The notes beneath the pieces were generated by a model. The model was not told the origin of the DNA. It searched no databases and was given only the letters and a program-made list of their open reading frames with translations. DNA of 64,000 bases from an uncultured Clostridia bacterium (GTDB taxonomy: Bacteria > Bacillota > Clostridia > Oscillospirales > Ruminococcaceae). Positions 1-64,000 of this stretch are shown piece after piece (positions within the stretch are counted from its first letter, which is position 1; each line of letters begins with the position of its first letter). The stretch is taken from positions 1-64,000 of the forward strand of contig CANQNF010000004.1 of NCBI GenBank assembly GCA_947625125.1. Direction: 5' to 3'. Position numbers and translations under genes: made by a program.

Positions 1-845
1 ACCGCCCGGAGATACTGTTTGATGTTGCGGATTTTGGTCGTGTTCTCGCTCATGCAGTCCAGCACAAAGCGGATATGTTCGCTGTCCAGCTTCATAAACT
101 TTGACTTCACCAGCTCGGCGGGGTAGTCGTCCCCGGCAATGCGGATAGTCTTTCGCGCCGTGCAGACGGTTTCCAGCATGAGGTCAACGATCTCGTCCAG
201 CCTGTCCCGGTCAAGGCTCCTGTCCTGTATCAGAACGTCATAGCTGATGTTGTCCATGATGATCTCCCGGTACACGTCAACCGCGCTCTGTGATTTCGCT
301 TCCGTTCTTTTCCGTTCCTGCGGCTCTGCCGCGTCCCCGAAAGGTGAGGGGTAAGGGGAAAGGATAGGAATGGAATCGGTACTTGATAAATCCGTATTTG
401 ATTTTTCTGTTTTTGGTAAGTCAGTTCTTTGTATATCTTTATTTAATTGCGTTGGATTTTCCGGCGTCGGATTATCCGTTGTCGGATTTTCCAATATCGG
501 GCTGCCCGTTGTTGGATTTTCCAATACCGGCTTTTCCAACTCCGGCGGGGTCTGCGGCGTTTCGTAAATGATGTATTCGATAGCCGTCATTTTGCCTTTT
601 TCGTCCCGCCCCTGCCGTCTGGTGATATACCCGGCTTTTTCAAGCTCCCATACGGCGGTACGGATAGCGTCAACGCTTTCCCGGTTGATAAGGGACAGCC
701 CTTTCAGCGTGTAGTCCCAGTTATCCGGCAGGGAAAGCATTTGCGACAGAAGCCCCTTTGCCTTTAGGGACAGCTCCTTGTTGCGCAGGTGGTGGTTGCT
801 CATTACGGTATAGCCTTTGTTTCGCTCCACCCGGAAAACTGCCAT
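1..845 (-). CDS. ICE replication initiator (RepA N-terminal/DUF6017 type), 3' end cut by window edge
   Basis: About 281 residues are visible and the frame stays open to position 1, so the C-terminus lies outside the window. The N-terminus (MAVFRVERNKGYTVMSNHHL) is the winged-helix initiator domain found in Tn1549/CTn-type conjugative elements of gut Firmicutes. It carries the usual KELSLKAKGLLSQMLSLP and IREA-like helix-turn-helix region in the first 80 residues. A low-complexity linker follows (repeats of LENPTT, NPTPENPT; residues about 95 to 135). The DUF6017-like part has SAVDVYREIIMDNISYDVLI and IRFVLDCMSENTTKIRNIK. The role, from family knowledge, is initiating replication of the excised element. 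The start at 845 is chosen by homology. Identification is by remembered family sequence; the frame was checked codon by codon. Confidence 0.88.
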   Translation of the reverse strand, partial: MAVFRVERNKGYTVMSNHHLRNKELSLKAKGLLSQMLSLPDNWDYTLKGLSLINRESVDAIRTAVWELEKAGYITRRQGRDEKGKMTAIEYIIYETPQTPPELEKPVLENPTTGSPILENPTTDNPTPENPTQLNKDIQRTDLPKTEKSNTDLSSTDSIPILSPYPSPFGDAAEPQERKRTEAKSQSAVDVYREIIMDNISYDVLIQDRSLDRDRLDEIVDLMLETVCTARKTIRIAGDDYPAELVKSKFMKLDSEHIRFVLDCMSENTTKIRNIKQYLRA

Positions 846-873
846 TGTTTCATCACTCCTTTGCCGTGGATTT

Positions 874-986
874 GTTACGCAGTAGAAACGCGGTTTTGGG
901 GGGATAAGGTATAAATCCCTTGCCCCTCGGTTTTTGCGTCCGCAAAGCCGCATAAATCAAGGCTTTTTTCGCCCCTATTGCGTAAC
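874..986. repeat. 12-bp inverted repeat enclosing small hairpins upstream of the initiator gene
   Basis: GTTACGCAGTAG (874-885) and CTATTGCGTAAC (975-986) are inverted copies matching at 11 of 12 bases. Between them lies a perfect small hairpin, TTTGCG-TC-CGCAAA, near 939 to 952. The position just upstream of a replication initiator would suit an origin or a regulatory leader, but that is inference only. Confidence 0.4.
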
Positions 987-995
987 AGAGGGCAT

Positions 996-1048
996 AAAAA
1001 AAGCGGCGTTCCTGTTCTCCCGGTTAGGGATTGAGAAACGCCGCCTTT
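996..1048 (-). terminator. Rho-independent terminator, minus strand
   Basis: On the minus strand GGCGGCGTTTCTC pairs with GAACGCCGC and is followed by a run of six T (plus strand 996-1000 is the A run). It would stop transcription arriving from the right (around 1,050 to 1,330), which is the extreme end of the ICE, so it may insulate the element from its neighbour. Confidence 0.7.
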
Positions 1049-1154
1049 GCGGTCGATATTCAGTTGTCGTGTATTTGGTCTATGCTGATGTGCCGTGTCT
1101 TTGGGCTTTTATCTCGCAGGAAGTGGGGCGCATATCAAGGCTCTTTCCTCAAAC

Positions 1155-1174
1155 GTAGTAAATGAGTAGTAAAT
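1155..1174. other. Tn916 DR2-like integrase arm-site pair at an ICE end
   Basis: GTAGTAAAT (1155-1163) is followed by a second copy at 1166-1174, an 11-bp period. From memory, the DR2 arm site bound by the N-terminal domain of Tn916 integrase contains AGTAGTAAAT, which matches these repeats. Together with the DUF6017 initiator at 1-845, this marks the terminal region of a Tn916/Tn1549-family ICE lying to the left. Confidence 0.65.
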
Positions 1175-1289
1175 CCGGCTTGTTACCCTGCGAAACTGCC
1201 CGTAAAATCAAGGCTTTTTGAGATAATCAATATTTTTTTATAAAAATCGGCGTTTTTTCTTTTATATCTACGTCGCATTCTCCGAAACG

Positions 1290-1308
1290 GTATCAAAATC
1301 GTATCAAA
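1290..1308. other. Second arm-site-like pair (GTATCAAA, 11-bp period)
   Basis: GTATCAAA occurs at 1290-1297 (G at 1290) and again at 1301-1308, the same 11-bp spacing as the Tn916-like pair 130 bp away but with a different heptamer. By analogy it would be the arm-binding pair of a different tyrosine integrase, marking the end of the neighbouring element. The ICE/element boundary would then lie between 1175 and 1290. Function is inferred only from spacing and context. Confidence 0.4.
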
Positions 1309-1337
1309 TTATCTGCGGAATTTTCGGGTCGTGTCGG

Positions 1338-2730
1338 CTAAAATATCCTGCTGATAATTCCTTTCACCTGTCCCTCCGGCAATCCTAAATCCTTGAAAAA
1401 TGCCGTATAGGTGAGCGCAAGAAGCGGCAGATAGCTCTCGGCGGTGCTCTTCCATTCAAACTTTCCCGAATGGGTCTTGCTGTTTCTTACATCTATAAAA
1501 TCCTTGATTGCCCTCTCACTCAGCGTCGGCAAACCGTTCTTTTTCGCAATAAAGTCAATAATTTCCTCATTTTCCCGATACAGCTCCGTTATTTTCTCTT
1601 TCAGCGTCATGTCGAGATATTTAAACGCGCTTGAAACCGTGGTCTGCGTGTTCGGGTCGAAATCGGGGCGATTCTCTTTAAACTCATCGACCGCTTTTGC
1701 TATAACTTTTTTAAGCTCCTTGAGTAGTCCGGCGTTTTTTCTATATTCAGACTTGCGATTATACGCGATCTCCAAGGCTGAACACATATCCTGAATATTG
1801 GTCAGGGGCATTTTATCTTTTGACTTATTGTCATCGGGCAGCAGATATATCAGATTGTCTGCTTCGCCCTTTTCAATCATCTCAAGCAGCTTCGGGAGAT
1901 ATTCAACAACCTCGTTGAGCTTAACCACCCGATTTATTTTTCTGTCGGAATAATTTTCATAATGATCGGGTATTCTGCACAAGGCTGTTCTATGCAGCTT
2001 TTCGTCAGGCAATCTTTGGCTCAAATACGCATCGAAGCACACATTATCCGCGATGTTCAGAAGAGAAATGAGCTTTTTAACGATCAGATAATACTTTTCA
2101 ATTTTATCAAGGTTCTGCGGGTTCTCGAAGGTCAACTGCACGAACGAGTTCAGGGTGGCGGGGTTATATCCGTCCGTCAAGTCTTTTTCATGACTTTTAT
2201 CCGAACGTCCAACGGAAACGGTAATATGAATTTTCTCCCCCCGCCAACTCGCATGAGCTTTCGAGAGTATAACTGTCCCGAGGGACAAATTCAATGCTGC
2301 CGCTGCCGTCATGCTTCGTGACCTCTTTTTCACGCTTTATCGCCGCGTCGGGAGCGAATACGGAATTTATATTCCCTCCGCAAAAAGTAATGGCATGAAA
2401 TTTGTCCCAATCGTCGGTCAATTTGTCATCAAAAGCCGCAGCATTTCCCGACGCCATTATAATAACCGACGGGAAAAATCTGATTGACTTATCTATTCTT
2501 AAAACACCGTAACTAAGCCTATTTTTTCTGTAAAATGCGACCTTGTGACCGCAGTAAGTCCCAAAAATAAAGTTCGGCTCATCGGCGTTCATCGAAACGA
2601 CCCGCTCAAAAGCCCCGACGGCATCGTCCTTGGTCGGCAGCATAGTGACTATCGAATCCGAAAAGAAATATGCAAACTCATCGCCGTTGATATTAAGATA
2701 GCCGCTGAACGAATCGGGGATTTTGGGCAT
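1338..2730 (-). pseudogene. ApeA-like HEPN anti-phage protein, split by a frameshift at a G6 tract
   Basis: Two overlapping minus-strand frames make one protein of about 460 residues. The N-terminal part (start 2730, RBS AGGAGG) reads MPKIPDSFSGYLNINGDEFAYFF and includes FCGGNINSVFAPDA, resembling the ApeA N-terminal domain. The rest continues in the next frame from KIHITVSVG to the stop at 1338. Near residue 413 it has RNSKTH, an R-x4-H HEPN ribonuclease motif. The frames join at a run of six G (plus-strand C at 2237-2242): a five-G tract would give one continuous protein. ApeA proteins are known abortive-infection HEPN RNases. The tract could be a genuine inactivating mutation, phase variation or a sequencing error. 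Family assignment is from motif pattern, not a search. Confidence 0.6.
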
Positions 2731-2802
2731 GGGGTCCTCCTCTACTTTTCAGGATTATTTGCTTTTAGGCAGGCTTATTGTACTCGATTATTGATACTTT
2801 TT

Positions 2803-2836
2803 GTCTGTAGACTTTTTGTATTCTATATTATATCAT
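2803..2836 (+). promoter_or_regulatory. Controller-protein operator (C-box-like) and promoter
   Basis: GTCTGTAGAC (2803-2812) is a palindrome of the form found in C-boxes of RM controller proteins. It overlaps a possible -35 (TAGACT, 2808-2813), with a 17-bp gap to TATCAT (2831-2836). The controller gene starts 22 bp further on. Autoregulation by the controller is the expected arrangement but is inferred. Confidence 0.45.
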
Positions 2837-2857
2837 ATATTGTGGAGGTTTTCAAGT

Positions 2858-3073
2858 ATGGACATAATAAAAGTTTTCGGAAATAATTTGAGAAAATACC
2901 GAACCGCTATGGGACTGTCGCAGGAAGCCTTTGCCGAAAAATGCGGGCTGCACAGAACATATATCAGCGCAATAGAATGCTATCGGCGAAGCATTTCATT
3001 GGAGAATATCCAACGCATAGCGACTGCCTTGGGCATAGAAACATATAAGCTTTTTATTGAAGGTGAGGAATAG
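2858..3073 (+). CDS. RM controller-like XRE transcription regulator
   Basis: This is a 71-residue single-domain helix-turn-helix protein (MDIIKVFGNNLRKYRTAMGL; LSQEAFAEKCGLHRTYIS is the HTH, with the R-x-Y-I-S recognition helix of C-proteins). The start at 2858 was chosen over an upstream in-frame start because GTGGAGG sits 10 to 16 bp ahead of it. It lies 3 bp before the restriction enzyme gene, the classic C-R order, with the methylase gene convergent downstream. C-proteins delay endonuclease expression until methylation is established. The operator palindrome just upstream fits that role. Confidence 0.8.
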   Translation: MDIIKVFGNNLRKYRTAMGLSQEAFAEKCGLHRTYISAIECYRRSISLENIQRIATALGIETYKLFIEGEE

Positions 3074-3076
3074 CTG

Positions 3077-3808
3077 ATGATAGTAACTCTTGACGATTTT
3101 ATCAGAGAATACACCAAAATTAAGGATATGGGTTGGATAAAAACTCACAGATCGGGTTCTACGGGGATAGGAAAGACTTTGGAGGATCTATTGGGTATCC
3201 CCGAAAACAATCTTGACCAGCCTGATTTTGGGGAATATGAACTGAAATCCTGCAGAATAAATTCTCAAAGTATGCTTACGATGTTCACCCGCGCTCCTCA
3301 GCCCGCAAGGGCAAATACATATCTTCGTGAAAAATACGGCTACTCCAGCAGTGTTTACGACAACGACGAAAAGGTGCTTCACTCAACGCTGTCTGCCGAC
3401 AAATTCACTCCGATCGCCGGCACAGGAAATATGCTGCGAGTAAAATGCGAGCCTGACGGGATCTATATCGAATCGCAGGACACCGTGGAAAATGTATTCT
3501 GGTCAAGAGATGTCCTGAGAAAATGCTTCGAGAAAAAATACAAGAATAAGTTTGTTTATGCCAAAGCACTTTCAAAGGGCGAAGGCTCCAATGAAGAATT
3601 TCACTTCATCGAAGCCTACGAGGTTTCCGATTTTGATTACGATGCGTTTATATCGCTGCTTGAAGCAGGCAAGATCTATGTCGATCTGCGGATCGGTCAG
3701 TATCACGACGGGAAGAACAATGGCAAAACTCATGACCACGGAACAGGGTTTAGAATCCGTGAAGCTGATCAGCCTCTGCTATTCAAAAAGCAAAACAAAA
3801 TCGTTTGA
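3077..3808 (+). CDS. MvaI/BcnI-family type II restriction endonuclease
   Basis: The protein has 243 residues. The segment GIGKTLEDLLGIPENN followed by QPDFGEYELKSCR (residues about 31 to 60) has the form I recognise for the MvaI/BcnI family, with a PD-(D/E)xK-type core in which the ELK dyad follows the aspartate. Family members cut CCWGG or CCSGG and act as monomers; the site of this one cannot be read from the sequence. It is preceded directly by the controller gene (spacing 3 bp, RBS GTGAGG) and faces the methylase gene across a shared terminator. No frameshift or missing motif is visible, so the enzyme looks active. Confidence 0.78.
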   Translation: MIVTLDDFIREYTKIKDMGWIKTHRSGSTGIGKTLEDLLGIPENNLDQPDFGEYELKSCRINSQSMLTMFTRAPQPARANTYLREKYGYSSSVYDNDEKVLHSTLSADKFTPIAGTGNMLRVKCEPDGIYIESQDTVENVFWSRDVLRKCFEKKYKNKFVYAKALSKGEGSNEEFHFIEAYEVSDFDYDAFISLLEAGKIYVDLRIGQYHDGKNNGKTHDHGTGFRIREADQPLLFKKQNKIV

Positions 3809-3810
3809 TA

Positions 3811-3847
3811 TAATGCGCTGTGCAAAAGTACAGCGCATTATTTTTTT
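3811..3847. terminator. Bidirectional terminator between restriction enzyme and methylase
   Basis: TAATGCGCTGT pairs perfectly with ACAGCGCATTA around a 8-nt loop, followed by seven T on the plus strand. The methylase stop codon (TAA read on the minus strand at 3838-3840) lies inside the stem, so one hairpin ends both convergent genes. Confidence 0.88.
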
Positions 3848-6033
3848 CTCAATACAACTATGTGCTCGTTTGTCATCGTCGACGCCTTCACCCCTGTTTC
3901 ATTTGTCGGCGAATTCAGCGAGGGCATAACTTTATTGATAATATTTCGGTCTATGGTGTATATATGCTCAAGATCATGCTCATGAGCGATCTCGGCTATA
4001 ATTTTATCGGTCTGCAAAAGCTCGCCCTTGACTGTCCTGTTGCCTACCACCCAGAACTGATAACCGCCGGACCTTGTTTTATCTGATATGGAAGCGATAG
4101 CCTTGCTCAAATCCAAGTAAAAGCTATATACATCTCCCGCGCGTTCCAAGTCGGTATCCTTTATTTTCTCAAGCGACATTCTCAATGTATCGCTCGGAAC
4201 AGTGAATTCAAAGCCGTTTCTGAATTTGTTTCCTCCCATCAGCGATTTGTCTATGCCCATAATCTCTTTTTCGGATAAATCGAAAATATCAAGCCACTGC
4301 AAAGAAAGTCTGCTGTATTCGCCGTAAGCGACGGTCGTTCTGCTGTCGCCATAAGGCGGAGAGGTTATCACCAAATCGACTGAGCCGTTCGGGACATCGC
4401 TTAGTGACGCCGCGTTATTATCAAATATAGAGACGGCTGAATCGCTTCCAATCTCGACGCAAGCCTCATCAAAAGAGTTCATTTTTTCTATATTTCGGTT
4501 CAGGATAGCTGTAAACTCCTTGATAACATTCGGCTCAAAGGTTTCAACTTTGTTAGTCGGCATACGGAACATCTTGAATTCACCGTTTCGCCTGTTGGAG
4601 ACAAACCGTATCGTTTCGCTGAATGCAGCAAAAACAAAGTCGCGAACATCTTTATCTGTAATCTTATTTATTTTGGATTTGATCAACGACAAAAGCAGGA
4701 TCACCCGCGGCTTGAACCAATATCCTATATTTTTGAAATCCGGGATCTCGATCTCAAGATAATTGTCCTGAACATATTTTCGCAGATATTTCGGTGCTTC
4801 GTCGCCCCAGCCGTTTTTTGCAGTCAGATCAAGATTATAAACGCATCTCATCACTTCATCGACGCCATCGATCTGAAGCGAATATTGTTCATAAGCGCTG
4901 TCGATCCGATTATACAGTTCTCTTGCCGCTTTCTGCAACTTAGACATATCCAAGCGGGTAGTTTTTACCTTGCTCAAAAACAGCGCCAAGGGGTTTATAT
5001 CGTTGCCGTAAATATTTCTTATTCCCGCGAGCATGCCCTCGACCAATACCGTCCCCGAGCCCATAAAAGGATCAAAGAGGGTGTCAACATTATGTATTTC
5101 CTTAACTATTCGTATTATATTCCGGCTTATCGGGCAAACCATCATCGCAGGGTAATTGTGTATCCCGTGAGTGTATTCCCTTACATCGTCGTCCTTAAAA
5201 TCCCAGTAATCGCTCGGCAGCGCGGACAGAGCAGATATCAGTTTTTTATCCTCGTCTGTATTCTTTTCGCCGGCAGGTGCAATATCTTTATTCTTTTTTA
5301 ATCCAGTTCCCTGAACCTTTGGAATGCTTCCCTCGTGAGTTTTGATCTCAACGGTACATATAGTGTCGTTGTGCCAGCCGCCGTGCGGGACAAGCAGAAT
5401 TCTTTTTATTTCAAACCCATACTTATACCCTATTCCTCCGCTGTTCCAGCCGAAAGTAATGACTTTTCCTCCGACCTTAACAATGCGGGAGATCTCTCGC
5501 TTATGATTTCCCCAGAAAGAAGCCTTGGTAGTATCCCACGTCACATTATACCCGACGTTATTGTAGCATTCGCTGACCTGTCTCGGAGAATAAGGCGGGT
5601 CATAAAGAATGCCGTCAACCGAATCGCTGTCAAACATCTTCATAAAGTCCAGCGCGTCCATATGGTAATCCGTATCAAATTCAGTATTGAGATCATTTGT
5701 AATTGTCGCAAATTTGTTTTGATTTGCAAAAGGATCCAACCATAGCCCCTCAGTGAGCTCCTCTGTTATTAAATCGTGTATCGGCTTAATATCAAAGGTG
5801 TTTTTGTTAGGCATAGCCCAGACTCGCTCGATAAAGATATTTTCATTGATATGTTCAGGATAATCTGCTACCTTTTTTCTGGCGTCTGACGGCTTCTCGG
5901 CATTTTCAGGAATCGTCCACACGCTGCCGACACGTTTTGCTCCGTCTATTCGTCCTTCGTTGCACAGCACCTGTACCCGTCTTGGGGTCATATTCCATTT
6001 TTCCGCAATTTGCGTGACGCTTAAATAGTTCAT
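3838..6033 (-). CDS. Fused double DNA methyltransferase with N-terminal HTH, partner of the MvaI/BcnI-type nuclease
   Basis: This 731-residue protein has three visible parts. Residues 1 to 60 are an excisionase-like helix-turn-helix (SVTQIAEKWNMTPRRVQVLC, GSVWTIPENAEKP). The first amino-methyltransferase domain has catalytic DPPYS near residue 144 and the SAM motif FDPFMGSGT near 323, the beta-class order. A second methyltransferase-like domain has TSPPYGDS near 556. SPPY motifs usually mean N4-cytosine and DPPY often N6-adenine, so it may modify two bases or both strands of an asymmetric site. The ATG at 6033 follows GGAGG by 6 bp; an upstream TTG in frame has no better RBS. The same HTH domain heads the adenine methylase at 20637-21695. 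Confidence 0.8.
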   Translation of the reverse strand: MNYLSVTQIAEKWNMTPRRVQVLCNEGRIDGAKRVGSVWTIPENAEKPSDARKKVADYPEHINENIFIERVWAMPNKNTFDIKPIHDLITEELTEGLWLDPFANQNKFATITNDLNTEFDTDYHMDALDFMKMFDSDSVDGILYDPPYSPRQVSECYNNVGYNVTWDTTKASFWGNHKREISRIVKVGGKVITFGWNSGGIGYKYGFEIKRILLVPHGGWHNDTICTVEIKTHEGSIPKVQGTGLKKNKDIAPAGEKNTDEDKKLISALSALPSDYWDFKDDDVREYTHGIHNYPAMMVCPISRNIIRIVKEIHNVDTLFDPFMGSGTVLVEGMLAGIRNIYGNDINPLALFLSKVKTTRLDMSKLQKAARELYNRIDSAYEQYSLQIDGVDEVMRCVYNLDLTAKNGWGDEAPKYLRKYVQDNYLEIEIPDFKNIGYWFKPRVILLLSLIKSKINKITDKDVRDFVFAAFSETIRFVSNRRNGEFKMFRMPTNKVETFEPNVIKEFTAILNRNIEKMNSFDEACVEIGSDSAVSIFDNNAASLSDVPNGSVDLVITSPPYGDSRTTVAYGEYSRLSLQWLDIFDLSEKEIMGIDKSLMGGNKFRNGFEFTVPSDTLRMSLEKIKDTDLERAGDVYSFYLDLSKAIASISDKTRSGGYQFWVVGNRTVKGELLQTDKIIAEIAHEHDLEHIYTIDRNIINKVMPSLNSPTNETGVKASTMTNEHIVVLRKK

Positions 6034-6055
6034 ATTGACCTCCAACTCTGTAATG

Positions 6056-6089
6056 ATTATATTATATACCGAAATGCGAACAAAAGCAA
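6056..6089 (-). promoter_or_regulatory. Promoter of the double methyltransferase
   Basis: On the minus strand TTGCTT (6084-6089) and TATAAT (6061-6066) are 17 bp apart, about 30 bp before the start codon. The spacer contains TTCGCATTTCGG, closely similar to TTCGCGATTTGG in the spacer of the other HTH-methylase promoter (21725-21753). A shared binding site for the two similar HTH domains is plausible. Confidence 0.6.
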
Positions 6090-6125
6090 GGGCTTTTTGA
6101 AATTTCTATAACAAATTTCCGTCAT

Positions 6126-6167
6126 TCAGCGTATAAGCTCGGTTTTACCTTCCCGAAGTAGCTCGGC
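6126..6167 (-). pseudogene. Relaxase (mob) C-terminal relic
   Basis: Only the last 13 codons remain in frame: AELLREGKTELIR then TGA. They are nearly identical to the last codons of the mob relic ending at 9215 (AEILRAGKNELIR). This is the third trace of the same mobilization module in the window, evidence of an older, mostly deleted element. Confidence 0.6.
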
Positions 6168-6217
6168 AACATTACATTGTCCTCGCTTATTGACATCAAT
6201 CTGCAGCTCAAAGCAAA

Positions 6218-6251
6218 CCGCCCTCGACCGCGCTGACCACGCTGAGGGCGG
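6218..6251 (-). terminator. Terminator downstream of the three-gene membrane operon
   Basis: CCGCCCTC (6218-6226) and GAGGGCGG (6244-6251) form a strong stem. On the minus strand it is followed by TTTGCTTT. It lies about 100 bp past the stop of the 6351-7715 gene and would end that operon. Confidence 0.6.
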
Positions 6252-6350
6252 ATTAATGTAATATCATATGTCTCAAATGCGCACAAGCCGATATTTCTTT
6301 TACCATTCCTGCAAGAATGCGCCACAAACGCTTATACTGTCATTGTAAAT

Positions 6351-7715
6351 TCACCCAAATACAACCTCATACTTCTCGGAAATCTCACCGAACGTCGTAT
6401 CAACGGAATCTAAAACCTCATCAAGCTCTTCATATAAAATTCCTCGGACATAAGCGTCTTGGGCATTAGGCTTTTCTGATAAAAACCACTTGAGCTGCTG
6501 ATATGAATATTTGGCAAAAACTATCCATTGAGGATAATTTATTGCCATCGGATTTTTTGTAAAATATACCTTTCCGGCATTGATAGCAGTTGCCGCCGAA
6601 TGTCCGATAAACAGCATGGTCGCAAGCTTGGGGCGCTTCTCCCGGTTGAGAGAAAACGGAATGGATTCTTTTACGGAGTGCCCCTCTTTTATACGTTTGA
6701 AGGCGTACCCTATACGAGTTACTGCCTCGATAATCATTACCGGAACAGACAGCGTACAGAAATGAATAAAGTCATATCCCTCATAATACATACCTTGTAC
6801 TATCTCCGCTATAGTTTGGTCGTACTCTCCGATTTCACCGAACTGCAGGAGATTAAACAGCCCCATCATCGGAGCAGGAAGTCCCATTGAAGTTGTTATA
6901 TCGGATTTAAAATGAATTATCTGTTTTGCTATGGCGGCAAAAATATCCGTTTCTTTGCGATCGGCATAATTCTCCATGACCTGCGACACTATTTTACCCG
7001 TTTTATCAATAGTGGTCATTCTTCCTGTCAATATATCCGTTACACCGAAAATAAGTCCAAGCAACGGATCATGTCCAAGCGAAAGCAGTCGGTGATAATA
7101 TGCAGACAGCCCCTCTATGTGAATTGCAGTATTTCGGTTATCCTGTGCGTCATATGGCACTTTACTGACTTTGGAATTGGCGAGCTTCTCCATCTCTTCT
7201 TCTGGGAATTTCTTGTCAAACCACTCTCTGACATAATTTGCAAGAGTACCGCCCTTTAATCCCTCGGGAGTTTTCTTCGGAATACCCACCAATAAAATAT
7301 CGACAGCAGCTCCCAACAGCCCTGCCGCAGCACTGATAGCAATATCATACTTATCCAAATGATGGAGCTGATCATACTCCGCATTAAGCATTCGGATTTC
7401 CTGACTGTTTCTCTTAAGTTCGTCCTCCGTAAAGATCGATTCAAGTGCATTGCCTGTGCCTACTGCCCGCTCCGCCTCAACGCATAATTCTTCCCACGAC
7501 GGTACCGCCATTACTTTTTTCGGCTCGTCTCGTTTCGGCACCGTTGGCATTTCATCATATCCCAACGTCCTAAGCAAATCTTCACTTTCCCGAATTCTGC
7601 TGTCAATCTCAGCCGACGAAGGCATCGACGCCTTTATTCTTTTCAGCTCCTCATCATGATATTTCAGCACATCATTGATTTGCTGTTCGGTTTCGGAATA
7701 TTTGTATTTACTCAT
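6351..7715 (-). CDS. Unrecognised membrane-associated protein, third gene of a three-gene operon
   Basis: I do not recognise this 454-residue protein. The first 110 residues are charged and helical, probably coiled coil (ETEQQINDVLKYHDEELKRI). Hydrophobic stretches follow near residues 140 to 165 (ISAAAGLLGAAVDILLVG), 215 to 235, 285 to 300 (MGLPAPMMGLFNLLQF) and 325 to 350 (CTLSVPVMIIEAVTRIG), and again near 380. None is a perfect transmembrane helix, which suits an amphitropic or pore-associated protein. It starts 22 bp after the preceding gene, with RBS AAGAGG. It sits between RM genes and mobilization relics, so a defence or toxin function is possible but unproven. Confidence 0.7.
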   Translation of the reverse strand: MSKYKYSETEQQINDVLKYHDEELKRIKASMPSSAEIDSRIRESEDLLRTLGYDEMPTVPKRDEPKKVMAVPSWEELCVEAERAVGTGNALESIFTEDELKRNSQEIRMLNAEYDQLHHLDKYDIAISAAAGLLGAAVDILLVGIPKKTPEGLKGGTLANYVREWFDKKFPEEEMEKLANSKVSKVPYDAQDNRNTAIHIEGLSAYYHRLLSLGHDPLLGLIFGVTDILTGRMTTIDKTGKIVSQVMENYADRKETDIFAAIAKQIIHFKSDITTSMGLPAPMMGLFNLLQFGEIGEYDQTIAEIVQGMYYEGYDFIHFCTLSVPVMIIEAVTRIGYAFKRIKEGHSVKESIPFSLNREKRPKLATMLFIGHSAATAINAGKVYFTKNPMAINYPQWIVFAKYSYQQLKWFLSEKPNAQDAYVRGILYEELDEVLDSVDTTFGEISEKYEVVFG

Positions 7716-7737
7716 GTTGCCTCTTTTTCATCTTGTT

Positions 7738-8298
7738 TTATTCAACGCCTAAGTCTTGCTGCAAATACTTAATGGCTTGCTGAAGCAGAATATTAAGACT
7801 CTGCAAATAATCCAAACGTTCTTTATCTGCGTCAGCCTCCTCTTTCATAGCATTTATTATTGCATCATGCTTTTTGAGCGCTTCCTTGTATAAACGCTCT
7901 TTCTCCTGACGCAGTTGTTTGTTCTTCAAATGCGAGGCAACGCTTACCCCTGCAGCGGCGAGCCCTGCTACAGGTGCGGCAAGCACAAACACGCCTGCTA
8001 CCATACCTCCTCCAACTATAGCTCCTGCCGCAGCAAGACCGGATGTAATACCGGCTGCCGATAGCCCCACAACGCCAAGACCATAGAGTGCCGCAAAAGA
8101 GCCCACTCCTCCTATTCCGGCCCCAAGCGCTCCGGCTAATACCTCTGGAATTGCGCTTTCTCCGATAGTGCGGGCTTTATCATTCAAAGCCGCTGCTGCC
8201 TCATTTACGACATTAACAACCGACTGCATAGAATCTACACTTCGGAAGTTCATATTCTTTTTCTTTTTTACGTATGAATCATTGGACCTGTGTTTCAC
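7738..8298 (-). CDS. Gly/Ala-rich hydrophobic protein with C-terminal coiled coil
   Basis: This protein of about 186 residues is of unknown family. A long glycine- and alanine-rich hydrophobic block covers residues about 50 to 120 (GALGAGIGGVGSFAALYGLG, GLAAAGAIVGGGMVAGVF). A lysine/glutamate-rich coiled coil follows (NKQLRQEKERLYKEALKKHD to the end). Such blocks occur in pore-forming or membrane-inserting proteins. The most likely start is GTG at 8298: it has GAGGGG 8 bp upstream, and the preceding gene stops at 8304, giving tight coupling. An upstream GTG at 8328 would overlap the previous gene. Confidence 0.65.
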   Translation of the reverse strand: MKHRSNDSYVKKKKNMNFRSVDSMQSVVNVVNEAAAALNDKARTIGESAIPEVLAGALGAGIGGVGSFAALYGLGVVGLSAAGITSGLAAAGAIVGGGMVAGVFVLAAPVAGLAAAGVSVASHLKNKQLRQEKERLYKEALKKHDAIINAMKEEADADKERLDYLQSLNILLQQAIKYLQQDLGVE

Positions 8299-8303
8299 TG
8301 TTT

Positions 8304-8639
8304 TCACCCCTCTACGGCATTCACGCACCGTCGCAGTCTTTCCTGAAGCTCTTCACTAAAATCCGAGATATCCCCCAACGTAATTGCTCCTTCTCTCAGC
8401 AAATCAGCAAGAAGTATATTCATATTGGAACGGCGCATATCTCTTGCTGTAACTGCCGTCATCTTCTTGTCACCTTTAATCCTGCTATCCAGTTCCCAGA
8501 AAATATCAGATGGATTTTTACCTTTCTGAGACAGAATTTCTATATATTCTTTGTTTAAGCGATTCATAAAATCTTCCTGCCAGCCCGGAAGTTTTTTCCG
8601 AAACAGCTTCCAATCTTTTTCATTTATATTGTCGTTCAT
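8304..8639 (-). CDS. Small helical protein, first gene of the membrane operon
   Basis: The protein has 111 residues from ATG 8639 (MNDNINEKDWKLFRKKLPGW). It is soluble and helical, with motifs LNKEYIEILS, FWELDSRIKGDKK and MRRSNMNILLADLLREGAIT. I have a vague recollection of homologues in Clostridia with uninformative names, but no function. The ATG at 8639 was chosen over the upstream in-frame start at 8654 because GGAAGTG precedes it by about 8 bp. It heads the operon with 7738-8298 and 6351-7715. Confidence 0.65.
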   Translation of the reverse strand: MNDNINEKDWKLFRKKLPGWQEDFMNRLNKEYIEILSQKGKNPSDIFWELDSRIKGDKKMTAVTARDMRRSNMNILLADLLREGAITLGDISDFSEELQERLRRCVNAVEG

Positions 8640-8657
8640 TCTTTGCACTTCCACGTT

Positions 8658-8735
8658 TCACATATCCGATTCGGCGTCGCACACAAATCTGTTCATCAGA
8701 TGAAAATCCATTTTACTTACAATTCTTTTATTCAT
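8658..8735 (-). CDS. Possible 25-codon leader ORF
   Basis: It reads MNKRIVSKMDFHLMNRFVCD and ends at TGA 8658, 18 bp before the first operon gene. No clear RBS. It may be a leader peptide or chance. Confidence 0.2.
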   Translation of the reverse strand: MNKRIVSKMDFHLMNRFVCDAESDM

Positions 8736-8740
8736 TATAA

Positions 8741-8818
8741 TCAAGCCGGCATTTTCGAGTCCTTGTTTCGGCAGGCTTTCATGTTCCGTTCGATCTGTTC
8801 GGGATTTCTCTTATCCAT
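8741..8818 (-). CDS. Possible 25-codon leader ORF
   Basis: ATG at 8818 follows GGTGAAG by 4 bp and reads MDKRNPEQIERNMKACRNKD to TGA 8741. It lies in the 230-nt leader between the promoter and the first structural gene and is followed within 6 bp by another 25-codon frame. The tight packing hints at translation, but evidence is thin. Confidence 0.3.
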   Translation of the reverse strand: MDKRNPEQIERNMKACRNKDSKMPA

Positions 8819-8872
8819 AAAATCTTCACCGTTTTTAAATTTATCGTCCGACGCTTATAATAATCCTTTATA

Positions 8873-8901
8873 AATATATCACAATCCGACGTAAAAGTCA
8901 A
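8873..8901 (-). promoter_or_regulatory. Promoter of the three-gene membrane operon
   Basis: On the minus strand TTGACT (8896-8901) and TATATT (8873-8878) are separated by 17 bp. This is a strong sigma-A type promoter placed about 235 bp before the first gene, leaving a long leader with two tiny frames. Confidence 0.7.
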
Positions 8902-8917
8902 CATATCGCCGCATAGA

Positions 8918-9041
8918 GATGTGGCCAAGGCGGCCACATCAAGAATACAGAAGTCAGAAGTCAGATGTCAGAACTTCAAGGTGTCGCCTGCGGCGATAAT
9001 TTTAAAAATAGTGAATAATGCGGGCGATTTAGACACTCCCC
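8918..9041 (+). repeat. Dispersed structured repeat, copy A
   Basis: This copy begins with the hairpin GATGTGGCC-GGCCACATC. Then come the conserved linker AAGAATACAGAAGTCAGA, a second hairpin TCGCC-TGC-GGCGA, and a tail AATAATGCGGGCGAT ending in ACTCCC. Other copies are at 9055, 33408 and 44987; see the finding on covariation. Confidence 0.8.
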
Positions 9042-9054
9042 GGCATAGGATACA

Positions 9055-9179
9055 AGATGTGTCCAAAGAGAAAACATAAAGAAAACAGAGTTCAGAAATC
9101 AGATATCGGAATTTCAAGGTATCGTTTGCAACGACATTTAAAAATAGTTAATAATGTGTGCGTAATGCACATTCCCCCC
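9055..9179 (+). repeat. Dispersed structured repeat, copy B (degenerate)
   Basis: It follows copy A directly in the same orientation. The first hairpin is damaged (GATGTGTCC with no good partner), but TTCAGAAATCAGA, TTTCAAGG and the second stem TCGTT-TGC-AACGA are kept. In that stem both sides differ from copy A, with pairing preserved. Confidence 0.7.
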
Positions 9180-9185
9180 ACATAC

Positions 9186-9212
9186 AAAAAGACGGCGGGA
9201 ATCCCCGCCGCC
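9186..9212 (-). terminator. Terminator at the end of the first mob relic
   Basis: On the minus strand GGCGGGGATTCCCGCCGTC forms a strong hairpin followed by TTTTTGTATG. It lies just beyond the mob stop codon at 9215. Confidence 0.7.
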
Positions 9213-9214
9213 GC

Positions 9215-9557
9215 TCAGCGTATAAGCTCGTTTTTTCCTGCCCGAAGTATCTCCGCAGCCCTGTCGTTCCATATCGCCTGACAAATTTGCTGATACATAC
9301 AGCTACCATTCTAACGTGCTATCAAACAATTCATGATAAACTGCCTTGATGTCCTCGTTGCAATAATCAATATTTCGGTCGGTGCGCTCCCCGTCAACAT
9401 TCGCAGCCTTAAATTTGCGGCTGTTGTGATTGACCGAACCTTTGCCGACCTACGAACGCGGGGTTTTGTCCGCAAACACGAGCAATCAATCGCTCACGAT
9501 TGCGAAGTGTGAGCGGCAACAAAACCAGCTTTCGTTTGCGCTAATCGTTCTTTTCAT
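9215..9557 (-). pseudogene. MobV-family relaxase, internally deleted and interrupted by an 84-nt hairpin
   Basis: The start (ATG 9557, MKRTIS) and first 55 codons match the mob copy at 21770-22993. The middle is deleted, and the gene resumes with the last 30 codons (ICQAIWNDRAAEILRAGKNE). After codon 7 the 84-nt hairpin repeat 9452-9535 is inserted and brings an in-frame stop. Removing exactly those 84 nt would give MKRTISAKVGKGSVNH against MKRTISAMVGKGSVNH in the other copy. Mob/Pre relaxases nick oriT to start conjugative mobilization; this one cannot be functional. Confidence 0.82.
9452..9535. repeat. 84-nt covarying hairpin element, copy 1
   Basis: The stems from outside in are ACGAA/TTCGT, GGTTTTGT/ACAAAACC, CCGC/GCGG, ACAC/GTGT and CAATCG/CGATTG with a 4-nt loop. 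Copy 2 is at 22353-22436. The two copies sit at different codons of homologous mob genes, so they inserted separately. Confidence 0.85.
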
Positions 9558-9589
9558 AGTCCTCCTTATAATAAAGTAACTTCGGTTCT

Positions 9590-9610
9590 GTTACTCTTGT
9601 CAAGAGTAAC
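9590..9610. other. Candidate oriT hairpin, copy 1
   Basis: GTTACTCTTG-T-CAAGAGTAAC is a perfect inverted repeat 33 bp upstream of the mob start, followed by GCAAAAGCAC. The second element has GTTACTTTC-TGC-GAAAGTAAC at the same place with the same flank. Inverted repeats next to the relaxase gene are typical oriT structures. The nick site is not determined. Confidence 0.55.
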
Positions 9611-9744
9611 GCAAAAGCACTTTCGGCAAGCCAAAAGCGCCCTTGCGCCCTCCGGGGGTGCGGGTCGCCGGTGGCGACCTTTGCCGTAGGCAAAAGCACC
9701 GACCGAGCCGACAGGCGAGACCAGCCGTTCCCTCTGCACTCCCC

Positions 9745-9827
9745 GTGACGGTTGTGACGATTGTGACGGTATTTTAGATACCGCCCCCGCTGTCAATTTA
9801 ATCGTCACAACCGTCACAATCGTCACA
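9745..9827. repeat. Iteron-like palindrome, copy 1 (three 9-bp repeats per arm)
   Basis: The left arm is GTGACGGTT GTGACGATT GTGACGGTA. The right arm (9801-9827) carries three inverted units, AATCGTCAC AACCGTCAC AATCGTCAC. The right arm overlaps the end of the ATPase gene. Iterons beside a RepA-like hexameric ATPase would suit a replication origin. A terminator or a regulatory site is the alternative. Confidence 0.6.
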
Positions 9828-10929
9828 CTTTGGCGAGCTGTATATAGCTGCCGTCACGCGTGTGCTTGGTGCAATACTCGATTTTGCAGTCGTTCATGAG
9901 CCGACCTGCGCGCACGTTCAGACGTCGGGTCAGGATATTCGGCGGGCAGTCCTCGCCTAAAATTTGGGATAAATCCGTCGCACTCCCCTGCCAGCTCCCG
10001 CCGTTTTCGGTTACAAATTTTTCAATTTTTTGGAGCAAACCGTCCGGCGGCTCTTTCCACAAGTCGGTCTCGGCGCGTTCAAGCTCCCACGTCAGTTTTT
10101 CCTGATTGCGCGTAAGATACAGCTTCTGATCCTGCTGATCTCTGCCCGAAATTTCGAGGATTGCAGCGTTAGCCGTGCGCTTTTCTTTGTGCAGGACGAA
10201 CGCGCCGTCAGCCGCACCGAGCAATCCGTTCGTGCCGGAGATCATGTCAAACTTATCGTCGGCTTGCTGCTTTCTGGTGTGGTGGACGAGCATTAAGCAA
10301 ATGCCGTATGCTCCTGCAAAGGCTTTCAATCGGGCAATTATCTGGTAATCATTGGCATAACTGTACGTTTCTTTGCTCTCCTCGCGAACCTTTTGCAGGG
10401 TGTCGATGATAACGAGCTTGGTATCCTTATGCGCCTCGATGAACCCTCGGAGTTGATTTTCAAGCCCGCCGTTCACACTATTTGCTACCGTTGAGAAGTG
10501 CAGGTTGTCCGCGCTATCCGTGCCGAACATTCGGTAAAAGCGCGACTGCAGGCGAGCGTAATCGTCCTCCAAAGCGAGATAAAGCACCGTCGCAGGCTTC
10601 ACCTCAAAATTCCACATCGGTGTACCTGTACTCATATGGTAGGCAAGCTGCGCCATGAGAAAACTTTTTCCGACCTTTGGAGCACCGACGAAGAGGTACA
10701 CACCGGGGTAGAGAAAGCCGTCAATAATCGGCGGATTCACGGCAAAAACACGGTCGTAAAGCTCGGGCATGGACATGGTTTTGAGGAAATTCGGGTCGAA
10801 GTCGTCAAAAGGGTCGTAAAAAGGCTTGACTTCCGCACCGAAATCTGCTAAAATATCGGTGTACTTGTTTGACTGCCCCGCGTCTGTTGCCGCAGACGGT
10901 GCCGGGGCGGTTATTTTTTGTTCATTCAT
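9823..10929 (-). CDS. RepA-like RecA-fold hexameric ATPase/helicase of a mobilizable element
   Basis: This 368-residue AAA/RecA-superfamily ATPase has Walker A GAPKVGKSF near residue 85, Walker B LVIIDTL near 172, and LMLVHHTRK downstream (H-x-x-R/K, DnaB/RepA style). It resembles RSF1010 RepA, the replicative helicase of mobilizable plasmids, and probably unwinds the origin of the element. The truncated copy at 23194-24057 is nearly identical through the ATPase core but differs strongly in the last 75 residues, so the C-terminal domain is a separate, variable module. It overlaps the MobC-like gene by 4 bp (ATGA). Confidence 0.8.
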   Translation of the reverse strand: MNEQKITAPAPSAATDAGQSNKYTDILADFGAEVKPFYDPFDDFDPNFLKTMSMPELYDRVFAVNPPIIDGFLYPGVYLFVGAPKVGKSFLMAQLAYHMSTGTPMWNFEVKPATVLYLALEDDYARLQSRFYRMFGTDSADNLHFSTVANSVNGGLENQLRGFIEAHKDTKLVIIDTLQKVREESKETYSYANDYQIIARLKAFAGAYGICLMLVHHTRKQQADDKFDMISGTNGLLGAADGAFVLHKEKRTANAAILEISGRDQQDQKLYLTRNQEKLTWELERAETDLWKEPPDGLLQKIEKFVTENGGSWQGSATDLSQILGEDCPPNILTRRLNVRAGRLMNDCKIEYCTKHTRDGSYIQLAKV

Positions 10930-11252
10930 TCACATTCTCCTTTCATTTCGTTAAGTATGTTTGCGATTTGGTCGATGAGAGTCAGCAGGTCGCTATCTAC
11001 GTTCTGACCGCTCTCAATCCTCCGCAGCTCAGCCAAAACCGCTGCAAGCTCATTTCTAAGTGCTTTATACACTCTCGGATTGCCTTGCACAACAACCTCT
11101 CGGTTGAGTAGCCTGTTGATTATGTAGTCTTGTTTTGTCAGTCCCGAAAGCCTTGCAAAAGTTTCAAGCTGCAAATCTTCTTCGGGCGACATTCTGAACG
11201 ATACCGTCATCGACCGCCATCTCCCTTTTGAATCTAAACTTTTTGCGGACAT
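10926..11252 (-). CDS. MobC-like ribbon-helix-helix mobilization protein
   Basis: The protein has 108 residues. The segment RWRSMTVSFRMSPEEDLQLE with GLTKQDYIINRLLNREV is a ribbon-helix-helix-like DNA-binding pattern seen in plasmid MobC accessory proteins. The C-terminal half is helical (LRNELAAVLAELRRIES). MobC proteins help relaxases melt or bind oriT. It sits between integrase and ATPase with overlapping stops and starts (11252 and 10929), so all three are co-translated. Confidence 0.65.
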   Translation of the reverse strand: MSAKSLDSKGRWRSMTVSFRMSPEEDLQLETFARLSGLTKQDYIINRLLNREVVVQGNPRVYKALRNELAAVLAELRRIESGQNVDSDLLTLIDQIANILNEMKGECE

Positions 11253-12328
11253 TAAAATTCTCCTTTCCCAATCATATCCAGTTTATCTGCCATTTCCGTC
11301 TGCTTGGACGGAAACAGATGAGCGTACCTATAAGTGATTTCAATGCTTTCATGCCCCACCCTATCGGCAATCGCCGTCGCGGAAAAGCCTATATCTATTA
11401 ACAAGCTAACGTGCGAGTGCCTTAAATCGTGAATGCGGATTTTCTTCACGCCCGCCGCTTTCGACCCGCGCTCCATCTCCTTTTGAAGATAGCTTTTCGT
11501 GATCGGAAAAATCCTGTCGCAGTCGGCGACTTTGTAGAGCGACGTGATATAATCGTGCATTTCTTCTGCCAAAAACTCGGGCATGGTAATCGTCCGATTG
11601 CTCTTTTCGGTTTTCGGGGTAGTGATCAAATCCTGACCGCCCAAACGCTGATAGGACTTGCTGATCGTCACCGTCAGCCTGTCAAAGTCGAAGTCCGCGG
11701 GGGTCAGCGCAAGCAGCTCGCCCTCGCGTATGCCACACCAATACAGCATCTCAAAAGCGTAAAAGGACAGCGGTTTATCCATAATTGCGTCCGCAAATTT
11801 CAGATACTCGTCCTTAGTCCAGAACAGCATTTCTCGGTTCTTCTTTTTGCCCATACTCCCCGCTTTTACGCACGGATTTTCCTTGAGATTGTAGTATCGC
11901 ACCGCGTGGTTGAAGATTGCAGACAGCTGATTTTGCACTGTTTTCAGATAGACAGGCGAATAGGGATTGCCATGCTCGTCTTTAAAATTGATTAACTCGT
12001 TTTGCCATTTTATTATCTGCTGCGGAGTGATTTTGCACATCTTCAGCCCGCCAAAATAGGGCAAAAGCTTGGTGCGAATGATGTGTTCTTTCGTGTGCCA
12101 TGTGTTCTCTTTCAGCCGCGATTTCATGTCCTCGGTGTAGTGCTCGACAAAACTCTTGAAAGACATATCCAAGTCTGAATTTGCCTTGTTCAGCTGCTCG
12201 CGCTCCCACGCCTGCGCGTCGCGTTTAGTCGCAAAACCGCGCTTTTGGGTCTGCTTTCGCTCCCCTGTCCAGTCGGTGTAGCGGTAAATCACCCGCCACG
12301 TCCCTTTTTCCTCTTTGTAGACCGCCAT
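11252..12328 (-). CDS. int: Tyrosine recombinase (integrase)
   Basis: This complete 358-residue integrase has an N-terminal AP2-like arm-binding domain (GTWRVIYRYTDWTGERKQTQ) and a SAM-like core-binding domain (residues about 60 to 150). The catalytic domain has Arg in GIREGELLAL near 198, HDLRH near 300, the second His in GH near 325 and Tyr in TYRYAHLF near 333. All catalytic residues are present. It probably integrates and excises the element bearing the mob relic. The target is not proven; an 8-bp match to the guaA 3' end lies at 13896. Confidence 0.92.
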   Translation of the reverse strand: MAVYKEEKGTWRVIYRYTDWTGERKQTQKRGFATKRDAQAWEREQLNKANSDLDMSFKSFVEHYTEDMKSRLKENTWHTKEHIIRTKLLPYFGGLKMCKITPQQIIKWQNELINFKDEHGNPYSPVYLKTVQNQLSAIFNHAVRYYNLKENPCVKAGSMGKKKNREMLFWTKDEYLKFADAIMDKPLSFYAFEMLYWCGIREGELLALTPADFDFDRLTVTISKSYQRLGGQDLITTPKTEKSNRTITMPEFLAEEMHDYITSLYKVADCDRIFPITKSYLQKEMERGSKAAGVKKIRIHDLRHSHVSLLIDIGFSATAIADRVGHESIEITYRYAHLFPSKQTEMADKLDMIGKGEF

Positions 12329-12523
12329 TTACTGCTCCTTTCCAGCCCCGCCGTAGCAGAGCTTTTCCTCAAAATACTGCCGGCTGACCCGCCCCGAAAT
12401 AGTCAGATAGCCCTTTTCCTGTAGTTCCGCGTTGAGTTTTTGCACGATTTTGTAGGCGAACGACTTTGAAACGCCCAGCTCCTGCGCGACCTCCTCAACC
12501 CGCATGAATGATTTTTCCGACAT
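12329..12523 (-). CDS. Excisionase-like HTH protein
   Basis: The protein has 64 residues: VEEVAQELGVSKSFAYKIVQ is a MerR/excisionase-type helix-turn-helix, then a short wing (YLTISGRVSRQYFEEKLCYG). It is placed directly before the integrase, abutting it, as Xis proteins usually are. Its promoter is in the divergent operator region 12553-12678. It may act both as recombination directionality factor and as regulator. Confidence 0.75.
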   Translation of the reverse strand: MSEKSFMRVEEVAQELGVSKSFAYKIVQKLNAELQEKGYLTISGRVSRQYFEEKLCYGGAGKEQ

Positions 12524-12552
12524 AAAAGTCCTCCTTTAATATTATTTATATC

Positions 12553-12678
12553 TAAGCATTTGCGCTTAGTACATTTCTATTATATCAAACATTTTTGCTT
12601 AAGTCAATACTTTTGCCGAAAAATATTATACAAATTTGTTTCATTTATCTTGACAATTCTAAACAAAAATGCTATAAT
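12553..12678. promoter_or_regulatory. Divergent promoters and operators between xis-int and the repressor gene
   Basis: Rightward: TTGACA (12650-12655), 17-bp spacer, TATAAT (12673-12678), a perfect consensus driving the repressor. Leftward: TTGACT (12602-12607), 17 bp, TATAAT (12579-12584), driving xis-int. Three related sites lie over or beside them: TAAGCATTTGCGCTTA (12553-12568, palindromic), AAACATTTTTGCTTAA (12587-12602) and AAACAAAAATGCT (12661-12673). This is a typical lysogeny-like switch; repressor binding is inferred. Confidence 0.75.
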
Positions 12679-12704
12679 GCAGTCAAGAAAGCGAGGTAAA
12701 AGTT

Positions 12705-13238
12705 ATGGCGATTGGCGAAAGGATTCATTTTTTCAGAACTTTGCGCGGAATGACACAAAAATTTTTAGGGATCAGGGTCGGATTCCCCGAACGCTCAGCA
12801 GATGTACGACTTGCACAATATGAGACCGGAACGCGCACTCCGAAAGCTGATTTGACGGCTGCGCTCGCGAAAGAGTTGGACGTATCGCCCCGCGCGCTCA
12901 ATGTTCCAGATATTGACACCGAAGTCGGTTTGATGCACACGCTGTTTGCCTTGGAGGACATCTACGGACTTGAACCGAGCCGCGAGGACGGAATTTGCCG
13001 CCTTTGGATAAATCTGCACACGGGCGATTCGTCGGTGATGGGCGATTTGCATGAGTGGCTTAAGCAAAAGGAGAAACTTAAGGCGGGTGAAATTTCCAAG
13101 GAAGAGTACGACTGCTGGCGGTATAATTATCCGAAATTTGACACGTCGGGGCATTGGCACGCGGTCACGCCGTCGCAGGAAGTGAGCGATATTTTGGTTA
13201 GGGAGATTAAGAAAAACAAGCGGAAAGATAGGAGATAA
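12705..13238 (+). CDS. XRE-family repressor of the mobilizable element
   Basis: The protein has 177 residues. The N-terminal helix-turn-helix runs over residues 1 to 65 (MAIGERIHFFRTLRGMTQK, QYETGTRTPKADLTAALAKE). A C-terminal region of unknown fold contains LWINLHTGDSSVMGDLHEWL. The start ATG has GAGG 9 bp ahead and follows a consensus promoter. It is divergent from xis-int and probably represses excision. Repeated half-sites in the shared intergenic region support this. Confidence 0.8.
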   Translation: MAIGERIHFFRTLRGMTQKFLGIRVGFPERSADVRLAQYETGTRTPKADLTAALAKELDVSPRALNVPDIDTEVGLMHTLFALEDIYGLEPSREDGICRLWINLHTGDSSVMGDLHEWLKQKEKLKAGEISKEEYDCWRYNYPKFDTSGHWHAVTPSQEVSDILVREIKKNKRKDRR

Positions 13239-13242
13239 TAAA

Positions 13243-13731
13243 ATGTCAGAAAACAAGGTAAAATTAGGTGATGGCATAATTGAGGAGTTAACAATCAAAA
13301 CGAATCAAGAATTATCTGAATGCGGATCCATATTAATTGACGTCGTACTTTCACATGTAAAAGAGAAGATAAAAAATATCGACTTGAATAAAATATTCGG
13401 CAAAAAAGATAAAGAAAAGATTATATCTCTATGGTCTTCGCAGCTTGTTGAAAAAGGTTTACTGCCAAAGGGATATGCCGGTTTGCCCGATAGCATTTTA
13501 ATTGACAATCTCCATCAAGAGGGATATTTAGACGGCTTATATGCAGGATATGTCATTTCCATGATGTCATTAGCAGATAACAATGCCTCAAAAGAATTGA
13601 TTTTATCTGTAAGAGACGATATGCGTCCAAATCTAATCAGACATCATTTTAATAATCGAGACGAGTTCTTTGCACGATATAAAAATGAAAAATACCGTTG
13701 GATTGAAAAAGCCAGCAAGGACGACCAATAA
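13243..13731 (+). CDS. Unknown 162-residue protein downstream of the repressor
   Basis: It starts 4 bp after the repressor gene and shares its promoter. It is predicted soluble and mostly helical (IIEELTIKTNQELSECGSIL, VKEKIKNIDLNKIFGKK). The AT-rich coding sequence differs from the GC-richer repressor before it, so it may be a later cargo gene. It is followed by a strong terminator. I recognise no domain. It could be an element-maintenance or defence protein, on context only. Confidence 0.65.
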   Translation: MSENKVKLGDGIIEELTIKTNQELSECGSILIDVVLSHVKEKIKNIDLNKIFGKKDKEKIISLWSSQLVEKGLLPKGYAGLPDSILIDNLHQEGYLDGLYAGYVISMMSLADNNASKELILSVRDDMRPNLIRHHFNNRDEFFARYKNEKYRWIEKASKDDQ

Positions 13732-13756
13732 AACTAATTATTCAATAAAAAAGCAA

Positions 13757-13800
13757 AAGAGCTAACTGACCTAATCTAAATCAGTTAGCTCTTACTTTTT
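13757..13800 (+). terminator. Terminator of the repressor operon
   Basis: AAGAGCTAACTGA (13757-13769) pairs perfectly with TCAGTTAGCTCTT (13781-13793), followed by ACTTTTTG. Confidence 0.9.
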
Positions 13801-13815
13801 GAATAATGAAAAATT

Positions 13816-13833
13816 GTTGCCAAAGTGTTGCCA
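13816..13833. other. Arm-site-like pair (GTTGCCA, 11-bp period)
   Basis: GTTGCCA occurs at 13816-13822 and 13827-13833. It has the same 11-bp period as the Tn916-like pair at 1155. It lies just past the last gene of the integrase-bearing element, where an element end is expected. Confidence 0.5.
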
Positions 13834-13895
13834 CGGAGGGGTGCGACACCGCTCAAACCGCGTATTTACGCGGGTTTATGAGGGCGGCAGGTCAC

Positions 13896-13903
13896 TCCCA
13901 CTC
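13896..13903. other. Candidate att core matching the guaA 3' end
   Basis: TCCCACTC here equals 25240-25247, the reverse of GAGTGGGA in the last codons of guaA. guaA 3' ends are a known ICE target. Eight bases is a short match, so this is tentative. Confidence 0.35.
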
Positions 13904-13959
13904 TTCTATCCGATTTAGTCACACCGTAATAATATGTACTCTCGGTTCGCCTTTTATAT

Positions 13960-13990
13960 AAATAATCCATGCATTCCGCATGGATTATTT
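13960..13990. terminator. Hairpin between abutting elements, probable terminator
   Basis: AAATAATCCATGC and GCATGGATTATTT pair perfectly around a 5-nt loop in AT-rich DNA. The rest of 13835-14005 has no gene; it holds the att candidate and arm sites. Confidence 0.6.
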
Positions 13991-14006
13991 ATTATTTTGA
14001 ATTTTT

Positions 14007-14024
14007 GTAGCCAATTTGTAGCCA
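14007..14024. other. Arm-site-like pair (GTAGCCA, 11-bp period)
   Basis: GTAGCCA occurs at 14007-14013 and 14018-14024. It is similar to, but distinct from, the pair at 13816, so two different integrase specificities meet within 200 bp. It probably marks the end of the second, right-hand element. Confidence 0.45.
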
Positions 14025-14103
14025 AGGAATAATAACCTGCAAGCCGTTTGCTGTTATTGCAAATGACTAATTAATTCCATTATTAGGCAAATGAAATCTT
14101 TCC

Positions 14104-14457
14104 TTATCTCCCTTGCGCTTTCAGCTCATGAACAATTATCTTAAGCGGCTTGTTTTCAATCCTCTCGCTTTGAACATTCCGAAGCTCCGCGTACAAACAG
14201 TTTGCCCAAAGCTCGGCTAATCGCTGTATCTTCGTATCGGAATATCCAAGCACTTTCCTCGCGTAATCCATATTCGCTATTTTATTTTTAAAGTCAACGT
14301 GATTAAGAATATACCCGCGCAGAGCGTCGATATTTTCGTAATTTTGGTCGAGCCATAAAATATCGTCGATAATTCTTTGCCCGCTAACATCTGACCGAAG
14401 ATTTGCTATATCAATGGTCTTGTCAAAGGCGTCTAAAAAGTCACATGGTTTTATCAT
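14104..14457 (-). CDS. Unknown 117-residue protein paired with a restriction enzyme
   Basis: The start at 14457 (MIKPCDFLDAFDKTIDIANL) has AAGGGGA ahead; a longer frame from 14499 overlaps the upstream gene. The protein is helical and soluble, with no recognised motif. It is third in the order HTH, nuclease, unknown, with 10 bp to the nuclease stop. It might be a nuclease subunit or a small immunity factor replacing a missing methylase; that is inference. Confidence 0.6.
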   Translation of the reverse strand: MIKPCDFLDAFDKTIDIANLRSDVSGQRIIDDILWLDQNYENIDALRGYILNHVDFKNKIANMDYARKVLGYSDTKIQRLAELWANCLYAELRNVQSERIENKPLKIIVHELKAQGR

Positions 14458-14467
14458 TTGCTTCCCC

Positions 14468-14995
14468 TTAAATTTCCAAAAACTCCAGCGGCAGCTCATT
14501 AAAATAGTAGTGGCAGCCTACTTCTTCAATAAACTCCAATACGTCGGCATATTTCGGCTTTGCAAACCACCCGCTCAAAACGTATGTGTACTCTAAATCA
14601 TACCCAATCTGCCGGGCGAGCTTGGTATACTGCCGCTTTTTATACAAACAGGTCTGAAGTTTTTCGTCCACCGAACCGGCGACGCTCTGAAATTTCTTTT
14701 CGATAATATAGATCGTTCTGTTAATGATATTTATAAAAGCGTCGTCGGGCAAAAGCTGATCGGAATTAACGGTTAAATCAACTCCCTGTTCTTCAAGATA
14801 GCGTATAAATTCGCGCTTTGACCTGCTGTAACCTAAAATCACGCCTACCGAATTTATGACCTTTCCCTCGTCAGTAACTCTGTATCCTGCGTTGATAAGG
14901 GCGTCGTTCAGAGAGGTTGTCTGCTCAAATAAAAGTCCATGGGCATTGGTTAATGCACCGCCGCCGTGGGTGTTGGGGATTCTCGGCATAATCAA
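14468..14995 (-). CDS. Probable type II restriction endonuclease (PD-(D/E)xK)
   Basis: The protein has 175 residues. The N-terminus PRIPNTHGGGALTNAHGLLF, and later IYIIEKKFQSVAGSVDEKLQ followed by CLYKKRQY, have the layout I associate with small type II nucleases, with an E-x-K pair in IIEKKFQ. The end ADVLEFIEEVGCHYYFNELP fits the fold. It overlaps the HTH gene upstream by 4 bp. No methylase lies inside this three-gene unit; the nearest is the C5-methylase at 17067. The assignment is by pattern, without a search. Confidence 0.6.
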   Translation of the reverse strand: MIMPRIPNTHGGGALTNAHGLLFEQTTSLNDALINAGYRVTDEGKVINSVGVILGYSRSKREFIRYLEEQGVDLTVNSDQLLPDDAFINIINRTIYIIEKKFQSVAGSVDEKLQTCLYKKRQYTKLARQIGYDLEYTYVLSGWFAKPKYADVLEFIEEVGCHYYFNELPLEFLEI

Positions 14996-15228
14996 TCACA
15001 CTCCTTAAAAAATTCTGTAATTTCAACATTCATTGTGTTCGCCAACAAGTTAAGCAGCGAAAGAGATATGCTTTTTTCGCATTTTTCCGACTCCAGCTTC
15101 GTCAGATAACTAAGGCTTATACCTGTCATTTCGCAGAGCTTTGCCTGCGTAATTTTAGCAGCGAGCCTGTATTTCTTGATATTTTTGCCTATTGTAGAAT
15201 ATAAAATATTATCATTTTCAAACACCAT
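14992..15228 (-). CDS. XRE regulator, possible controller protein of the downstream nuclease
   Basis: The protein has 78 residues. IGKNIKKYRLAAKITQAKLC and EMTGISLSYLTKLESEKCEK form a complete HTH_3 domain. The ATG at 15228 has GAGGTG upstream. It overlaps the nuclease start (ATGA), matching the controller-nuclease order also seen at 2858-3808. The AT-rich upstream region (15229-15300) would hold its promoter; no clear operator palindrome was picked out. Confidence 0.7.
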   Translation of the reverse strand: MVFENDNILYSTIGKNIKKYRLAAKITQAKLCEMTGISLSYLTKLESEKCEKSISLSLLNLLANTMNVEITEFFKECD

Positions 15229-15380
15229 AACTATTACACCTCACTATTTATTTTAGCATAAAAAGAACAGGCAAACATTTCACATATAGTGAAACATTTG
15301 CCCGCTTTGAATTATTTAAATTTATTTTCTGAACACAAACAAATATGATTATATTACAATCATGAGATTACCCCCCTAAA

Positions 15381-16055
15381 CTATTTTTTACGCAGGTATT
15401 GTTTTTCGTCATAGTACTTATCCATTGCTATTACAATCTCAGAAATAAACCTTAAAACGGTATCCTTTATATTTTCTAAATCCTTCGTTGTCAAATCACG
15501 TGTACATCTTCCAAAGCTCTCATCTCCGTGAGCTAAGGAATTGCGTTTTTTCTTAACTTGGTCTAAAACTAAATTATCATCTGTTACGCGGTAACGAATT
15601 CGATGTTTATCGCATATTTTCTTAATATTCTTTGCATTTAGATTTCCATTCATGCCAAGCGTTTCTTTGGTCAAAGACAATGGTACACCTCGTGTAATAT
15701 CATCAACTAATTTTTTAACTTGCTTAGTGTAAGTATTTAAGCCGGAATCAGATTTATAAAGCTGTTTTATCTTACTATCGCGCCATATATCCTGTATTTC
15801 GTCAATAACAGAATCATACGAACAAATATCTTGAGCAAATCCATCATAAATTTCAGCCATGCCGGAAGTGAATGTTGACTCCACTAAATTATATAGCATT
15901 AATATGAAGTTAGATTTCATGATGCGAAAGAAGCTCTGATTGTCAATAGTATTTAAAATATGCTTTGATTCATCATCTATATCAATCATCACAGAATAGT
16001 AAAACTCAATTTCGTTCTTTCTATCGTCAAAAACATTATGCGTATTGACTAACAT
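15381..16055 (-). CDS. MAE_28990/MAE_18760-type HEPN nuclease-like protein
   Basis: This 224-residue helical protein contains KKKRNSLAHGDESFGRCTRD near residue 170, the R-x4-H HEPN motif in the form characteristic of the MAE_28990/MAE_18760 family. HEPN proteins are mostly RNases in toxin, abortive infection and RM contexts. It follows the DUF262 gene by 2 bp with RBS GGGGAGAT, and the two are surely one transcript. The adjacent cytosine methylase suggests a three-part modification-dependent system in which methylated self DNA is spared. That model is inference. Confidence 0.72.
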   Translation of the reverse strand: MLVNTHNVFDDRKNEIEFYYSVMIDIDDESKHILNTIDNQSFFRIMKSNFILMLYNLVESTFTSGMAEIYDGFAQDICSYDSVIDEIQDIWRDSKIKQLYKSDSGLNTYTKQVKKLVDDITRGVPLSLTKETLGMNGNLNAKNIKKICDKHRIRYRVTDDNLVLDQVKKKRNSLAHGDESFGRCTRDLTTKDLENIKDTVLRFISEIVIAMDKYYDEKQYLRKK

Positions 16056-16057
16056 TT

Positions 16058-17092
16058 TTATCTCCCCAATAATTTATCACGCACATACTCTATTCTTGCA
16101 GCTAATCTTCCCTCGTTATTGCTTGCGTCTGAAGTTGTAAGTTCCTTAAATTCTTCAGAGTCAAGCCATTCAAGATTGCTGACTGTTAGATCTGGCTTTT
16201 CTTTCAATGCCAAAGCGACGCCTACTGATATCGCTTCAAATCTTACCCTAGGAGTGCTCTTGGCATTTTGAGTTTTTGCAAAACCAAATTCAAAATAATT
16301 TTTTACAAATTGCAGCATATCTTCGAAATCTTTATTATACATCTGCTCATCAAATGTATTAAGATTGCTGGATAAAAAGTTATCCAAAAAAGGTGCGACA
16401 TCATGTGCAAAGCTTTTGTAATCATATAGATATGCAAAAAAGCGCAGCACAAGCTCAAATCTTTCTTGACGTATTGCTTTTTTACTTGATATAGGGCACA
16501 GCGAAACAAACAATGGATTTTTACAACATTTTTCTATGAATTCAGTAAGACGTCCCGGATATGAACCCCTTCGTATCTCTGAATCAGTTGCCTTTACTCC
16601 TGATGTGTTAATTCTATTAAATAAATCTTGCCGAATATCCGGGGTTGTCTTTTCGTCAAGAACGACAACTCTGAATGTACGATTATAAAATTTTCGCTGA
16701 TTTGCTTCTGATAAATCTTTAAAAGAAAACCCGTTTAATAATGTTAATTTGGGCAGCTTTGACAATTTCAATTTTCCAGATGCAAACTCTTGCAATGTCT
16801 GCATCCTCTGTGCTCCATCAATTACTTCAAGACGCCCATCTTCACAGCTGGCAAAAAACATAAAAGGTATTGGCATTCCCAAAAGAACAGATTCTATAAA
16901 TGAAGATTTGTTACTCGGTCTCCACACATATTGTCTTTGATAATCTGGAATAAAAAAGTCATTTCGCTCAAATTTTGATAACAACAATTCGAGAGTAAAA
17001 TCCTTAGTATCGTACTCAACCAGCTTCTGTAATGACTGAAGTTGCTCTTCAGCTGCAACTACTTGCTCACGTGATATCTTTTTTTTCGACAT
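16058..17092 (-). CDS. DUF262 (ParB-like/GmrS-type) protein of a defence cassette
   Basis: The protein has 344 residues. FFIPDYQRQYVWRPSNKSSF and LEVIDGAQRMQTLQEFASGK are the two signature motifs of DUF262, the latter a variant of DGQQR. The family includes the NTP-binding/cleaving half of GmrSD type IV restriction enzymes. Here the HNH partner domain is absent, and the HEPN protein just downstream may supply the effector activity. The start at 17092 has AGGAGG 8 bp upstream and overlaps the 3' end of the methylase gene by 26 bp. A longer frame to 17131 lies fully inside that gene. Confidence 0.8.
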   Translation of the reverse strand: MSKKKISREQVVAAEEQLQSLQKLVEYDTKDFTLELLLSKFERNDFFIPDYQRQYVWRPSNKSSFIESVLLGMPIPFMFFASCEDGRLEVIDGAQRMQTLQEFASGKLKLSKLPKLTLLNGFSFKDLSEANQRKFYNRTFRVVVLDEKTTPDIRQDLFNRINTSGVKATDSEIRRGSYPGRLTEFIEKCCKNPLFVSLCPISSKKAIRQERFELVLRFFAYLYDYKSFAHDVAPFLDNFLSSNLNTFDEQMYNKDFEDMLQFVKNYFEFGFAKTQNAKSTPRVRFEAISVGVALALKEKPDLTVSNLEWLDSEEFKELTTSDASNNEGRLAARIEYVRDKLLGR

Positions 17093-18137
17093 TTTCAAAC
17101 CTCCTAATATGTTCAACAATGCTTTTTCCAATGACTTCGCCTAATTTTACAGGCACGGCATTCCCGATTTGTATTCCTATCTGGCGTTTATTTAACGGAT
17201 GGGCAGGATCTATAAACTTATAATCTTTAGGAAACGACTGTAATATAGCGCCTTCTCGAAGTGATATAGCTCTATCCTGATCGGGATGACCAAAGCGGCC
17301 ATTTCCGTACCCGTAAAACTGAGTTGTGATAGTTGGGGATGGCATATCCCAAAGCATTCGTCCGTAGACAGAGGGGTATGAACTACCAGTGATTTTTTTA
17401 TGGCATCTTAATTGTAATTTCTTATCCCACTCTCTCCATGTACCACCCGGCTTAGAACTTTGTATTCTTTTTAAGTTTTCTTTTGACAAAGATGTCGCTG
17501 TATGCATACTGTCCTCGGGATCTGTAGCCCCAGCGAGTAACGGGGGGAGTGACCCTATTGCATCTCGGACTGTAACATAAGTATTTGAATTATGAGTGGC
17601 AGGAACAAGAGAAATCTCCCCAAGTTTCGAAGCCAACAGCACTAATCTTTTCCTGCTTTGGGGCACTCCATAGTCTGGACAATAAACTACTTTAAACGAT
17701 ATATGATACCCTATATCCTCTAACTCCTTTTTAAAATCCGTAAAAACTTTTGTATCCTTTAATCCGGGAACATTTTCCATCGCTATAATATCCGGTCTCA
17801 TACCCTTGATCAAATTTCCAAAAGAATATAACAGTCTCCATTTTTCGTCTTTATACCCATTTTTTCTATATCTTTGAGTATATCTTGAAAATGGTTGGCA
17901 AGGAGCACAACCGACTAAAATTCGAATATCTATTTCCTTGGGATAAAGTTTCACCAAATCTTCTTCCGTGATTTCTGTGATATCTGCCTGAATAAAACGA
18001 GCCTTATTGTTAGCTTCATACGCATACCTGCAATTCTGTTCAAAATCTATACCTGCAATTACATTTATGCCCGCCTGCTCTAAGCCCTTAGTTAGACCTC
18101 CGATACCGCAAAACAAATCAACTGCTGCAAACTGCAC
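17067..18137 (-). CDS. dcm: DNA (cytosine-5-)-methyltransferase
   Basis: This complete 356-residue m5C methylase has FCGIGGLTKGLEQAG (SAM motif I, residue 10), GCAPCQPFSRY (motif IV with catalytic Cys near 76), ENVPGL (motif VI near 121), YGVPQSRKRLVLL (VIII), and TITTQFYGYGNGRFGHPDQD and IGIQIGNAVPV (IX and X). The start is GTG 18137 with AGGAGG 11 bp ahead. It is followed by overlapping DUF262 and HEPN genes, so it probably provides self-marking for that cassette or for the restriction enzyme at 14468. The recognition site cannot be read from sequence. Confidence 0.92.
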   Translation of the reverse strand: MQFAAVDLFCGIGGLTKGLEQAGINVIAGIDFEQNCRYAYEANNKARFIQADITEITEEDLVKLYPKEIDIRILVGCAPCQPFSRYTQRYRKNGYKDEKWRLLYSFGNLIKGMRPDIIAMENVPGLKDTKVFTDFKKELEDIGYHISFKVVYCPDYGVPQSRKRLVLLASKLGEISLVPATHNSNTYVTVRDAIGSLPPLLAGATDPEDSMHTATSLSKENLKRIQSSKPGGTWREWDKKLQLRCHKKITGSSYPSVYGRMLWDMPSPTITTQFYGYGNGRFGHPDQDRAISLREGAILQSFPKDYKFIDPAHPLNKRQIGIQIGNAVPVKLGEVIGKSIVEHIRRFENVEKKDIT

Positions 18138-18253
18138 GGCGTTAATTCCTCCTAATTAAATTGTAAAGCTTTATTTTCTTACTCTATTATCTTTTTACCC
18201 CCCCATGATATCCTCCGAATCGAATCCGAACATATAAACCGCCCCACCATAAT

Positions 18254-18964
18254 TCACTTCAAATTTTCTTTCTGAAGCCACCATGTTTTCTCGGGGGTAA
18301 TCACAAGAATATCAACCTCTCCTCCGACGGTTTCAATGACGTTTTTAAACCGCATGGTCTGAATCGTCGTCCCTACAGCATACCTTGCAAAGTCAACCGC
18401 GTCTTGTAGCGTGAAATAATTCCACAATATGCTTTCACTTGGCAAGTCCGAATATGTTCCATCTTCTTTTTTTACTGCTACATCTTGGATCAACCGAGTA
18501 AGTGTATACGTTTCTCCGTCCCAAATCGCACCTTGAGCAGACGTGTCGTATGGAATAATAGTGTTGCTTTTTACGTTGAATCTATATAGCCGCTGAACCT
18601 GACCGGCATCGGTCGAATCATATCCGGCAACAACGAATTCAGTATCTGGTTCTTGCTTCATAGCCTGAAAATGCTCTATGATAATCCGAGGCATATCTTC
18701 GACCTTGGTATCCACTTTTATTTTTTCTCTGATCATGCTCTGAATAAAGCCTGTTATCGGCTTGCCCAAGAGTGTCGCAACTCCGCAGGTGGATATGCCT
18801 GCATTATTTGGGCATAAAAATGTTTTATCAGTCGAATTTGAAGTATGTATACCTATCCTTTTAATGGTTATATCTCCGTCATTTTCGGTATTGGTATACG
18901 TTATTCTTCGATCGCTTGCAAGCACCATGCCCTCATTAACATAAACGGCAATTAAAAATGACAT
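18254..18964 (-). CDS. Proteasome-beta/HslV-like Ntn hydrolase within the defence island
   Basis: The 236-residue protein starts MSFLIAVYVNEGMVLASDRR. After removal of Met, Ser1 would be the N-terminal nucleophile, with Asp17 and Arg19 at exactly the proteasome positions (SDRR) and Lys34 close to canonical Lys33. The segment NNAGISTCGVATLLGKP resembles the Gly47 region. The start at 18964 is chosen because AGGAAA precedes it and it gives the M-S N-terminus; a longer frame to 19009 overlaps the upstream methylase. No chaperone ATPase is nearby. It may process or degrade a peptide in defence signalling, or be an unrelated cargo enzyme. The fold call is my pattern match. Confidence 0.6.
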   Translation of the reverse strand: MSFLIAVYVNEGMVLASDRRITYTNTENDGDITIKRIGIHTSNSTDKTFLCPNNAGISTCGVATLLGKPITGFIQSMIREKIKVDTKVEDMPRIIIEHFQAMKQEPDTEFVVAGYDSTDAGQVQRLYRFNVKSNTIIPYDTSAQGAIWDGETYTLTRLIQDVAVKKEDGTYSDLPSESILWNYFTLQDAVDFARYAVGTTIQTMRFKNVIETVGGEVDILVITPEKTWWLQKENLK

Positions 18965-18974
18965 TATCTTTTCC

Positions 18975-19718
18975 TCACTTCCTGAACACAAACAAATACT
19001 CATGCGCAATAAGCAAAAAGTTATACTTAACGCTGTTTGTTTTCCAGTACCCTGTCGCCCGGCAGTTGTGCTGCTCCTTGATAATTATCTCTTTCAGCTT
19101 GAACCCTGCGCTCTCGAAAATCTTCATGACCTCAAAACTCAGCGGCACCATGCAGCCTTTTTGGCGGGTATCGCCCATCAGAATCGCGCAGAATTTGTCT
19201 TTTTTCAGAACTCGGTAGCACTCCTCGGCGACCGGTTTCATCTGCTCAAGAAAGTCCTTTACCTTGAGCCGCGACAGGTCCTCGGGGATATTATCGCTGT
19301 ACTGAATTATGTCCGCGTAGGGCGGGTGGGTGCAGATTAAATCTATAGATTCGTCGCTCTGAAAGTACAGATCCCGCGCGTCGCCCTTATAAAGATAGAC
19401 CTTTCCCTGCGCGGGGGGATAGTCAAAATCCGTTTTTTCGCGGCATCTTTCAAGCGCGCCGTCGTTGCAGTCAACGCCTATGATGTCGCGGTTCAAAAGC
19501 TTCGCTTCGACGAGGGTTGTGCCGCCGCCTGCGAACTGGTCGAGGACGGTATCGCCCTCTTTTGAGTAGCGCAGGATAATGTTCCGAGGTATGTACGGCG
19601 ACCAATTCCCGCGCCATTTGGCGTCGTGAGTAGCCCAGTCCCCGCGCTTCGGAAACGACCAGTGGGTAGTCATTTCAAGCTCAAAGTCCTCGGGCTGCCA
19701 TTTGGTTATCTTTTTCAA
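18975..19718 (-). CDS. Second, amino-group DNA methyltransferase of the GATC RM cluster
   Basis: The protein has 247 residues. The SAM motif VLDQFAGGGTTLVEAKLLNR (near residue 60) precedes the catalytic LICTHPPYADIIQYSDNI, giving motif order X-I-IV. THPPY is a variant of the usual D/N/S-PPY. It is too short for a separate target-recognition domain. It starts with TTG at 19718, GAGGTGAG just ahead. DpnII-type systems often have two methylases, one of which acts on single-stranded DNA, but this one is not DpnA-like in motif order. It could also serve another site. Confidence 0.75.
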   Translation of the reverse strand: MKKITKWQPEDFELEMTTHWSFPKRGDWATHDAKWRGNWSPYIPRNIILRYSKEGDTVLDQFAGGGTTLVEAKLLNRDIIGVDCNDGALERCREKTDFDYPPAQGKVYLYKGDARDLYFQSDESIDLICTHPPYADIIQYSDNIPEDLSRLKVKDFLEQMKPVAEECYRVLKKDKFCAILMGDTRQKGCMVPLSFEVMKIFESAGFKLKEIIIKEQHNCRATGYWKTNSVKYNFLLIAHEYLFVFRK

Positions 19719-19766
19719 AGGCTCACCTCAAATCTTACTCTGCCTTAGCTCGCGGTGCCAAGGCTG

Positions 19767-20621
19767 TCACCTAAGTTTTTCAATAATCCCCTTCTCCAAA
19801 TCCGCAATCGAGTAAAGCGTTTCCAGCACGTCAAACGTCTCCTCTAAATTATGCTTCGCCGAAGTCCAGCCCTTGCCGTCGGTGAACCAGATGAACGTGA
19901 AGCCGTCCACGTCCTCGACTTCCTGCGCGATTTGCTTATAGCTCCTCGCCGTTTCGTTGAGCTTTGAGCCGCCGCTCGCATAAAAATTCGCTTCAATTCC
20001 GTAAATCATGTTATCCGTCTTAATAACAAAATCAAACCGCTTTTCCGACTTGCCCTGATTAGAAATCGCCGAGAGATCAAGCCCCCAACGGTCGGTGATC
20101 TCGTGAATATACATCTCCTTGAAATAGTTTTCGTCCTTAACGAATCCCGCCCTTTGGATATAGCTCTCGACGAGGTTTTCCATGAGATCTCCACCGCGAT
20201 TTTTCCTGCCGTTTGAATCAAGACCTGTTTCAACGCCTGTCACATAATCCACAAGATTTCCGATAAGATGATTTTGCAGCAAATCAAAAAGCCCGGTTTT
20301 ACGCATAAAATTCTTATAATCCGCGGCTGACAGATTCGGATTTTTGAAATTGTATGTAAACTCTCCGTCGCCGTCAACGGCATAAATCTCGCCCGCCCTG
20401 ACCGCCAAAAGAATCGGAATGCACTTCAGCGTTTCGGGATAGCGCGCCAAAATCCTGTCGAAGTCGTTTTCAATATCCGCAGAACCGATAAGCGAGTTAA
20501 GAATATTGAGCTCGATTTTTATTGAATCGACATTCGCGTAAATCTTCGGAAAATCGACGTAATATTTGTAGTCTGCGATGCTGCCGCGAAAATTCGCAAG
20601 CCAGTTTTCAAAGTTTCTCAT
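19767..20621 (-). CDS. DpnII/MboI-type restriction endonuclease (GATC)
   Basis: The protein has 284 residues. The N-terminus NFENWLANFRGSIADYKYYV, then KIELNILNSLIGSADIENDF and IPILLAVRAGEIYAVDGDGE, strongly recall DpnII. The catalytic area has KRFDFVIKTDNMIYGIEANF (D...E-x-N, a PD-(D/E)xK variant) and later FTFIWFTDGKGWTSAKHNLE. It cuts unmethylated GATC. It sits 15 bp after the Dam-type methylase, as in DpnII operons. The frame is intact. Confidence 0.85.
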   Translation of the reverse strand: MRNFENWLANFRGSIADYKYYVDFPKIYANVDSIKIELNILNSLIGSADIENDFDRILARYPETLKCIPILLAVRAGEIYAVDGDGEFTYNFKNPNLSAADYKNFMRKTGLFDLLQNHLIGNLVDYVTGVETGLDSNGRKNRGGDLMENLVESYIQRAGFVKDENYFKEMYIHEITDRWGLDLSAISNQGKSEKRFDFVIKTDNMIYGIEANFYASGGSKLNETARSYKQIAQEVEDVDGFTFIWFTDGKGWTSAKHNLEETFDVLETLYSIADLEKGIIEKLR

Positions 20622-20636
20622 GTCACCGCTCCCAAT

Positions 20637-21695
20637 CTAAAAATTGCTGATCAAAAGCTCGCTGATTTCGCCCCTGCCGCTGCTCTTGCTGTTAATCATT
20701 CTCGAAGCCATGACCCTTGAAATATGGTGCTTCGAGTAAATTTCATCAAAGAAATTGTCGTCCGCATTCGAATTTTTCGGGTCGGAGTTGCTGACGACGA
20801 CGTGCGCGCCCTTGTCCGCAATCATATCCACAAACTCTGCAAGCTCTATTTGCTGCTTATCGCCGAACTCGTTTTCGGAATAAGAGGTAAAGGAAGCCGT
20901 TTCTGTCAGCGGACGGTAGGGGGGATCTATATAAACAAAAGTATTGTCGTCAATAAAGCTGTCGTTTTCTTTGTAGTCCCCGCATTTTATCTCCACGTTT
21001 GAAAGCAGCCTGCTGACCGCCCGAAGATTGTCCTCGTTACAGATTGGCGGCATTTTATATGAGCCCATAGGGACATTGAACAAGCCTTTGCTGTTCACGC
21101 GATAAAGTCCATTAAAGCAGGTCTTATTCAGAAAAATCAAAAGTGCTGCCATTTCAAGACCGTCGCCCTCGCGGTCTGCGATTTTTAAGCTGTTGAACCT
21201 CTCGCGCTTTTCGAGATACATAATCTTGCGGTCGCCGTCGTTTTTCTCCCAAAAGCTTTTCTGATAATCTGACAGAATTTCAACGATATTATCTACATTT
21301 TCCCTGATTTGTCTGTATGCGTTCATCAGCTCTTTGTTAATATCATTTATCTGTACCTCAGACGGCGAGAAGCGCTCCAAAACATCGAAAAGCACCGCCC
21401 CACCTCCGACAAAAGGCTCGCAGTAGCGCTCAATTTTTTCGGGATATTTTTTCCTGATTTCATCAAGAAGCTGGGTTTTTCCTCCCGCCCACTTGACAAA
21501 CGGACTTGCGGTTTTCGCAGCCTTTTCTGGGCGGTTCGAGCGCTCGTCGTCAGGCTTTTCGGCGTTCGCGGGAATGACCCACATATTTCCGAGCATGGCA
21601 GCGCCCGAAATGCGGTTTTCCGCGCACAAAACCGCAACTCTCCGCTGGGAAATCCCCCATTTTTTAGCCGCGTCGCGTGCTGAAATCAAATCCAT
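20637..21695 (-). CDS. dam: D12-class N6-adenine methyltransferase (GATC) with N-terminal HTH
   Basis: The protein has 352 residues. Residues 1 to 55 are a helix-turn-helix (SARDAAKKWGISQRRVAVLC, GNMWVIPANAEKP) that ordinary Dam/DpnM lack. The methylase follows: FVKWAGGKTQLLDEIRKKYP (SAM binding, near 70), FVGGGAVLFD, and catalytic FVYIDPPYRPL near 258. It protects GATC from the DpnII-type enzyme encoded next. The same HTH module is fused to the unrelated methylase at 3838-6033, and both promoters share a similar spacer, suggesting autoregulation. ATG 21695 has TTTGGAGG 8 bp upstream. Confidence 0.88.
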   Translation of the reverse strand: MDLISARDAAKKWGISQRRVAVLCAENRISGAAMLGNMWVIPANAEKPDDERSNRPEKAAKTASPFVKWAGGKTQLLDEIRKKYPEKIERYCEPFVGGGAVLFDVLERFSPSEVQINDINKELMNAYRQIRENVDNIVEILSDYQKSFWEKNDGDRKIMYLEKRERFNSLKIADREGDGLEMAALLIFLNKTCFNGLYRVNSKGLFNVPMGSYKMPPICNEDNLRAVSRLLSNVEIKCGDYKENDSFIDDNTFVYIDPPYRPLTETASFTSYSENEFGDKQQIELAEFVDMIADKGAHVVVSNSDPKNSNADDNFFDEIYSKHHISRVMASRMINSKSSGRGEISELLISNF

Positions 21696-21724
21696 GACAA
21701 GACCTCCAAATAAATCTTGTAATT

Positions 21725-21753
21725 ATTATATTCCAAATCGCGAATAATTGCAA
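21725..21753 (-). promoter_or_regulatory. Promoter of the GATC methylase operon
   Basis: On the minus strand TTGCAA (21748-21753), 17-bp spacer, TATAAT (21725-21730). The spacer includes TTCGCGATTTGG, like TTCGCATTTCGG in the other HTH-methylase promoter. Confidence 0.7.
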
Positions 21754-21769
21754 TACCAAAATCGAAATT

Positions 21770-22993
21770 TTATAAAATTTTTTCAGATTTCCGATTCCTC
21801 GCCAAAATCTCCGCAGCCCTGTCCTCGCCTATCGCCTGACAAATTTTCCGATATTTGCGACTATCCTCCCGCAGCTCGACGTTTTCTCGCAGCAGCTTTT
21901 TGTTATGCTCGCTGACCCGCACATAACTGTTCTCTTTTCGGTCAAATTTCGCCTTTAATTCGCGATTCTCGGCTTGCAAATCAAGCACCGAATGATACAA
22001 TGACTTGACGAGCCGAACCGCCTTGTCAAGCACAGGTTTTGCCTTTTTCTCACGGTAGGTTTTTGCGGATTCCAGCGCTCCTGCCTCGGGCAAAATCTTA
22101 TCCACATCTTCGGGAAAATCAGCCGCCAACCTCTCCGCGCTTTTCAACTTGGGAACGGTCTGATTCAACTGCTTTTCGACCGCTTTCAAGTCCTTTTTTG
22201 CGGATTCAATCTCGGCGTTAAGTTGCTCAACCTCCTCAGCACGCTGTTTCTTCTCAAAGTCCAGAACCGACAAATGCTTTTCGTGTGTGCCTTTCTGCTC
22301 CCATTCAATTCCGTGGTTGAGCATTACCTCGGCGAGAGCCTGTTTCTCGGCGATGAACGCGGGGTTTTGTCCAAGAGGACGAGCAATCAATCGTTCACGA
22401 TTGCGAAGTCCGATTGGCAACAAAACCAGCTTTCATTGTACCCACTGATTCCACTCGGTCATTCCCCTTGTGCCGCCTTTAAAGCCGAGCGTGGCAAGTG
22501 CCTGTTTTAGCGAAACGCGGGTATCCAATCCCCGCTTGCTACCCGTGGTAAATGGAACGAAGTCAATATGCAGGTGCGGGGTAGCTTCGTCCATGTGCAG
22601 GTGAGCCGAGAACACCCGCAGGCTCGGGTTGCGCTCTTGAAAGTCCCGAAAATACTCGTCCAAAACCTGTTTGGCAAGCTTGCCGTTCTCGGTGGTCGCA
22701 CCCATGTTATCTTTATCACCAATCTGCAAAATTGCCTCATGGAACGGCTTCTCCTGCTTACCCGAGTGAATCTTCTCATAGTAGTCGGAGATTTTCCTGC
22801 CCTCTCGGGTCTGCTTGGCATTGTACCGTTCCAAAGCGTCATCAAAAAGCTCATGATAGACAGCCTTGATGTCCTCATTACAATAATCAATATTTTGGTC
22901 GGTGCGCTCGCCGTCAACATTCGCAGCCTTGAATTTTCTGCTGTTATGGTTCACCGAGCCTTTGCCGACCATCGCGCTTATTGTTCTTTTCAT
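21770..22993 (-). pseudogene. MobV-family relaxase interrupted by the 84-nt hairpin
   Basis: The N-terminal part (22433-22993, MKRTISAMVGKGSVNHNSRK) has the relaxase region, including SAHLHMDEATPHLHIDFVPF (metal-binding histidines). The C-terminal part (to 21770) is a long coiled coil (EEVEQLNAEIESAKKDLKAV) ending ICQAIGEDRAAEILARNRKS. Between WVQ and EKQALAEVM lies the 84-nt hairpin 22353-22436, which brings an immediate TGA. Exact removal of the 84 nt restores one frame (W-V-H-A-E-K-Q). Without some bypass the relaxase is truncated after its catalytic domain. N-terminal Mob fragments alone might still nick oriT. Confidence 0.85.
22353..22436. repeat. 84-nt covarying hairpin element, copy 2
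   Basis: The stems from outside in are ATGAA/TTCAT, GGTTTTGT/ACAAAACC, CCAA/TTGG, GGAC/GTCC and CAATCG/CGATTG. Of the positions that differ from copy 1, ten fall in five base pairs in which both partners changed. Confidence 0.85.
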
Positions 22994-23028
22994 AGTCCTC
23001 CTTATAAATAAAAAGTAGCTTTGCCTTT

Positions 23029-23049
23029 GTTACTTTCTGCGAAAGTAAC
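23029..23049. other. Candidate oriT hairpin, copy 2
   Basis: GTTACTTTC-TGC-GAAAGTAAC followed by GCAAAAGCAC, 36 bp upstream of the mob start. Copy 1 (9590) keeps the stem with changed bases and keeps the flank unchanged. Confidence 0.55.
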
Positions 23050-23115
23050 GCAAAAGCACTTTTGTCAGTTCCCAACAAAAGCGCCCTTGCGGCAGCCGTT
23101 CCCTCTGCACCCCCC

Positions 23116-23198
23116 GTGACGGTTGTGACAGTTGTGACGGTTTTTTCACACCGCCCCTGCTGTCATTTTAACCGTCACAGCCGACACGAACCGTCACA
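23116..23198. repeat. Iteron-like palindrome, copy 2
   Basis: The left arm is GTGACGGTT GTGACAGTT GTGACGGTT. The right arm (23171-23198) has less regular inverted units (AACCGTCAC, CCGACACG, AACCGTCAC). It has the same layout and place as 9745-9827 but diverged units, alongside a diverged C-terminal domain of the neighbouring ATPase. Confidence 0.6.
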
Positions 23199-24057
23199 CG
23201 CGACGCTGAAATTTCAATTTTCTGCCATCGTGATCGCGGCAGCTCCGATACTCCACGCCGTACTCGTTCAGCAGCCTGCCGGCGTTGACGTTGAGCCGCT
23301 TCGTCAGGGAATTGACCGGGATTTCGGTCGTGATGAGCTTAGCAAGGTCGGTCGGCGAACCCTCCCACAATGGGCTTTCGACGGTCACGATTTTGGCGAT
23401 TTCTTCCAGCAGCGGCTCGGGCGGCTCTTTCCATAAATCGGTCTCGGCGCGGTCAAGCTCCCACGTCAGTTTTTCCTGATTGCGGGTCAGGTAGAGCTTT
23501 TGGTCTTGCTGATCTCTGCCCGAAATTTCGAGGATTGCCGCATTCGCCGTTCGCTTTTCTTTGTGCAGGACGAACGCGCCGTCAGCCGCACCGAGCAATC
23601 CGTTCGTTCCCGAAATCATGTCGAACTTATCGTCAGCCTGCTGTTTTCGGGTGTGGTGGACGAGCATTAAGCAAATGCCGTATGCACTTGCAAAGGCTTT
23701 CAAGCGGGCAATAATTTGGTAATCATTGGCATAGCTGTACGTCTCCTTACTCTCCTCACGGACTTTTTGCAGCGTATCGATGATGACGAGCTTGGTATCC
23801 TTATGCGCTTCAATGAACCCGCGCAACTGATTCTCCAAACCTCCATTCACGCTGTTTGCGACCGTCGAGAAGTGCAGGTTGTCCGCGCTGTCCGTGCCAA
23901 ACATTCGATAAAAACGGCTTTGAAGTCGGGCGTAATCGTCCTCCAAAGCGAGGTACAAAACCGTCGCAGGCTTGATTTCAAAATTCCACATCGGCGTGCC
24001 GGTGCTGACGTGGTAGGCGAGCTGCGCCATGAGAAAACTTTTTCCGACCTTTGGCGC
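23194..24057 (-). pseudogene. RepA-like ATPase, 5'-truncated second copy
   Basis: It encodes the ATPase from Walker A (APKVGKSFLMAQLAYH) onward and is almost identical to residues 87 to 290 of the 9823-10929 protein, then diverges over the last 75 residues. Homology stops abruptly at about 24,057, in the Walker A codons. The first 85 residues, the MobC-like gene, int and xis are gone. A start inside unrelated upstream DNA could give a 296-residue product (to 24084) lacking the P-loop glycine region, which should be inactive. This deletion end is one edge of the degenerate element. Confidence 0.85.
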
Positions 24058-24090
24058 GTGCCACAGCACTCCTAAGATACACACAAATCA

Positions 24091-24116
24091 CGTTGTCGAA
24101 GAGTTCTTCGACAACG
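24091..24116 (-). terminator. Strong hairpin after the LD-carboxypeptidase gene
   Basis: CGTTGTCGAAGA and TCTTCGACAACG pair perfectly around a 2-nt centre. The minus-strand tail (TGATTTGTGT) has only some T, so termination is likely but not textbook. Confidence 0.55.
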
Positions 24117-24134
24117 CGATATTATCGTCGTTAT

Positions 24135-25187
24135 TCAATTGGTCAGCGCTTCCAAAACCGTGATGTTCTTCTTTTCACAGTTTAGCTCGCACATGAGCCC
24201 ATAAGGAATAATTCCAATCGGGTAGGCATGACCGAAATTGACATTGTAAAATATCGGGATATCACGCCTTCCCGATTCGTTGGATACGACGTCGGTCAGA
24301 AGCTGTTTATAGTCGCCGTATTTTTCCCGAAGAGGCGGCTTGCCCATAACTATTCCGTTAATTATATTTAATATCCCCTGCGCGGCGAGGTTCCGAAGAA
24401 TCCATACAAACAGGCTCTCCGGATATTCGTTTCCACGCTCGGCGTCAGAGGTTTCAATAAACAAAATCTTCCCGCGCCAGTCCTCTAAAGACGGCCAGAG
24501 AGGTGTTCCTATCAGGTCTACAAATGTCTCGATACAGCCGCCAAGCAGCCTGCCCGAAGCTTTTCCCTTGCCCTGCAAGACCTCATAGCCCTTTGCAGGC
24601 AGTCTTTCGCGGCGGACGTTCATATTTTCAACGCCCCACCAAACTTTTTGGTCGTCGTCAAAACATTCATAGTCTGCGGGGAGGATTTCAAACCGCTCGC
24701 AAGGCTCGAAAAACGCTTTTCTAAGCGCGCTTTCGGTGTAGGGATTGATATCGACGTATTCGCCCCAGCAGTTCATCAGACTGCCGCCGTAATAGCTCGT
24801 AAGCCCCGCCTTATACATCATAAAGTGGTTTACGGTCGTGTCCGAAAATCCCATAAAAATCTTCGGGTTATTTCTGATTACATCGAAATCGATATACGGG
24901 AGCAGGCGTATCGTATCATCGCCGCCGATGACATTGATAACCGCCTTGACAGACGGATCCCGAAAGGCTGACATAAGATCGGCGGCGCGAGCTTCGGGAT
25001 GGTCGTAAAGATACTCGATTCCCTTGAGCGCATTCGGCATCACTTCGACAGACAGACCGAAATTGCACTCCAAACGAACGCAGGCGATGTCTAAAATATG
25101 TATGAATTTTTCCTCCCCGAGCATACCTTTAGAAAGGCTGACGATCGCGACCCTGTCGCCTTTTTTCAATCTTTTCGGTTTGAGCAT
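24135..25187 (-). CDS. LD-carboxypeptidase / MccF-like S66 peptidase
   Basis: The protein has 350 residues. LKKGDRVAIVSLSKG at the N-terminus, VKAVINVIGGDDTIRLLPYI, then IFMGFSDTTVNHFMMYKAGL with the nucleophilic Ser near 112, and GRLLGGCIETFVDLIGTPLW are S66 family features. Members cleave tetrapeptide LD bonds in peptidoglycan recycling, or the acyl-sulfamoyl adenylate of microcin C (MccF type); the GDD/FSDT pattern is the MccF-like branch. It has RBS GGAGG and begins 49 bp after guaA, so it may be part of the guaA transcript or cargo delivered to the guaA att site. Confidence 0.85.
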   Translation of the reverse strand: MLKPKRLKKGDRVAIVSLSKGMLGEEKFIHILDIACVRLECNFGLSVEVMPNALKGIEYLYDHPEARAADLMSAFRDPSVKAVINVIGGDDTIRLLPYIDFDVIRNNPKIFMGFSDTTVNHFMMYKAGLTSYYGGSLMNCWGEYVDINPYTESALRKAFFEPCERFEILPADYECFDDDQKVWWGVENMNVRRERLPAKGYEVLQGKGKASGRLLGGCIETFVDLIGTPLWPSLEDWRGKILFIETSDAERGNEYPESLFVWILRNLAAQGILNIINGIVMGKPPLREKYGDYKQLLTDVVSNESGRRDIPIFYNVNFGHAYPIGIIPYGLMCELNCEKKNITVLEALTN

Positions 25188-25235
25188 AAGTCCTCCGATG
25201 CATAAAATATAAGTTGCAATATTAGAAAGCGGCGA

Positions 25236-26774
25236 TTATTCCCACTCAATCGTTGCCGGGGGCTTGGTGGTGACGTCGTAGACGACGCGGTTGACGCCTT
25301 TGACCTCGCCGACGACGCGGGACGCTATCTTCCCGAGAAGCGGATAGGGTATCTCCGCGAAATCCGCCGTCATGAAATCCGTCGTTGTGACCGCCCGAAG
25401 CGCCAGCGTGTAATCGTACGTCCGGCCGTCGCCCATAACTCCGACCGAGCGGTTGTTCGTCAGCACTGCAAAATACTGGCTTATATTCCTTGCAATTCCG
25501 TCTTTTTCCAGTTCTTCGCGGAATATTGCGTCCGCGTCCCGCAAAATTGCGAGCTTCTCCTCGGTTATTTCACCGATAATGCGAATTGCGAGGCCGGGTC
25601 CCGGGAACGGCGGCCGCCACACAAGCTTCGGGTCGAGACCGAGAGTCGTGCCGAGAGCGCGAACCTCGTCCTTGAACAAAAGCCGCAGGGGCTCGATAAT
25701 GTCCTTAAAATCAACATGGTCGGGAAGCCCGCCGACGTTGTGGTGGCTTTTTATGACAGCCGCGTCGCCTGCGCCGCTTTCGATTATATCGGGGTAGATG
25801 GTCCCCTGCGCCAAAAAGTCGACGCGTCCGATTTTTTTGGCCTCGTCCTCAAAGACGTTTATGAATTCCTCGCCGATTATCTTGCGCTTTGTCTCGGGGT
25901 CCGATACCCCTCTGAGACGGCCTAAAAACCTCTCTGCGGCGTTCACTCGCACGAAGTTTATGTCCCATTTTTTAAACGCCGCCTCTACTTCGTCGCCCTC
26001 GTTTTTGCGCATGAATCCATGATCTACAAAAATCGCCGTCAGCTGATTTCCGACCGCCTTGGCAAGAAGCGCCGCAAGCACCGAACTGTCTACGCCGCCC
26101 GAAAGAGCAAGCAGAACCTTTCCGCCGCCGACCCTTTCGCGCACGTTATTTATCGCGGTCTCGGCATAGTTTTCCATCGACCAGTCGCATGCGCAGCTGC
26201 ATGCCGAAACCAAAAAATTGCGTATCATGTCGGTGCCGCGGTCGGTGTGGTTGACCTCGGGGTGAAACTGGACCGCGTAAAGCCCGCGCTCGGTGTTTTC
26301 CATAGCCGCGACGGGGCATACCGGGGTGTGGGACGTGATTTTAAAGCCGGCGGGAGGCTCGGCAATGTAGTCGGTGTGGCTCATCCATGTCGTGCCGCTT
26401 TCGGGAAGCCCCTTAAAAAGCAGTGAGTTTTCGCTCTCGAAGTCGGTCAGGGTCTTGCCGTATTCGCTCGTCGGGGCAGTCGCGACCTTGCCGCCGAGAG
26501 TGTGCGCCATAAGCTGTGCGCCATAGCATATGCCCAAAACGGGAATGCCGAGCTCAAAGACCTCGGGGTTTATATGCGGCGAAGTCTCAAGATAGACCGA
26601 GTTCGGGCCGCCGGTGAATATAATTCCCGAGGGCGCGCGGTTTTTTATCTCCTCGACCGTTGCCTTTTTGTAGGGCAGGATCTCGCAGTAAACTCCGCAC
26701 TCGCGGACTCTTCGGGCGATGAGCTGGTTATACTGACCGCCGAAGTCGATAATGAGTATCTGTTGGTAGTCCAT
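25236..26774 (-). CDS. guaA: GMP synthase (glutamine-hydrolysing)
   Basis: This complete 512-residue enzyme converts XMP to GMP with ATP and glutamine. The glutamine amidotransferase domain has [11 protein letters not shown] (catalytic Cys near 81) and FHPEVNHT (His and Glu near 171). The ATP pyrophosphatase domain has [11 protein letters not shown] near 228. The C-terminal dimerisation domain ends [11 protein letters not shown]. Start is ATG 26774 ([13 protein letters not shown]) with AGGAG upstream; a longer frame runs into GC-rich repeat DNA and is not real. The 3' end (GAGTGGGAATAA) is a well-known integration target, and a mobile-element zone lies downstream. Confidence 0.97.
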
Positions 26775-26893
26775 ATTTTTACTCCTTTTACATTTTTTAA
26801 AGGATGTGCCGTACGGGTAGAGCGCGTGAAAGCTTTGCGCGACGGGGTAGAGGGGGAGGATTCGGGGGACTGCGTAAAGAAAGTGGGTGCGGG

Positions 26894-26976
26894 GGCGGAG
26901 CCCCCCGCCGGGCCAAGGCCCGGCGGCACGGCGGCGAAGCCGCCGTGAGTCCCGCGAAGCGGGACGGGGCTCCGCC
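26894..26976. repeat. GC-rich cruciform repeat, copy I
   Basis: The outer stem is GGCGGAGCCCC/GGGGCTCCGCC. Inside are three hairpins: GCCGGGCC-AA-GGCCCGGC, CACGGCGGC-GAA-GCCGCCGTG and GTCCCGC-GAA-GCGGGAC. No gene is expected between 26,800 and 27,040. Confidence 0.8.
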
Positions 26977-27041
26977 AAAGGTTTCGGCGCGCGCAAAGCT
27001 TTCGCGGGGCGCCTGCCGCCGACTTGCGGTTCGCAGAAAGC

Positions 27042-28358
27042 CTATCCCAAGGCGCTCATGTATCCTGCGTCGTCAAAGCGCAAGCCGTATTTTTCGCAGT
27101 TTGCGTTCATAAGGTCGATGATCTGGCGGTACCTCGTGGGGTATTTGCCCTCGCCCTCGCTTAGGATGTTCGCCTTGTAATTCTTGATGAATACCGGGTG
27201 GAGCCTCAGCCCCGTGAACCCGCTCTTGTCGACGGTTATCTCGAAAACCGCCGCAAGCCCGTCGAGGTCGTCGTCTATATGCCAGAAAATAAGATTTCCT
27301 ATGCTGTAAATGATCGGCTTGCCGTTATAAAATTCTATCGGCTGTAATGTGTGGGAATGTCCGCCGACGACGATGTCCGCGCCCGCGTCGATGAACAGCC
27401 GCGAGATCTCTTTTTGGTATGTCGTCACGTCGAATACCTCCTCGGTACCGGCATGCAGAAAAACAACAAGCACGTCGCACTGAGAATCGTATTCGCAGAG
27501 CCTCTCGATAAATCTGTCCGTGGATTCGTCGCCGATTTCGCCGATTTGGTTTACCCCGGCATGCTCCTCGCCGGCCGCACAGTCCGCCGCCAGATAGACC
27601 TTATTTGCGCCGGTGAAGCCTATCTTAACGCCGTCCTTTTCGATTATGGTGAGACCTGCCGCTTCGTCAATATCTCTTCCTGCGCCGAAGTAGGCGATGC
27701 CGTTATCCTTAAGATTTGAGAATGTGTCCAAAAGCGCGTCGTAGCCGAAATCACGCGTATGATTATTTGCAAGGTTCACGGCGTCGATACCTGCGTTTTT
27801 AAATCCCTCAAGCATTTCGGGAGGGGTCTGAAAGCCGTATCCCTCGCGCTTTTCGGACACTCCCCTGTCGCTCACGCATGTCTCAAGATTCACTATCGAT
27901 ATGTCCGCCGAGCTCATTATTTCGCTTATGTCCTCCCACGGATAGTCGGGAGAATGTGAGCTTGCAAAATCTGCAAATTCGCCGTCTACGGAGGTATCTC
28001 CGCCAATGCATATATGTACGATACCGTCGCCGTCCGAAATCTGCGGTTCGTAAGATTCGGGCGCTTCGGTCTGCTCGTTAAATACTTCAATAGGCGGCGT
28101 TATGTCGGAGGTCTGGGGGCGCGGTTCCTGCTCATAAAAAACAGTCGAAGAATCGGTTTCGGGCTCGCCGTCATCTGCCGGAACAGTATAAAGCGGAACG
28201 TCGGGGTCAGGGGCAGAAGAAGCCGTACTGTCGGGGAACGTCGCATAGGTCTCGACGGGCCGATTTTTCGCGGCCAGGGAGAACCGAAGCCCGAGCCCGA
28301 GAGCGACCGCAGCCAGAAAAGCTGCCGAAAAAACGCCGATCAGCCATTTGTGTTTCAC
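27042..28358 (-). CDS. CapA-family membrane-anchored phosphoesterase-like protein
   Basis: The protein has 438 residues. An N-terminal transmembrane anchor (WLIGVFSAAFLAAVALGLGL) is followed by a Pro/Glu-rich linker, then the CapA metallophosphatase-like domain. Its motifs are ICIGGDTSVDGEF, IVNLETCVSD, VNLANNHTRDFGYDAL, VFLHAGTEEVFD and VGGHSHTLQPIEFYNGKPII. CapA proteins take part in poly-gamma-glutamate or capsule export; many single-gene homologues in Clostridia have unknown roles at the cell surface. No capB/capC genes are nearby, so the function here is open. The gene stands alone between two GC-rich repeats. Confidence 0.85.
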   Translation of the reverse strand: MKHKWLIGVFSAAFLAAVALGLGLRFSLAAKNRPVETYATFPDSTASSAPDPDVPLYTVPADDGEPETDSSTVFYEQEPRPQTSDITPPIEVFNEQTEAPESYEPQISDGDGIVHICIGGDTSVDGEFADFASSHSPDYPWEDISEIMSSADISIVNLETCVSDRGVSEKREGYGFQTPPEMLEGFKNAGIDAVNLANNHTRDFGYDALLDTFSNLKDNGIAYFGAGRDIDEAAGLTIIEKDGVKIGFTGANKVYLAADCAAGEEHAGVNQIGEIGDESTDRFIERLCEYDSQCDVLVVFLHAGTEEVFDVTTYQKEISRLFIDAGADIVVGGHSHTLQPIEFYNGKPIIYSIGNLIFWHIDDDLDGLAAVFEITVDKSGFTGLRLHPVFIKNYKANILSEGEGKYPTRYRQIIDLMNANCEKYGLRFDDAGYMSALG

Positions 28359-28585
28359 GGTACCACCTGCCTTACGATCTGTTTAGAACAGTGTAGCATA
28401 TTTTAACGGGTTTGTCAAATAGGAAGACAGAAAAGGGAGAGGGAGTAGGGGCGTGTGGGCTGACGGGATTATGGACATACCGGTCAATGGTTGAGGGAAA
28501 AATGCATGTTGCCGAGGGCTTTGCAAAGACCGCGCTCGAGCCGGGCTTCGGGCGTGCAACGCGGCCGGACTGTACCTCCTGCTCC

Positions 28586-28662
28586 GGCGGAGCCCCGCCC
28601 GGCCGCAGGCCGGGGCCGACGGCTTCGCCGTCGGGCTCGCGTACGCGAGCCGGGGCTCCGCC
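28586..28662. repeat. GC-rich cruciform repeat, copy II
   Basis: Same outer stem as copy I. Inner hairpins are CCCGGCC-GCA-GGCCGGG, CGACGGC-TTC-GCCGTCG and GGCTCGCG-TA-CGCGAGCC. The stems differ from copy I but pair equally well. The rest of 28,400-28,870 holds nothing coding that I trust. Confidence 0.8.
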
Positions 28663-28870
28663 CCGCACTCCCCCGCTTCCGGCCGCGATAAGACCCGCAC
28701 TCCGTCAGCCTCTATGCCTGCTATACCGCCTTTACCGCCGACAAGCGTAGTTATGCACTTTATAAAAGCAAATCTTTCAGCAATTTAGCCGGTGTTTGCT
28801 ACTTTAAAGCGCTGCATTTTTAAAGTTCAAGGCACATGTCGGCCCGACAAATGAAAAGCCAAATAAAAGT

Positions 28871-28907
28871 GAAGAAAATCCCCCTCCGGTGTTGCTCCGA
28901 CGGGGGA
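28871..28907 (-). terminator. Terminator of the ABC exporter operon
   Basis: On the minus strand TCCCCCGTCGG pairs with CCGGAGGGGGA, followed by TTTTCTTC, 10 bp after the last stop codon. Confidence 0.85.
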
Positions 28908-28916
28908 CTTTATCTT

Positions 28917-30851
28917 TTAATCCAGCTCCTTGACGCCGGTGTAGAGCTCGTAATACCTGCCCTTCATCTCCAAGAGCTGCTCGTGGGTTCCGCGCTCAAT
29001 TATCTCGCCCTGCTCAAGAACCATTATCGCGTTCGAGTTTCTTACAGTCGAGAGCCTGTGCGCGATGACGAACGTCGTGCGGTTCTTCATCAGCCTATCC
29101 ATGCCGTGCTCGATGTGGCGCTCGGTCCTCGTATCGACCGAGGACGTGGCCTCGTCAAGAACCAATATCGGCGCTTTCGACACGGCCGCTCTCGCTATGT
29201 TCAGAAGCTGCCGCTGACCCTGTGAGAGGTTCGCGCCGTCGCCCTCCAAAACGGTGTCGTAGCCGTGCTCAAGCCTCATGATAAAGCTGTGCGCAGACGC
29301 CGTCTTTGCAGCCGCCACTATTTCCTCGTCCGTAGCGTCCGGCCTGCCGTAGCGGATGTTGTCCTTGACGGTGCCGGTGAACAGGTGGGTGTCCTGCAAT
29401 ACCATGGCGATATTTTCTCTGAGATAATCTCTTTGGTAATTTCTTACATCGATTCCGTCTATGAGTATCTCGCCCTGCTCAATGTCATAAAATCTGTTCA
29501 GAAGATTCGTGACAGTCGTCTTGCCGGCGCCGGTAGAGCCGACAAACGCTATCTTCTGGCCGGCATGGGCATAGAGATTGATATTTTTGAGCACTGTCTT
29601 GTCGGGAACATATCCGAAAGTAACGTCCTTGAGCACGACCTCGCCCTCGATGGGCTTGGTGGAGGCGTTGGGAACGTCGGGAGCCTCGGGAGCGGTGTCC
29701 ATGACCTCGAATACTCGCTCAGCGCCTGCAAGAGCCGCAAACAGCGTCGACATCTGCTGAGAGATCATGTTTATCGGCATTGAGAACTGCCGAGAATACT
29801 GTGCAAACAGCGTAAGTCCGCCGGGCGTGAGTCTGTTGAATATCATTAAAATTCCGCCCACGCCGATGGTCACGGCGTAGCTTATCTGGGAGGTGTTGCC
29901 CATTATCGGACCCATCACGCCGCCCCAGAACTGAGCTCTGAACTGTTTGTCGCGCATATCGTCGTTCAGCTCGTCGAATTCGCTCACGCAGGTGTCCTCA
30001 TGATTAAATACCTTAATTACTTTCTGACCGGTGACGGTCTCCTCGGTGTAGCCGTTTACCGCGCCGAGAGCCGCCTGCTGGCCGCTGTAATATCTTGAGG
30101 AAAGCCTGGCGATCGCCCCTCCGCCGAGTGCGAATATCGGGATGAACACGACGGTGATGAGCGTCAATATCCAGTTTGTCGTCACCATGAATATAAACGT
30201 GCCCAAAAGCTGGACAGAACCCGAAAACAGCGATGTTAAAGAGTTATTTATCATTATATCGATGTTGTCGATATCGTTTGTGAATCTCGACATTATCTCG
30301 CCGGTGGGGTTAGAGTCGAAGTATCTTACCGGCAGGCGCTGAAGCTTTGAAAACAGGTCGTTTCTTATGTTTTCGATGGAGCCCTGCGAGATGGAAAGCA
30401 TGAGCCTCGACTGCAAATATGTGGTGATGATGTTGAGGCCGAAGACGATGGCGATGACCGTCGAAACGGAGATTATAAAGGATATGACGTCGCTCTTTTG
30501 CATCGCCGCGGAAGCGGGCCCCGAGAGTCCCGAAAGAATTCTGTCGGCCATTTTTTCCGGCCCGGACATGTTGAGCTCGCTGCCCGTCATAAATACGTAG
30601 AGTCTGTTGATGACCGGGGCTGTCATGTAAGAGCCTAAGAGTGTCGTCACGGTGGATATGAGCATGCATCCGAATACGGCCGCGAGCCTGAATCTGAAAG
30701 GCTTTAGGTAGCCGAGCATCCTTGCAATTGTAGCGCGGGAATTTTTCATCTTTCCGCCGCCCGATATTCTCGGGCCGCCCGGGCCGCCTCTGCGTTCGGA
30801 ATGGGCCTTTTTGTTGTACTGGCGCTGCAGCTGTTCAAGCGTTCTTGCCAT
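28917..30851 (-). CDS. Heterodimeric ABC exporter subunit (canonical ATPase site)
   Basis: The protein has 644 residues. A basic N-terminal tail, six-helix exporter domain (about 50 to 370), and NBD with Walker A FVGSTGAGKTTVTNLLNRFY and Walker B ILVLDEATSSVDTRTERHIE carrying the catalytic Glu. The signature is LSQGQ instead of LSGGQ. In heterodimeric exporters (BmrCD, LmrCD, TM287/288 type) one composite ATP site is degenerate. Here the intact site would combine this Walker B with the LSGGQ-like motif of the partner encoded just upstream. Stop and start overlap as TAATG, indicating coupled synthesis. Likely multidrug or lipid export. Confidence 0.92.
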   Translation of the reverse strand: MARTLEQLQRQYNKKAHSERRGGPGGPRISGGGKMKNSRATIARMLGYLKPFRFRLAAVFGCMLISTVTTLLGSYMTAPVINRLYVFMTGSELNMSGPEKMADRILSGLSGPASAAMQKSDVISFIISVSTVIAIVFGLNIITTYLQSRLMLSISQGSIENIRNDLFSKLQRLPVRYFDSNPTGEIMSRFTNDIDNIDIMINNSLTSLFSGSVQLLGTFIFMVTTNWILTLITVVFIPIFALGGGAIARLSSRYYSGQQAALGAVNGYTEETVTGQKVIKVFNHEDTCVSEFDELNDDMRDKQFRAQFWGGVMGPIMGNTSQISYAVTIGVGGILMIFNRLTPGGLTLFAQYSRQFSMPINMISQQMSTLFAALAGAERVFEVMDTAPEAPDVPNASTKPIEGEVVLKDVTFGYVPDKTVLKNINLYAHAGQKIAFVGSTGAGKTTVTNLLNRFYDIEQGEILIDGIDVRNYQRDYLRENIAMVLQDTHLFTGTVKDNIRYGRPDATDEEIVAAAKTASAHSFIMRLEHGYDTVLEGDGANLSQGQRQLLNIARAAVSKAPILVLDEATSSVDTRTERHIEHGMDRLMKNRTTFVIAHRLSTVRNSNAIMVLEQGEIIERGTHEQLLEMKGRYYELYTGVKELD

Positions 30852-32623
30852 TACTTACCCGCCTCCTTTCTCTCGGAGTCGTTCTGGGAATAATAGATCT
30901 CCTGGTAGGGCTCGTTTGTTTCAAGCAGCTGCTCGTGAGTGCCTATGCCGGCTATTTTTCCCTCGTTCATGACTACTATCATGTCGGCGTCCTTGACGGA
31001 GGTTATCCTCTGTGCGATTATGATTTTCGTGGAATCGGCAAGCTCGTTTCTGAACGCTTCGCGAATCTGGGCCTCGGTGGCGGTGTCGACAGCCGAAGTC
31101 GAGTCGTCGAGTATAAGGACTTTCGGCTTTTTAAGGAGCGCTCTTGCTATGCAGAGCCTCTGCTTCTGGCCGCCCGAGACGTTGGTGCCGCCTTGGTCGA
31201 GTAACGTGTCGTAGCCGTCCTTGAACGAGCTTACGAATTTATCGGCCTGGGCGCTCTCGGCAGCCGCTATAACTTCCTCGTCGGTGGCGTTTTCGTCGCC
31301 CCATCTTAAGTTTTCGGCGATGGAGCCGGAGAACAGGGTATTTTGCTGCAATACCATGCCCACGCCCTCTCTTAGGTTATAGAGGCTGTAGTCCTTTACG
31401 TTCACGCCGTCGACCAAGACCTCGCCCTCGTCCACGTCGTAGAGCCTCGAAATCAGCGACACGAGCGTCGTCTTTCCGCAGCCGGTGGAGCCGACTATGC
31501 CGATGACCGACTTCGCCGGGATTTTAAGGTTTATGTTGTCAAGGACCGGGTCCTCGGAATTTTTGTAGTATCTGAATGTGACGTTTTTAAATTCTATCTC
31601 GCCGTTTTTGACGGTGAGGTCTTTTTTGGATGAATTTTCATCAGAAATGTCGGGAACTTCGTCCATTACCTCGGCTATACGCTTTGCGGAAGCGAGCGAG
31701 CGCGAGGCCGTCATGAAGAGCATCGACACCATCATCAGCGATGAAAGAATCTGCGTCGCGTATGTAAGGAACGCGGAGAGGTCGCCGGTCTCCATGCCGC
31801 CGTCGATGACGATGTTGCCGCCCAAAAGAAGTATGGCGATTATCGTCGCGTTCATGACAAGGGTCATGATGGGACTCATGAAGATAACCACTTTCATGGC
31901 GCCCATCGCGGTGTTTTTCAGGTCGGAGTTGGCGCCCATGAATTTCTCGATTTCATATTCCTCGCGGGTGAACGACTTTACGACGCGGACGTTAGTGACG
32001 TTTTCCTGGACGGCCGAGTTCAGGGCGTCGATCTTCTTCTGGACTCTTGAGAATCTTGAGAAGCCCTTGGCGATTATAAGCGCGATGCCGCAGACAAGAA
32101 CCGGGACCGCCACTGCGAACACCACCGAGAGGGAGGGCTGCAATGATATGGCCATGATAAGCGCGGCCACGAGCATGCCCGGGGAACGTATCGCCATTCT
32201 TAAGAGCATGTTTATAAAGTTCTGGAGCTGTGTGACGTCGTTAGTCATTCTTGTAACAAGCGAACCCGTCGAGAATTTGTCGATGTTGGCAAACGAGAAG
32301 CTCTGGACCTTGCGGAAGATGTCCCGCCGCAGGTCTCCCGCAAAATTGACGGCGGCTTTAGCTCCGAAATAAGCGCCGCCTACGCCTCCCGCCATCATTA
32401 AAAGCGCCATGCCTATCATTTCAAACATGGTGCCGAGGCTTCCGCCCACGGTAAGAGTGCCGGCCTCGCAGAGCTTTATTATCTGCGCCAAGAGCCTCGG
32501 CATTACCACCTCGCCCACGACCTCGACGACCATGCATATAGGGCCGAGGATGAAATAGGGCAGGTAGGGCGTTACATACTTTGACCATTTGTGTTTCAAG
32601 ATTTTTCTAAGCTCTCCTTTCAA
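30851..32623 (-). CDS. Heterodimeric ABC exporter subunit (degenerate Walker B)
   Basis: The protein has 590 residues: six transmembrane helices (for example MALLMMAGGVGGAYFGAKAA, MSPIMTLVMNATIIAILLLG), then NBD with Walker A GSTGCGKTTLVSLISRLYDV, signature VSGGQKQR, and Walker B VLILDDSTSAVDT, where Asp replaces the catalytic Glu. This is the expected degenerate half of a heterodimer with the 644-residue subunit. The start may be TTG 32623 or TTG 32599, because the AGGAG lies just inside the longer version. A hairpin (AGGCGTC/GACGCCT) separates it from the MarR gene upstream. Confidence 0.9.
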   Translation of the reverse strand: MKGELRKILKHKWSKYVTPYLPYFILGPICMVVEVVGEVVMPRLLAQIIKLCEAGTLTVGGSLGTMFEMIGMALLMMAGGVGGAYFGAKAAVNFAGDLRRDIFRKVQSFSFANIDKFSTGSLVTRMTNDVTQLQNFINMLLRMAIRSPGMLVAALIMAISLQPSLSVVFAVAVPVLVCGIALIIAKGFSRFSRVQKKIDALNSAVQENVTNVRVVKSFTREEYEIEKFMGANSDLKNTAMGAMKVVIFMSPIMTLVMNATIIAILLLGGNIVIDGGMETGDLSAFLTYATQILSSLMMVSMLFMTASRSLASAKRIAEVMDEVPDISDENSSKKDLTVKNGEIEFKNVTFRYYKNSEDPVLDNINLKIPAKSVIGIVGSTGCGKTTLVSLISRLYDVDEGEVLVDGVNVKDYSLYNLREGVGMVLQQNTLFSGSIAENLRWGDENATDEEVIAAAESAQADKFVSSFKDGYDTLLDQGGTNVSGGQKQRLCIARALLKKPKVLILDDSTSAVDTATEAQIREAFRNELADSTKIIIAQRITSVKDADMIVVMNEGKIAGIGTHEQLLETNEPYQEIYYSQNDSERKEAGK

Positions 32624-32677
32624 ATAGCAAGGCGTCCGCTATGAGACGCCTTTGGATTTTTTAACTGTTTAAGCGAT

Positions 32678-33115
32678 TCACTCGGACTCTCGGTCAAGCT
32701 TTCTTAAGATCTCTATGAGGCTTGCGAGCTCGTCGTCGCTCAGGGGTTTGAAGAATTCCTCGTCCATTTTCTGGAACGCATGCTTGGTGGTTTTTAAGAG
32801 TTCCTTGCCCGCGTCGGTGATGGTGATGCCGTTGGCTCTCTTATCCTCGGGAGTTTGCTTCTTCTCGATAAGGTTCGCTTTTTCAAGCTTTGTCAGAGTG
32901 ACTGCTACTGCTGCCGATGAAATATTCAGTTCTTTGGACAGGCTTTTCTGGCTGTCGAGTTTCTTCTGGTCGATCGTTACGAGCATCTTGTGCTGGCTGG
33001 GGGTGCTGGGGAGCTTGTCGAGAGCTTCTTCCGTCTTAAGCTTGTGCAGCCTTGAGACGTTTAAAAAGAGCCGCATAGACTCCGCTATCTGTTTCTGACG
33101 TCCAGTATCTTTCAT
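32678..33115 (-). CDS. MarR-family regulator of the adjacent exporter
   Basis: The protein has 145 residues. The winged helix includes LSKELNISSAAVAVTLTKLE and KKQTPEDKRANGITITDAGK, the usual D-x-R wing of MarR proteins. Start ATG 33115 has AAAGGATG ahead; an upstream in-frame start at 33154 is less likely. It is the first gene of the exporter operon and probably represses it until a ligand binds. The upstream region 33116-33200 is AT-rich with GTTAGCGCATTAACTATTC containing short inverted repeats (TAGTTAGCGCATTAACTA), a plausible operator. Confidence 0.88.
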   Translation of the reverse strand: MKDTGRQKQIAESMRLFLNVSRLHKLKTEEALDKLPSTPSQHKMLVTIDQKKLDSQKSLSKELNISSAAVAVTLTKLEKANLIEKKQTPEDKRANGITITDAGKELLKTTKHAFQKMDEEFFKPLSDDELASLIEILRKLDRESE

Positions 33116-33407
33116 AAACAAACATCCTTTCTTTAGCATAAAATATGCGCCCAATGAGACGGGGATAGTTAGCGCATTAACTATTCTTGGACTTTATTTT
33201 ATACTATATTATTTTAAATGTCAATACCAAATCTCACATAATTTTTTAGCCGTTTATCAGACAAAACTGTGCAGGATGACAAGGAAATATTGACATAAAA
33301 TGAGGATGAAAGGCATGAAGAAAAAGGCGGGGAAATCCCCGGGCAGGCCGAGCGCTGACTGCGGCAAAGACGGGCCGCAGACGACAGCGAAGCCGGGGAG
33401 ATCGGCA

Positions 33408-33530
33408 GACGCGTCCCGATTGGCCGCGTCAAGAATACAGAAGTCAGAAATCAGAGGTCAGAGCTTCAAGGCGTCGCCAAAGCGACGATTTTTAAAATAT
33501 TTAATAATGCGGGCGATTCAGGCGCTCCCG
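33408..33530 (+). repeat. Dispersed structured repeat, copy C
   Basis: The first stem is GACGCGTCC/GGCCGCGTC (one mismatch), then CAGAAGTCAGAAATCAGA, second stem CGTCGC-CAAA-GCGACG, and tail AATAATGCGGGCGATTCA. Both stems differ in sequence from copies A and B while still pairing. Confidence 0.8.
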
Positions 33531-33603
33531 AGATTGATATTTCGTGAGATTAAAGCAGGCCATCGGCTGCCTGCGCCCCCGCCCGGAACCGACCTCCTGC
33601 CAT

Positions 33604-33686
33604 GGCGGAGCCCCGCCCGGCCCCCGTTGGGGGCCGGACCCCGACGGCTTCGCCGTCGGGCTCGCGAAGCGAGCCGGGGCTCCGCC
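33604..33686. repeat. GC-rich cruciform repeat, copy III
   Basis: Outer stem GGCGGAGCCCC/GGGGCTCCGCC; inner hairpins GGCCCCC-GTT-GGGGGCC, CGACGGC-TTC-GCCGTCG and GGCTCGC-GAA-GCGAGCC. Confidence 0.8.
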
Positions 33687-33718
33687 CGCGCACTAAGCCG
33701 GGGGTTCCGGGCGGGGTT

Positions 33719-36700
33719 TCACCCTCCCAGCAGCCTATACATCCATCCCGCGGCTCCGGTGTAGATAGACCATCCCCCTCGGCCCATGCAGTTTTTATTC
33801 GCGTACACGTCCCCGCAGAGATAATACGGCTCGGTCTTGTACCTTAAATACCCCTCGCCCTCCGACTTTTTAATAGGGTCGAGAGCCTCCGCGAGCTCGT
33901 CCGCCTCTTCTTCAAGCCCTGCGCGCTTTAATGCGAGAGCGAGCCAGACCGCCGCATGCGTGTACTGTCCGCCGTTCTCGCGCATGCCCTCGGGATAGTC
34001 CGAAATATACCCCGGGTCGGGGGAAGCGTCCTCAGAAAAGGGCGGCGTGAACAGCTTGATTATCCCTCGTTTTTTGTCATACAGCTGCCCGTAAGCCTCT
34101 GAAAGAGCTTCTTTGACAAAGCCGTCCCTGCCGAGGCCCGCGAATTCCGCAAAGGACTGCGCTACCGAATCTATTCTGCATTCCTTTGAGCGGCAGGAGC
34201 CGAGCGCTTCTCCGCTGTCGAAAAATCCTCTGATATAGTGACGCGGATCCCGGGCATTTTTCTCGACGGCCTCCGAAAGAGCGCCGGCACAGCTTCTCAG
34301 GCCGTCTGCGTAGTCCTTTTCCCCGAGCGTTTCCGCGACGTCCGAGAACCTTTTGAGCACGATGATAAAGAATTCCGTCAGCCACACCGACTCGCCCTTT
34401 CCGTTTATGCCGACCCGGTTGAAGCCGTCGTTCCAGTCGCCCGAGCCGATAAGCATAAGCCCGTGCGAGCCGGTTTTTCCGATTTTAAGGTCGATTGCTC
34501 TTTTGCAGTGCCGGTAAACGCTCTCTTTTCGGGATGTTTTATAGACCTCGCCGTAGCGCTCCGTCTCGTTTTCGGCAAGGTTTATCCCGTCGCAGTATGC
34601 GCAGGAAATCCCCAAAATCGTCATATCCCCCGTTGCCCCGAGGTATTCGCAGACCGCGTATGGCAGCCAGAGCGGGTCGTCTGAGACAAGAGTCCTTATC
34701 CCTCTTTTCTTTTTCAAGGGCATTATATGCGCCCAGTGGAGAACGTCCCCCTCGAAAAACTGAGCCGTACAGCAGCGCAATATCTGTGCTTTTAAAAGCC
34801 CCGGCAGGTCGTGCCTTAAATTGCAGCAGTCCTGGAGCTGGTCCCGAAATCCGAACGCCCCCGAGCACTGATAAAACCCGGTCTTTGCATACACTCTGCC
34901 GTAGAGCGCCTGCCGCCTGAGCCAGATTTTCAAGAGGCGTTTTCTTTTGCCGTCGTTTTCAAAATTTTCGGGGAGGATTTTCTGCTCCGAAAAATATTTA
35001 TACATATTTTCCGAAGCGCTTTGAGACAGTGCGAAGCTCAGATAAAATTCCGCCTCCGATTCGCCGTTTACATCGGTATAAACGCCCGCGCAGGGGTTTG
35101 CGGACGGCGTGATTTCCTGCTCCAAAACGCCCTGCCGAAAAAGATTTTTGTCAAAAAAGCATTCGCATTTTTCAGAGCATCCGAGGCTCATATACCCGCC
35201 GGTTTCCGAAGCGGGGGCGTGAACGGTTATTCCGCCGTCGAATTTTTTCGGCAGGAGCATGGCTTTTTGCGATCTGTCAACCCCAAGGCAGGGCTCTGCG
35301 CAGTAAATGAGCCTTGAATTTTCGGGCGCGGATATTTTTACCCGGACCCTTTTGCACATCCCCTTTTCCGACACGTCGACGCTGACCCTCGCACGGTACC
35401 CGGGACCCTTTGAGAAATACTCCGCCGATGTTTCCGAAAACACCGCCGCCGAACCCTTTATTAAATCGAACATCCCTTTTTCCGTCATAAGCAGCAGCCG
35501 CTCGCCCGAGTTGTCGTTCATCGGGTCGTTGTCCCAGGGAGTGAGGCGGTTTTCGCGTGAATTGAACGCGTAGCTGAAGCCGAGGGAGGCGTTTGACAAA
35601 AGCGTTCCGAACACGGGATTTGCAAGGACGTGGCACCACGGCAGAGGCGGCTTTTCGTTTATGACGTAGCTGTCGCCGGAAAATCCTCCGCATGCTATAG
35701 GCTCGTCCACCGGCTGCGGGTCGGGAGACGATGATAAAATTTCAATATATTTTTCTTCATTTTGCTCGTCCTGACCGTCCGCTATTTCATCCTCGCAAAT
35801 CCTGCATGCAAACGCCCTTGCAAGCTTGTCTATACCCGGTCTTGCCCTTGACAGATCAAGCGGAAGTATCCCTCCCGGGGAATAGAGATACCCCTCGCAG
35901 CCCGCCTCTTTTGCGGCCCGGCAGAGCTCGTTATAGTGCTCGCGCTCGTATCTTCCGCCGTCGTCGTATTCGCACAAAAGCTGAGTCTCTATCCCGCATC
36001 GCCGCAAAAGCTTGTATGCCCCGAGATACGTTTTCAGCTTTTGCCCGTCGTTTTTGCCGTTTAAGACTAAAAGCGCCGTCGGCAGTTCGGTCGACGCGGA
36101 AAGCTCCCAGAGTGCGCTCAGGGGAAGCTTATTCTCCGAAACGCTCTTTCGGCGTTTTTCGCTCATCCTCCCGCAGCTGATTATATCCCGCAGAATTTCC
36201 GAGGCGACTCTGCCCTCCGACGAATCGAGCCTCGGCTGTTCCGAGAGAGCGGGGGTCTTTCTTCTTATCTCCGAGACGCGGTTTATAAGCTCGTCATACG
36301 ACCCTGCGCACACCGTGAACAGGCTCAGCTCCGTCTCGCTTTTCGGCGGCATCTCCAAGGACGCGGTCAGAAATATGCAGGGCTCGGGCTCGCAGATGAG
36401 GCTTGAAGCTATCTCGTCGCACCGCCCGCCGAGACCCTTGAGGCCGTCCCGCAAAACGTCCTCTCTGTCAAAGCTGACGGAAAAATCGACGTCCTCCGAA
36501 AAACCGAAGCCGAGATAGATTTTTTTGTCCTCTCTAAGCCTTGAGACCGTGACGATATTCAGCTTCATATCTTTTTCAACGCGCAGAAAAAGCTTCGAGT
36601 ATGCGGGATGAGCCTTGCCCGCCGAATCGCTCTGCAAAGACGGCTCGATAAAGCCGGAAAGGGTTATTTTAAGCCTTTCGGCAGTCTCGTTTTTAAACGC

Positions 36701-39700
36701 GAACCGCCTTAGTTCCACCGGCATGTCCTTTAAAATAGACAGCTTCATCCCGGTGCGAAGCGACTTTCCCGTGCGGTAAAATTCCGCCGAATCGGAGGTA
36801 AATTCCACCTGCCCGCCGCCCGCAAAGTCCGGCAGGCAGCTTATCGGCAGAAGCTCCTCCCCGGCCCTGACCCAGAAAAATATCCCGTGCGGGCGATCTA
36901 TGAGATCCTTTGTCGGCACATACAGCTCCGCCGACCGATATAACGACCGGCAGCAGCCGTTGTCCGAGACCGTCACGCTCAGCTCTCCCCCGGTCATAAG
37001 CTTTACCCTCGGCCGCTCAAGGGAGATTTTGGTTATCACTTCTTTAGGTTTATTTGAGACCTCGGGGGCGGATATCCTCGGCCGTCTCAAAACGTTTTCA
37101 AAGACCGCAGTGCCGAGGCTGAAGCGCTCCTCTATAAGCTCCTCGGCGCCCAATACCCGAAGATCGCGCATGAACCGCTTCTGCATTATCCCGCCGTTTA
37201 AGACGTTCACCGCGCCTAAAATCGACATGCCGACGTGGTGGGACATGTAGCTTCTCACGGGCTCGGGAGAATCGGAATCGGGGCAGGTGAAATCTAACGC
37301 CTCATACAGTCCGAAGCTGCCGTACATGCCGTATTTTTCAAGCTCGCGGAGATTTTCGGCAGCGTCCGAGGGGGAATACGCCATCGAAAGATAGGTCGAA
37401 TAGGGCGACACGACGTAGTCCTGTTCAAGACCTCTTCTGAGTCCTGTGTTGGGAACGCCGTGGGCGCTGTAGCAGTAATTCAGGGCCGGGTCGAATGCGA
37501 AATATCCGCTCTCCGACACTCCGTAGGGCCTGCCGAGGCGGTTAGCGTAGCGCTTCTGAACCCAGAGCGCGTATTTCAGGCTCTCGCTGAATAAAGACCC
37601 CTCGGGACTTTTTAGGAACAGCTCGGGCATGAAATACTCAAACATCGTGCCCGAATAGGAGGCGGCTCCGCCGAAAAATCCCGACGATAACATCGCCCTT
37701 GAAAGCGCGCGCCAGTGGCTTTTCGGGACTTGGCGGGAGGCTATCGCCCAGAATGAGCAGAGCCTTGCCTCGCTCATCAGAAAATCGTAGCGGCCTCTGC
37801 TCATCACGCCGTCCTCGGAAATGCCTATCGCCATAAGCCCCCTCACGCCGTCGTAAAACACCGAAAGGTCGGTGTCGTCAATGATTTTTGAAATTCTTCG
37901 GCAGAGCTTCTCTGCGGGGGTTCCGAGCTCCTTAAGACCCTCTTTCAGGGCCACAAGACAGCATACGAAGTTTCCCGAATCAACGCTTGAGACAAACGCC
38001 GGAGGGATGATTTTGAGCGTGACGGTGTCATACCAGTTGTAAAGATTTCCCTTGTATTTTTCGAGCATTTCCACCGCCGAAAGCGATTTATCGAGCCTTT
38101 TTATCAGCGCTTCGTCCGAGATGAGGCGGCGGTCTTTGGCTGCAAGGCAGGACAGAAGATACAGCCCGATATTTGTCGGGGAGGTCCTGTGAGCTATTCG
38201 GTAGACCGGGGAAAACTGCACGTTGTCCGGCGGGAGGAAGTTGTCCTGTTTCCCGGCATATTTTTCAAAAAATCCCCACATATCGGCGACCTGCTTGGAG
38301 AGCTCCCGGGAGTCCCGGTACTTTAAATTCGGTGTCGGCTTTTCGGCGACGAAGTCGAGGCCGAGCACGGCCGGCGTCATCGAAAATACCGCTCCGAAAA
38401 GCCTTATAAGCGGGTCGGGAGACCATAAAAGCCCGAGCGCCGCCGTCTCGGGTATGAGATAAAACCTCAAAGGAAGCGTGGACAGGCGGTCCTGAGAATC
38501 GGCGGTCGTCCACTCAAGCAGGTTCCTTTTTGTGACAAAGGTCCTTACGAGCCCCAAGAATATCGCCCTCGCCGATTTTACGGCAAGCGTGGGGAGCATG
38601 ACGATACTGTAAAGAATATATCTTAAGGCATGCGAGGCCGAGCCCATGAGCCCCGAATAGAAGCTTCGGGACAGCGAGCCCCGTTTAAAGAGCGCGCTCA
38701 ACGCCCCCAAAACGGGAGGCGTGAGCCATAAAAGAAGCGCGGCCGCGGCTATCACGGCGCCCGACGGCGGCAGCAGGAAAAATCCCGCGTAAAACGCCAA
38801 GAGCACAAAGCAGGGCGTCGCGGCTCTCCTTAAATTGTCGAGCAGCTTCAGCTTTGAAAGCACGTCGTATCGGCTTTTGAAGATTTCCGGGATGTTCTGG
38901 ACGTCACCCCTTATCCAGCGATCGAGCCGCCGATAGAAGCTCTGGGGAGACTTCGGAAAGCCCTCGGTGAAGAATACGTCGCCGCAGTACCCCGTCCTTA
39001 AAAGCTCGCCCTCCAAAATGTCGTGGGAGAGTATCCTCTCTCCGTCAAGACAGGAGCAAACGCTTACCAGCGCCGGGACGTTTATCAGCCCTTTGCCGCA
39101 GAAGCTGCCCCTGCCGAAAACGTCCTGGTACAGGCTTGCCGATTCCGAGTCGTAGCTTGAGACCGAGCCTATGCCCCCAAGGCTTTTCGAGAATTCGCTC
39201 CGCAGGCTGTCCCTTAAACGCGTTACCATGGCGGGCGCGATTATCCCGCAGCCGGATACTACCCTGCCGTCCGAAATTTTCACCTTGTTTGCGGGGTGCA
39301 GGGCCGTGCACAAAAGCTCCGTCACCGAGTCCATCCCGGGCAGGGTGTCCGAATCCACAGCGCAGATATATTCGACGCCTATGAGCTTTTTATATGCGCC
39401 GACGGCCGCGTAAAAGTCCTCGTTTCCGGTCGTCATGAACAGGGCGAGGTCGTTTAGCGCTCCGCGCTTTCTAAGACTTCCCATGTACTCCTGCTGAGTT
39501 TCGGAAAAGCTTCTTTTTCTCAGTATCAGCGAGAATCTGTCCGGCGAGATTTTTTCAAGCTTTGAGGCGGTCTCCCTTATCGCTTCGATTACAGAGCGGT
39601 CCTCCGACGTTATCGGGACCTGCTCGGCCGGCAGGTCCAAAAGCGCGCATACCGAAATATTGTCGGCGGGATTTGAGCAGTGAAGTCTCAGCATTTTTTG

Positions 39701-40672
39701 GTACAGCCCGGCCGCGTCCTCGGCGTCCCTGACCTGTTCTGACAAAACTATAGCGCAGGGCGTGCTTTTGACTTCGTCGGCCGACGGGTCGCATCGCATA
39801 AGCCTTGAAAAGCTTCTGCCACGGTATAAAATCCTGTCGGACAGCGGCCTTAAGGCTTCTGCGGCAGGCAAAAAAAGCAGGACCGCCGCAATAGGGGCGC
39901 CGGCGAATGATGAAATAAAAACGGACAGAACGGCGGCGGAAAGCGCAAGCGCCGAGGCCGCGAACACGGCATGACGAGGCTTCAAAACCTTTTCGCGCAC
40001 AACGTCGAGGTCGGTTATGTCGATATAACTTCCGCGGTATTTTTCGAGCAGGCTGTCGCAGACTTTCAGCTCGTCGGCGCCGGTTTTAAGTGCGGTCGCG
40101 TATATCGCCTCTCGGTAGCAAAGGCGGGTCTTGGGGTCGCTTTTTCGGTATGCCGGATCCCCGGAAAGCTTTATTGCCACGGGGTTCAGCACATCGTTTA
40201 TTCTCGCCTCGTCAAGCCCGCCCAAGTCCCCCAAAAGCCCCATCAGCCGCACGACGTCCCTGCCGTCAGACTTTATCGAGGCATAGATTTTTTCAATCAG
40301 CTCCGCCGCCGTCAGAAAGCCGAGGTATTCAAGTTCCGAGCCGAAAATTCTCCTTTTTGAGGCCAATGAGCGAATCGCTAAAATCAGCTCGTCCGTCCCG
40401 GCAAGGCGCTCCCCGGAGGCTCTAAGAACGGTCTCGGAAAGCCTTTCGCCATCCCCGAAAACGACGTATTTTTTCCGCAGGGTCGGGTCGGGGCGCTTCC
40501 CGGCACGGTTCAAAAGGGCATGGAAATTGTCGGCGAAATAGGCCTCCCAAGCCGTTTCGGGAGAGCGCGAACAGAGCCCGAGGTAGATTTTTTTAAGCCT
40601 TGAGACGGTCTTTCGGGTCCTTTCGGCGATTTTGAAAAGGCTTACCGCCCTGCCGCCGGAGTATTTTATCAT
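33719..40672 (-). CDS. Cyclic beta-1,2-glucan synthase (NdvB/CgsA-like)
   Basis: This giant membrane protein has 2,317 residues. In order: hydrophobic segments near 240-270; a GT84-like glycosyltransferase with AVDSDTLPGMDSV near 435 and RRLDRWIRGD near 590; membrane helices near 620-655 and 740-770; a glucoamylase-like domain with SESGYFAFDPALNYCYSAHG near 1060; and a GH94 phosphorylase-like domain with SGDWNDGFNRVG near 2080. This matches cyclic beta-1,2-glucan synthase, which polymerises UDP-glucose, controls length and cyclises. The start ATG 40672 has GGAGGG 6 bp upstream; the longer frame to 40774 lacks an RBS. Its product may be an osmoregulatory or host-interaction glycan. Confidence 0.9.
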   Translation of the reverse strand: MIKYSGGRAVSLFKIAERTRKTVSRLKKIYLGLCSRSPETAWEAYFADNFHALLNRAGKRPDPTLRKKYVVFGDGERLSETVLRASGERLAGTDELILAIRSLASKRRIFGSELEYLGFLTAAELIEKIYASIKSDGRDVVRLMGLLGDLGGLDEARINDVLNPVAIKLSGDPAYRKSDPKTRLCYREAIYATALKTGADELKVCDSLLEKYRGSYIDITDLDVVREKVLKPRHAVFAASALALSAAVLSVFISSFAGAPIAAVLLFLPAAEALRPLSDRILYRGRSFSRLMRCDPSADEVKSTPCAIVLSEQVRDAEDAAGLYQKMLRLHCSNPADNISVCALLDLPAEQVPITSEDRSVIEAIRETASKLEKISPDRFSLILRKRSFSETQQEYMGSLRKRGALNDLALFMTTGNEDFYAAVGAYKKLIGVEYICAVDSDTLPGMDSVTELLCTALHPANKVKISDGRVVSGCGIIAPAMVTRLRDSLRSEFSKSLGGIGSVSSYDSESASLYQDVFGRGSFCGKGLINVPALVSVCSCLDGERILSHDILEGELLRTGYCGDVFFTEGFPKSPQSFYRRLDRWIRGDVQNIPEIFKSRYDVLSKLKLLDNLRRAATPCFVLLAFYAGFFLLPPSGAVIAAAALLLWLTPPVLGALSALFKRGSLSRSFYSGLMGSASHALRYILYSIVMLPTLAVKSARAIFLGLVRTFVTKRNLLEWTTADSQDRLSTLPLRFYLIPETAALGLLWSPDPLIRLFGAVFSMTPAVLGLDFVAEKPTPNLKYRDSRELSKQVADMWGFFEKYAGKQDNFLPPDNVQFSPVYRIAHRTSPTNIGLYLLSCLAAKDRRLISDEALIKRLDKSLSAVEMLEKYKGNLYNWYDTVTLKIIPPAFVSSVDSGNFVCCLVALKEGLKELGTPAEKLCRRISKIIDDTDLSVFYDGVRGLMAIGISEDGVMSRGRYDFLMSEARLCSFWAIASRQVPKSHWRALSRAMLSSGFFGGAASYSGTMFEYFMPELFLKSPEGSLFSESLKYALWVQKRYANRLGRPYGVSESGYFAFDPALNYCYSAHGVPNTGLRRGLEQDYVVSPYSTYLSMAYSPSDAAENLRELEKYGMYGSFGLYEALDFTCPDSDSPEPVRSYMSHHVGMSILGAVNVLNGGIMQKRFMRDLRVLGAEELIEERFSLGTAVFENVLRRPRISAPEVSNKPKEVITKISLERPRVKLMTGGELSVTVSDNGCCRSLYRSAELYVPTKDLIDRPHGIFFWVRAGEELLPISCLPDFAGGGQVEFTSDSAEFYRTGKSLRTGMKLSILKDMPVELRRFAFKNETAERLKITLSGFIEPSLQSDSAGKAHPAYSKLFLRVEKDMKLNIVTVSRLREDKKIYLGFGFSEDVDFSVSFDREDVLRDGLKGLGGRCDEIASSLICEPEPCIFLTASLEMPPKSETELSLFTVCAGSYDELINRVSEIRRKTPALSEQPRLDSSEGRVASEILRDIISCGRMSEKRRKSVSENKLPLSALWELSASTELPTALLVLNGKNDGQKLKTYLGAYKLLRRCGIETQLLCEYDDGGRYEREHYNELCRAAKEAGCEGYLYSPGGILPLDLSRARPGIDKLARAFACRICEDEIADGQDEQNEEKYIEILSSSPDPQPVDEPIACGGFSGDSYVINEKPPLPWCHVLANPVFGTLLSNASLGFSYAFNSRENRLTPWDNDPMNDNSGERLLLMTEKGMFDLIKGSAAVFSETSAEYFSKGPGYRARVSVDVSEKGMCKRVRVKISAPENSRLIYCAEPCLGVDRSQKAMLLPKKFDGGITVHAPASETGGYMSLGCSEKCECFFDKNLFRQGVLEQEITPSANPCAGVYTDVNGESEAEFYLSFALSQSASENMYKYFSEQKILPENFENDGKRKRLLKIWLRRQALYGRVYAKTGFYQCSGAFGFRDQLQDCCNLRHDLPGLLKAQILRCCTAQFFEGDVLHWAHIMPLKKKRGIRTLVSDDPLWLPYAVCEYLGATGDMTILGISCAYCDGINLAENETERYGEVYKTSRKESVYRHCKRAIDLKIGKTGSHGLMLIGSGDWNDGFNRVGINGKGESVWLTEFFIIVLKRFSDVAETLGEKDYADGLRSCAGALSEAVEKNARDPRHYIRGFFDSGEALGSCRSKECRIDSVAQSFAEFAGLGRDGFVKEALSEAYGQLYDKKRGIIKLFTPPFSEDASPDPGYISDYPEGMRENGGQYTHAAVWLALALKRAGLEEEADELAEALDPIKKSEGEGYLRYKTEPYYLCGDVYANKNCMGRGGWSIYTGAAGWMYRLLGG

Positions 40673-40777
40673 ATTATCCCTCCGAAGTATATTTTTGGTA
40701 GTATGCGCAGTATGGGGAGGGAATATACGGGGGAGAAATGTTCGGGCAAAGCCCTTTACCACGCCCCCAAACAAATA

Positions 40778-40813
40778 AGCGAGGTCTCGGAAACAATCCT
40801 GACCTCGCTTTTT
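40778..40813. terminator. Terminator between the ABC operon and the glucan synthase gene
   Basis: AGCGAGGTC (40778-40786) and GACCTCGCT (40801-40809) pair perfectly. T runs follow on both strands (TTTTT on plus; TTATTTGTTT on minus). It mainly ends the minus-strand ECF/ABC operon. Confidence 0.8.
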
Positions 40814-40915
40814 CCGTGGATAAGAAAAACGCTTTCTAAAAACATTTTACAACTACAGTTCTGCATAATGCGTTAAACATCATACGCCCCATGCCGAAAA
40901 CCGTTTCCGAATCGT

Positions 40916-41551
40916 TTAGCTTTCTTCGTCTACGGCCTCACCCCTATCAAGCCTGATGATCTCGTCCGCCAAATTATCAAGCTCCTCTCTGTCGTGGCAG
41001 GCGATCACGACAGTCGCGCCCTTTTCTTTAAATTCTTTAATGATCTCCGCCGCCATTTCCGCACCGCTCGGGTCGAGGGCGTTGAACGGCTCGTCCAAAA
41101 GCAAAATTTCGGGGTCCTCCATTATCGCCGCCGCGATGCCGAGGCGCTGCTTCATTCCGAGCGAATATTTGCGGTATTTTCTCCGATCATGCGGCTCCAG
41201 CCCGACCTTTTCAATCGCCTTGGCGACATCGTCTTTCGTCGCTTCTCCCTTGATTTCCGCCAAAAGCAGGAGGTTTTCAAACCCCGTTTTTGAATCCAAA
41301 AAAGCAGGATTTTCAATCAGCGCTCCCACACTTTTCGGAAAAGATTTTTTCCCGCCGAGCTGCTCGCCGTCGATGGAAACATACCCCTCGGTCGGCAAAA
41401 TAAGCCCGCATATCGCCCGCATGAGCATGGTTTTTCCCGAGCCGTTTTTGCCCCAAAGGCCGTAAATTTTCCCGCTTTCAAGCGTCAGATTTATGTTTTT
41501 CAGGACGGTCGCGCCCCGAATAATTTTTGTGAAATTTTTTATTTCTATCAT
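40916..41551 (-). CDS. ABC transporter ATPase of an ECF-linked operon
   Basis: The protein has 211 residues with Walker A GLWGKNGSGKTMLMRAICGL, a YSLGMKQRLGIAAAIM signature (SLGMKQ, typical of the CcmA/NatA/bacitracin type), and Walker B ILLLDEPFNALDPSG. It partners with the two membrane proteins encoded upstream (41564-43142). The gene order sigma factor, small membrane protein, exported protein, two permeases, ATPase suggests export of, or resistance to, a peptide or lipid under sigma control. Confidence 0.88.
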   Translation of the reverse strand: MIEIKNFTKIIRGATVLKNINLTLESGKIYGLWGKNGSGKTMLMRAICGLILPTEGYVSIDGEQLGGKKSFPKSVGALIENPAFLDSKTGFENLLLLAEIKGEATKDDVAKAIEKVGLEPHDRRKYRKYSLGMKQRLGIAAAIMEDPEILLLDEPFNALDPSGAEMAAEIIKEFKEKGATVVIACHDREELDNLADEIIRLDRGEAVDEES

Positions 41552-41563
41552 TTCTCTCCCACC

Positions 41564-42334
41564 TTATGCGCGCTGTCGGTAAAATTCTTTTTTTCGGTAT
41601 ATGACATGCCCCGCCGCGGCCAATATCGTGCAAATAAAAATCGGCATTCCCAAGCACAGACCCGCGTTAAAGCCCTCGACAAGGTTTATGTGATACAGCC
41701 CCGAAAAGCGCGTTAAAATCGGCGCAAACCATGCCTCATTGAAGCCGAGAGCGACTGTTACCGCGACGCCTGCCGCAGGCCCTGACAGAGCGCGAACGAT
41801 GTCAAAAATCAGCATAAACATTAACGACGTTAATAAAATATCCGCCGCGGAAAGGGCGAGGAGCCCCAAAAAGCCGTATTCGTCGGTCGTGGATTCGTTC
41901 GCCGAGAAATAGACCGAGCGTTCGCTATTCCAGTTTATGGGAATTTTTATGCCGAGCCATGCCGCCGAGAGAAGCGACAGAAAAATATGCGCCGCCGAAA
42001 ACCCGATGCATAAAATCGCCGATTTCATCCCGATGATTGCCCAAATCTTCCCTCTGCTTCCTCGGCGTATGACGGCGGGGTATCTCTCCTCCGGCAGAAA
42101 AATCACCGTCAAAAGCGCAAGCAGCGGCATTAAAAACGTAAAAAACCGCTTCTGGCAGTTGAACAGCACCGCGTCTATTATAGACATCTGCGCGCCGTAA
42201 AGCCGCGCCGTGTGGTTTTTCCGGGACAGCGACGTGTTGAAAACGACCGCCGTGTGAATCGCAAGAGCCACGGCCAGAACATGCGCCTTGCCGGGTATCT
42301 GCCCGAAAATTTCCTTAACGCATTTAATAAACAT
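41564..42334 (-). CDS. ABC-2-like permease
   Basis: This 256-residue protein has about six hydrophobic segments (HVLAVALAIHTAVVF, TFLMPLLALLTVIFLP, LLALSAADILLTSLMFMLIF, MPIFICTILAAAGHVIY). There is no recognisable catalytic motif, as expected for a permease. It overlaps the next upstream permease gene by 11 bp and lies 12 bp before the ATPase gene. Start ATG 42334 with AAGAGGA. Confidence 0.75.
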   Translation of the reverse strand: MFIKCVKEIFGQIPGKAHVLAVALAIHTAVVFNTSLSRKNHTARLYGAQMSIIDAVLFNCQKRFFTFLMPLLALLTVIFLPEERYPAVIRRGSRGKIWAIIGMKSAILCIGFSAAHIFLSLLSAAWLGIKIPINWNSERSVYFSANESTTDEYGFLGLLALSAADILLTSLMFMLIFDIVRALSGPAAGVAVTVALGFNEAWFAPILTRFSGLYHINLVEGFNAGLCLGMPIFICTILAAAGHVIYRKKEFYRQRA

Positions 42335-43142
42335 TCCTCTTGCCCCCTATTGTCATCAGCGGTAAAAACGTCGCCAAAAACAGCCCTAAAGGCAGCAATA
42401 CCGGCATTACACGGCTTGTCGGGGTGACCTGCGCCGGGTTGATCATATGATACGTATCGAACCGGAAGCTGCCCGTGAGATTGCAGATGACGTAGGAAAA
42501 CATGTAGAGGATAAACGGCGACAGAAGCGCCGTGAAGCGGCTTTGTGTGAATAGAGAGACGACGAGAGAAGTCTCGCAAAGCATGCCGACAATGATTCCC
42601 CCGAGGGCAAGATAGATAATTATGTAAATCATCGGGTGGGATATGAAAAACCCGGTGTTCGGGTTGGCGCTTCTTGCGGCAGAGAATTTTTCCGGCCATA
42701 GCGCGGGGTCAACCGTCGGAACGAAAATCGATGTAACCAAAAGATTTGCAATAAATGGTATCATAAACGCCGCCATGCCCGAAGCAAGAACCGCTAAATA
42801 TTTCGCCGCAAGCCATTTTCTTTTATCGGCTCTTGTAAGGATGTTTTTTGCATACCCGTCCGAAAGGTCTCCGGCGAGGCTGTCGGCATGGGGGAGCGAA
42901 CACAGAAGCGGCGTCAAAAGAAATAGCAGAGTTTTCCCCAAGGAGGTCGCCCGAAGCCCGATATATTCGGTGAAAAGCGAAAGCGGAGGATATGGGTCTT
43001 TCGGCATTTCATTGAGCCAGAGCAGGGGGTATGAGCGGTCGAAAAAGTCGAAAACCGCAATGGCGCAGCCCGCAAAAATCGCTGTTAAAAAGTAGATATT
43101 TTTAAATGCGCGGGCAAATTCAAATTTAATCAGCTTAATCAT
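42324..43142 (-). CDS. ABC-2-like permease
   Basis: The 272-residue protein begins MIKLIKFEFARAFKNIYFLT, typical of ABC-2 permeases, with hydrophobic segments around TLLFLLTPLLCSLPHADSLA, AAFMIPFIANLLVTSIF, IIIYLALGGIIVGMLCETSL and MPVLLPLGLFLATFLPLMT. It is the partner of 41564-42334 in a two-permease transporter. It follows the exported protein gene by 3 bp. Confidence 0.75.
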   Translation of the reverse strand: MIKLIKFEFARAFKNIYFLTAIFAGCAIAVFDFFDRSYPLLWLNEMPKDPYPPLSLFTEYIGLRATSLGKTLLFLLTPLLCSLPHADSLAGDLSDGYAKNILTRADKRKWLAAKYLAVLASGMAAFMIPFIANLLVTSIFVPTVDPALWPEKFSAARSANPNTGFFISHPMIYIIIYLALGGIIVGMLCETSLVVSLFTQSRFTALLSPFILYMFSYVICNLTGSFRFDTYHMINPAQVTPTSRVMPVLLPLGLFLATFLPLMTIGGKRNVY

Positions 43143-43145
43143 TTT

Positions 43146-43934
43146 CTACCTCAGATATAAATGTCCGACCTTATCCTGAGCGTCTAACGAATAGCCCCAG
43201 ACATCGAGATCGACCCAGCGCGTTACCCCTTCTTCGGCAAATTTTCTTTCTACAAGCCAGCCGAATCGAGCAGTTTTGGTTTCGTCTGCCTCGAAGTATG
43301 CGCTGAAGTAGTCGATCGCGCCGTTAAAGCCCTCTGGACAGACGCCGCAGTTGTCGTGGAGGCTGAACCAATGCGCGCCCTCAAAGCCCATGTATGGGTA
43401 AACGTCGTTATCGCCGACCAAATGCAGATCATGACTGCCCCATTTTTGCATCTGCGCCTCTCCTGTCAGGTTCTGAATATCCATCTCGACAATCAGCCAC
43501 ACGCAGTCGAGCCCGAAAGCGCCGTCATAGCTGCCGTCATCGGCTATGTGATCGGCAGCACTGACCCAGCGCTCAATTCCGTCTTCGTCGGGCTGAAGCT
43601 CGGGCAGAGAAAAATCACGGCAATCTTCTTTTGTGATCCCCTCGGGCAGGTTATCCGAAAAGTAAAAGTCCTTAAGCGTATAGCCCCATTCATCGTGGAT
43701 TATCTGCACACCGATGCTTGAATCTTCGGATACTGAATCGCTTGGAACAGTCACATCAGTCTCAGCCTCCGTCGTAAGTTCGTCTGCATGTTGGTAGTGA
43801 TTCCCGCTTGAATCCTTGGGCATAATATTTTCATTGTTCCGAGCAAACGCAGGTCCGCGGTCTTTAATGAACATAACGATTGCGGTCAGCGCCGCAAATG
43901 CAAAAATAATTAAAACAGTTAAAGATTTTTTCAT
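43146..43934 (-). CDS. Membrane-anchored extracytoplasmic protein of the ECF operon
   Basis: This 262-residue protein has an N-terminal transmembrane/signal segment (SLTVLIIFAFAALTAIVMFI) without a lipobox cysteine. It has a Thr/Ser/Glu-rich linker and a folded domain with several aromatic residues and cysteines (LHDNCGVCPEGFNG). I do not recognise the family. Placed between a probable anti-sigma-like protein and transporter genes, it may be a sensor or regulator outside the membrane. It overlaps the upstream gene by 4 bp. Confidence 0.65.
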   Translation of the reverse strand: MKKSLTVLIIFAFAALTAIVMFIKDRGPAFARNNENIMPKDSSGNHYQHADELTTEAETDVTVPSDSVSEDSSIGVQIIHDEWGYTLKDFYFSDNLPEGITKEDCRDFSLPELQPDEDGIERWVSAADHIADDGSYDGAFGLDCVWLIVEMDIQNLTGEAQMQKWGSHDLHLVGDNDVYPYMGFEGAHWFSLHDNCGVCPEGFNGAIDYFSAYFEADETKTARFGWLVERKFAEEGVTRWVDLDVWGYSLDAQDKVGHLYLR

Positions 43935-44218
43935 GTCTCGGTTTCCTCCTTTTTCGGAAGAATAAACTCTAAAACGGGGTTTTCGGGAAGCATAGCAGGC
44001 GCGCTTTTTTCGGTGGTTTCAACATCTGCATAAGTTATCGGCGCAGGCTTATACTCTGCATTAAATACAAACGCAAAGAGAAAAACGCTCAACGCAGCGG
44101 CGGCAATATCACTCAAAAATTTCAGCCTCGCCTCGCGCCGATATTCAAACGAAGCCTCTAAAAAAGCATGCTCGGTTTCGCCCAAAGCATGATAAATAAA
44201 GCCGTCGTTCATGTTCAT
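43931..44218 (-). CDS. Small single-pass membrane protein, possible anti-sigma factor
   Basis: The 95-residue protein has a cytoplasmic N-terminal half (MNMNDGFIYHALGETEHAFL), one transmembrane helix (IAAAALSVFLFAFVFN) and a short outer tail. It overlaps both the sigma gene and the next gene by 4 bp. Size, topology and position fit an anti-sigma factor holding the adjacent ECF sigma at the membrane, though no zinc-binding HxxxCxxC motif is present. Confidence 0.55.
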   Translation of the reverse strand: MNMNDGFIYHALGETEHAFLEASFEYRREARLKFLSDIAAAALSVFLFAFVFNAEYKPAPITYADVETTEKSAPAMLPENPVLEFILPKKEETET

Positions 44219-44754
44219 AAGAGCCCCCTTTTCTTCAGAAATTTTTCGAGTTTTTCCCGCGACGCGGCAAGGCTTGATTTGACCTTCGATTCGCTGAACG
44301 AGTACCGAACCGCGATCTCGCGCACGCTCTCGAAAAAGTAGTATTTTCGGATAAAAATATTTCTTGAGTCCGGCGGCAGTCCGTCAAGAAAGTCGTTAAT
44401 AGCCTCCTTGAGCGCGATTTTGTCGGCAATAGGCGCACTGTCGGGCGGGCTGTATGTATCATCAAGACTGACAACCTCACCCGAGCGCTTTTTCGCATTG
44501 ATATAGCGGTATTTCGAGAGAGCCGCCGACCGAGCCACTGAGCAGACATACGCCCTGAAATTCTCGGGCTTTTCGGGAGGAATGCTCTGCCAAAGCCTGA
44601 TATAAACGTCCGAGAGGCATTCCTCGGCATCCTCACGAGAGCGCAGAATAGAGCGAATCAGTTTTTTGATGAGCCGCCCGTATTTCCTCTCGGTCAGCAC
44701 GATTGCGCGCTGATCCCGCAAAAAATAAAGTTCAATAATTTCGCAGTCTTTCAC
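44215..44754 (-). CDS. ECF RNA polymerase sigma factor
   Basis: The protein has 179 residues. Region 2 has SREDAEECLSDVYIRLWQSI with FRAYVCSVARSAALSKYRYI. Region 4 has LKEAINDFLDGLPPDSRNIF and FFESVREIAVRYSFSESKVK (HTH). It starts with GTG 44754 and RBS GGAGGTGA. It heads the six-gene operon down to 40916, and autoregulation by the operon is likely. I could not pick its promoter with confidence; 44760-44985 has no other gene. Confidence 0.88.
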   Translation of the reverse strand: MKDCEIIELYFLRDQRAIVLTERKYGRLIKKLIRSILRSREDAEECLSDVYIRLWQSIPPEKPENFRAYVCSVARSAALSKYRYINAKKRSGEVVSLDDTYSPPDSAPIADKIALKEAINDFLDGLPPDSRNIFIRKYYFFESVREIAVRYSFSESKVKSSLAASREKLEKFLKKRGLL

Positions 44755-44986
44755 GGCTCACCTCCAAGGGTTTCTATAACATAAGACGCAGGCGAAGAGA
44801 ATTCGGTCGGGGAAAACGGGAAAAATAGTGCACAAAATTTTGAGGGAATGAGGTAAGTTTATTATGGCATAGTGGGCGGGGGATGTCAATTGATGGGAGA
44901 GTGTATGGGGAAAGCATGACGAACAGCGCATTTTTAAAGCGAGTATAAAAGATAATTGACAAATGGACATTTATCCCCTTTCCCTC

Positions 44987-45108
44987 GGGAGCGTCTTATT
45001 CGCACGCATTATTCGCTATTATTAAATTCGTCGCCATAGGCGACACCTTGAAATTCTGTTTTCTGATTTCTGACTTCTGTATTCTTAATGTGTCCGATAG
45101 GACACATC
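44987..45108 (-). repeat. Dispersed structured repeat, copy D (inverted)
   Basis: Read on the minus strand: stem GATGTGTCC/GGACACATT, linker with CAGAAGTCAGAAATCAGA, second stem GTCGCC-TAT-GGCGAC, tail AATAATGCGTGCGAATAAGA. Same layout as copies A to C. Confidence 0.8.
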
Positions 45109-45126
45109 TTTTCTCTCCCACACCCC

Positions 45127-45155
45127 TTGCAATTTCAATAATAATGTGCTATAGT
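45127..45155 (+). promoter_or_regulatory. Promoter of the MATE exporter gene
   Basis: TTGCAA (45127-45132), 17-bp spacer, TATAGT (45150-45155). A second TATAAT lies at 45171. The gene starts at 45194 with GGAGG. Confidence 0.6.
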
Positions 45156-45193
45156 TATATGGTTTCATGTTATAATTTATTTCGGAGGTCTTT

Positions 45194-46609
45194 ATGGCTA
45201 ACAGCTTCGTTAAAAAATACGTCGGCGACCGGGCGTTTTATAAACAGCTCGTTTCCGTCGTTCTGCCTATCATGATCCAAAACGCGATCACAACGTTCGT
45301 CGGGCTTCTTGACAATATCATGGTCGGAAAAACCGGCACCGACCCCATGACCGGCGTGTCCATCGCCAACCAGCTCGTCTTTGTTTTTAACATTCTTATT
45401 TTCGGGGCAATTTCCGGCGCGGGAATCTTTACGGCTCAGTTCCACGGCAGCGGCGACAGCGAGGGCGTGCGCCAGACGATGAGGTTCAAGCTCATGATAT
45501 GCACCGTGATATCCGCTCTCGGCATATGCGTATTCAGCCTGTTCCGCAATAACCTTATATCCCTTTATATTTCGGGCAACGCCTCCGTCGGAGACCCCGC
45601 CGCGACCCTCGGCTTCGGCTCAGACTATCTTAGGGTCATGCTCTTCGGCCTTATCCCCTTTGCGATAACTCAGGCCTATGCCGGAACATTGAGAGAGACT
45701 GGCGAAACGGTGCTCCCCATGGCGGCGGGCGTGGCGGCAGTTCTTGTAAACCTTTCACTGAACTGGGTGCTTATTTTCGGTCATCTCGGCGCGCCTGCCT
45801 TAGGAGCTGTCGGCGCCGCTATCGCGACTGTCATATCAAGATATGCAGAGCTTCTTATCGTAGTCGTCTGGACCCACACTCATGCCGATAAAAACCCCTT
45901 TGCAAAGGGACTTTACCGCTCGGCATACATACCCAAAAACGTCATTCGGCAGATCTTTGTCAAGGGCACTCCGCTGTTTTTAAACGAGGCGTTCTGGAGT
46001 TTCGGCATTGCCGCCGTCACGACCTGCTACTCATACAGAGGTCTCGAAGTCATTTCGGCGAACAATATTTCGGTCACGGTCATGAACCTCTTTAACGTCA
46101 CGTTTCTGTCGCTCGGCTCGGCGATTTCCATTATCATCGGCCAGGAGCTCGGCAGCGGAAATACCGAAAACGCCGTCGACAAGGACAGAAAGCTTTTGTT
46201 CATTTCTTTCGCCTCCGGCGTCGTCACGGGCATAGTAATGGCGCTCGTGTCGCCTGTCTTCCCGCAGTTTTACAACACCGAGCCCGAGATAAAGCACCTT
46301 GCCACGCTGTTTATACTTGCCGTTGCGGCGGGCATGCCGGTCCAGTCGTTTTTGAACGCCTGCTATTTCACGCTCCGTTCCGGCGGAAAGACGGTCATCA
46401 CGTTTATTTTCGACAGCGGCGCGATTTGGGCGATAAACTTCCCGCTGGTGTATATCCTCACGCACTATGTCCCGGGCATGCACGTCGCGCTGATAATGCT
46501 CTGCGAGCAGATGTCGGGTCTCATTCGCTGCGCGATAGGACTTGTGCTTGTCAAGAGAAAGACCTGGGTCAACAACCTGACGGTAATGGGGGAGACGGGG
46601 GAAGGATAA
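45194..46609 (+). CDS. MATE-family multidrug/sodium antiporter
   Basis: The protein has 471 residues and about 12 transmembrane segments in two repeats. VLPIMIQNAITTFVGLLDNI with DNIMVGKTGTDPMTGVSIAN is the characteristic MATE start, and the second half repeats the pattern at FVKGTPLFLNEAFWSFGIAA. It exports drugs or metabolites in exchange for Na+ or H+. It stands alone with its own promoter and is followed by a strong terminator. ATG 45194 follows TTCGGAGG. Confidence 0.92.
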   Translation: MANSFVKKYVGDRAFYKQLVSVVLPIMIQNAITTFVGLLDNIMVGKTGTDPMTGVSIANQLVFVFNILIFGAISGAGIFTAQFHGSGDSEGVRQTMRFKLMICTVISALGICVFSLFRNNLISLYISGNASVGDPAATLGFGSDYLRVMLFGLIPFAITQAYAGTLRETGETVLPMAAGVAAVLVNLSLNWVLIFGHLGAPALGAVGAAIATVISRYAELLIVVVWTHTHADKNPFAKGLYRSAYIPKNVIRQIFVKGTPLFLNEAFWSFGIAAVTTCYSYRGLEVISANNISVTVMNLFNVTFLSLGSAISIIIGQELGSGNTENAVDKDRKLLFISFASGVVTGIVMALVSPVFPQFYNTEPEIKHLATLFILAVAAGMPVQSFLNACYFTLRSGGKTVITFIFDSGAIWAINFPLVYILTHYVPGMHVALIMLCEQMSGLIRCAIGLVLVKRKTWVNNLTVMGETGEG

Positions 46610-46627
46610 AGAATCGGTAAAAAGCGA

Positions 46628-46664
46628 CCCCGCAGGAGCCTTGAAGCTTCTGCGGGGATATTTT
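46628..46664 (+). terminator. Terminator after the MATE gene
   Basis: CCCCGCAG and CTGCGGGG enclose AGC/GCT pairs, followed by ATATTTT. It lies between convergent genes and may serve both. Confidence 0.85.
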
Positions 46665-46722
46665 GTCCGTTCTCCCATATGCGAGAGGGTAATTTTCTTA
46701 ATTAACGTTCGCAAATTCGACC

Positions 46723-48084
46723 TCACCACTTCTCCTGGCTGCTGCGGCCGCCGTAGAGTCTCGAGCGCTTTTTGTTTGCCCGTCGGACGGCGATCTTCAC
46801 AATAACGATCAGGACAGTATAGACAAGAAAAAATGCGGCGGAGAACTTCGCGGCGTCAAAGAATTCCTTTGAACCGATGAAGCTTTGGGCTACCGATAAA
46901 AGCTCCTTTTGCTCGCTTCTTTCGACGTCCGTCGTTGCGACAAGGTCCATTTTCGCAAGCGTCCCGCCGCCGTACTGAAGCTCCATCGTTCCTAAAACCT
47001 CGCCCTCTTTTACGGGCGCTATAACGTTCTGCTTAAGCTCTATCACACGGTGGATGCTCTCTGCCGGGACTCTTGTGCTCCAGATGCGGGAATATTCCTT
47101 TTCCGGCCGGACTATCACATAGTCCACGCCCTCGCCGTATTCTACCGGCACTTCCGCTATTTCCTCGGTGCCCGCTATAAGAGTGGTGTACTTAAAATCC
47201 GAAAACGCCCATTCGTAGATATTTTTATGATCTATCATGTTATACATGACCTGATTCCCGTTTTCGTCATACTGCGGCGCGCCCAAGGTTATAAGCAGGT
47301 AGCTGTAGCCGTCCTTATATGCCAAAGAAGCGAGGCATCTTCCCGACTCGTCGAGAGTGCCGGTCTTGATTCCCTTGACATACTCGTAATAGTAGTCGCT
47401 GCCCTTCATCATCATCGAATTGGTATGGGTTATCGTTCTCGGGTCGTGATAGGACGTTTCCTCCATCTCGTAGCTCGGCGAGCATGCTATTTCGGTGAAC
47501 ATCGGCAAAGTCATTGCATACTGTATCAGCGTGCAGAGGTCTCTTGCGGTAGTGTAGTGGTCCTGCCAGAAGAGTCCGTGGGCGTTTGTGAAGTGAGTGC
47601 TGTCCATGCCTAACTGCTGTGCCTTAAGGTTCATCATGTCCGCAAATGCCGAAAGAGAGCCCGCAGAATTTACTGCCAGAATATTAGCCGCTTCGCAGGC
47701 CGAGCGCAGCATAAGGGCATAGAGCAGGTCCTTTACCGAGACTTCCTCGCCGTTTCTTATGTCGGCGTTTGACGCGCCTGTCAGATAAAGCTCGTCGAAA
47801 CATTCGTAGCCTCCCGACCAGTACGTAGTGGAGAGCGCACTTATGTCGTCCTTGAACTGCTCCAAAATAAGCACCGCCGTCATTATCTTCGTAAGAGAGG
47901 CGGGCGTTCTTTTTTCGTCGGCATTTTTCTGGTACACGACCTCGCCGGTGTCGAGATTATATAGGATAGCCGATTCGGAATACACGTCGAAATCCGGCGT
48001 GAAGCTTGCGCAGAAAGCCCCTGCGGACAGGGAAATTATAAGTGCAAAAGCCGTAACGGCGCAGAGAATTTTTTTAAGCAGCAT
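46723..48084 (-). CDS. D-alanyl-D-alanine carboxypeptidase (DacF-like, PBP5 family)
   Basis: The protein has 453 residues. A signal peptide (KKILCAVTAFALIISLSAGA) leads to a serine peptidase with ASLTKIM (catalytic SxxK near residue 67) and VKGIKTGTLDESGRCL (KTG). The second motif reads SAC (LMLRSACEAANIL) where SxN is usual. A C-terminal beta domain and a membrane anchor (FSAAFFLVYTVLIVIVKIAV) follow. It trims pentapeptides in peptidoglycan. Start ATG 48084 has GGAGGG upstream; the longer frame to 48159 lacks an RBS and would mask the signal peptide. Confidence 0.9.
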   Translation of the reverse strand: MLLKKILCAVTAFALIISLSAGAFCASFTPDFDVYSESAILYNLDTGEVVYQKNADEKRTPASLTKIMTAVLILEQFKDDISALSTTYWSGGYECFDELYLTGASNADIRNGEEVSVKDLLYALMLRSACEAANILAVNSAGSLSAFADMMNLKAQQLGMDSTHFTNAHGLFWQDHYTTARDLCTLIQYAMTLPMFTEIACSPSYEMEETSYHDPRTITHTNSMMMKGSDYYYEYVKGIKTGTLDESGRCLASLAYKDGYSYLLITLGAPQYDENGNQVMYNMIDHKNIYEWAFSDFKYTTLIAGTEEIAEVPVEYGEGVDYVIVRPEKEYSRIWSTRVPAESIHRVIELKQNVIAPVKEGEVLGTMELQYGGGTLAKMDLVATTDVERSEQKELLSVAQSFIGSKEFFDAAKFSAAFFLVYTVLIVIVKIAVRRANKKRSRLYGGRSSQEKW

Positions 48085-48339
48085 CGGTTCACCCTCCGTA
48101 ACTGCCCCAACAAGGGAGCAGAAAGAAACAAAAATATAGTCATAATACCATAATACCACAAAACCCGACGTTTGAAAAGATGTAAAATATTAAAAAACGG
48201 TAACAGTTTAGGGGATAGAAATTAGGGGATAGAGGTTAGAAGATATTAACAGGGCGACAGCGTTCGACGAACATGCGGCCGCTCCCGGCCGGAGTGGGCT
48301 GCAACACCCCCGCGGCCGGAACCGCACTTTCCTGCGTAC

Positions 48340-48416
48340 GCGGAGCCCCGGCTCGCGTAAGCGAGCCCGACGGCTTCGCCGTCGGACCCGGCCGCAGGCC
48401 GGGTCGGGGCTCCGCC
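48340..48416. repeat. GC-rich cruciform repeat, copy IV (inverted order)
   Basis: Outer stem GCGGAGCCCC/GGGGCTCCGC. Inner hairpins in reverse order: GGCTCGC-GTAA-GCGAGCC, CGACGGC-TTC-GCCGTCG, CCCGGCC-GCA-GGCCGGG. Confidence 0.8.
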
Positions 48417-48463
48417 CCGCACTCCCCCCGGTGTTCCGGCCGCGGGGACCGTAAGCGCTCTAC

Positions 48464-49489
48464 TTAATCTTCCCAGATCTCGGCCGGCAGCGTGCCGAGA
48501 AACTCCCTCATCTCGCCCGCCATTTCCTTTTGCTCGCTGTACCTCGGATGCCCCGGAGTGGCCTTTCCGACCCGGGTATACATGAAGTGATACGCCCGGC
48601 CGCTTTCACCGCCGAGACGGTCCTTTATCTCCTCCATCGCCTCGTCCCAGACCGGGTCGTGATTCAGTACCGTCAGCGCCATGACCGCCGCCGCTTTCGG
48701 GGCGCGCGCCCTGACCGAGTTGATTATTTCGAGGTATTTTTTTATCCACGCCTCTTTTTTCTCGGGGTCATAAAGCACGTTCGGGTCGGGGTTCGAGTCG
48801 TTCTGACCGATGGCGAAAATTATGACGTGGGGCACGAAATGAAAGTCCCAGTCGCTTTTCGGCACATAGGAGCTGTAGCGGCACTTGTCCCAGCAGGACT
48901 CCATGCCCCGTGTGTTCGGCATCTCGAACCAGCCCGTCCCGTCAAATATCGAGATACCGCCCTGAGACGTGTCGTAGACCTCCGCGGGCAGCTCCCTTGC
49001 CAGTATCTGCGGGTAGGCGTGGTAGGCGTTGTCCCACTGTCCGTTGTGTTCGGGGTCGCTCTTTCCGGCATATTCTTCGCAGTCGACAACAGACCCCGCC
49101 GAAACGCTGTCGCCGTAGACCTCGATTCTTTTTTTGGGAGCATTAGGCAGCGGCAGCAGTTCACCGTCAAGCTCTACCGATTTTATCGTGATGAAGTGAC
49201 CCTCCATCCGTTTATAAATAAGCAGGTCATGCTCGCCGTCTTCTTTGCATTCTATCTCGGCGATGCCGTCGCCGCTTCCGCCTACGGGGTACTGTCTTTC
49301 CTCGCCGTCGACGACAACGCCTAAAATGCTCGGCGCTCCGAAGTTTTCATTGCGCCAGTTTACCCTTGCAAGCTTTCCTTTAAACCTGAAAAACACCGAC
49401 GTCCCGGGCCAGGTAAGGCATGCCCCGTCCGCGGTATCGACTCGGCCGCAGAGCCTGAATCGGCAGCCTGTCGGAGAATATGTATTCAT
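48464..49489 (-). CDS. SGNH/GDSL hydrolase, carbohydrate esterase family 2-like
   Basis: The protein has 341 residues. An N-terminal beta-sandwich (CLTWPGTSVFFRFKGKLARV) leads to an SGNH esterase domain: VYGDSVSAGSVV with nucleophilic Ser near 130, FAIGQND (block III), and GHPRYSEQKEMAGEM with the catalytic His near 314. This two-domain layout is that of CE2 acetyl esterases acting on plant polysaccharides. There is no signal peptide, so it would work inside the cell on imported oligosaccharides. RBS GGGAGG precedes ATG 49489. It is divergent from the pullulanase gene. Confidence 0.82.
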   Translation of the reverse strand: MNTYSPTGCRFRLCGRVDTADGACLTWPGTSVFFRFKGKLARVNWRNENFGAPSILGVVVDGEERQYPVGGSGDGIAEIECKEDGEHDLLIYKRMEGHFITIKSVELDGELLPLPNAPKKRIEVYGDSVSAGSVVDCEEYAGKSDPEHNGQWDNAYHAYPQILARELPAEVYDTSQGGISIFDGTGWFEMPNTRGMESCWDKCRYSSYVPKSDWDFHFVPHVIIFAIGQNDSNPDPNVLYDPEKKEAWIKKYLEIINSVRARAPKAAAVMALTVLNHDPVWDEAMEEIKDRLGGESGRAYHFMYTRVGKATPGHPRYSEQKEMAGEMREFLGTLPAEIWED

Positions 49490-49570
49490 AAAATTCCTCC
49501 CGAAAAGATTGATTTATTCTATTTTACCACAGTCCGCCGCAATAATCAACCGAAAAATTAAATTTTGCTA

Positions 49571-49599
49571 TTGAAAAATCGGGGAAAAGGTTATATAAT
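49571..49599 (+). promoter_or_regulatory. Promoter of the pullulanase-dipeptidase operon
   Basis: TTGAAA (49571-49576), 17-bp spacer, TATAAT (49594-49599), 43 bp before the ATG at 49643. Confidence 0.75.
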
Positions 49600-49642
49600 A
49601 TAGGGTGCAATAATTTTGTATAAATGTATAAAGGGTGAAATT

Positions 49643-51508
49643 ATGGACTTTAACGACGTTGACAGAAATTATTCCTACTCGGGCGAACTCGGAGTCGAGC
49701 TGTCGGAGAATTCTACGTCTTTTTCGGTGTGGGCTCCCTGCGCCGAAAACGTCGAGCTTAAGCTTTACGATTCCCAGACCGGCGGTCCCCGGGAGGTCGT
49801 GCCCCTTAAAAAGGGCGACGACGGCGTATGGAGATATGTCAGCCCCGAGAGGCTGAGTGGGCTTTACTACACCTATGCCTACACTTACGGCGGCGTTGCA
49901 CGCGAGGGCCTCGACGTATATGCAAAATCCGCAGGCGCGAACGCCCTAAGAGGCTATATCGCCGACTTCGCGGCCACCGACCCCTCGGGCTGGGACAGGG
50001 AGACATACGTCAAGACTCAAAGCCCCGTCGACGCGGTGATATATGAGCTTTCGGTCAGGGATTTCTCGTTTGACGAATCGTCCAACATCGCTCCGTCCGC
50101 CAGGGGAACTTTCGCCGCCTTTTACGACCGCTACAGCAGGCTCCCCTCCGGCAGACCCACCTGCTTGGGACATTTAAAAAACCTCGGCGTTACCCACGTC
50201 CAGCTGCTCCCGATATTCGATTTCGAGGGCGTGGACGAGATAAATCCCCGCTCGGAATACAACTGGGGCTACAACCCCGCGAACTACAACCTCCCCGACG
50301 GGTCGTTCTCGCGTGAGCCGAACAAGCCCGAGAGAAGAATAAACGAGCTGAAAAAGCTCGTGCAGTCGCTCCACCGCGAGGGCATAGGAGTCGTCATGGA
50401 CGTCGTGTATAACCACACCTCCCGCACCGGCGATTCAAGCTTTGACATCGCTTTCCCGCAGTATTATTACAGGGTCGACGAAAGCGGCAGGTATTCAAAC
50501 GGCTCGGGCTGCGGAAACGAGCTTGCTTCCGAGCGCGCGATGGTGAGAAAATTTATCGTCGATTCGGTGGTATGGTGGGCAAAGGAATACCGCATGGACG
50601 GCTTCAGATTCGATCTGATGGGCGTTTTGGACATCGACACGATAAACGAGATAACCCGCCGCCTCAAGGAGATAAACCCGTCGGTGCTCCTCTACGGAGA
50701 GGGCTGGACGGGAGGGGCCACTATGCTTGCCTACGAGCGCTCCGCCATGAGAGACAACGCTGCCGCAACCCCCGAGGTCGCATTCTTCAACGACAGCTTC
50801 CGCGACGCCATAAAGGGCGACACTTTCTCCGGCCCTGCTCTCGGATATATAAGCGGAAACTTCCACTTCCGTTCAAGAATAATAGACGGTCTTTTGGGCA
50901 GGCCGGGCTGGACCGGTTCTCCGGTGCAGACGATAAACTACTGCGAAGCCCACGACAACCTGACCCTCTGGGACAAGCTGACGGCTTCGGCGGGCGGCTA
51001 TTCCGAGTCCGACCGAAAGAAAATGGCGAGGCTTGCCATGTTTTTGGTCATGACCGCCCAGGGAATACCCTTTTTGCACGGCGGACAGGATTTTCTGCGC
51101 TCCAAGAAAAACGACCCGAATTCCTACCGTTCGTCCGACGACGTGAATTCGCTGAAGTGGTACATGCTCGATAAAAACGGTCTCGAGTCGGACTATTGCC
51201 GAGGGCTTATTTCATTCAGGAAAAAGCACCCGGGCCTGCGAATGAGAACAGAATCGGAGGTCAGCTCGGCATTTGAAGTCCTTGCCTCCCCGGACGGCAC
51301 GGTCGAGCTTCGGCTCAACACTCCGACCGAGTGTCTTTTAATTCTTGTGAACCCGGTGCCGAGGGCGAAGATGATGACTCTTCCCGACGGCGAATGGTAT
51401 CTTCACGTCAGCGATATAACGGCCTCTGAAAGCCCGATGGCGACCTACTGCGAGGGGATAATCGTGCCCCCGATATCCGGCATGGTGCTGATAAGAAAGG
51501 AAAACTGA
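49643..51508 (+). CDS. pulA: Type I pullulanase / glycogen debranching enzyme
   Basis: This 621-residue GH13 enzyme has an N-terminal CBM48-like domain (TSFSVWAPCAENVELKLYDS, residues 20 to 110) and catalytic-barrel motifs. These are YNWGYNPANYNLPDGSFS (pullulanase signature), VVMDVVYNHT (region I), YRMDGFRFDLMGVLD (region II with Asp nucleophile), VLLYGEGWTGG (region III, acid Glu) and CEAHDNLTLWDK (region IV). It hydrolyses alpha-1,6 branches of glycogen or starch. There is no signal peptide, so it is cytoplasmic and fits with glycogen phosphorylase at 58850. Start 49643 (AAGGGTG upstream) preferred over 49616. Confidence 0.92.
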   Translation: MDFNDVDRNYSYSGELGVELSENSTSFSVWAPCAENVELKLYDSQTGGPREVVPLKKGDDGVWRYVSPERLSGLYYTYAYTYGGVAREGLDVYAKSAGANALRGYIADFAATDPSGWDRETYVKTQSPVDAVIYELSVRDFSFDESSNIAPSARGTFAAFYDRYSRLPSGRPTCLGHLKNLGVTHVQLLPIFDFEGVDEINPRSEYNWGYNPANYNLPDGSFSREPNKPERRINELKKLVQSLHREGIGVVMDVVYNHTSRTGDSSFDIAFPQYYYRVDESGRYSNGSGCGNELASERAMVRKFIVDSVVWWAKEYRMDGFRFDLMGVLDIDTINEITRRLKEINPSVLLYGEGWTGGATMLAYERSAMRDNAAATPEVAFFNDSFRDAIKGDTFSGPALGYISGNFHFRSRIIDGLLGRPGWTGSPVQTINYCEAHDNLTLWDKLTASAGGYSESDRKKMARLAMFLVMTAQGIPFLHGGQDFLRSKKNDPNSYRSSDDVNSLKWYMLDKNGLESDYCRGLISFRKKHPGLRMRTESEVSSAFEVLASPDGTVELRLNTPTECLLILVNPVPRAKMMTLPDGEWYLHVSDITASESPMATYCEGIIVPPISGMVLIRKEN

Positions 51509-51510
51509 GC

Positions 51511-52896
51511 ATGAATATGACAGAAATTTTTGAATATATCGACTCGCTCGAGCAGGAAATGGTAAAAACTCTCGGGGAGCTTATCTCTTTCCCGAGCTAT
51601 CGCAGGCCGCCCGAACCCGGCGCGCCTTTCGGCATGCCTGCAAGAAAATGCCTCGATCGGGCGCTTGAAATATGCCGAAGTATCGGCCTTAAGACCAAAA
51701 ACATCGACGGATATGCAGGCTTAGCGCAGCTTGGCGACGGCGAGCCGGAACTCGGGATTTTGGCGCATCTCGACGTGGTGCCCGAGGGCGACGGCTGGAC
51801 CCGCGAGCCCTATTCCGCGACGGTAGAGGACGGCCTTTTGTACGGCCGAGGAGCGATGGACGACAAGGGCCCGGCGGTGTCGGTAATGTATGCATTAAAG
51901 GCGCTCAAGGACATGAAAGCGCCCCTGAAAAAGCCGGTGGAGCTTATTCTGGGCACGGACGAGGAGTGCGGTTCGGGGGATCTCGAATACTTTAAGACCA
52001 AGGAAAAATTCCCGGAAAAGCTTTTCACTCCCGACGCAAGCTATCCGCTGATAAACATCGAAAAGGGCCGCATTATGGCCGGTTTTTCGGCAGACTGCCC
52101 GTCCGAAATGCTTTTAGAACTCCACGGCGGCAGGACCGTGAACGCCGTTCCGGCAAGGGCGAGCGCCAAGGTAAAGGGCGTTAATGCCGAAGTTATAGCC
52201 GACGTTATTAAGGGCATGGACGTAAATGCCGAATTCTCGCTTTCCGAGAATAGCGACTATGTTGAGATTTTGGCATCGGGCAAAAGCGCGCACGCCTCTA
52301 CCCCTGAATTTGGGGAAAACGCGCTCACGGCGACGCTTATGCTGCTGAATAAAATAAACTTAGACGAGCCGGCAAACAGGCTTATTTCCGGGCTTTGCAG
52401 GCTTTTCCCGCACGGGGAGACCGACGGGCGCTCGGCAGGAATTGCTCAGCGCGACGACGTTTCGGGGGCTCTGACCCTTGCTCTCAGTATTGCGGATTTT
52501 TCGGACGGCAGGATAACGGGCGCTATGGATATAAGATTTCCGGTCTGCGGCAGCGTCGGCGGTATCGGCGAGAGCCTTGGCAGGGCGCTGCGCGATTCGG
52601 GTTTTAAGCCGAAAATTCAGGGCGTTGAGCCGCATTGCGTGTCGTCCGACAGCCCGTTCGTCCGGGAGCTTTTGGCGGCCTACGAGGCCGTGACCGGGGA
52701 AAAGGGCGAGCCGTTTGCGATAGGCGGCGGGACCTACGTCCACGGCACTCCGGGAGGGGTCGCGTTCGGCTGCGAGGTCGACGGCGAGGACAACCGCATC
52801 CACGGCGCCGACGAATTTATCCGCATAGAAGCCCTGAAAACCAACGCGAAAATTTTTGCAGAAGCGATAGTAAGGGTGTGCGGAGTAAATGAATAA
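51511..52896 (+). CDS. PepV/Sapep-like M20 dipeptidase
   Basis: The protein has 461 residues. LGELISFPSYRR, then LAHLDVVPEGDGWTREPYSA (metal His), YGRGAMDDKGPAVSVMYALK (bridging Asp), LGTDEECGSGD (catalytic/metal Glu), a lid domain, and a final TYVHGTPGGVAFG and RIHGADEFIRIEALKTNAKI (metal His). It is a Zn dipeptidase for peptide use. It begins 2 bp after the pullulanase stop with AAAGGA as RBS, so is co-transcribed. Confidence 0.9.
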   Translation: MNMTEIFEYIDSLEQEMVKTLGELISFPSYRRPPEPGAPFGMPARKCLDRALEICRSIGLKTKNIDGYAGLAQLGDGEPELGILAHLDVVPEGDGWTREPYSATVEDGLLYGRGAMDDKGPAVSVMYALKALKDMKAPLKKPVELILGTDEECGSGDLEYFKTKEKFPEKLFTPDASYPLINIEKGRIMAGFSADCPSEMLLELHGGRTVNAVPARASAKVKGVNAEVIADVIKGMDVNAEFSLSENSDYVEILASGKSAHASTPEFGENALTATLMLLNKINLDEPANRLISGLCRLFPHGETDGRSAGIAQRDDVSGALTLALSIADFSDGRITGAMDIRFPVCGSVGGIGESLGRALRDSGFKPKIQGVEPHCVSSDSPFVRELLAAYEAVTGEKGEPFAIGGGTYVHGTPGGVAFGCEVDGEDNRIHGADEFIRIEALKTNAKIFAEAIVRVCGVNE

Positions 52897-52910
52897 GACT
52901 TAAAATCCTA

Positions 52911-52939
52911 TTTACATTTCCCTCAAAATGATGTATAAT
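52911..52939 (+). promoter_or_regulatory. Promoter of the DUF308 gene
   Basis: TTTACA (52911-52916), 17 bp, TATAAT (52934-52939); AGGAGAT RBS before ATG 52971. Confidence 0.75.
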
Positions 52940-52970
52940 AATTGCAATAAAACTTAAGGAGATGTTTTAA

Positions 52971-53588
52971 ATGAAGCCTCGCTCTGTCGCTCCTATGAAA
53001 ATTGCAAAATTCGGTTATCTTATCATGTCGCTGCTTTTGATAGCCGCCGGCGTCGTCTGCATAGCCGTGCCGGGGGTCTCCGCCAAAGTTATCGGCATAA
53101 TCGTCGGCATTTCGCTCATTATTTTCGGCATAATCCGCCTCATCGGCTTCTTCTGCCGCGACCCCTACCGCTTGGCGTTCCGGTACGACCTTGAGTGCGG
53201 CATACTCATGCTCATTCTGGGCATAGTCATCCTCATCAGCCCCGAAAGCCTCATGAACTATCTGAGCATCGCCCTCGGGGTATCAGCGCTTATCGACGGG
53301 CTGTTTAAGATACGTGTGGCACGTGATTCCAAGGAATTCGGCGTGGACAGCTGGTGGCTGATACTAATAATGGCGATAATCACCGTCGTGGCCGGGACTG
53401 CCCTTATATTCGACTGTGCGGCAGGCGCTGCACTTCTGACGGTATTTCTCGGCATATCTCTTCTCAGCGAGGGGATACTCAACATCTGCACCGTAGTCGC
53501 CACAGTTATCATCGTCAAAAATCAGCAGCCCGACGTCATAGAAACGACGTTCACCGACGGCGGCACGCCCGACGAAAGCGAAGAATAA
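52971..53588 (+). CDS. DUF308/HdeD-like membrane protein
   Basis: The 205-residue protein has six transmembrane helices in three pairs (GYLIMSLLLIAAGVVCIAVP, IIGIIVGISLIIFGIIRLIG, LECGILMLILGIVILISPES and so on), the repeating pattern of DUF308/HdeD. HdeD is linked to acid stress in E. coli; the role in Clostridia is unknown. It has its own promoter and a hydrophilic acidic tail (TDGGTPDESEE). Confidence 0.85.
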   Translation: MKPRSVAPMKIAKFGYLIMSLLLIAAGVVCIAVPGVSAKVIGIIVGISLIIFGIIRLIGFFCRDPYRLAFRYDLECGILMLILGIVILISPESLMNYLSIALGVSALIDGLFKIRVARDSKEFGVDSWWLILIMAIITVVAGTALIFDCAAGAALLTVFLGISLLSEGILNICTVVATVIIVKNQQPDVIETTFTDGGTPDESEE

Positions 53589-53603
53589 ATAACGGTAAGA
53601 CGG

Positions 53604-53824
53604 AAAAAGCAGGCTCTTGGAGCCCCTCTGAGATAAGAAAACAAGCGTGCCCTGTGGGCACTGCGAAGCACCGCATAGTCGCTCAAAGCTGCCGGATTCA
53701 AGGCGGCGGCTCGCACGCACTCCTTTGTGGAATGCAAGAGCCGCCAACGATGAAGATGGCGGCTTTGAGTCAGATTATGCGGGCTTGTTTTCTTATGGAA
53801 GAGGGGCTAATAGTCTGCTTTTTT
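53604..53824. other. Rod-shaped structured element between convergent genes, candidate ncRNA or MITE
   Basis: The two ends pair over most of their length: AAAAAGCAG with CTGCTTTTT, AGCCCCTCT with AGAGGGGCT, ATAAGAAAACAAGC with GCTTGTTTTCTTAT, CCGCATA with TATGCGG-like TTATGCGG, and CTCAAAGC with GCTTTGAG. Internal loops separate these stems. The 5' side carries a small hairpin GTGCCC-TGT-GGGCAC, and the centre forms GGCGGCTC/GAGCCGCC. A T run ends it on the plus strand. No ORF of interest lies within. Confidence 0.6.
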
Positions 53825-53846
53825 GCATGTGACATAAAATCGGGAT

Positions 53847-54311
53847 TTACAGTAGTTTTTCTAATTCATCAAGCAGCTTTCGCTTTATATCCGCGAGTTC
53901 TTCCTCACCGGGTCTGCTGTCATCGGAATACATCTTTTCCATAGGATACCACCAAACAGGGCCTCTGCCGTTATTCCCATAGTTTTCAATGTCGCCGCTG
54001 ACCCTTGGAAATAAATGCCAATGAAGATGAGAGTCGCCCATACCGAGCAGTTCATAGTTTATCTTTTCCGCGCCAAAAGCCTTTGACACGGCTTCGGCAA
54101 CTATCGTCATTTCTTCAAGGAACTTTGCCCTCTCGGAAAGGTCAAGATGGAACAACTCGGTTTTTTCTTCATGGTGCTTATAAAGAAACAGAGTATAGCC
54201 ATAGAAATGCTGATTATCGCCTATCACCACATACCCCGTTTCAAGCTCCTTTACAAAATATGGGTTAGCGCCTTTTTTTATCATTTCAATTCGTTCACAT
54301 ATCAGGCACAT
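53847..54311 (-). CDS. HIT-family nucleotide-binding hydrolase
   Basis: The protein has 154 residues. The N-terminus MCLICERIEMIKKG resembles HIT proteins with a CxxC start; FHLDLSERAKFLEEM is the usual helix. The histidine triad is DSHLHWHLFPR (H-x-H-x-H). HIT enzymes hydrolyse dinucleoside polyphosphates or aminoacyl-AMP-like substrates. It lies downstream of htpG on the same strand with 48 bp between, so is possibly co-transcribed. Confidence 0.9.
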   Translation of the reverse strand: MCLICERIEMIKKGANPYFVKELETGYVVIGDNQHFYGYTLFLYKHHEEKTELFHLDLSERAKFLEEMTIVAEAVSKAFGAEKINYELLGMGDSHLHWHLFPRVSGDIENYGNNGRGPVWWYPMEKMYSDDSRPGEEELADIKRKLLDELEKLL

Positions 54312-54359
54312 AACTATTTCCCGTAAGCCCTCGCTTTCCCGATTCCCGCATTGTCCGTC

Positions 54360-56237
54360 TCACACCATCAGCTCGGATACGAGCCTTGTGAACTCCTCGG
54401 GGTCGTCTATCTCAAGCCCCGAGAGGAGTCTTGCCTGCGCGCCCAAAAGTTTGCAATACTTTGCGCATTTGTCCTTGTCGCTGGCGAAAAGCTCCTTTAT
54501 TTTCGCGGTGACGGGGTGGCCGGAGTTTATCTCCAAAACCAAAGAAGCTGCGAGGCTTCCGTCCGCCTCCGGCATTTTCGAGAGCACCTTTGCCATCTCG
54601 ATGCTCATGCCTCCCTCCGAGGACAGCGCGGCCGGATGGTCGCCGAGAGACGCGGAGAATTTTACCGAATTGAGCCCGCCGGCGCTCTCCTTGATGAAAT
54701 CAAGAAGCTCCTTTTCCGACTCGTTTTCCTCTTTCAGCTTCTTCGACTCCTCCTCGGTCGTGAGGTCGAGCTCGTCAGTCGCGACGTTTACGAATTTTTT
54801 GTCATCATAGCTCATCAGCGTCTGCAATGTGAACTCGTCCACGTCCTCGGTGAGAAGCAGCAGCTCATACCCCTTTGCCTTGACGGCGGCCGCCTGGGGC
54901 AGCCTCATCGCCTTTTCCGGAGTGTCGCCGCAGGCATAGTAGATAGCCTTTTGCTCGGACGGCATCCTGTCGATATATTCCTTAAGAGTAGAATATTTCA
55001 TCTCATTCGAGGTTATGAACATGACAAGATCCTTAAGCTGGTCCTTGTGCATGCCGTAGTCGGAATACACGCCGAATTTAAGCTGTGAGCCGAACGCCTT
55101 ATAGAATGTCTCATACTTTTCGCGGTCGGCCTCCATGAGCTTTAAAAGCTCGCTCTTTATCTTCTTTTCTACGGCTTTCGCTATGGTTTTCAGCTGATGG
55201 TCCTGCTGAAGCGTTTCACGGGAAATGTTTAAAGATATGTCGGAGCTGTCTATAACGCCTTTGACGAAGCTGAAATAGTCCGGCAGGGCGTCGGCGCAGC
55301 GCTCCATGATCATGACCCCGCTTGAATATAATGTAAGACCCTTTTCATAGTTTTTGGAATAGTAGTCGATAGGCGCATGCGATGGTATAAAGAGCATGGC
55401 GGTATACTCGACGGCGCCCTCCTGGCGGTAGTGGATGACCTTAAGAGGGGCCTCGTAGTCGTAGTATTTCTGGCTGTAGAAGCTCTTGTATTCCTCCTCC
55501 GTGACTTCTGCGGGCTGCTTTTTCCAGACCGGGGTCATCGAATTGAGGGTCCTGCGCTCTATTACCTTTTCGGTCTTGCCCTCCTCGCCCTCGACCGGCT
55601 TTTCGGTCTCGAAGTCCATCCTTATCGGGTGGTGGATAAAGTCGGAGTATTTCTTTACCAGCCTCTGGACGGTGTACTGCTCCAAAAACTCACAGTAATC
55701 CTCTTCCTCGGTATCGGGCTTGATGTGCAGGACTATCTCGGTGCCGACGGTATCTTTTTCGCAGGGTTCAAGGGTATAGCCGTCCACGCCCTCGGATTCC
55801 CACCTGTAGGCGGTATCAGCGCCGTAGACCTTAGAAGTAACCGTGACCCTGTCGGCGACCATGAATGCGGAGTAAAATCCCACGCCGAACTGGCCGATGA
55901 TGTCGACGTTGTCGGAGCTGTTTTCGTTTTTGAAATCGAGCGAGCCGCTCTTGGCGATGGTTCCGAGGTTGTTTTCAAGCTCCTCGGCAGTCATTCCGCA
56001 GCCGTTGTCGGAGACGGTGAGTGTGCCGGCGTCCTTGTCGGTTTTGATGAATATTTCGTACTCATCCCGATTCAGGCCGGATTCAGGCTCGGTGAGGGAG
56101 CGGAAGTAGCGCTTGTCGATAGCGTCGGAGGCGTTAGAGATAAGCTCTCTCAAAAAGATCTCGCGGTTGGTGTAGATCGAGTTGATCATCATGTCCAAAA
56201 GCTTTTTCGATTCAGTTTTAAACTGTTTCTTTTTCAT
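54360..56237 (-). CDS. htpG: Chaperone HtpG (bacterial Hsp90)
   Basis: The protein has 625 residues, normal length. The GHKL ATPase domain has LRELISNASDAIDK, VSDNGCGMTAEELENNLGTI, and GQFGVGFYSAFMVADRVTV (lid and glycine loop). The middle domain contains SDISLNISRETLQQDHQLKT, and the C-terminal dimerisation domain ends EIDDPEEFTRLVSELMV. It is an ATP-driven cytoplasmic chaperone. AAAGGAGAG precedes ATG 56237. The AT-rich upstream region (56240-56330) would hold the promoter; no CIRCE repeat was seen. Confidence 0.97.
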   Translation of the reverse strand: MKKKQFKTESKKLLDMMINSIYTNREIFLRELISNASDAIDKRYFRSLTEPESGLNRDEYEIFIKTDKDAGTLTVSDNGCGMTAEELENNLGTIAKSGSLDFKNENSSDNVDIIGQFGVGFYSAFMVADRVTVTSKVYGADTAYRWESEGVDGYTLEPCEKDTVGTEIVLHIKPDTEEEDYCEFLEQYTVQRLVKKYSDFIHHPIRMDFETEKPVEGEEGKTEKVIERRTLNSMTPVWKKQPAEVTEEEYKSFYSQKYYDYEAPLKVIHYRQEGAVEYTAMLFIPSHAPIDYYSKNYEKGLTLYSSGVMIMERCADALPDYFSFVKGVIDSSDISLNISRETLQQDHQLKTIAKAVEKKIKSELLKLMEADREKYETFYKAFGSQLKFGVYSDYGMHKDQLKDLVMFITSNEMKYSTLKEYIDRMPSEQKAIYYACGDTPEKAMRLPQAAAVKAKGYELLLLTEDVDEFTLQTLMSYDDKKFVNVATDELDLTTEEESKKLKEENESEKELLDFIKESAGGLNSVKFSASLGDHPAALSSEGGMSIEMAKVLSKMPEADGSLAASLVLEINSGHPVTAKIKELFASDKDKCAKYCKLLGAQARLLSGLEIDDPEEFTRLVSELMV

Positions 56238-56338
56238 GTTAAACTCTCCTTTGAAAATTTTGCGTGAAAATTTTTCGCTATATTATATTTTATCACGCTT
56301 TTTTAAAAAATCAATAGACAAAAGAGAGAAAATGTATT

Positions 56339-56539
56339 TCACTCCACCTCCCGCGGTTCTATCCCGAGGGAGCGGCAGATTTTCATCACAAGATCGAATC
56401 CCGAGCCCGATATCCCCCGGTCCAAAACCGTCATCAGCGTAGAATACGGGATATCCGTCTGCCTCGAAAACTCCCGAAGACTCGGGTACCTGTCTAAAAT
56501 CATGAACCGAAGCTTAAGCTCCCTCTCGCCCTCGCTCAT
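56339..56539 (-). CDS. Small HTH protein coupled to the DeoR regulator
   Basis: The 66-residue protein has MILDRYPSLREFSRQTDIPY and STLMTVLDRGISGSGFDLVM, which form a Cro/XRE-like helix-turn-helix. It overlaps the DeoR stop by 4 bp (ATGA), so it is translated after the regulator. Its target is unknown. Confidence 0.7.
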   Translation of the reverse strand: MSEGERELKLRFMILDRYPSLREFSRQTDIPYSTLMTVLDRGISGSGFDLVMKICRSLGIEPREVE

Positions 56540-57354
56540 TCGTCCTCCCTCGCCGTAATAACGCTGATCCCCGAGCCTGAGATCTCCTCGACAAGCGCTT
56601 CGTCGGCCGTCCAGTCGGTGATCATCTCGTCAAATTCTTCGGCCCCGCAGACCCTTAAAAAGCTGTCATGACCGATCTTTTTTCCGGGCATGAGAAGTAT
56701 TTTTCTTTTACTGTTTTTCAGGATCTCGCGCTGAAACGCCGCCGTTTCGCCGCTTCCGTTTGAAAGCCCAAAGCCGAGACTGAGGCCGCCGCCCGTGATG
56801 AAACAAATGTCAAAACGAAATTTCCCGGCATTCTCGACGGCCGTCGGGTCGACGACAGACCCCGACCGCCGCATTTTTCCGCCGATGATATAAACGTCAA
56901 TATTTGAAAACGCCCTCAGATCGCTCGCCAGGTCCGCCGAATTCACCACGACGGTGTAGTAAAAATCCATCGGCAAAAACCTAAGCATTAAATGCCCGAA
57001 AGACCCGCCGGTCAGGTAAATACTGTCATTTTCTTTGACATAGCACGCCGCTTTTTTTGCGATGGCAAGGTACTCGGGAAAGACCGGCTGGCTCGCAAAA
57101 TTCCGGGGCGCCGGAGGCCTCACCGAGACCTGTCCGCTGTCGGGAAGCGGCCGGATAGCTCCGCCGTGGGTCCGCTTGCAGAGCCCGTCGCGCTCAAGGG
57201 CTTCGAGGTCGCGTCGTGCAGTCTCGCGGCTCACCCCGAACATCTCCTGGATTTTCGGGATGGAAATGCTGCCCTCTGAGGCGATTATGCCGGCGATAAT
57301 GCGCTGGCGCTCCTCCATAAATATCTGCTGATTTTCGTTTACTGTATTTTCCAT
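56536..57354 (-). CDS. DeoR-family transcription regulator
   Basis: The protein has 272 residues. The HTH is ISIPKIQEMFGVSRETARRD with LERDGLCKRTHGGAIRP, the DeoR signature. The DeoRC sensor domain has VKENDSIYLTGGSFGHLMLR, VVNSADLASDLRAFSNIDVY and a phosphosugar-binding region with SKRKILLMPGKKIGHDSFLR. It likely responds to a sugar phosphate. Start ATG 57354 has AGGAG 8 bp upstream; the longer frame to 57507 crosses promoter-like DNA. Divergent from secG. Confidence 0.85.
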   Translation of the reverse strand: MENTVNENQQIFMEERQRIIAGIIASEGSISIPKIQEMFGVSRETARRDLEALERDGLCKRTHGGAIRPLPDSGQVSVRPPAPRNFASQPVFPEYLAIAKKAACYVKENDSIYLTGGSFGHLMLRFLPMDFYYTVVVNSADLASDLRAFSNIDVYIIGGKMRRSGSVVDPTAVENAGKFRFDICFITGGGLSLGFGLSNGSGETAAFQREILKNSKRKILLMPGKKIGHDSFLRVCGAEEFDEMITDWTADEALVEEISGSGISVITAREDE

Positions 57355-57535
57355 TTTTATTCTCCTTTTCTTGCAGCAGTGTGCGTTTATCTGTATTTTC
57401 GGGCCCGATGAGCAAATTATAGCACATATTTGCACATAAGTCAACACAATCGCAGGTCGGGATCGCGTATTTTTGTGCGGTAAGAGCCGCTCCCCTCCCC
57501 CAAACAAAAACCCGGTAAAATTTTTGAAAAAAGGG

Positions 57536-57564
57536 TTGCATTTTTTTGCGGGATGTGCTATACT
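57536..57564 (+). promoter_or_regulatory. Promoter of secG
   Basis: TTGCAT (57536-57541), 17 bp, TATACT (57559-57564); ATG at 57605 with GGAGGAATTC ahead. Confidence 0.75.
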
Positions 57565-57604
57565 TATAAAGATTCAATTTTCGTATTCTTTGGAGGAATT
57601 CTAA

Positions 57605-57856
57605 ATGACAGCAGTAAACATCATAAGCGGCATTATCCTCGTTATTGCGAGCGTGCTGATTATTTTACTCGTTCTTTTCAGCGACACCCGCAACTCCGGC
57701 ATCAGCTCCGCGATCGGCGGCTCGCAGGAAAGCTTCTTCGGCAAGAACAGCGGCAACACCCGCGAGGCCAAGATGGACAGAATAACAAAAATTTCCGTCG
57801 TCGTCTTCTTCATCGTCGCGCTCGTCGTAAACGTTGTTTCCGCTTATCTGGGATGA
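57605..57856 (+). CDS. secG: Protein translocase subunit SecG
   Basis: The 83-residue protein has two transmembrane helices (ISGIILVIASVLIILLVLFS and KISVVVFFIVALVVNVVSAY) joined by the typical SecG loop GISSAIGGSQESFFGKNSGN. It supports the SecYEG channel. A hairpin follows at 57864, possibly a partial terminator before the next genes. Confidence 0.93.
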   Translation: MTAVNIISGIILVIASVLIILLVLFSDTRNSGISSAIGGSQESFFGKNSGNTREAKMDRITKISVVVFFIVALVVNVVSAYLG

Positions 57857-57863
57857 CAAAACG

Positions 57864-57895
57864 GCCGCTCCCTTTTCGGAGCGGCATTTTTCCTT
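57864..57895 (+). terminator. Terminator or attenuator after secG
   Basis: GCCGCTCC and GGAGCGGC with a 4-5 nt loop, then ATTTTTCC. The downstream small gene and ung have no separate promoter that I can see, so read-through is likely. Confidence 0.7.
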
Positions 57896-57908
57896 TTGGA
57901 GGTATCTT

Positions 57909-58007
57909 ATGAAAAAGACCCTGATAGTAAGAATCGCGGTCATAGCCCTGGCGGTCTTGATGGTCGTCGGCGTGATCGCGTCGAGCGTTTATTACGCGTT
58001 TATTTGA
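57909..58007 (+). CDS. 32-residue single-pass membrane peptide
   Basis: It reads MKKTLIVRIAVIALAVLMVV then GVIASSVYYAFI. It is a positively charged start and one hydrophobic helix. RBS TTGGAGG lies 5 bp ahead, and its stop abuts the ung start (TGACATG). Such synthaxin- or signal-like peptides are often missed. Function unknown. Confidence 0.6.
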   Translation: MKKTLIVRIAVIALAVLMVVGVIASSVYYAFI

Positions 58008-58008
58008 C

Positions 58009-58686
58009 ATGGCCGCTCCGAAAATAGGCGGCGGTTGGGATGAAATTATCGGCGGCGAATTTGAAAAGCCGTACTATCTTAATCTTCGGGAATTTCTTAT
58101 GACAGAGTACCGCACGAAAGAAATTTACCCCGGAATGTACGACATTTTCAACGCCCTGAAGCTCACGCCGTATGACAAAATAAAAGCGGTAATTCTCGGG
58201 CAGGACCCCTACCACGAGCCCGGACAGGCGCACGGCCTTAGTTTTTCTGTGCGTGAGGGGACGGAGCTGCCGCCGTCATTAAAAAATATTTATAAGGAGC
58301 TTTCGGACGACGTCGGGATACCGCCCGCTCGTACGGGAAACCTGACCCCTTGGGCGGAGCAGGGCGTGCTACTCATGAACACGGTGCTCACCGTCCGCCG
58401 AGGGCAGGCGAATTCCCACCGCGGAATGGGCTGGGAGACGTTCACCGACGAGGTGATAAAGGCCGTAAACCGCCGTGAGAAGCCGGTCGCGTTTATTTTA
58501 TGGGGCGCGAATGCAAGAAGCAAGAAGCCGCTCATCACAAACCCCGTCCACGGGATATTTGAGAGCGCCCATCCGAGCCCGCTTTCGGCATACGGGGGAT
58601 TTTTCGGCTCGCGTGTGTTTTCAAAGGTGAACAGGTTTTTGCTGGAAAACGAGATCCCGCCCATCGACTGGAGAGTGGAAAAGTAG
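58009..58686 (+). CDS. ung: Uracil-DNA glycosylase, family 1
   Basis: The protein has 225 residues. VILGQDPYHEPGQAHGLSFS holds the catalytic Asp (GQDPYH near 65), LLMNTVLTVRRGQANSHRGM and AHPSPLSAYGG hold the HPSPLS motif near 187. It removes uracil from DNA in base-excision repair. It is translationally linked to the small membrane peptide upstream. Confidence 0.96.
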   Translation: MAAPKIGGGWDEIIGGEFEKPYYLNLREFLMTEYRTKEIYPGMYDIFNALKLTPYDKIKAVILGQDPYHEPGQAHGLSFSVREGTELPPSLKNIYKELSDDVGIPPARTGNLTPWAEQGVLLMNTVLTVRRGQANSHRGMGWETFTDEVIKAVNRREKPVAFILWGANARSKKPLITNPVHGIFESAHPSPLSAYGGFFGSRVFSKVNRFLLENEIPPIDWRVEK

Positions 58687-58849
58687 GGGGGAATTTTGTC
58701 TTAGGCCAGGGAAAAGCCGGCTCAAAATCCCCCTAAACCCACCCCGCCGCCGACACGCGATGTGCCGACGGCGGTTTAACTTTTTTCTTTATTTGCCCGG
58801 GAGCCGGACCGTCATCGCTTTCCGGTCGCTTTCCGCTTTCGAGCGGCCC

Positions 58850-61267
58850 TTACTTTCTCAATCCCCAGATGTTCTTCGCGTACTCGTCGACGGCTCTGTC
58901 GGCGGAGAAGACGCCTGCGCCGGCAATGTTCATGAGCGACATAGACTGCCACTTTTCGGCGTTCCTGTAGAGCTCTGAGACCTTAGCCTGTGCGTCGCGG
59001 TAGGACCTGTAGTCGGCGAGCGCCATGTACTGGTCCTTGCCCTTGAAGAAGTCGCGCGCGATATCTGCAAAATCGTTGCCGTTGAAGCCCTTTTCGATCT
59101 GGTCGATGACGGCCTTTACCTCGGCGTCGCTGTCATAGATCTTTATCGGGGAGTAGCTGCGCTCTCTGTGCTTTACTTCTTCGGCGGTCATTCCGAAGAA
59201 TACTATGTTGTCCTCGCCTGCGGCAGCGCCTATCTCGATATTTGCGCCGTCTCTTGTGCCGAGCGTGACCGCACCGTTGAGCATTAGCTTCATATTGCCA
59301 GTGCCCGAAGCCTCCGTTCCGGCAAGGGATATCTGCTCGGATATCTCGGCGGCCGGCATCAGCTTCTCCGAAAGAGTAACGCTGTAGTTTTCGAGGAACA
59401 CGACGTTGAGTTTCTCTCTTATGCTCTTGTTTTCGGGCTTGTCAAGCTCCTTGGAGATGGACCAGATGAGCTTGATGACCTGCTTTGCAAAGTAATAACT
59501 CGGGGCAGCCTTTGCAGCAAAGATGTATGTCCTCGGGAGGATGTTCGCCGAGGGATCGTCCTTTAAAGTGAGATAGTCGGCGACTATGTTCATGACGTTA
59601 AGGTGCTGTCTCTTGTATTCATGGAGGCGCTTGACCTGTACGTCGAAGAGGGTATCCTCGTCGATGACCTTGCCGCACTGCTGTTTTACATATTTTGCAA
59701 AGCTCTTTTTGTTTTCAAGCTTCGCAGCGGCAAGCTTCTTCAAGGTATCGGGGTCGTTTCTGAACGCCTCTAACTTTTTAAGCTTTGTGGCGTCCTTGCG
59801 GTAGCCGGTGCCTATCTTTTCGTCCAAAAGCTCGCAGAGAGGCTTATTGGACTGGCAGAGCCAGCGGCGGTATGCTATGCCGTTGGTGACGTTGGTGAAT
59901 TTTTCGGGTGTGTTCTGGTATTCGTTGCGGAACACCGACTCCTTGATTATCTCGGAATGTATCGCCGAAACGCCGTTTATCTTCATAGAGGCGCAGGCGC
60001 AGAGTCTCGCCATATGGACCTTGCCGCCGTCGATTATCGTCATGCGGTTGCAGAGCTCGGTGCTGTGGGTCTTTTCCCATATCTCGCCGCAGTAGCGGTT
60101 GTTGATCTCGACGATGATGGAATAAATTCTCGGGGCGATCTTCTGGACTATGCTGATGTCCCACTTTTCGAGAGCTTCGGGCAGGACGGTGTGGTTGGTG
60201 TAGGCGAAAACTCTCGTCGTGATGTCCCACGCCTTGTCCCAGCTGTATCCGCAGTCGTCAAGAAGAATCCTCATCAACTCGGGGATAGCCATGGTCGGGT
60301 GTGTGTCGTTTATCTGGATGGCGACCTTGTCGGCAAGATTTTCAAGCGTGCCGTAGGTGGCCATGTGGTGGTTGACTATGTCGTTTATAGAAGCCGAGCA
60401 GAGGAAATACTGCTGCTTTACCCTAAGCTCCTGGCCCATCTCTTTCTGGTCGTTAGGATAGAGGACCTTGCCTATGGCGTCGACCTCATAGCTCTTTCTT
60501 GCGGCAGCGTCGAGGCTTGCGATATCGCCTGTGATGAACGGGGTGTTATCGTGAATGGGATTTACCGGCTTCCAGAGTCTGAGCTTAGATACCGCCTCGG
60601 AATCGTAGCCCGAAACGAAGAGATCGTACGGGACTGCCGAAATAGTGGTATATTTATCATAGGTGACGATATGGTAGTTATTTTCCCACTTTTCGCGTGC
60701 CTCGCCGCCTATATGAACTTCAACAGCCTGTTCGGGCCGCTCGACGAGCCAAATTTTTCCGCCGGGAAGCCAGTTGTCGGGGAGCTCGTTCTGCCAACCG
60801 TCCTGGAGCTTCTGCTTAAAGAAGCCGAGCTCATATAAGATGGAGTAGCCGGTGGCGGAATATCCGTCGGTCGCAAGGCCGTCAAGATAGCATGCCGCAA
60901 GTCTGCCCAAGCCGCCGTTGCCGAGACCCGCGTCGGGCTCCGCCTCATAAATAGAATCAAGAGTGATCCCGTATTCCTTGAGTATCTTATCCGCGGCGTC
61001 GGTGAGCTTGAGGTTAAACAGGCTCGTCTTAAGGGAACGTCCCATAAGGAACTCCATCGAAAGATAGTAGACCTGTTTTCTGCCCTCGCTGTGTACTTTA
61101 TTGGTGAAGTTTTTGCGCTTTTCTCTCAGGATAGTGACAATAATCGACGCGAGCGCTTCATAGATCTGCTGGTTAGACGCTGCGTCGGGGGTTACGCCGT
61201 ACTTGTCGTTAAGCACGTTGAGAAGCTTATCCTTAAGCTCCCTCTGGGTTAAAGCTGCCTTTGCCAA
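58850..61267 (-). CDS. glgP: Glycogen/maltodextrin phosphorylase
   Basis: The protein has 805 residues. DAGLGNGGLGRLAACYLDGL (N-terminal site), VAIQINDTHPTMAIPELMRI, VKRLHEYKRQHLNVMNIVAD, and EASGTGNMKLMLNGAVTLGT with the pyridoxal-phosphate lysine near 660. It releases glucose-1-phosphate from glycogen. The start is TTG 61267 (GGAGAG 7 bp upstream), a weak start codon that may limit synthesis. No other glg gene is adjacent. Confidence 0.96.
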   Translation of the reverse strand: MAKAALTQRELKDKLLNVLNDKYGVTPDAASNQQIYEALASIIVTILREKRKNFTNKVHSEGRKQVYYLSMEFLMGRSLKTSLFNLKLTDAADKILKEYGITLDSIYEAEPDAGLGNGGLGRLAACYLDGLATDGYSATGYSILYELGFFKQKLQDGWQNELPDNWLPGGKIWLVERPEQAVEVHIGGEAREKWENNYHIVTYDKYTTISAVPYDLFVSGYDSEAVSKLRLWKPVNPIHDNTPFITGDIASLDAAARKSYEVDAIGKVLYPNDQKEMGQELRVKQQYFLCSASINDIVNHHMATYGTLENLADKVAIQINDTHPTMAIPELMRILLDDCGYSWDKAWDITTRVFAYTNHTVLPEALEKWDISIVQKIAPRIYSIIVEINNRYCGEIWEKTHSTELCNRMTIIDGGKVHMARLCACASMKINGVSAIHSEIIKESVFRNEYQNTPEKFTNVTNGIAYRRWLCQSNKPLCELLDEKIGTGYRKDATKLKKLEAFRNDPDTLKKLAAAKLENKKSFAKYVKQQCGKVIDEDTLFDVQVKRLHEYKRQHLNVMNIVADYLTLKDDPSANILPRTYIFAAKAAPSYYFAKQVIKLIWSISKELDKPENKSIREKLNVVFLENYSVTLSEKLMPAAEISEQISLAGTEASGTGNMKLMLNGAVTLGTRDGANIEIGAAAGEDNIVFFGMTAEEVKHRERSYSPIKIYDSDAEVKAVIDQIEKGFNGNDFADIARDFFKGKDQYMALADYRSYRDAQAKVSELYRNAEKWQSMSLMNIAGAGVFSADRAVDEYAKNIWGLRK

Positions 61268-61559
61268 AGTAAACTCTCCTTTGCAAATTATTTAGACTAA
61301 CGCCTTATAATTATACTCAATCAGCCCCGATTTGTCAATATATAATTCGCAAAATATACGGAATCGGGAGCTGAAATTCGTTGATATTTTACAAAAAATA
61401 ACCAAATAAGAGGAAAACTTCCGCAAAAAAGCCATCGAAAAAACACGCAGGCCCGCAAAAACGCAGGCCCGCGACGGAAAGGATATAACATTCAAAGGCG
61501 GAATGAACGAGTGAAAACCGGGAAAGGGTTTAAAGTAGTTGGGGGCGGCGGAGGTGTGG

Positions 61560-61935
61560 TGCGGCTACCCCTCGCTCGCTGAGGTTTGACGGAAATATTG
61601 TGCGCCTCCCCCTCGCTCGCGAACGCTGCCGCGTTCGCTCGCTCGGGGCTTCTGCCGGCCGCTGCCTTTCGGGGACAACCCTTGCAGGGTTTTCCCCGAA
61701 CCCCTTTTGCGAAACCCGACGGCATGAAATGCCGTCGGGCCGGGGAAACCCCCGGCGAGGGTTTCCCCGGCAAAAACAGTCCACCGGACTGTTTTTGCTC
61801 CCTTTCCTGCGCTTCGCTTACGCTTAACCCTCGAGAACGCCTGCCGGCGTTCTCTCGGGGGATTTCGCAGCCTGCGGGCTGCGACTCAGGGGCTCCGCCC
61901 CCGAGACCCCCGCAGCCTTGAAAGGCTGGCGAACT
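61560..61935. repeat. Array of serial hairpins (about 375 bp) between glgP and the ABC permease
   Basis: Successive perfect or near-perfect palindromes: GCGAACGC/GCGTTCGC, CCCGACGGCAT/ATGCCGTCGGG, CCGGGGAAACCC/GGGTTTCCCCGG, CAAAAACAGTCC/GGACTGTTTTTG, GAGAACGC/GCGTTCTC, CGCAGCC/GGCTGCG, and GGGGGC/GCCCCC. No credible gene lies inside, although open frames exist because of the high GC. It is likely an intergenic repeat mosaic. Confidence 0.7.
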
Positions 61936-61968
61936 TTTTAGATTTCGCCCGCCATAACTTTGGCGTTT

Positions 61969-63432
61969 TTACTCATTCTTTATCGCTTCCAAAGCCGACA
62001 GGCGGGTCGCTCGGATGGCCGGGTAAAGCCCCGATATTACGCCTACCCCGATCGCCAGTATCACCGCCGCTATGTCGAGCCAGAACGGTATTATCGAAAG
62101 CTTGGCCTCTGATGAATAAATGCCGAACGCCTCCATGCCCCCGCCTGCGGCAAGCTTATTCACAAGCATCGAAGCCCCGTAACTCAGTCCCACGCCCAGG
62201 AACCCGCCTACAATGCCTATTATCGCGGCCTCGACAAGGAACATCCCCCTTATATCCGAAAGCTTGCAGCCTATGACCTTCATAATGCCTATTTCACGCG
62301 TTCTCTCGTAAATCGACATGACCATCGTATTTGCTATGGAAATCGCCGCGACAAAGAACGCCACCGCGCCTATCGCGCCCAAAACCGAGCGCAGAAACTT
62401 CGTCTGGTCCTGCTGCTGTCTTATCCAGTCCATCTGCGAATCGGTCTGGAACTCCATCGCGTTTATCTGGTCCTGGACCTCCAAAACGTTGTCGACGTCG
62501 TCGACTATTACCGTCAGATTCTGGTAGAGATTTTCCCTGCCGTCGGCGTAATTGTTGCCGTCGTCATAGGAATATCCGAAAACAACTTCCTCGCCGTACA
62601 TATCCGAATAGTATTTGTTCTGGTTCTCTTCGAGCAGCTTGTCGAGCTCCTGCAAGCCCTTTATGTCCATATAGGCCTCATGCGACCAGTCGGTGCTGCC
62701 GTTCTGAAGATTCTGTACCAAAACGCCGACGCACTTTCCCTGGAACGCCTTGACTTTCGGTTTTGTGGTATCGACAGCGCCCGAGGCATAGTTTGAATCC
62801 CATGTCAGCTCGTAAAACACATCGTCGTCGAACTCGTTCACCGGGTTCATCGGCAGCTCCTCGCCCTCGGATGATTCATAATATCTTACAAGATTCTGCC
62901 AGTCGGTTTCATGCACGTCGTTGAATTCAAACGGCAGGTTGTAGCACAAAACGAAGTTATACGTTCCTACGTCCCGCTCGTCAAGCAGTCTGCCCACGAC
63001 CACTTCATACCCGAGGTCCTCCATAGCCGAGGCGTCGATACCCTGAAAATTGGGATACCAGATTTTCTCTTTTTTATTTCTGACAATGAAGTTTATGTAG
63101 TTGCTCCACTGCATCGGTGAAACGGCCTTGACATGCTCTATCGACTTGATATTTGCAAGCGATATGTCGTCCAGCGGCTCGACTACGGCAGCCGCCTCCC
63201 ACTCATCGGTTTCCTCGTTATAGGTGCCGGTCTTTGTGTAGACGGAGATTTCTTTTAAGTTACCGCGCGAGCCGAGCTGGTCCTCTATGCCCTTGTTCAT
63301 GCCGATGCCGATGGAGAGCATGATGACAACGGCCGCCGTGCCTATAACGACGCCGAAGACGGTCAGGGCGCTTCTTGCCTTGCGCCTTAAAAAGTTAGAG
63401 AGCGCAAAGGTGAAAAGATCTATTTTCCTCAT
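61969..63432 (-). CDS. FtsX/MacB-type ABC transporter permease
   Basis: The protein has 487 residues. The first transmembrane helix with KARSALTVFGVVIGTAAVVI is the MacB-type start. A large extracytoplasmic domain (residues 45 to 340) follows, then three C-terminal helices with ERTREIGIMKVIGCKLSDIR, the FtsX signature. It probably works with an ATPase encoded outside the window and with the surface protein encoded just upstream (28 bp). RBS AAAGGAG. Confidence 0.88.
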   Translation of the reverse strand: MRKIDLFTFALSNFLRRKARSALTVFGVVIGTAAVVIMLSIGIGMNKGIEDQLGSRGNLKEISVYTKTGTYNEETDEWEAAAVVEPLDDISLANIKSIEHVKAVSPMQWSNYINFIVRNKKEKIWYPNFQGIDASAMEDLGYEVVVGRLLDERDVGTYNFVLCYNLPFEFNDVHETDWQNLVRYYESSEGEELPMNPVNEFDDDVFYELTWDSNYASGAVDTTKPKVKAFQGKCVGVLVQNLQNGSTDWSHEAYMDIKGLQELDKLLEENQNKYYSDMYGEEVVFGYSYDDGNNYADGRENLYQNLTVIVDDVDNVLEVQDQINAMEFQTDSQMDWIRQQQDQTKFLRSVLGAIGAVAFFVAAISIANTMVMSIYERTREIGIMKVIGCKLSDIRGMFLVEAAIIGIVGGFLGVGLSYGASMLVNKLAAGGGMEAFGIYSSEAKLSIIPFWLDIAAVILAIGVGVISGLYPAIRATRLSALEAIKNE

Positions 63433-63459
63433 TTTGTATATTACTCCTTTGGAGCCCTA

Positions 63460-64000
63460 TTACTCGTCTTCTTCGTCCTCAAGGGCCTCTTTCTTGGCCT
63501 TTACTTTTTTGACTATGACGACTATGACGATTATTGCGGCAAGACCTATGGCGGACGGTATCGCAATCTTTGCCCAAAGCGGGAGTCCCGCCTGCTCAAC
63601 ATTGTCGCCGGATACGGGATTTCCGAATTCATCGTATTCAACGTCTCCCATCATGCCCGGGTCTACCGCCATGCCGGGGTCATCCCAGCCCATGTCTCCG
63701 CCCATCATATCGCCGCCCATCATATCGCCGCCGCCCATGGTGGAGGTATCGGTGATGGTCACGTCGAATTTTTCCTCGATGCGCTGTTCGACTCCCGCCG
63801 AATCTTCAAAGGTGAAGAACAGGATAGCGGTCTTGGTCTGGCCTACCGCGGACGGGTCGACGGGGGTTATCGTGCCCTGGAAATACTCGTAGCTTGCCGC
63901 CGCAAGGGTACCGGGGTACTGGGTCGGCATCGTGAAGTCGCCCTCAACGCCGATGCCCAAAGCGGTCATCGGGTTCTTGGACTTGTTGAAATACTGGAAC
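63460..64000 (-). CDS. Membrane-anchored extracellular protein, N-terminus beyond window
   Basis: The frame is open to position 64000, so the start is missing. About 180 residues are visible: an immunoglobulin-like repeat (TAILFFTFEDSAGVEQRIEE), a Gly/Met/Asp repeat (MGGGDMMGGDMMGGDMGW), a linker, one transmembrane helix (IAIPSAIGLAAIIVIVVIVK) and a basic then acidic tail. This resembles COG1361-type S-layer/adhesin-like proteins that sit with MacB-like permeases in Clostridia. It is in an operon with the permease. Confidence 0.65.
   Translation of the reverse strand, partial: FQYFNKSKNPMTALGIGVEGDFTMPTQYPGTLAAASYEYFQGTITPVDPSAVGQTKTAILFFTFEDSAGVEQRIEEKFDVTITDTSTMGGGDMMGGDMMGGDMGWDDPGMAVDPGMMGDVEYDEFGNPVSGDNVEQAGLPLWAKIAIPSAIGLAAIIVIVVIVKKVKAKKEALEDEEDE

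Follow-up and report, generated by a model that had tools for sequence, protein, structure and literature searches.

The question raised by this locus is what an 84-nt hairpin is doing inside two separate Mob genes of one stretch of DNA, and why the two copies differ by base changes that leave every stem paired. The stretch analyzed here, 64,000 nt in full, is referred to as the window. Copy 1 lies at 9452..9535 and copy 2 at 22353..22436, both on the plus strand, and each is followed at its 3' end by a T (9536..9536 and 22437..22437, plus strand) that the empty relative also carries at that place. Comparison of the two copies reproduced exactly what the initial annotation had described: 84-nt hairpins at these positions with 12 differing letters, made up of five pairs changed on both sides plus two unpaired positions, with no one-sided stem change (0). 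On the evidence set out below, we consider it quite probable that this hairpin is mobile DNA: short, non-coding, non-autonomous, and likely recognized by its shape.

Folded as RNA, both strands of both copies gave z scores of −4.25 to −5.70 against 200 dinucleotide shuffles, and the plus strands of the two copies folded as DNA gave −4.28 and −5.07, again against 200 dinucleotide shuffles. The number of shuffles folding as well as the native copies was 0/200 in every RNA and DNA case. The window contained 0 matches to Rfam families at gathering thresholds.

A covariance model of the two window copies, a search that had been proposed from the outset, uncovered a large family, with 39 matches in this genome, 38 of them with E below 1e-6; a model built on 27 copies found at least 73 copies in the same genome. 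Across 31 genomes of the genus, 14 carried from at least 16 to at least 118 copies, one (G004) carried a single copy, and 16 carried 0, these counts being lower bounds with at most 123 candidates scored per genome. An order-wide sample of 295 genomes, scored with at most 12 candidates per genome and with stricter filters than the genus search, gave matches in 3 only, all from the same genus (1 of 148 genera). In GTDB genomes, a 27-base pattern taken from the commonest form had exact matches in 59 stretches belonging to 7 assemblies, all from uncultured Clostridia. The isolate names of these seven assemblies all begin with Lapin, and from the French word we would guess that they are rabbit-gut samples. 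Copy 2 had no match in phage and plasmid collections and the 27-base pattern had no exact match in viral contigs, which speaks against spread via phages or plasmids. The hairpin is a short, non-coding, multicopy element, so far known from part of one uncultured Clostridia genus. We recognized no description of the 84-nt repeat among the matches listed in a literature search, several of the queries being too broad to be telling.

Some copies are intergenic, like the three in locus L150 that are located between two long open reading frames, and others lie inside genes. With genic and intergenic copies pooled, the 84-nt spacing to the right end of the element was found at 115 of 140 distinct places carrying its left end. 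A side observation is that L150:1585-2013 consists of three tandem units at 159-nt spacing, with one 84-nt element per unit; a 264-nt spacing recurs in L131 and in G024:C34.

Read from the outside in on the plus strand of the window, the unit has a 5-pair outer stem, a C, a GC pair block, two bases, and 8 pairs, and then continues into a core of two 4-pair stems, each followed by a G-A loop, and an apical stem with its tip. We call the outer part the shell (36 nt; stems of 5 + 2 + 8 pairs) and the inner part the core (48 nt; stems of 4 + 4 + about 6 pairs). The G-A loop letters A24, G60, and A61 are conserved and the tip is variable: in 151 distinct 84-mers, position 24 was always A, G60 was present in 147, and A61 was present in 143, while positions 66, 67, and 76 and the tip varied. 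Several core types exist, the short form is 68 nt, and copies were found nested within other copies.

The initial annotation had proposed that structure is maintained by selection or by the way the element moves, and this is borne out by the conservation of pairing across the family. Both-sided change was seen in 203 of 774 cells among 27 copies (shuffled mean, 57) and in 707 of 2910 cells among 101 distinct copies (shuffled mean, 203; slid structures, 54-101), in alignments that were fitted to the structure and so somewhat favor it, and with kinship between copies inflating the excess over shuffles. The alignment of 137 distinct copies, fitted in the same way, contained 3696 Watson-Crick, 27 G-U, and 31 A-C pairs in 3919 cells. 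At the 19 outer pairs of the 151 distinct 84-mers, the corresponding numbers were 2792 Watson-Crick, 19 G-T, and 25 A-C of 2869, and on the strand read from both neighboring genes there were 7 G-T and 7 A-C. For comparison, G-U made up 28 of 417 bracketed pairs in 20 distinct tRNAs from these loci, against 19 in 2869 for the element (Fisher p 2e-14); the tRNA brackets mark standard pairs only and so are silent on A-C, there being 18 mismatch-marked positions in the 20 tRNAs. Relative to the local coding strand, 65 of the 139 copies with the commonest shell type ran with it and 74 against it. Because G-U is no commoner than A-C and orientation is random, an RNA function is disfavored. Pairing is conserved at the level of DNA, with no RNA-pairing signature.

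How the both-sided changes arise can be followed in copies that occupy the same site. Trees within same-site groups, which used 163 of 173 scanned 84-mers (10 were left out as having no loop letters), showed 3 both-sided, 43 one-sided, and 119 unpaired changes between copies 1-8 letters apart, 5, 2, and 32 between copies 9-16 letters apart, and 58, 12, and 62 between copies 17-40 letters apart. Comparisons between genomes gave 2 both-sided, 6 one-sided, and 24 unpaired changes in 11 pairs with ≤8 differences, picked for that small difference; the numbers were 4, 2, and 16 in two pairs and 96, 17, and 107 in 11 distant pairs. In 7 of 27 site groups, the shell differed between two alleles at only 1-7 of 36 positions and the flanks at 1-12 of 40, with 21-31 of 48 differing in the core; two of these seven groups lie among the repeat families of a single genome and may reflect independent insertions. 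In the group made up of L057, L156, and others, the flanks share junction letters unlike the empty site, which suggests one insertion followed by a later core swap. Large both-sided differences at the same site are mostly a swap of the inner 48 nt within a constant shell. Given such block exchange, copies 1 and 2 need not have come by their both-sided changes slowly, one pair after another. When the same site was compared between genomes, changes affected 10 of 638 stem positions, 24 of 286 unpaired positions, and 24 of 440 flanking positions, so that stems were slower than flanks (p 5e-4).

Sites filled in one genome proved to be empty in relatives, a comparison that the initial annotation had also called for. 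In the loci examined, an empty relative was found for 61 of 149 copies, forming 27 site clusters, some of which represent one site split in two (e.g., L057/L018 and L072/L011). The presence or absence of copies differs between species of the genus. The net insertion equaled the element length in 9 of the 27 clusters and was one off in 12, and thus fell within one base in 21; the difference spanned −4 to +2, limits that the filter imposed. By eye, no target duplication was seen at the empty sites. We scored flank preferences over ten positions on either side of the element at 50 distinct sites. The base at +1, just past the 3' end, was T at 47 of the 50; upstream of the 5' end, −1 had no preference and −2 was C in 25 of the 50. 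Of 25 clusters in which the filled site has its T, 7 had T at the empty site, 10 had A, 5 had C, and 3 had G. A T at so few empty sites disfavors it as a target requirement. The junctions suggest that the terminal T probably comes with the element and that about one target base is often lost. With ragged junctions and the T usually missing from the empty site, it is uncertain where exactly the element ends.

Hairpin tips did not emerge as preferred targets: 4 of 27 empty sites were in loops, compared with 18.9% of 534 control positions, and 15 of 27 were in stems, compared with 38.8% of control positions. One palindrome with internal loops, CAAGATTC..CCGCG..CCAAATTTGG (L134:361-420), has taken up the element at its tip repeatedly and is filled in L014, L018, L057, L138, L139, L145, L151, and L156.

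Both window copies sit within minus-strand Mob genes, so the strand with the conserved G-A loops, the plus strand, is antisense to each. The first, mob1 (9303..9557, minus strand), is a remnant with its start codon at 9557-9555, copy 1 after codon 7, and a stop at 9305-9303. The second, mob2 (21770..22993, minus strand), matches Mob_Pre (PF01076) in its front part and is open except for a single TGA, which lies where copy 2 has its edge; mob1 was identified by sequence common with mob2. Copy 1 is a net insertion of exactly 84 nt relative to L192, L049, and mob2 of the window, and copy 2 one of exactly 84 nt relative to L192 and L052. An in-frame stop inside the insert was present in both genes, as the initial annotation had stated. 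Its further claim that precise excision of 84 nt restores the Mob frame fared less well: the mob1 frame runs for only 48 codons past the insert before a stop, and, judged from the positions of repeats D2 and D6, mob1 is without some 960 bases present in mob2, so that restoration means little for copy 1. Two imperfect direct repeats of 41 nt each, 136 nt apart (D7), lie near mob1 at window positions 9001-9177.

Mob genes have been struck independently at least four times, by copy 1, by copy 2, and at L049:1008 and L052:1426. The L052 gene is open throughout, and its protein has exactly 28 extra residues relative to that of its relative, no removal being needed; L051 (no Pfam family) and L066 (a Mutator-type transposase) are also open across the element. 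In L051, L052, and L049 the open reading of the element is the peptide phase NESWFC...DKTPRS. The element in mob1 is entered in this same phase, and its core supplies the stop there. The genic insertions at L049:1008 and L029:1501 are both net +83, with the L049 frame shifted thereafter. Open in L051, L052, and L066, closed by stops in both window genes, and net +83 in L049 and L029, the element within a gene adds 28 codons, brings in a stop, or shifts the frame, and its phase and core determine which.

Multicopy spread, empty sites, and kept pairing support the option, raised in the initial annotation, of a hairpin-based mobile element with REP-like behavior. As we picture it, an enzyme acting in trans would use shape and G-A loops to recognize the folded DNA, whether single-stranded or cruciform, and would insert it together with the terminal T, often at the cost of about one target base. 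Copies unable to fold would cease to spread, and cores would be exchanged among copies by recombination through the near-identical shells. The block exchange is a pattern in the data; that it proceeds by recombination, and that an enzyme in trans carries out the insertion, is what we think most likely. It is possible, if doubtful, that the element represents a class of hairpin-only mobile DNA in which folded shape and paired G-A mismatches, and not sequence, are recognized by an undescribed enzyme and the core is a swappable cassette passed among copies inside a constant shell.

The split within the genus, with at least 16 copies in 14 of 31 genomes, a single copy in one, and none in 16, makes a search for the mobilizing factor tractable. 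Looking for Y1 transposases and reverse transcriptases turned up no mobilizing enzyme common to the copy-rich drafts. Seven of the 14 copy-rich genomes have the Y1 transposase (PF01797), as does 1 of the remaining 17 (p 0.011), although the draft assemblies may miss it; as it was not found in seven copy-rich drafts, including G019 with 66 copies, we disfavor it as the sole mobilizer. Reverse transcriptases, some of which the drafts may likewise miss, were found in 6 of 14 and 2 of 17 genomes, respectively (p 0.10), and are disfavored on the same grounds, 8 of the 14 copy-rich drafts yielding none. A resident IS200-like element (L090 and L087), examined by eye, has hairpin ends unrelated to the 84-nt element, so the earlier suggestion of an IS200/IS605-like or REP-like element stands for REP-like behavior and fails for ends in common with this IS200-like resident. 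The GC skew at the 139 copies was positive for 67 and negative for 72; on this local measure, a weak proxy, there was no sign of the replication-strand bias that single-strand insertion of the IS200/IS605 kind predicts. No longer, autonomous partner with the same shell was found among 140 left-shell places in the loci examined (GGTTTTGT shell type).

SbcD (TIGR00619), part of a palindrome nuclease, was found in 10 of the 14 copy-rich genomes, G021 among them falling below the family cut-off, and in 2 of the other 17 (p 0.001), a comparison confounded by ancestry. The protein may be there in answer to the palindromes. The idea that the lineage became permissive by losing SbcCD was rejected, the trend being the opposite. 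One of the two SbcD-positive genomes outside the copy-rich set is G004, the holder of the lone single copy.

The hairpin might instead preserve Mob function, as a signal for translational bypass or for its own removal at the RNA level, and its length, a multiple of three, and the net +84 of both window insertions look at first sight like points in favor. The usual length of the family is 84 nt, however, so frame restoration is a by-product. The net +83 genic insertions, the Mob one running on in a shifted frame, the remnant state of mob1, the L052 gene reading through its 28 codons, and the antisense orientation of the conserved-loop strand in both window genes all argue against such a signal, and removal from RNA is further disfavored by the lack of the preference for G-U over A-C that an RNA role should leave behind. 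On this sequence evidence, we would regard either version as extremely improbable. A broader alternative is that the copies are functional cellular structures, such as transcript ends or sites for RNA processing or nucleoid proteins, that spread earlier and are now under selection. The slower change of same-site stems than of flanks and unpaired positions would also fit a host function of this kind, as would the placement of some copies between genes, but there is no wobble preference even on the strand read from both neighbors, orientation is random, presence or absence varies between species of the genus, and insertions occur within genes. We consider a present cellular function quite improbable.

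It is also conceivable that no dedicated enzyme is involved and that replication template switching together with short-homology repair acts at palindromes in a permissive lineage. A single template switch is enough to change both sides of a stem (PMC8794818), and the process would suit the block exchange inside near-identical shells, the ragged junctions, the nesting of the element in other palindromes, and the presence in the same DNA of another hairpin repeat whose stems differ yet match. Against it, a specific reaction is suggested by the element's constant length and by the T that follows its 3' end. Correction templated by the opposite arm predicts many isolated both-sided changes, whereas close same-site copies had 3, against 43 one-sided, and it should erase the G-A mismatches, which are conserved. 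Nor does a permissive lineage agree with SbcD being commoner, not rarer, in copy-rich genomes (10/14 versus 2/17). We therefore think this explanation unlikely and prefer a shape-recognized mobile element.

Such a mobile element can be compared with known palindromic repeats. REPIN is a name used for REP-type elements. REP/BIME sequences and their TnpA-REP, of the HUH superfamily, are described as short palindromes, many per genome, which the enzyme is believed to mobilize in trans while they are single-stranded and folded; one group has conserved stem mismatches, and the palindrome is preceded by a conserved tetranucleotide, mostly GTAG (PMC8266576). The 84-nt element resembles REP/BIME in being a short palindrome in many copies with conserved stem mismatches. 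It differs in having no fixed adjoining tetranucleotide, only the +1 T being fixed (50 sites), in its 84-nt length with shell and core, in Y1 not being found in 7 of 14 copy-rich drafts, and in having copies also in genes. Rickettsia palindromic elements are about 150 bp, inserted in frame and open in unrelated protein genes (PMC10969869), and their stems lose repeat identity over time (PMC6649704). Like them, our palindrome occurs in frame in unrelated genes and can be open, as the peptide NESWFC...DKTPRS; unlike them, it is 84 nt, some of its genic copies have stops or a frameshift, and its stems stay paired.

The yeast mitochondrial GC clusters (GC42) are portrayed as short mobile palindromes with a constrained stem, merging and shuffling of units, and an unsettled mechanism (PMC4478555). 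The 84-nt element is likewise short, palindromic, and stem constrained, with shuffled units, but it is bacterial, shows no target duplication (GC clusters bear a putative one), and has a fixed 84-nt architecture with G-A loops. MITEs are small, non-autonomous, inverted-repeat elements (PMC10969869). These three properties hold for the 84-nt element as well. A target-site duplication is usual in MITEs, but none was seen here, nor was any longer element with the same shell present among the 140 left-shell places. Integron attC sites are known by a GTT core site and by cassette arrays that come with an integron integrase. The comparison of palindromic repeats drew also on PMC2267715. Overall, the element works like REP, Rickettsia palindromic elements, and yeast GC clusters and departs from, or leaves open, the defining features of each.

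Both-sided base changes are commonly taken as strong evidence of functional RNA, in PMC8794818 among others. In this family they are abundant, come without an RNA signature, and are largely whole-core exchange, which calls for caution in covariation-based RNA discovery. The element offers a natural case of palindromes spreading through bacterial chromosomes while keeping their arms matched.

A second hairpin repeat is present at L112:1920-1955 and also in L118, L150, and other loci. Its stems differ but match (AAGCCCTT/AAGGGCTT, CAACCTTT/AAAGGTTG, and GAGCCTTT/AAAGGCTC) and stand before GATCCTAAACT-like sequence. Of 44 places scored, 30 were hairpins, in 12 forms, chosen by pairing score, so that their pairing is partly selected. 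The 84-nt element is sometimes found in or beside this second repeat.
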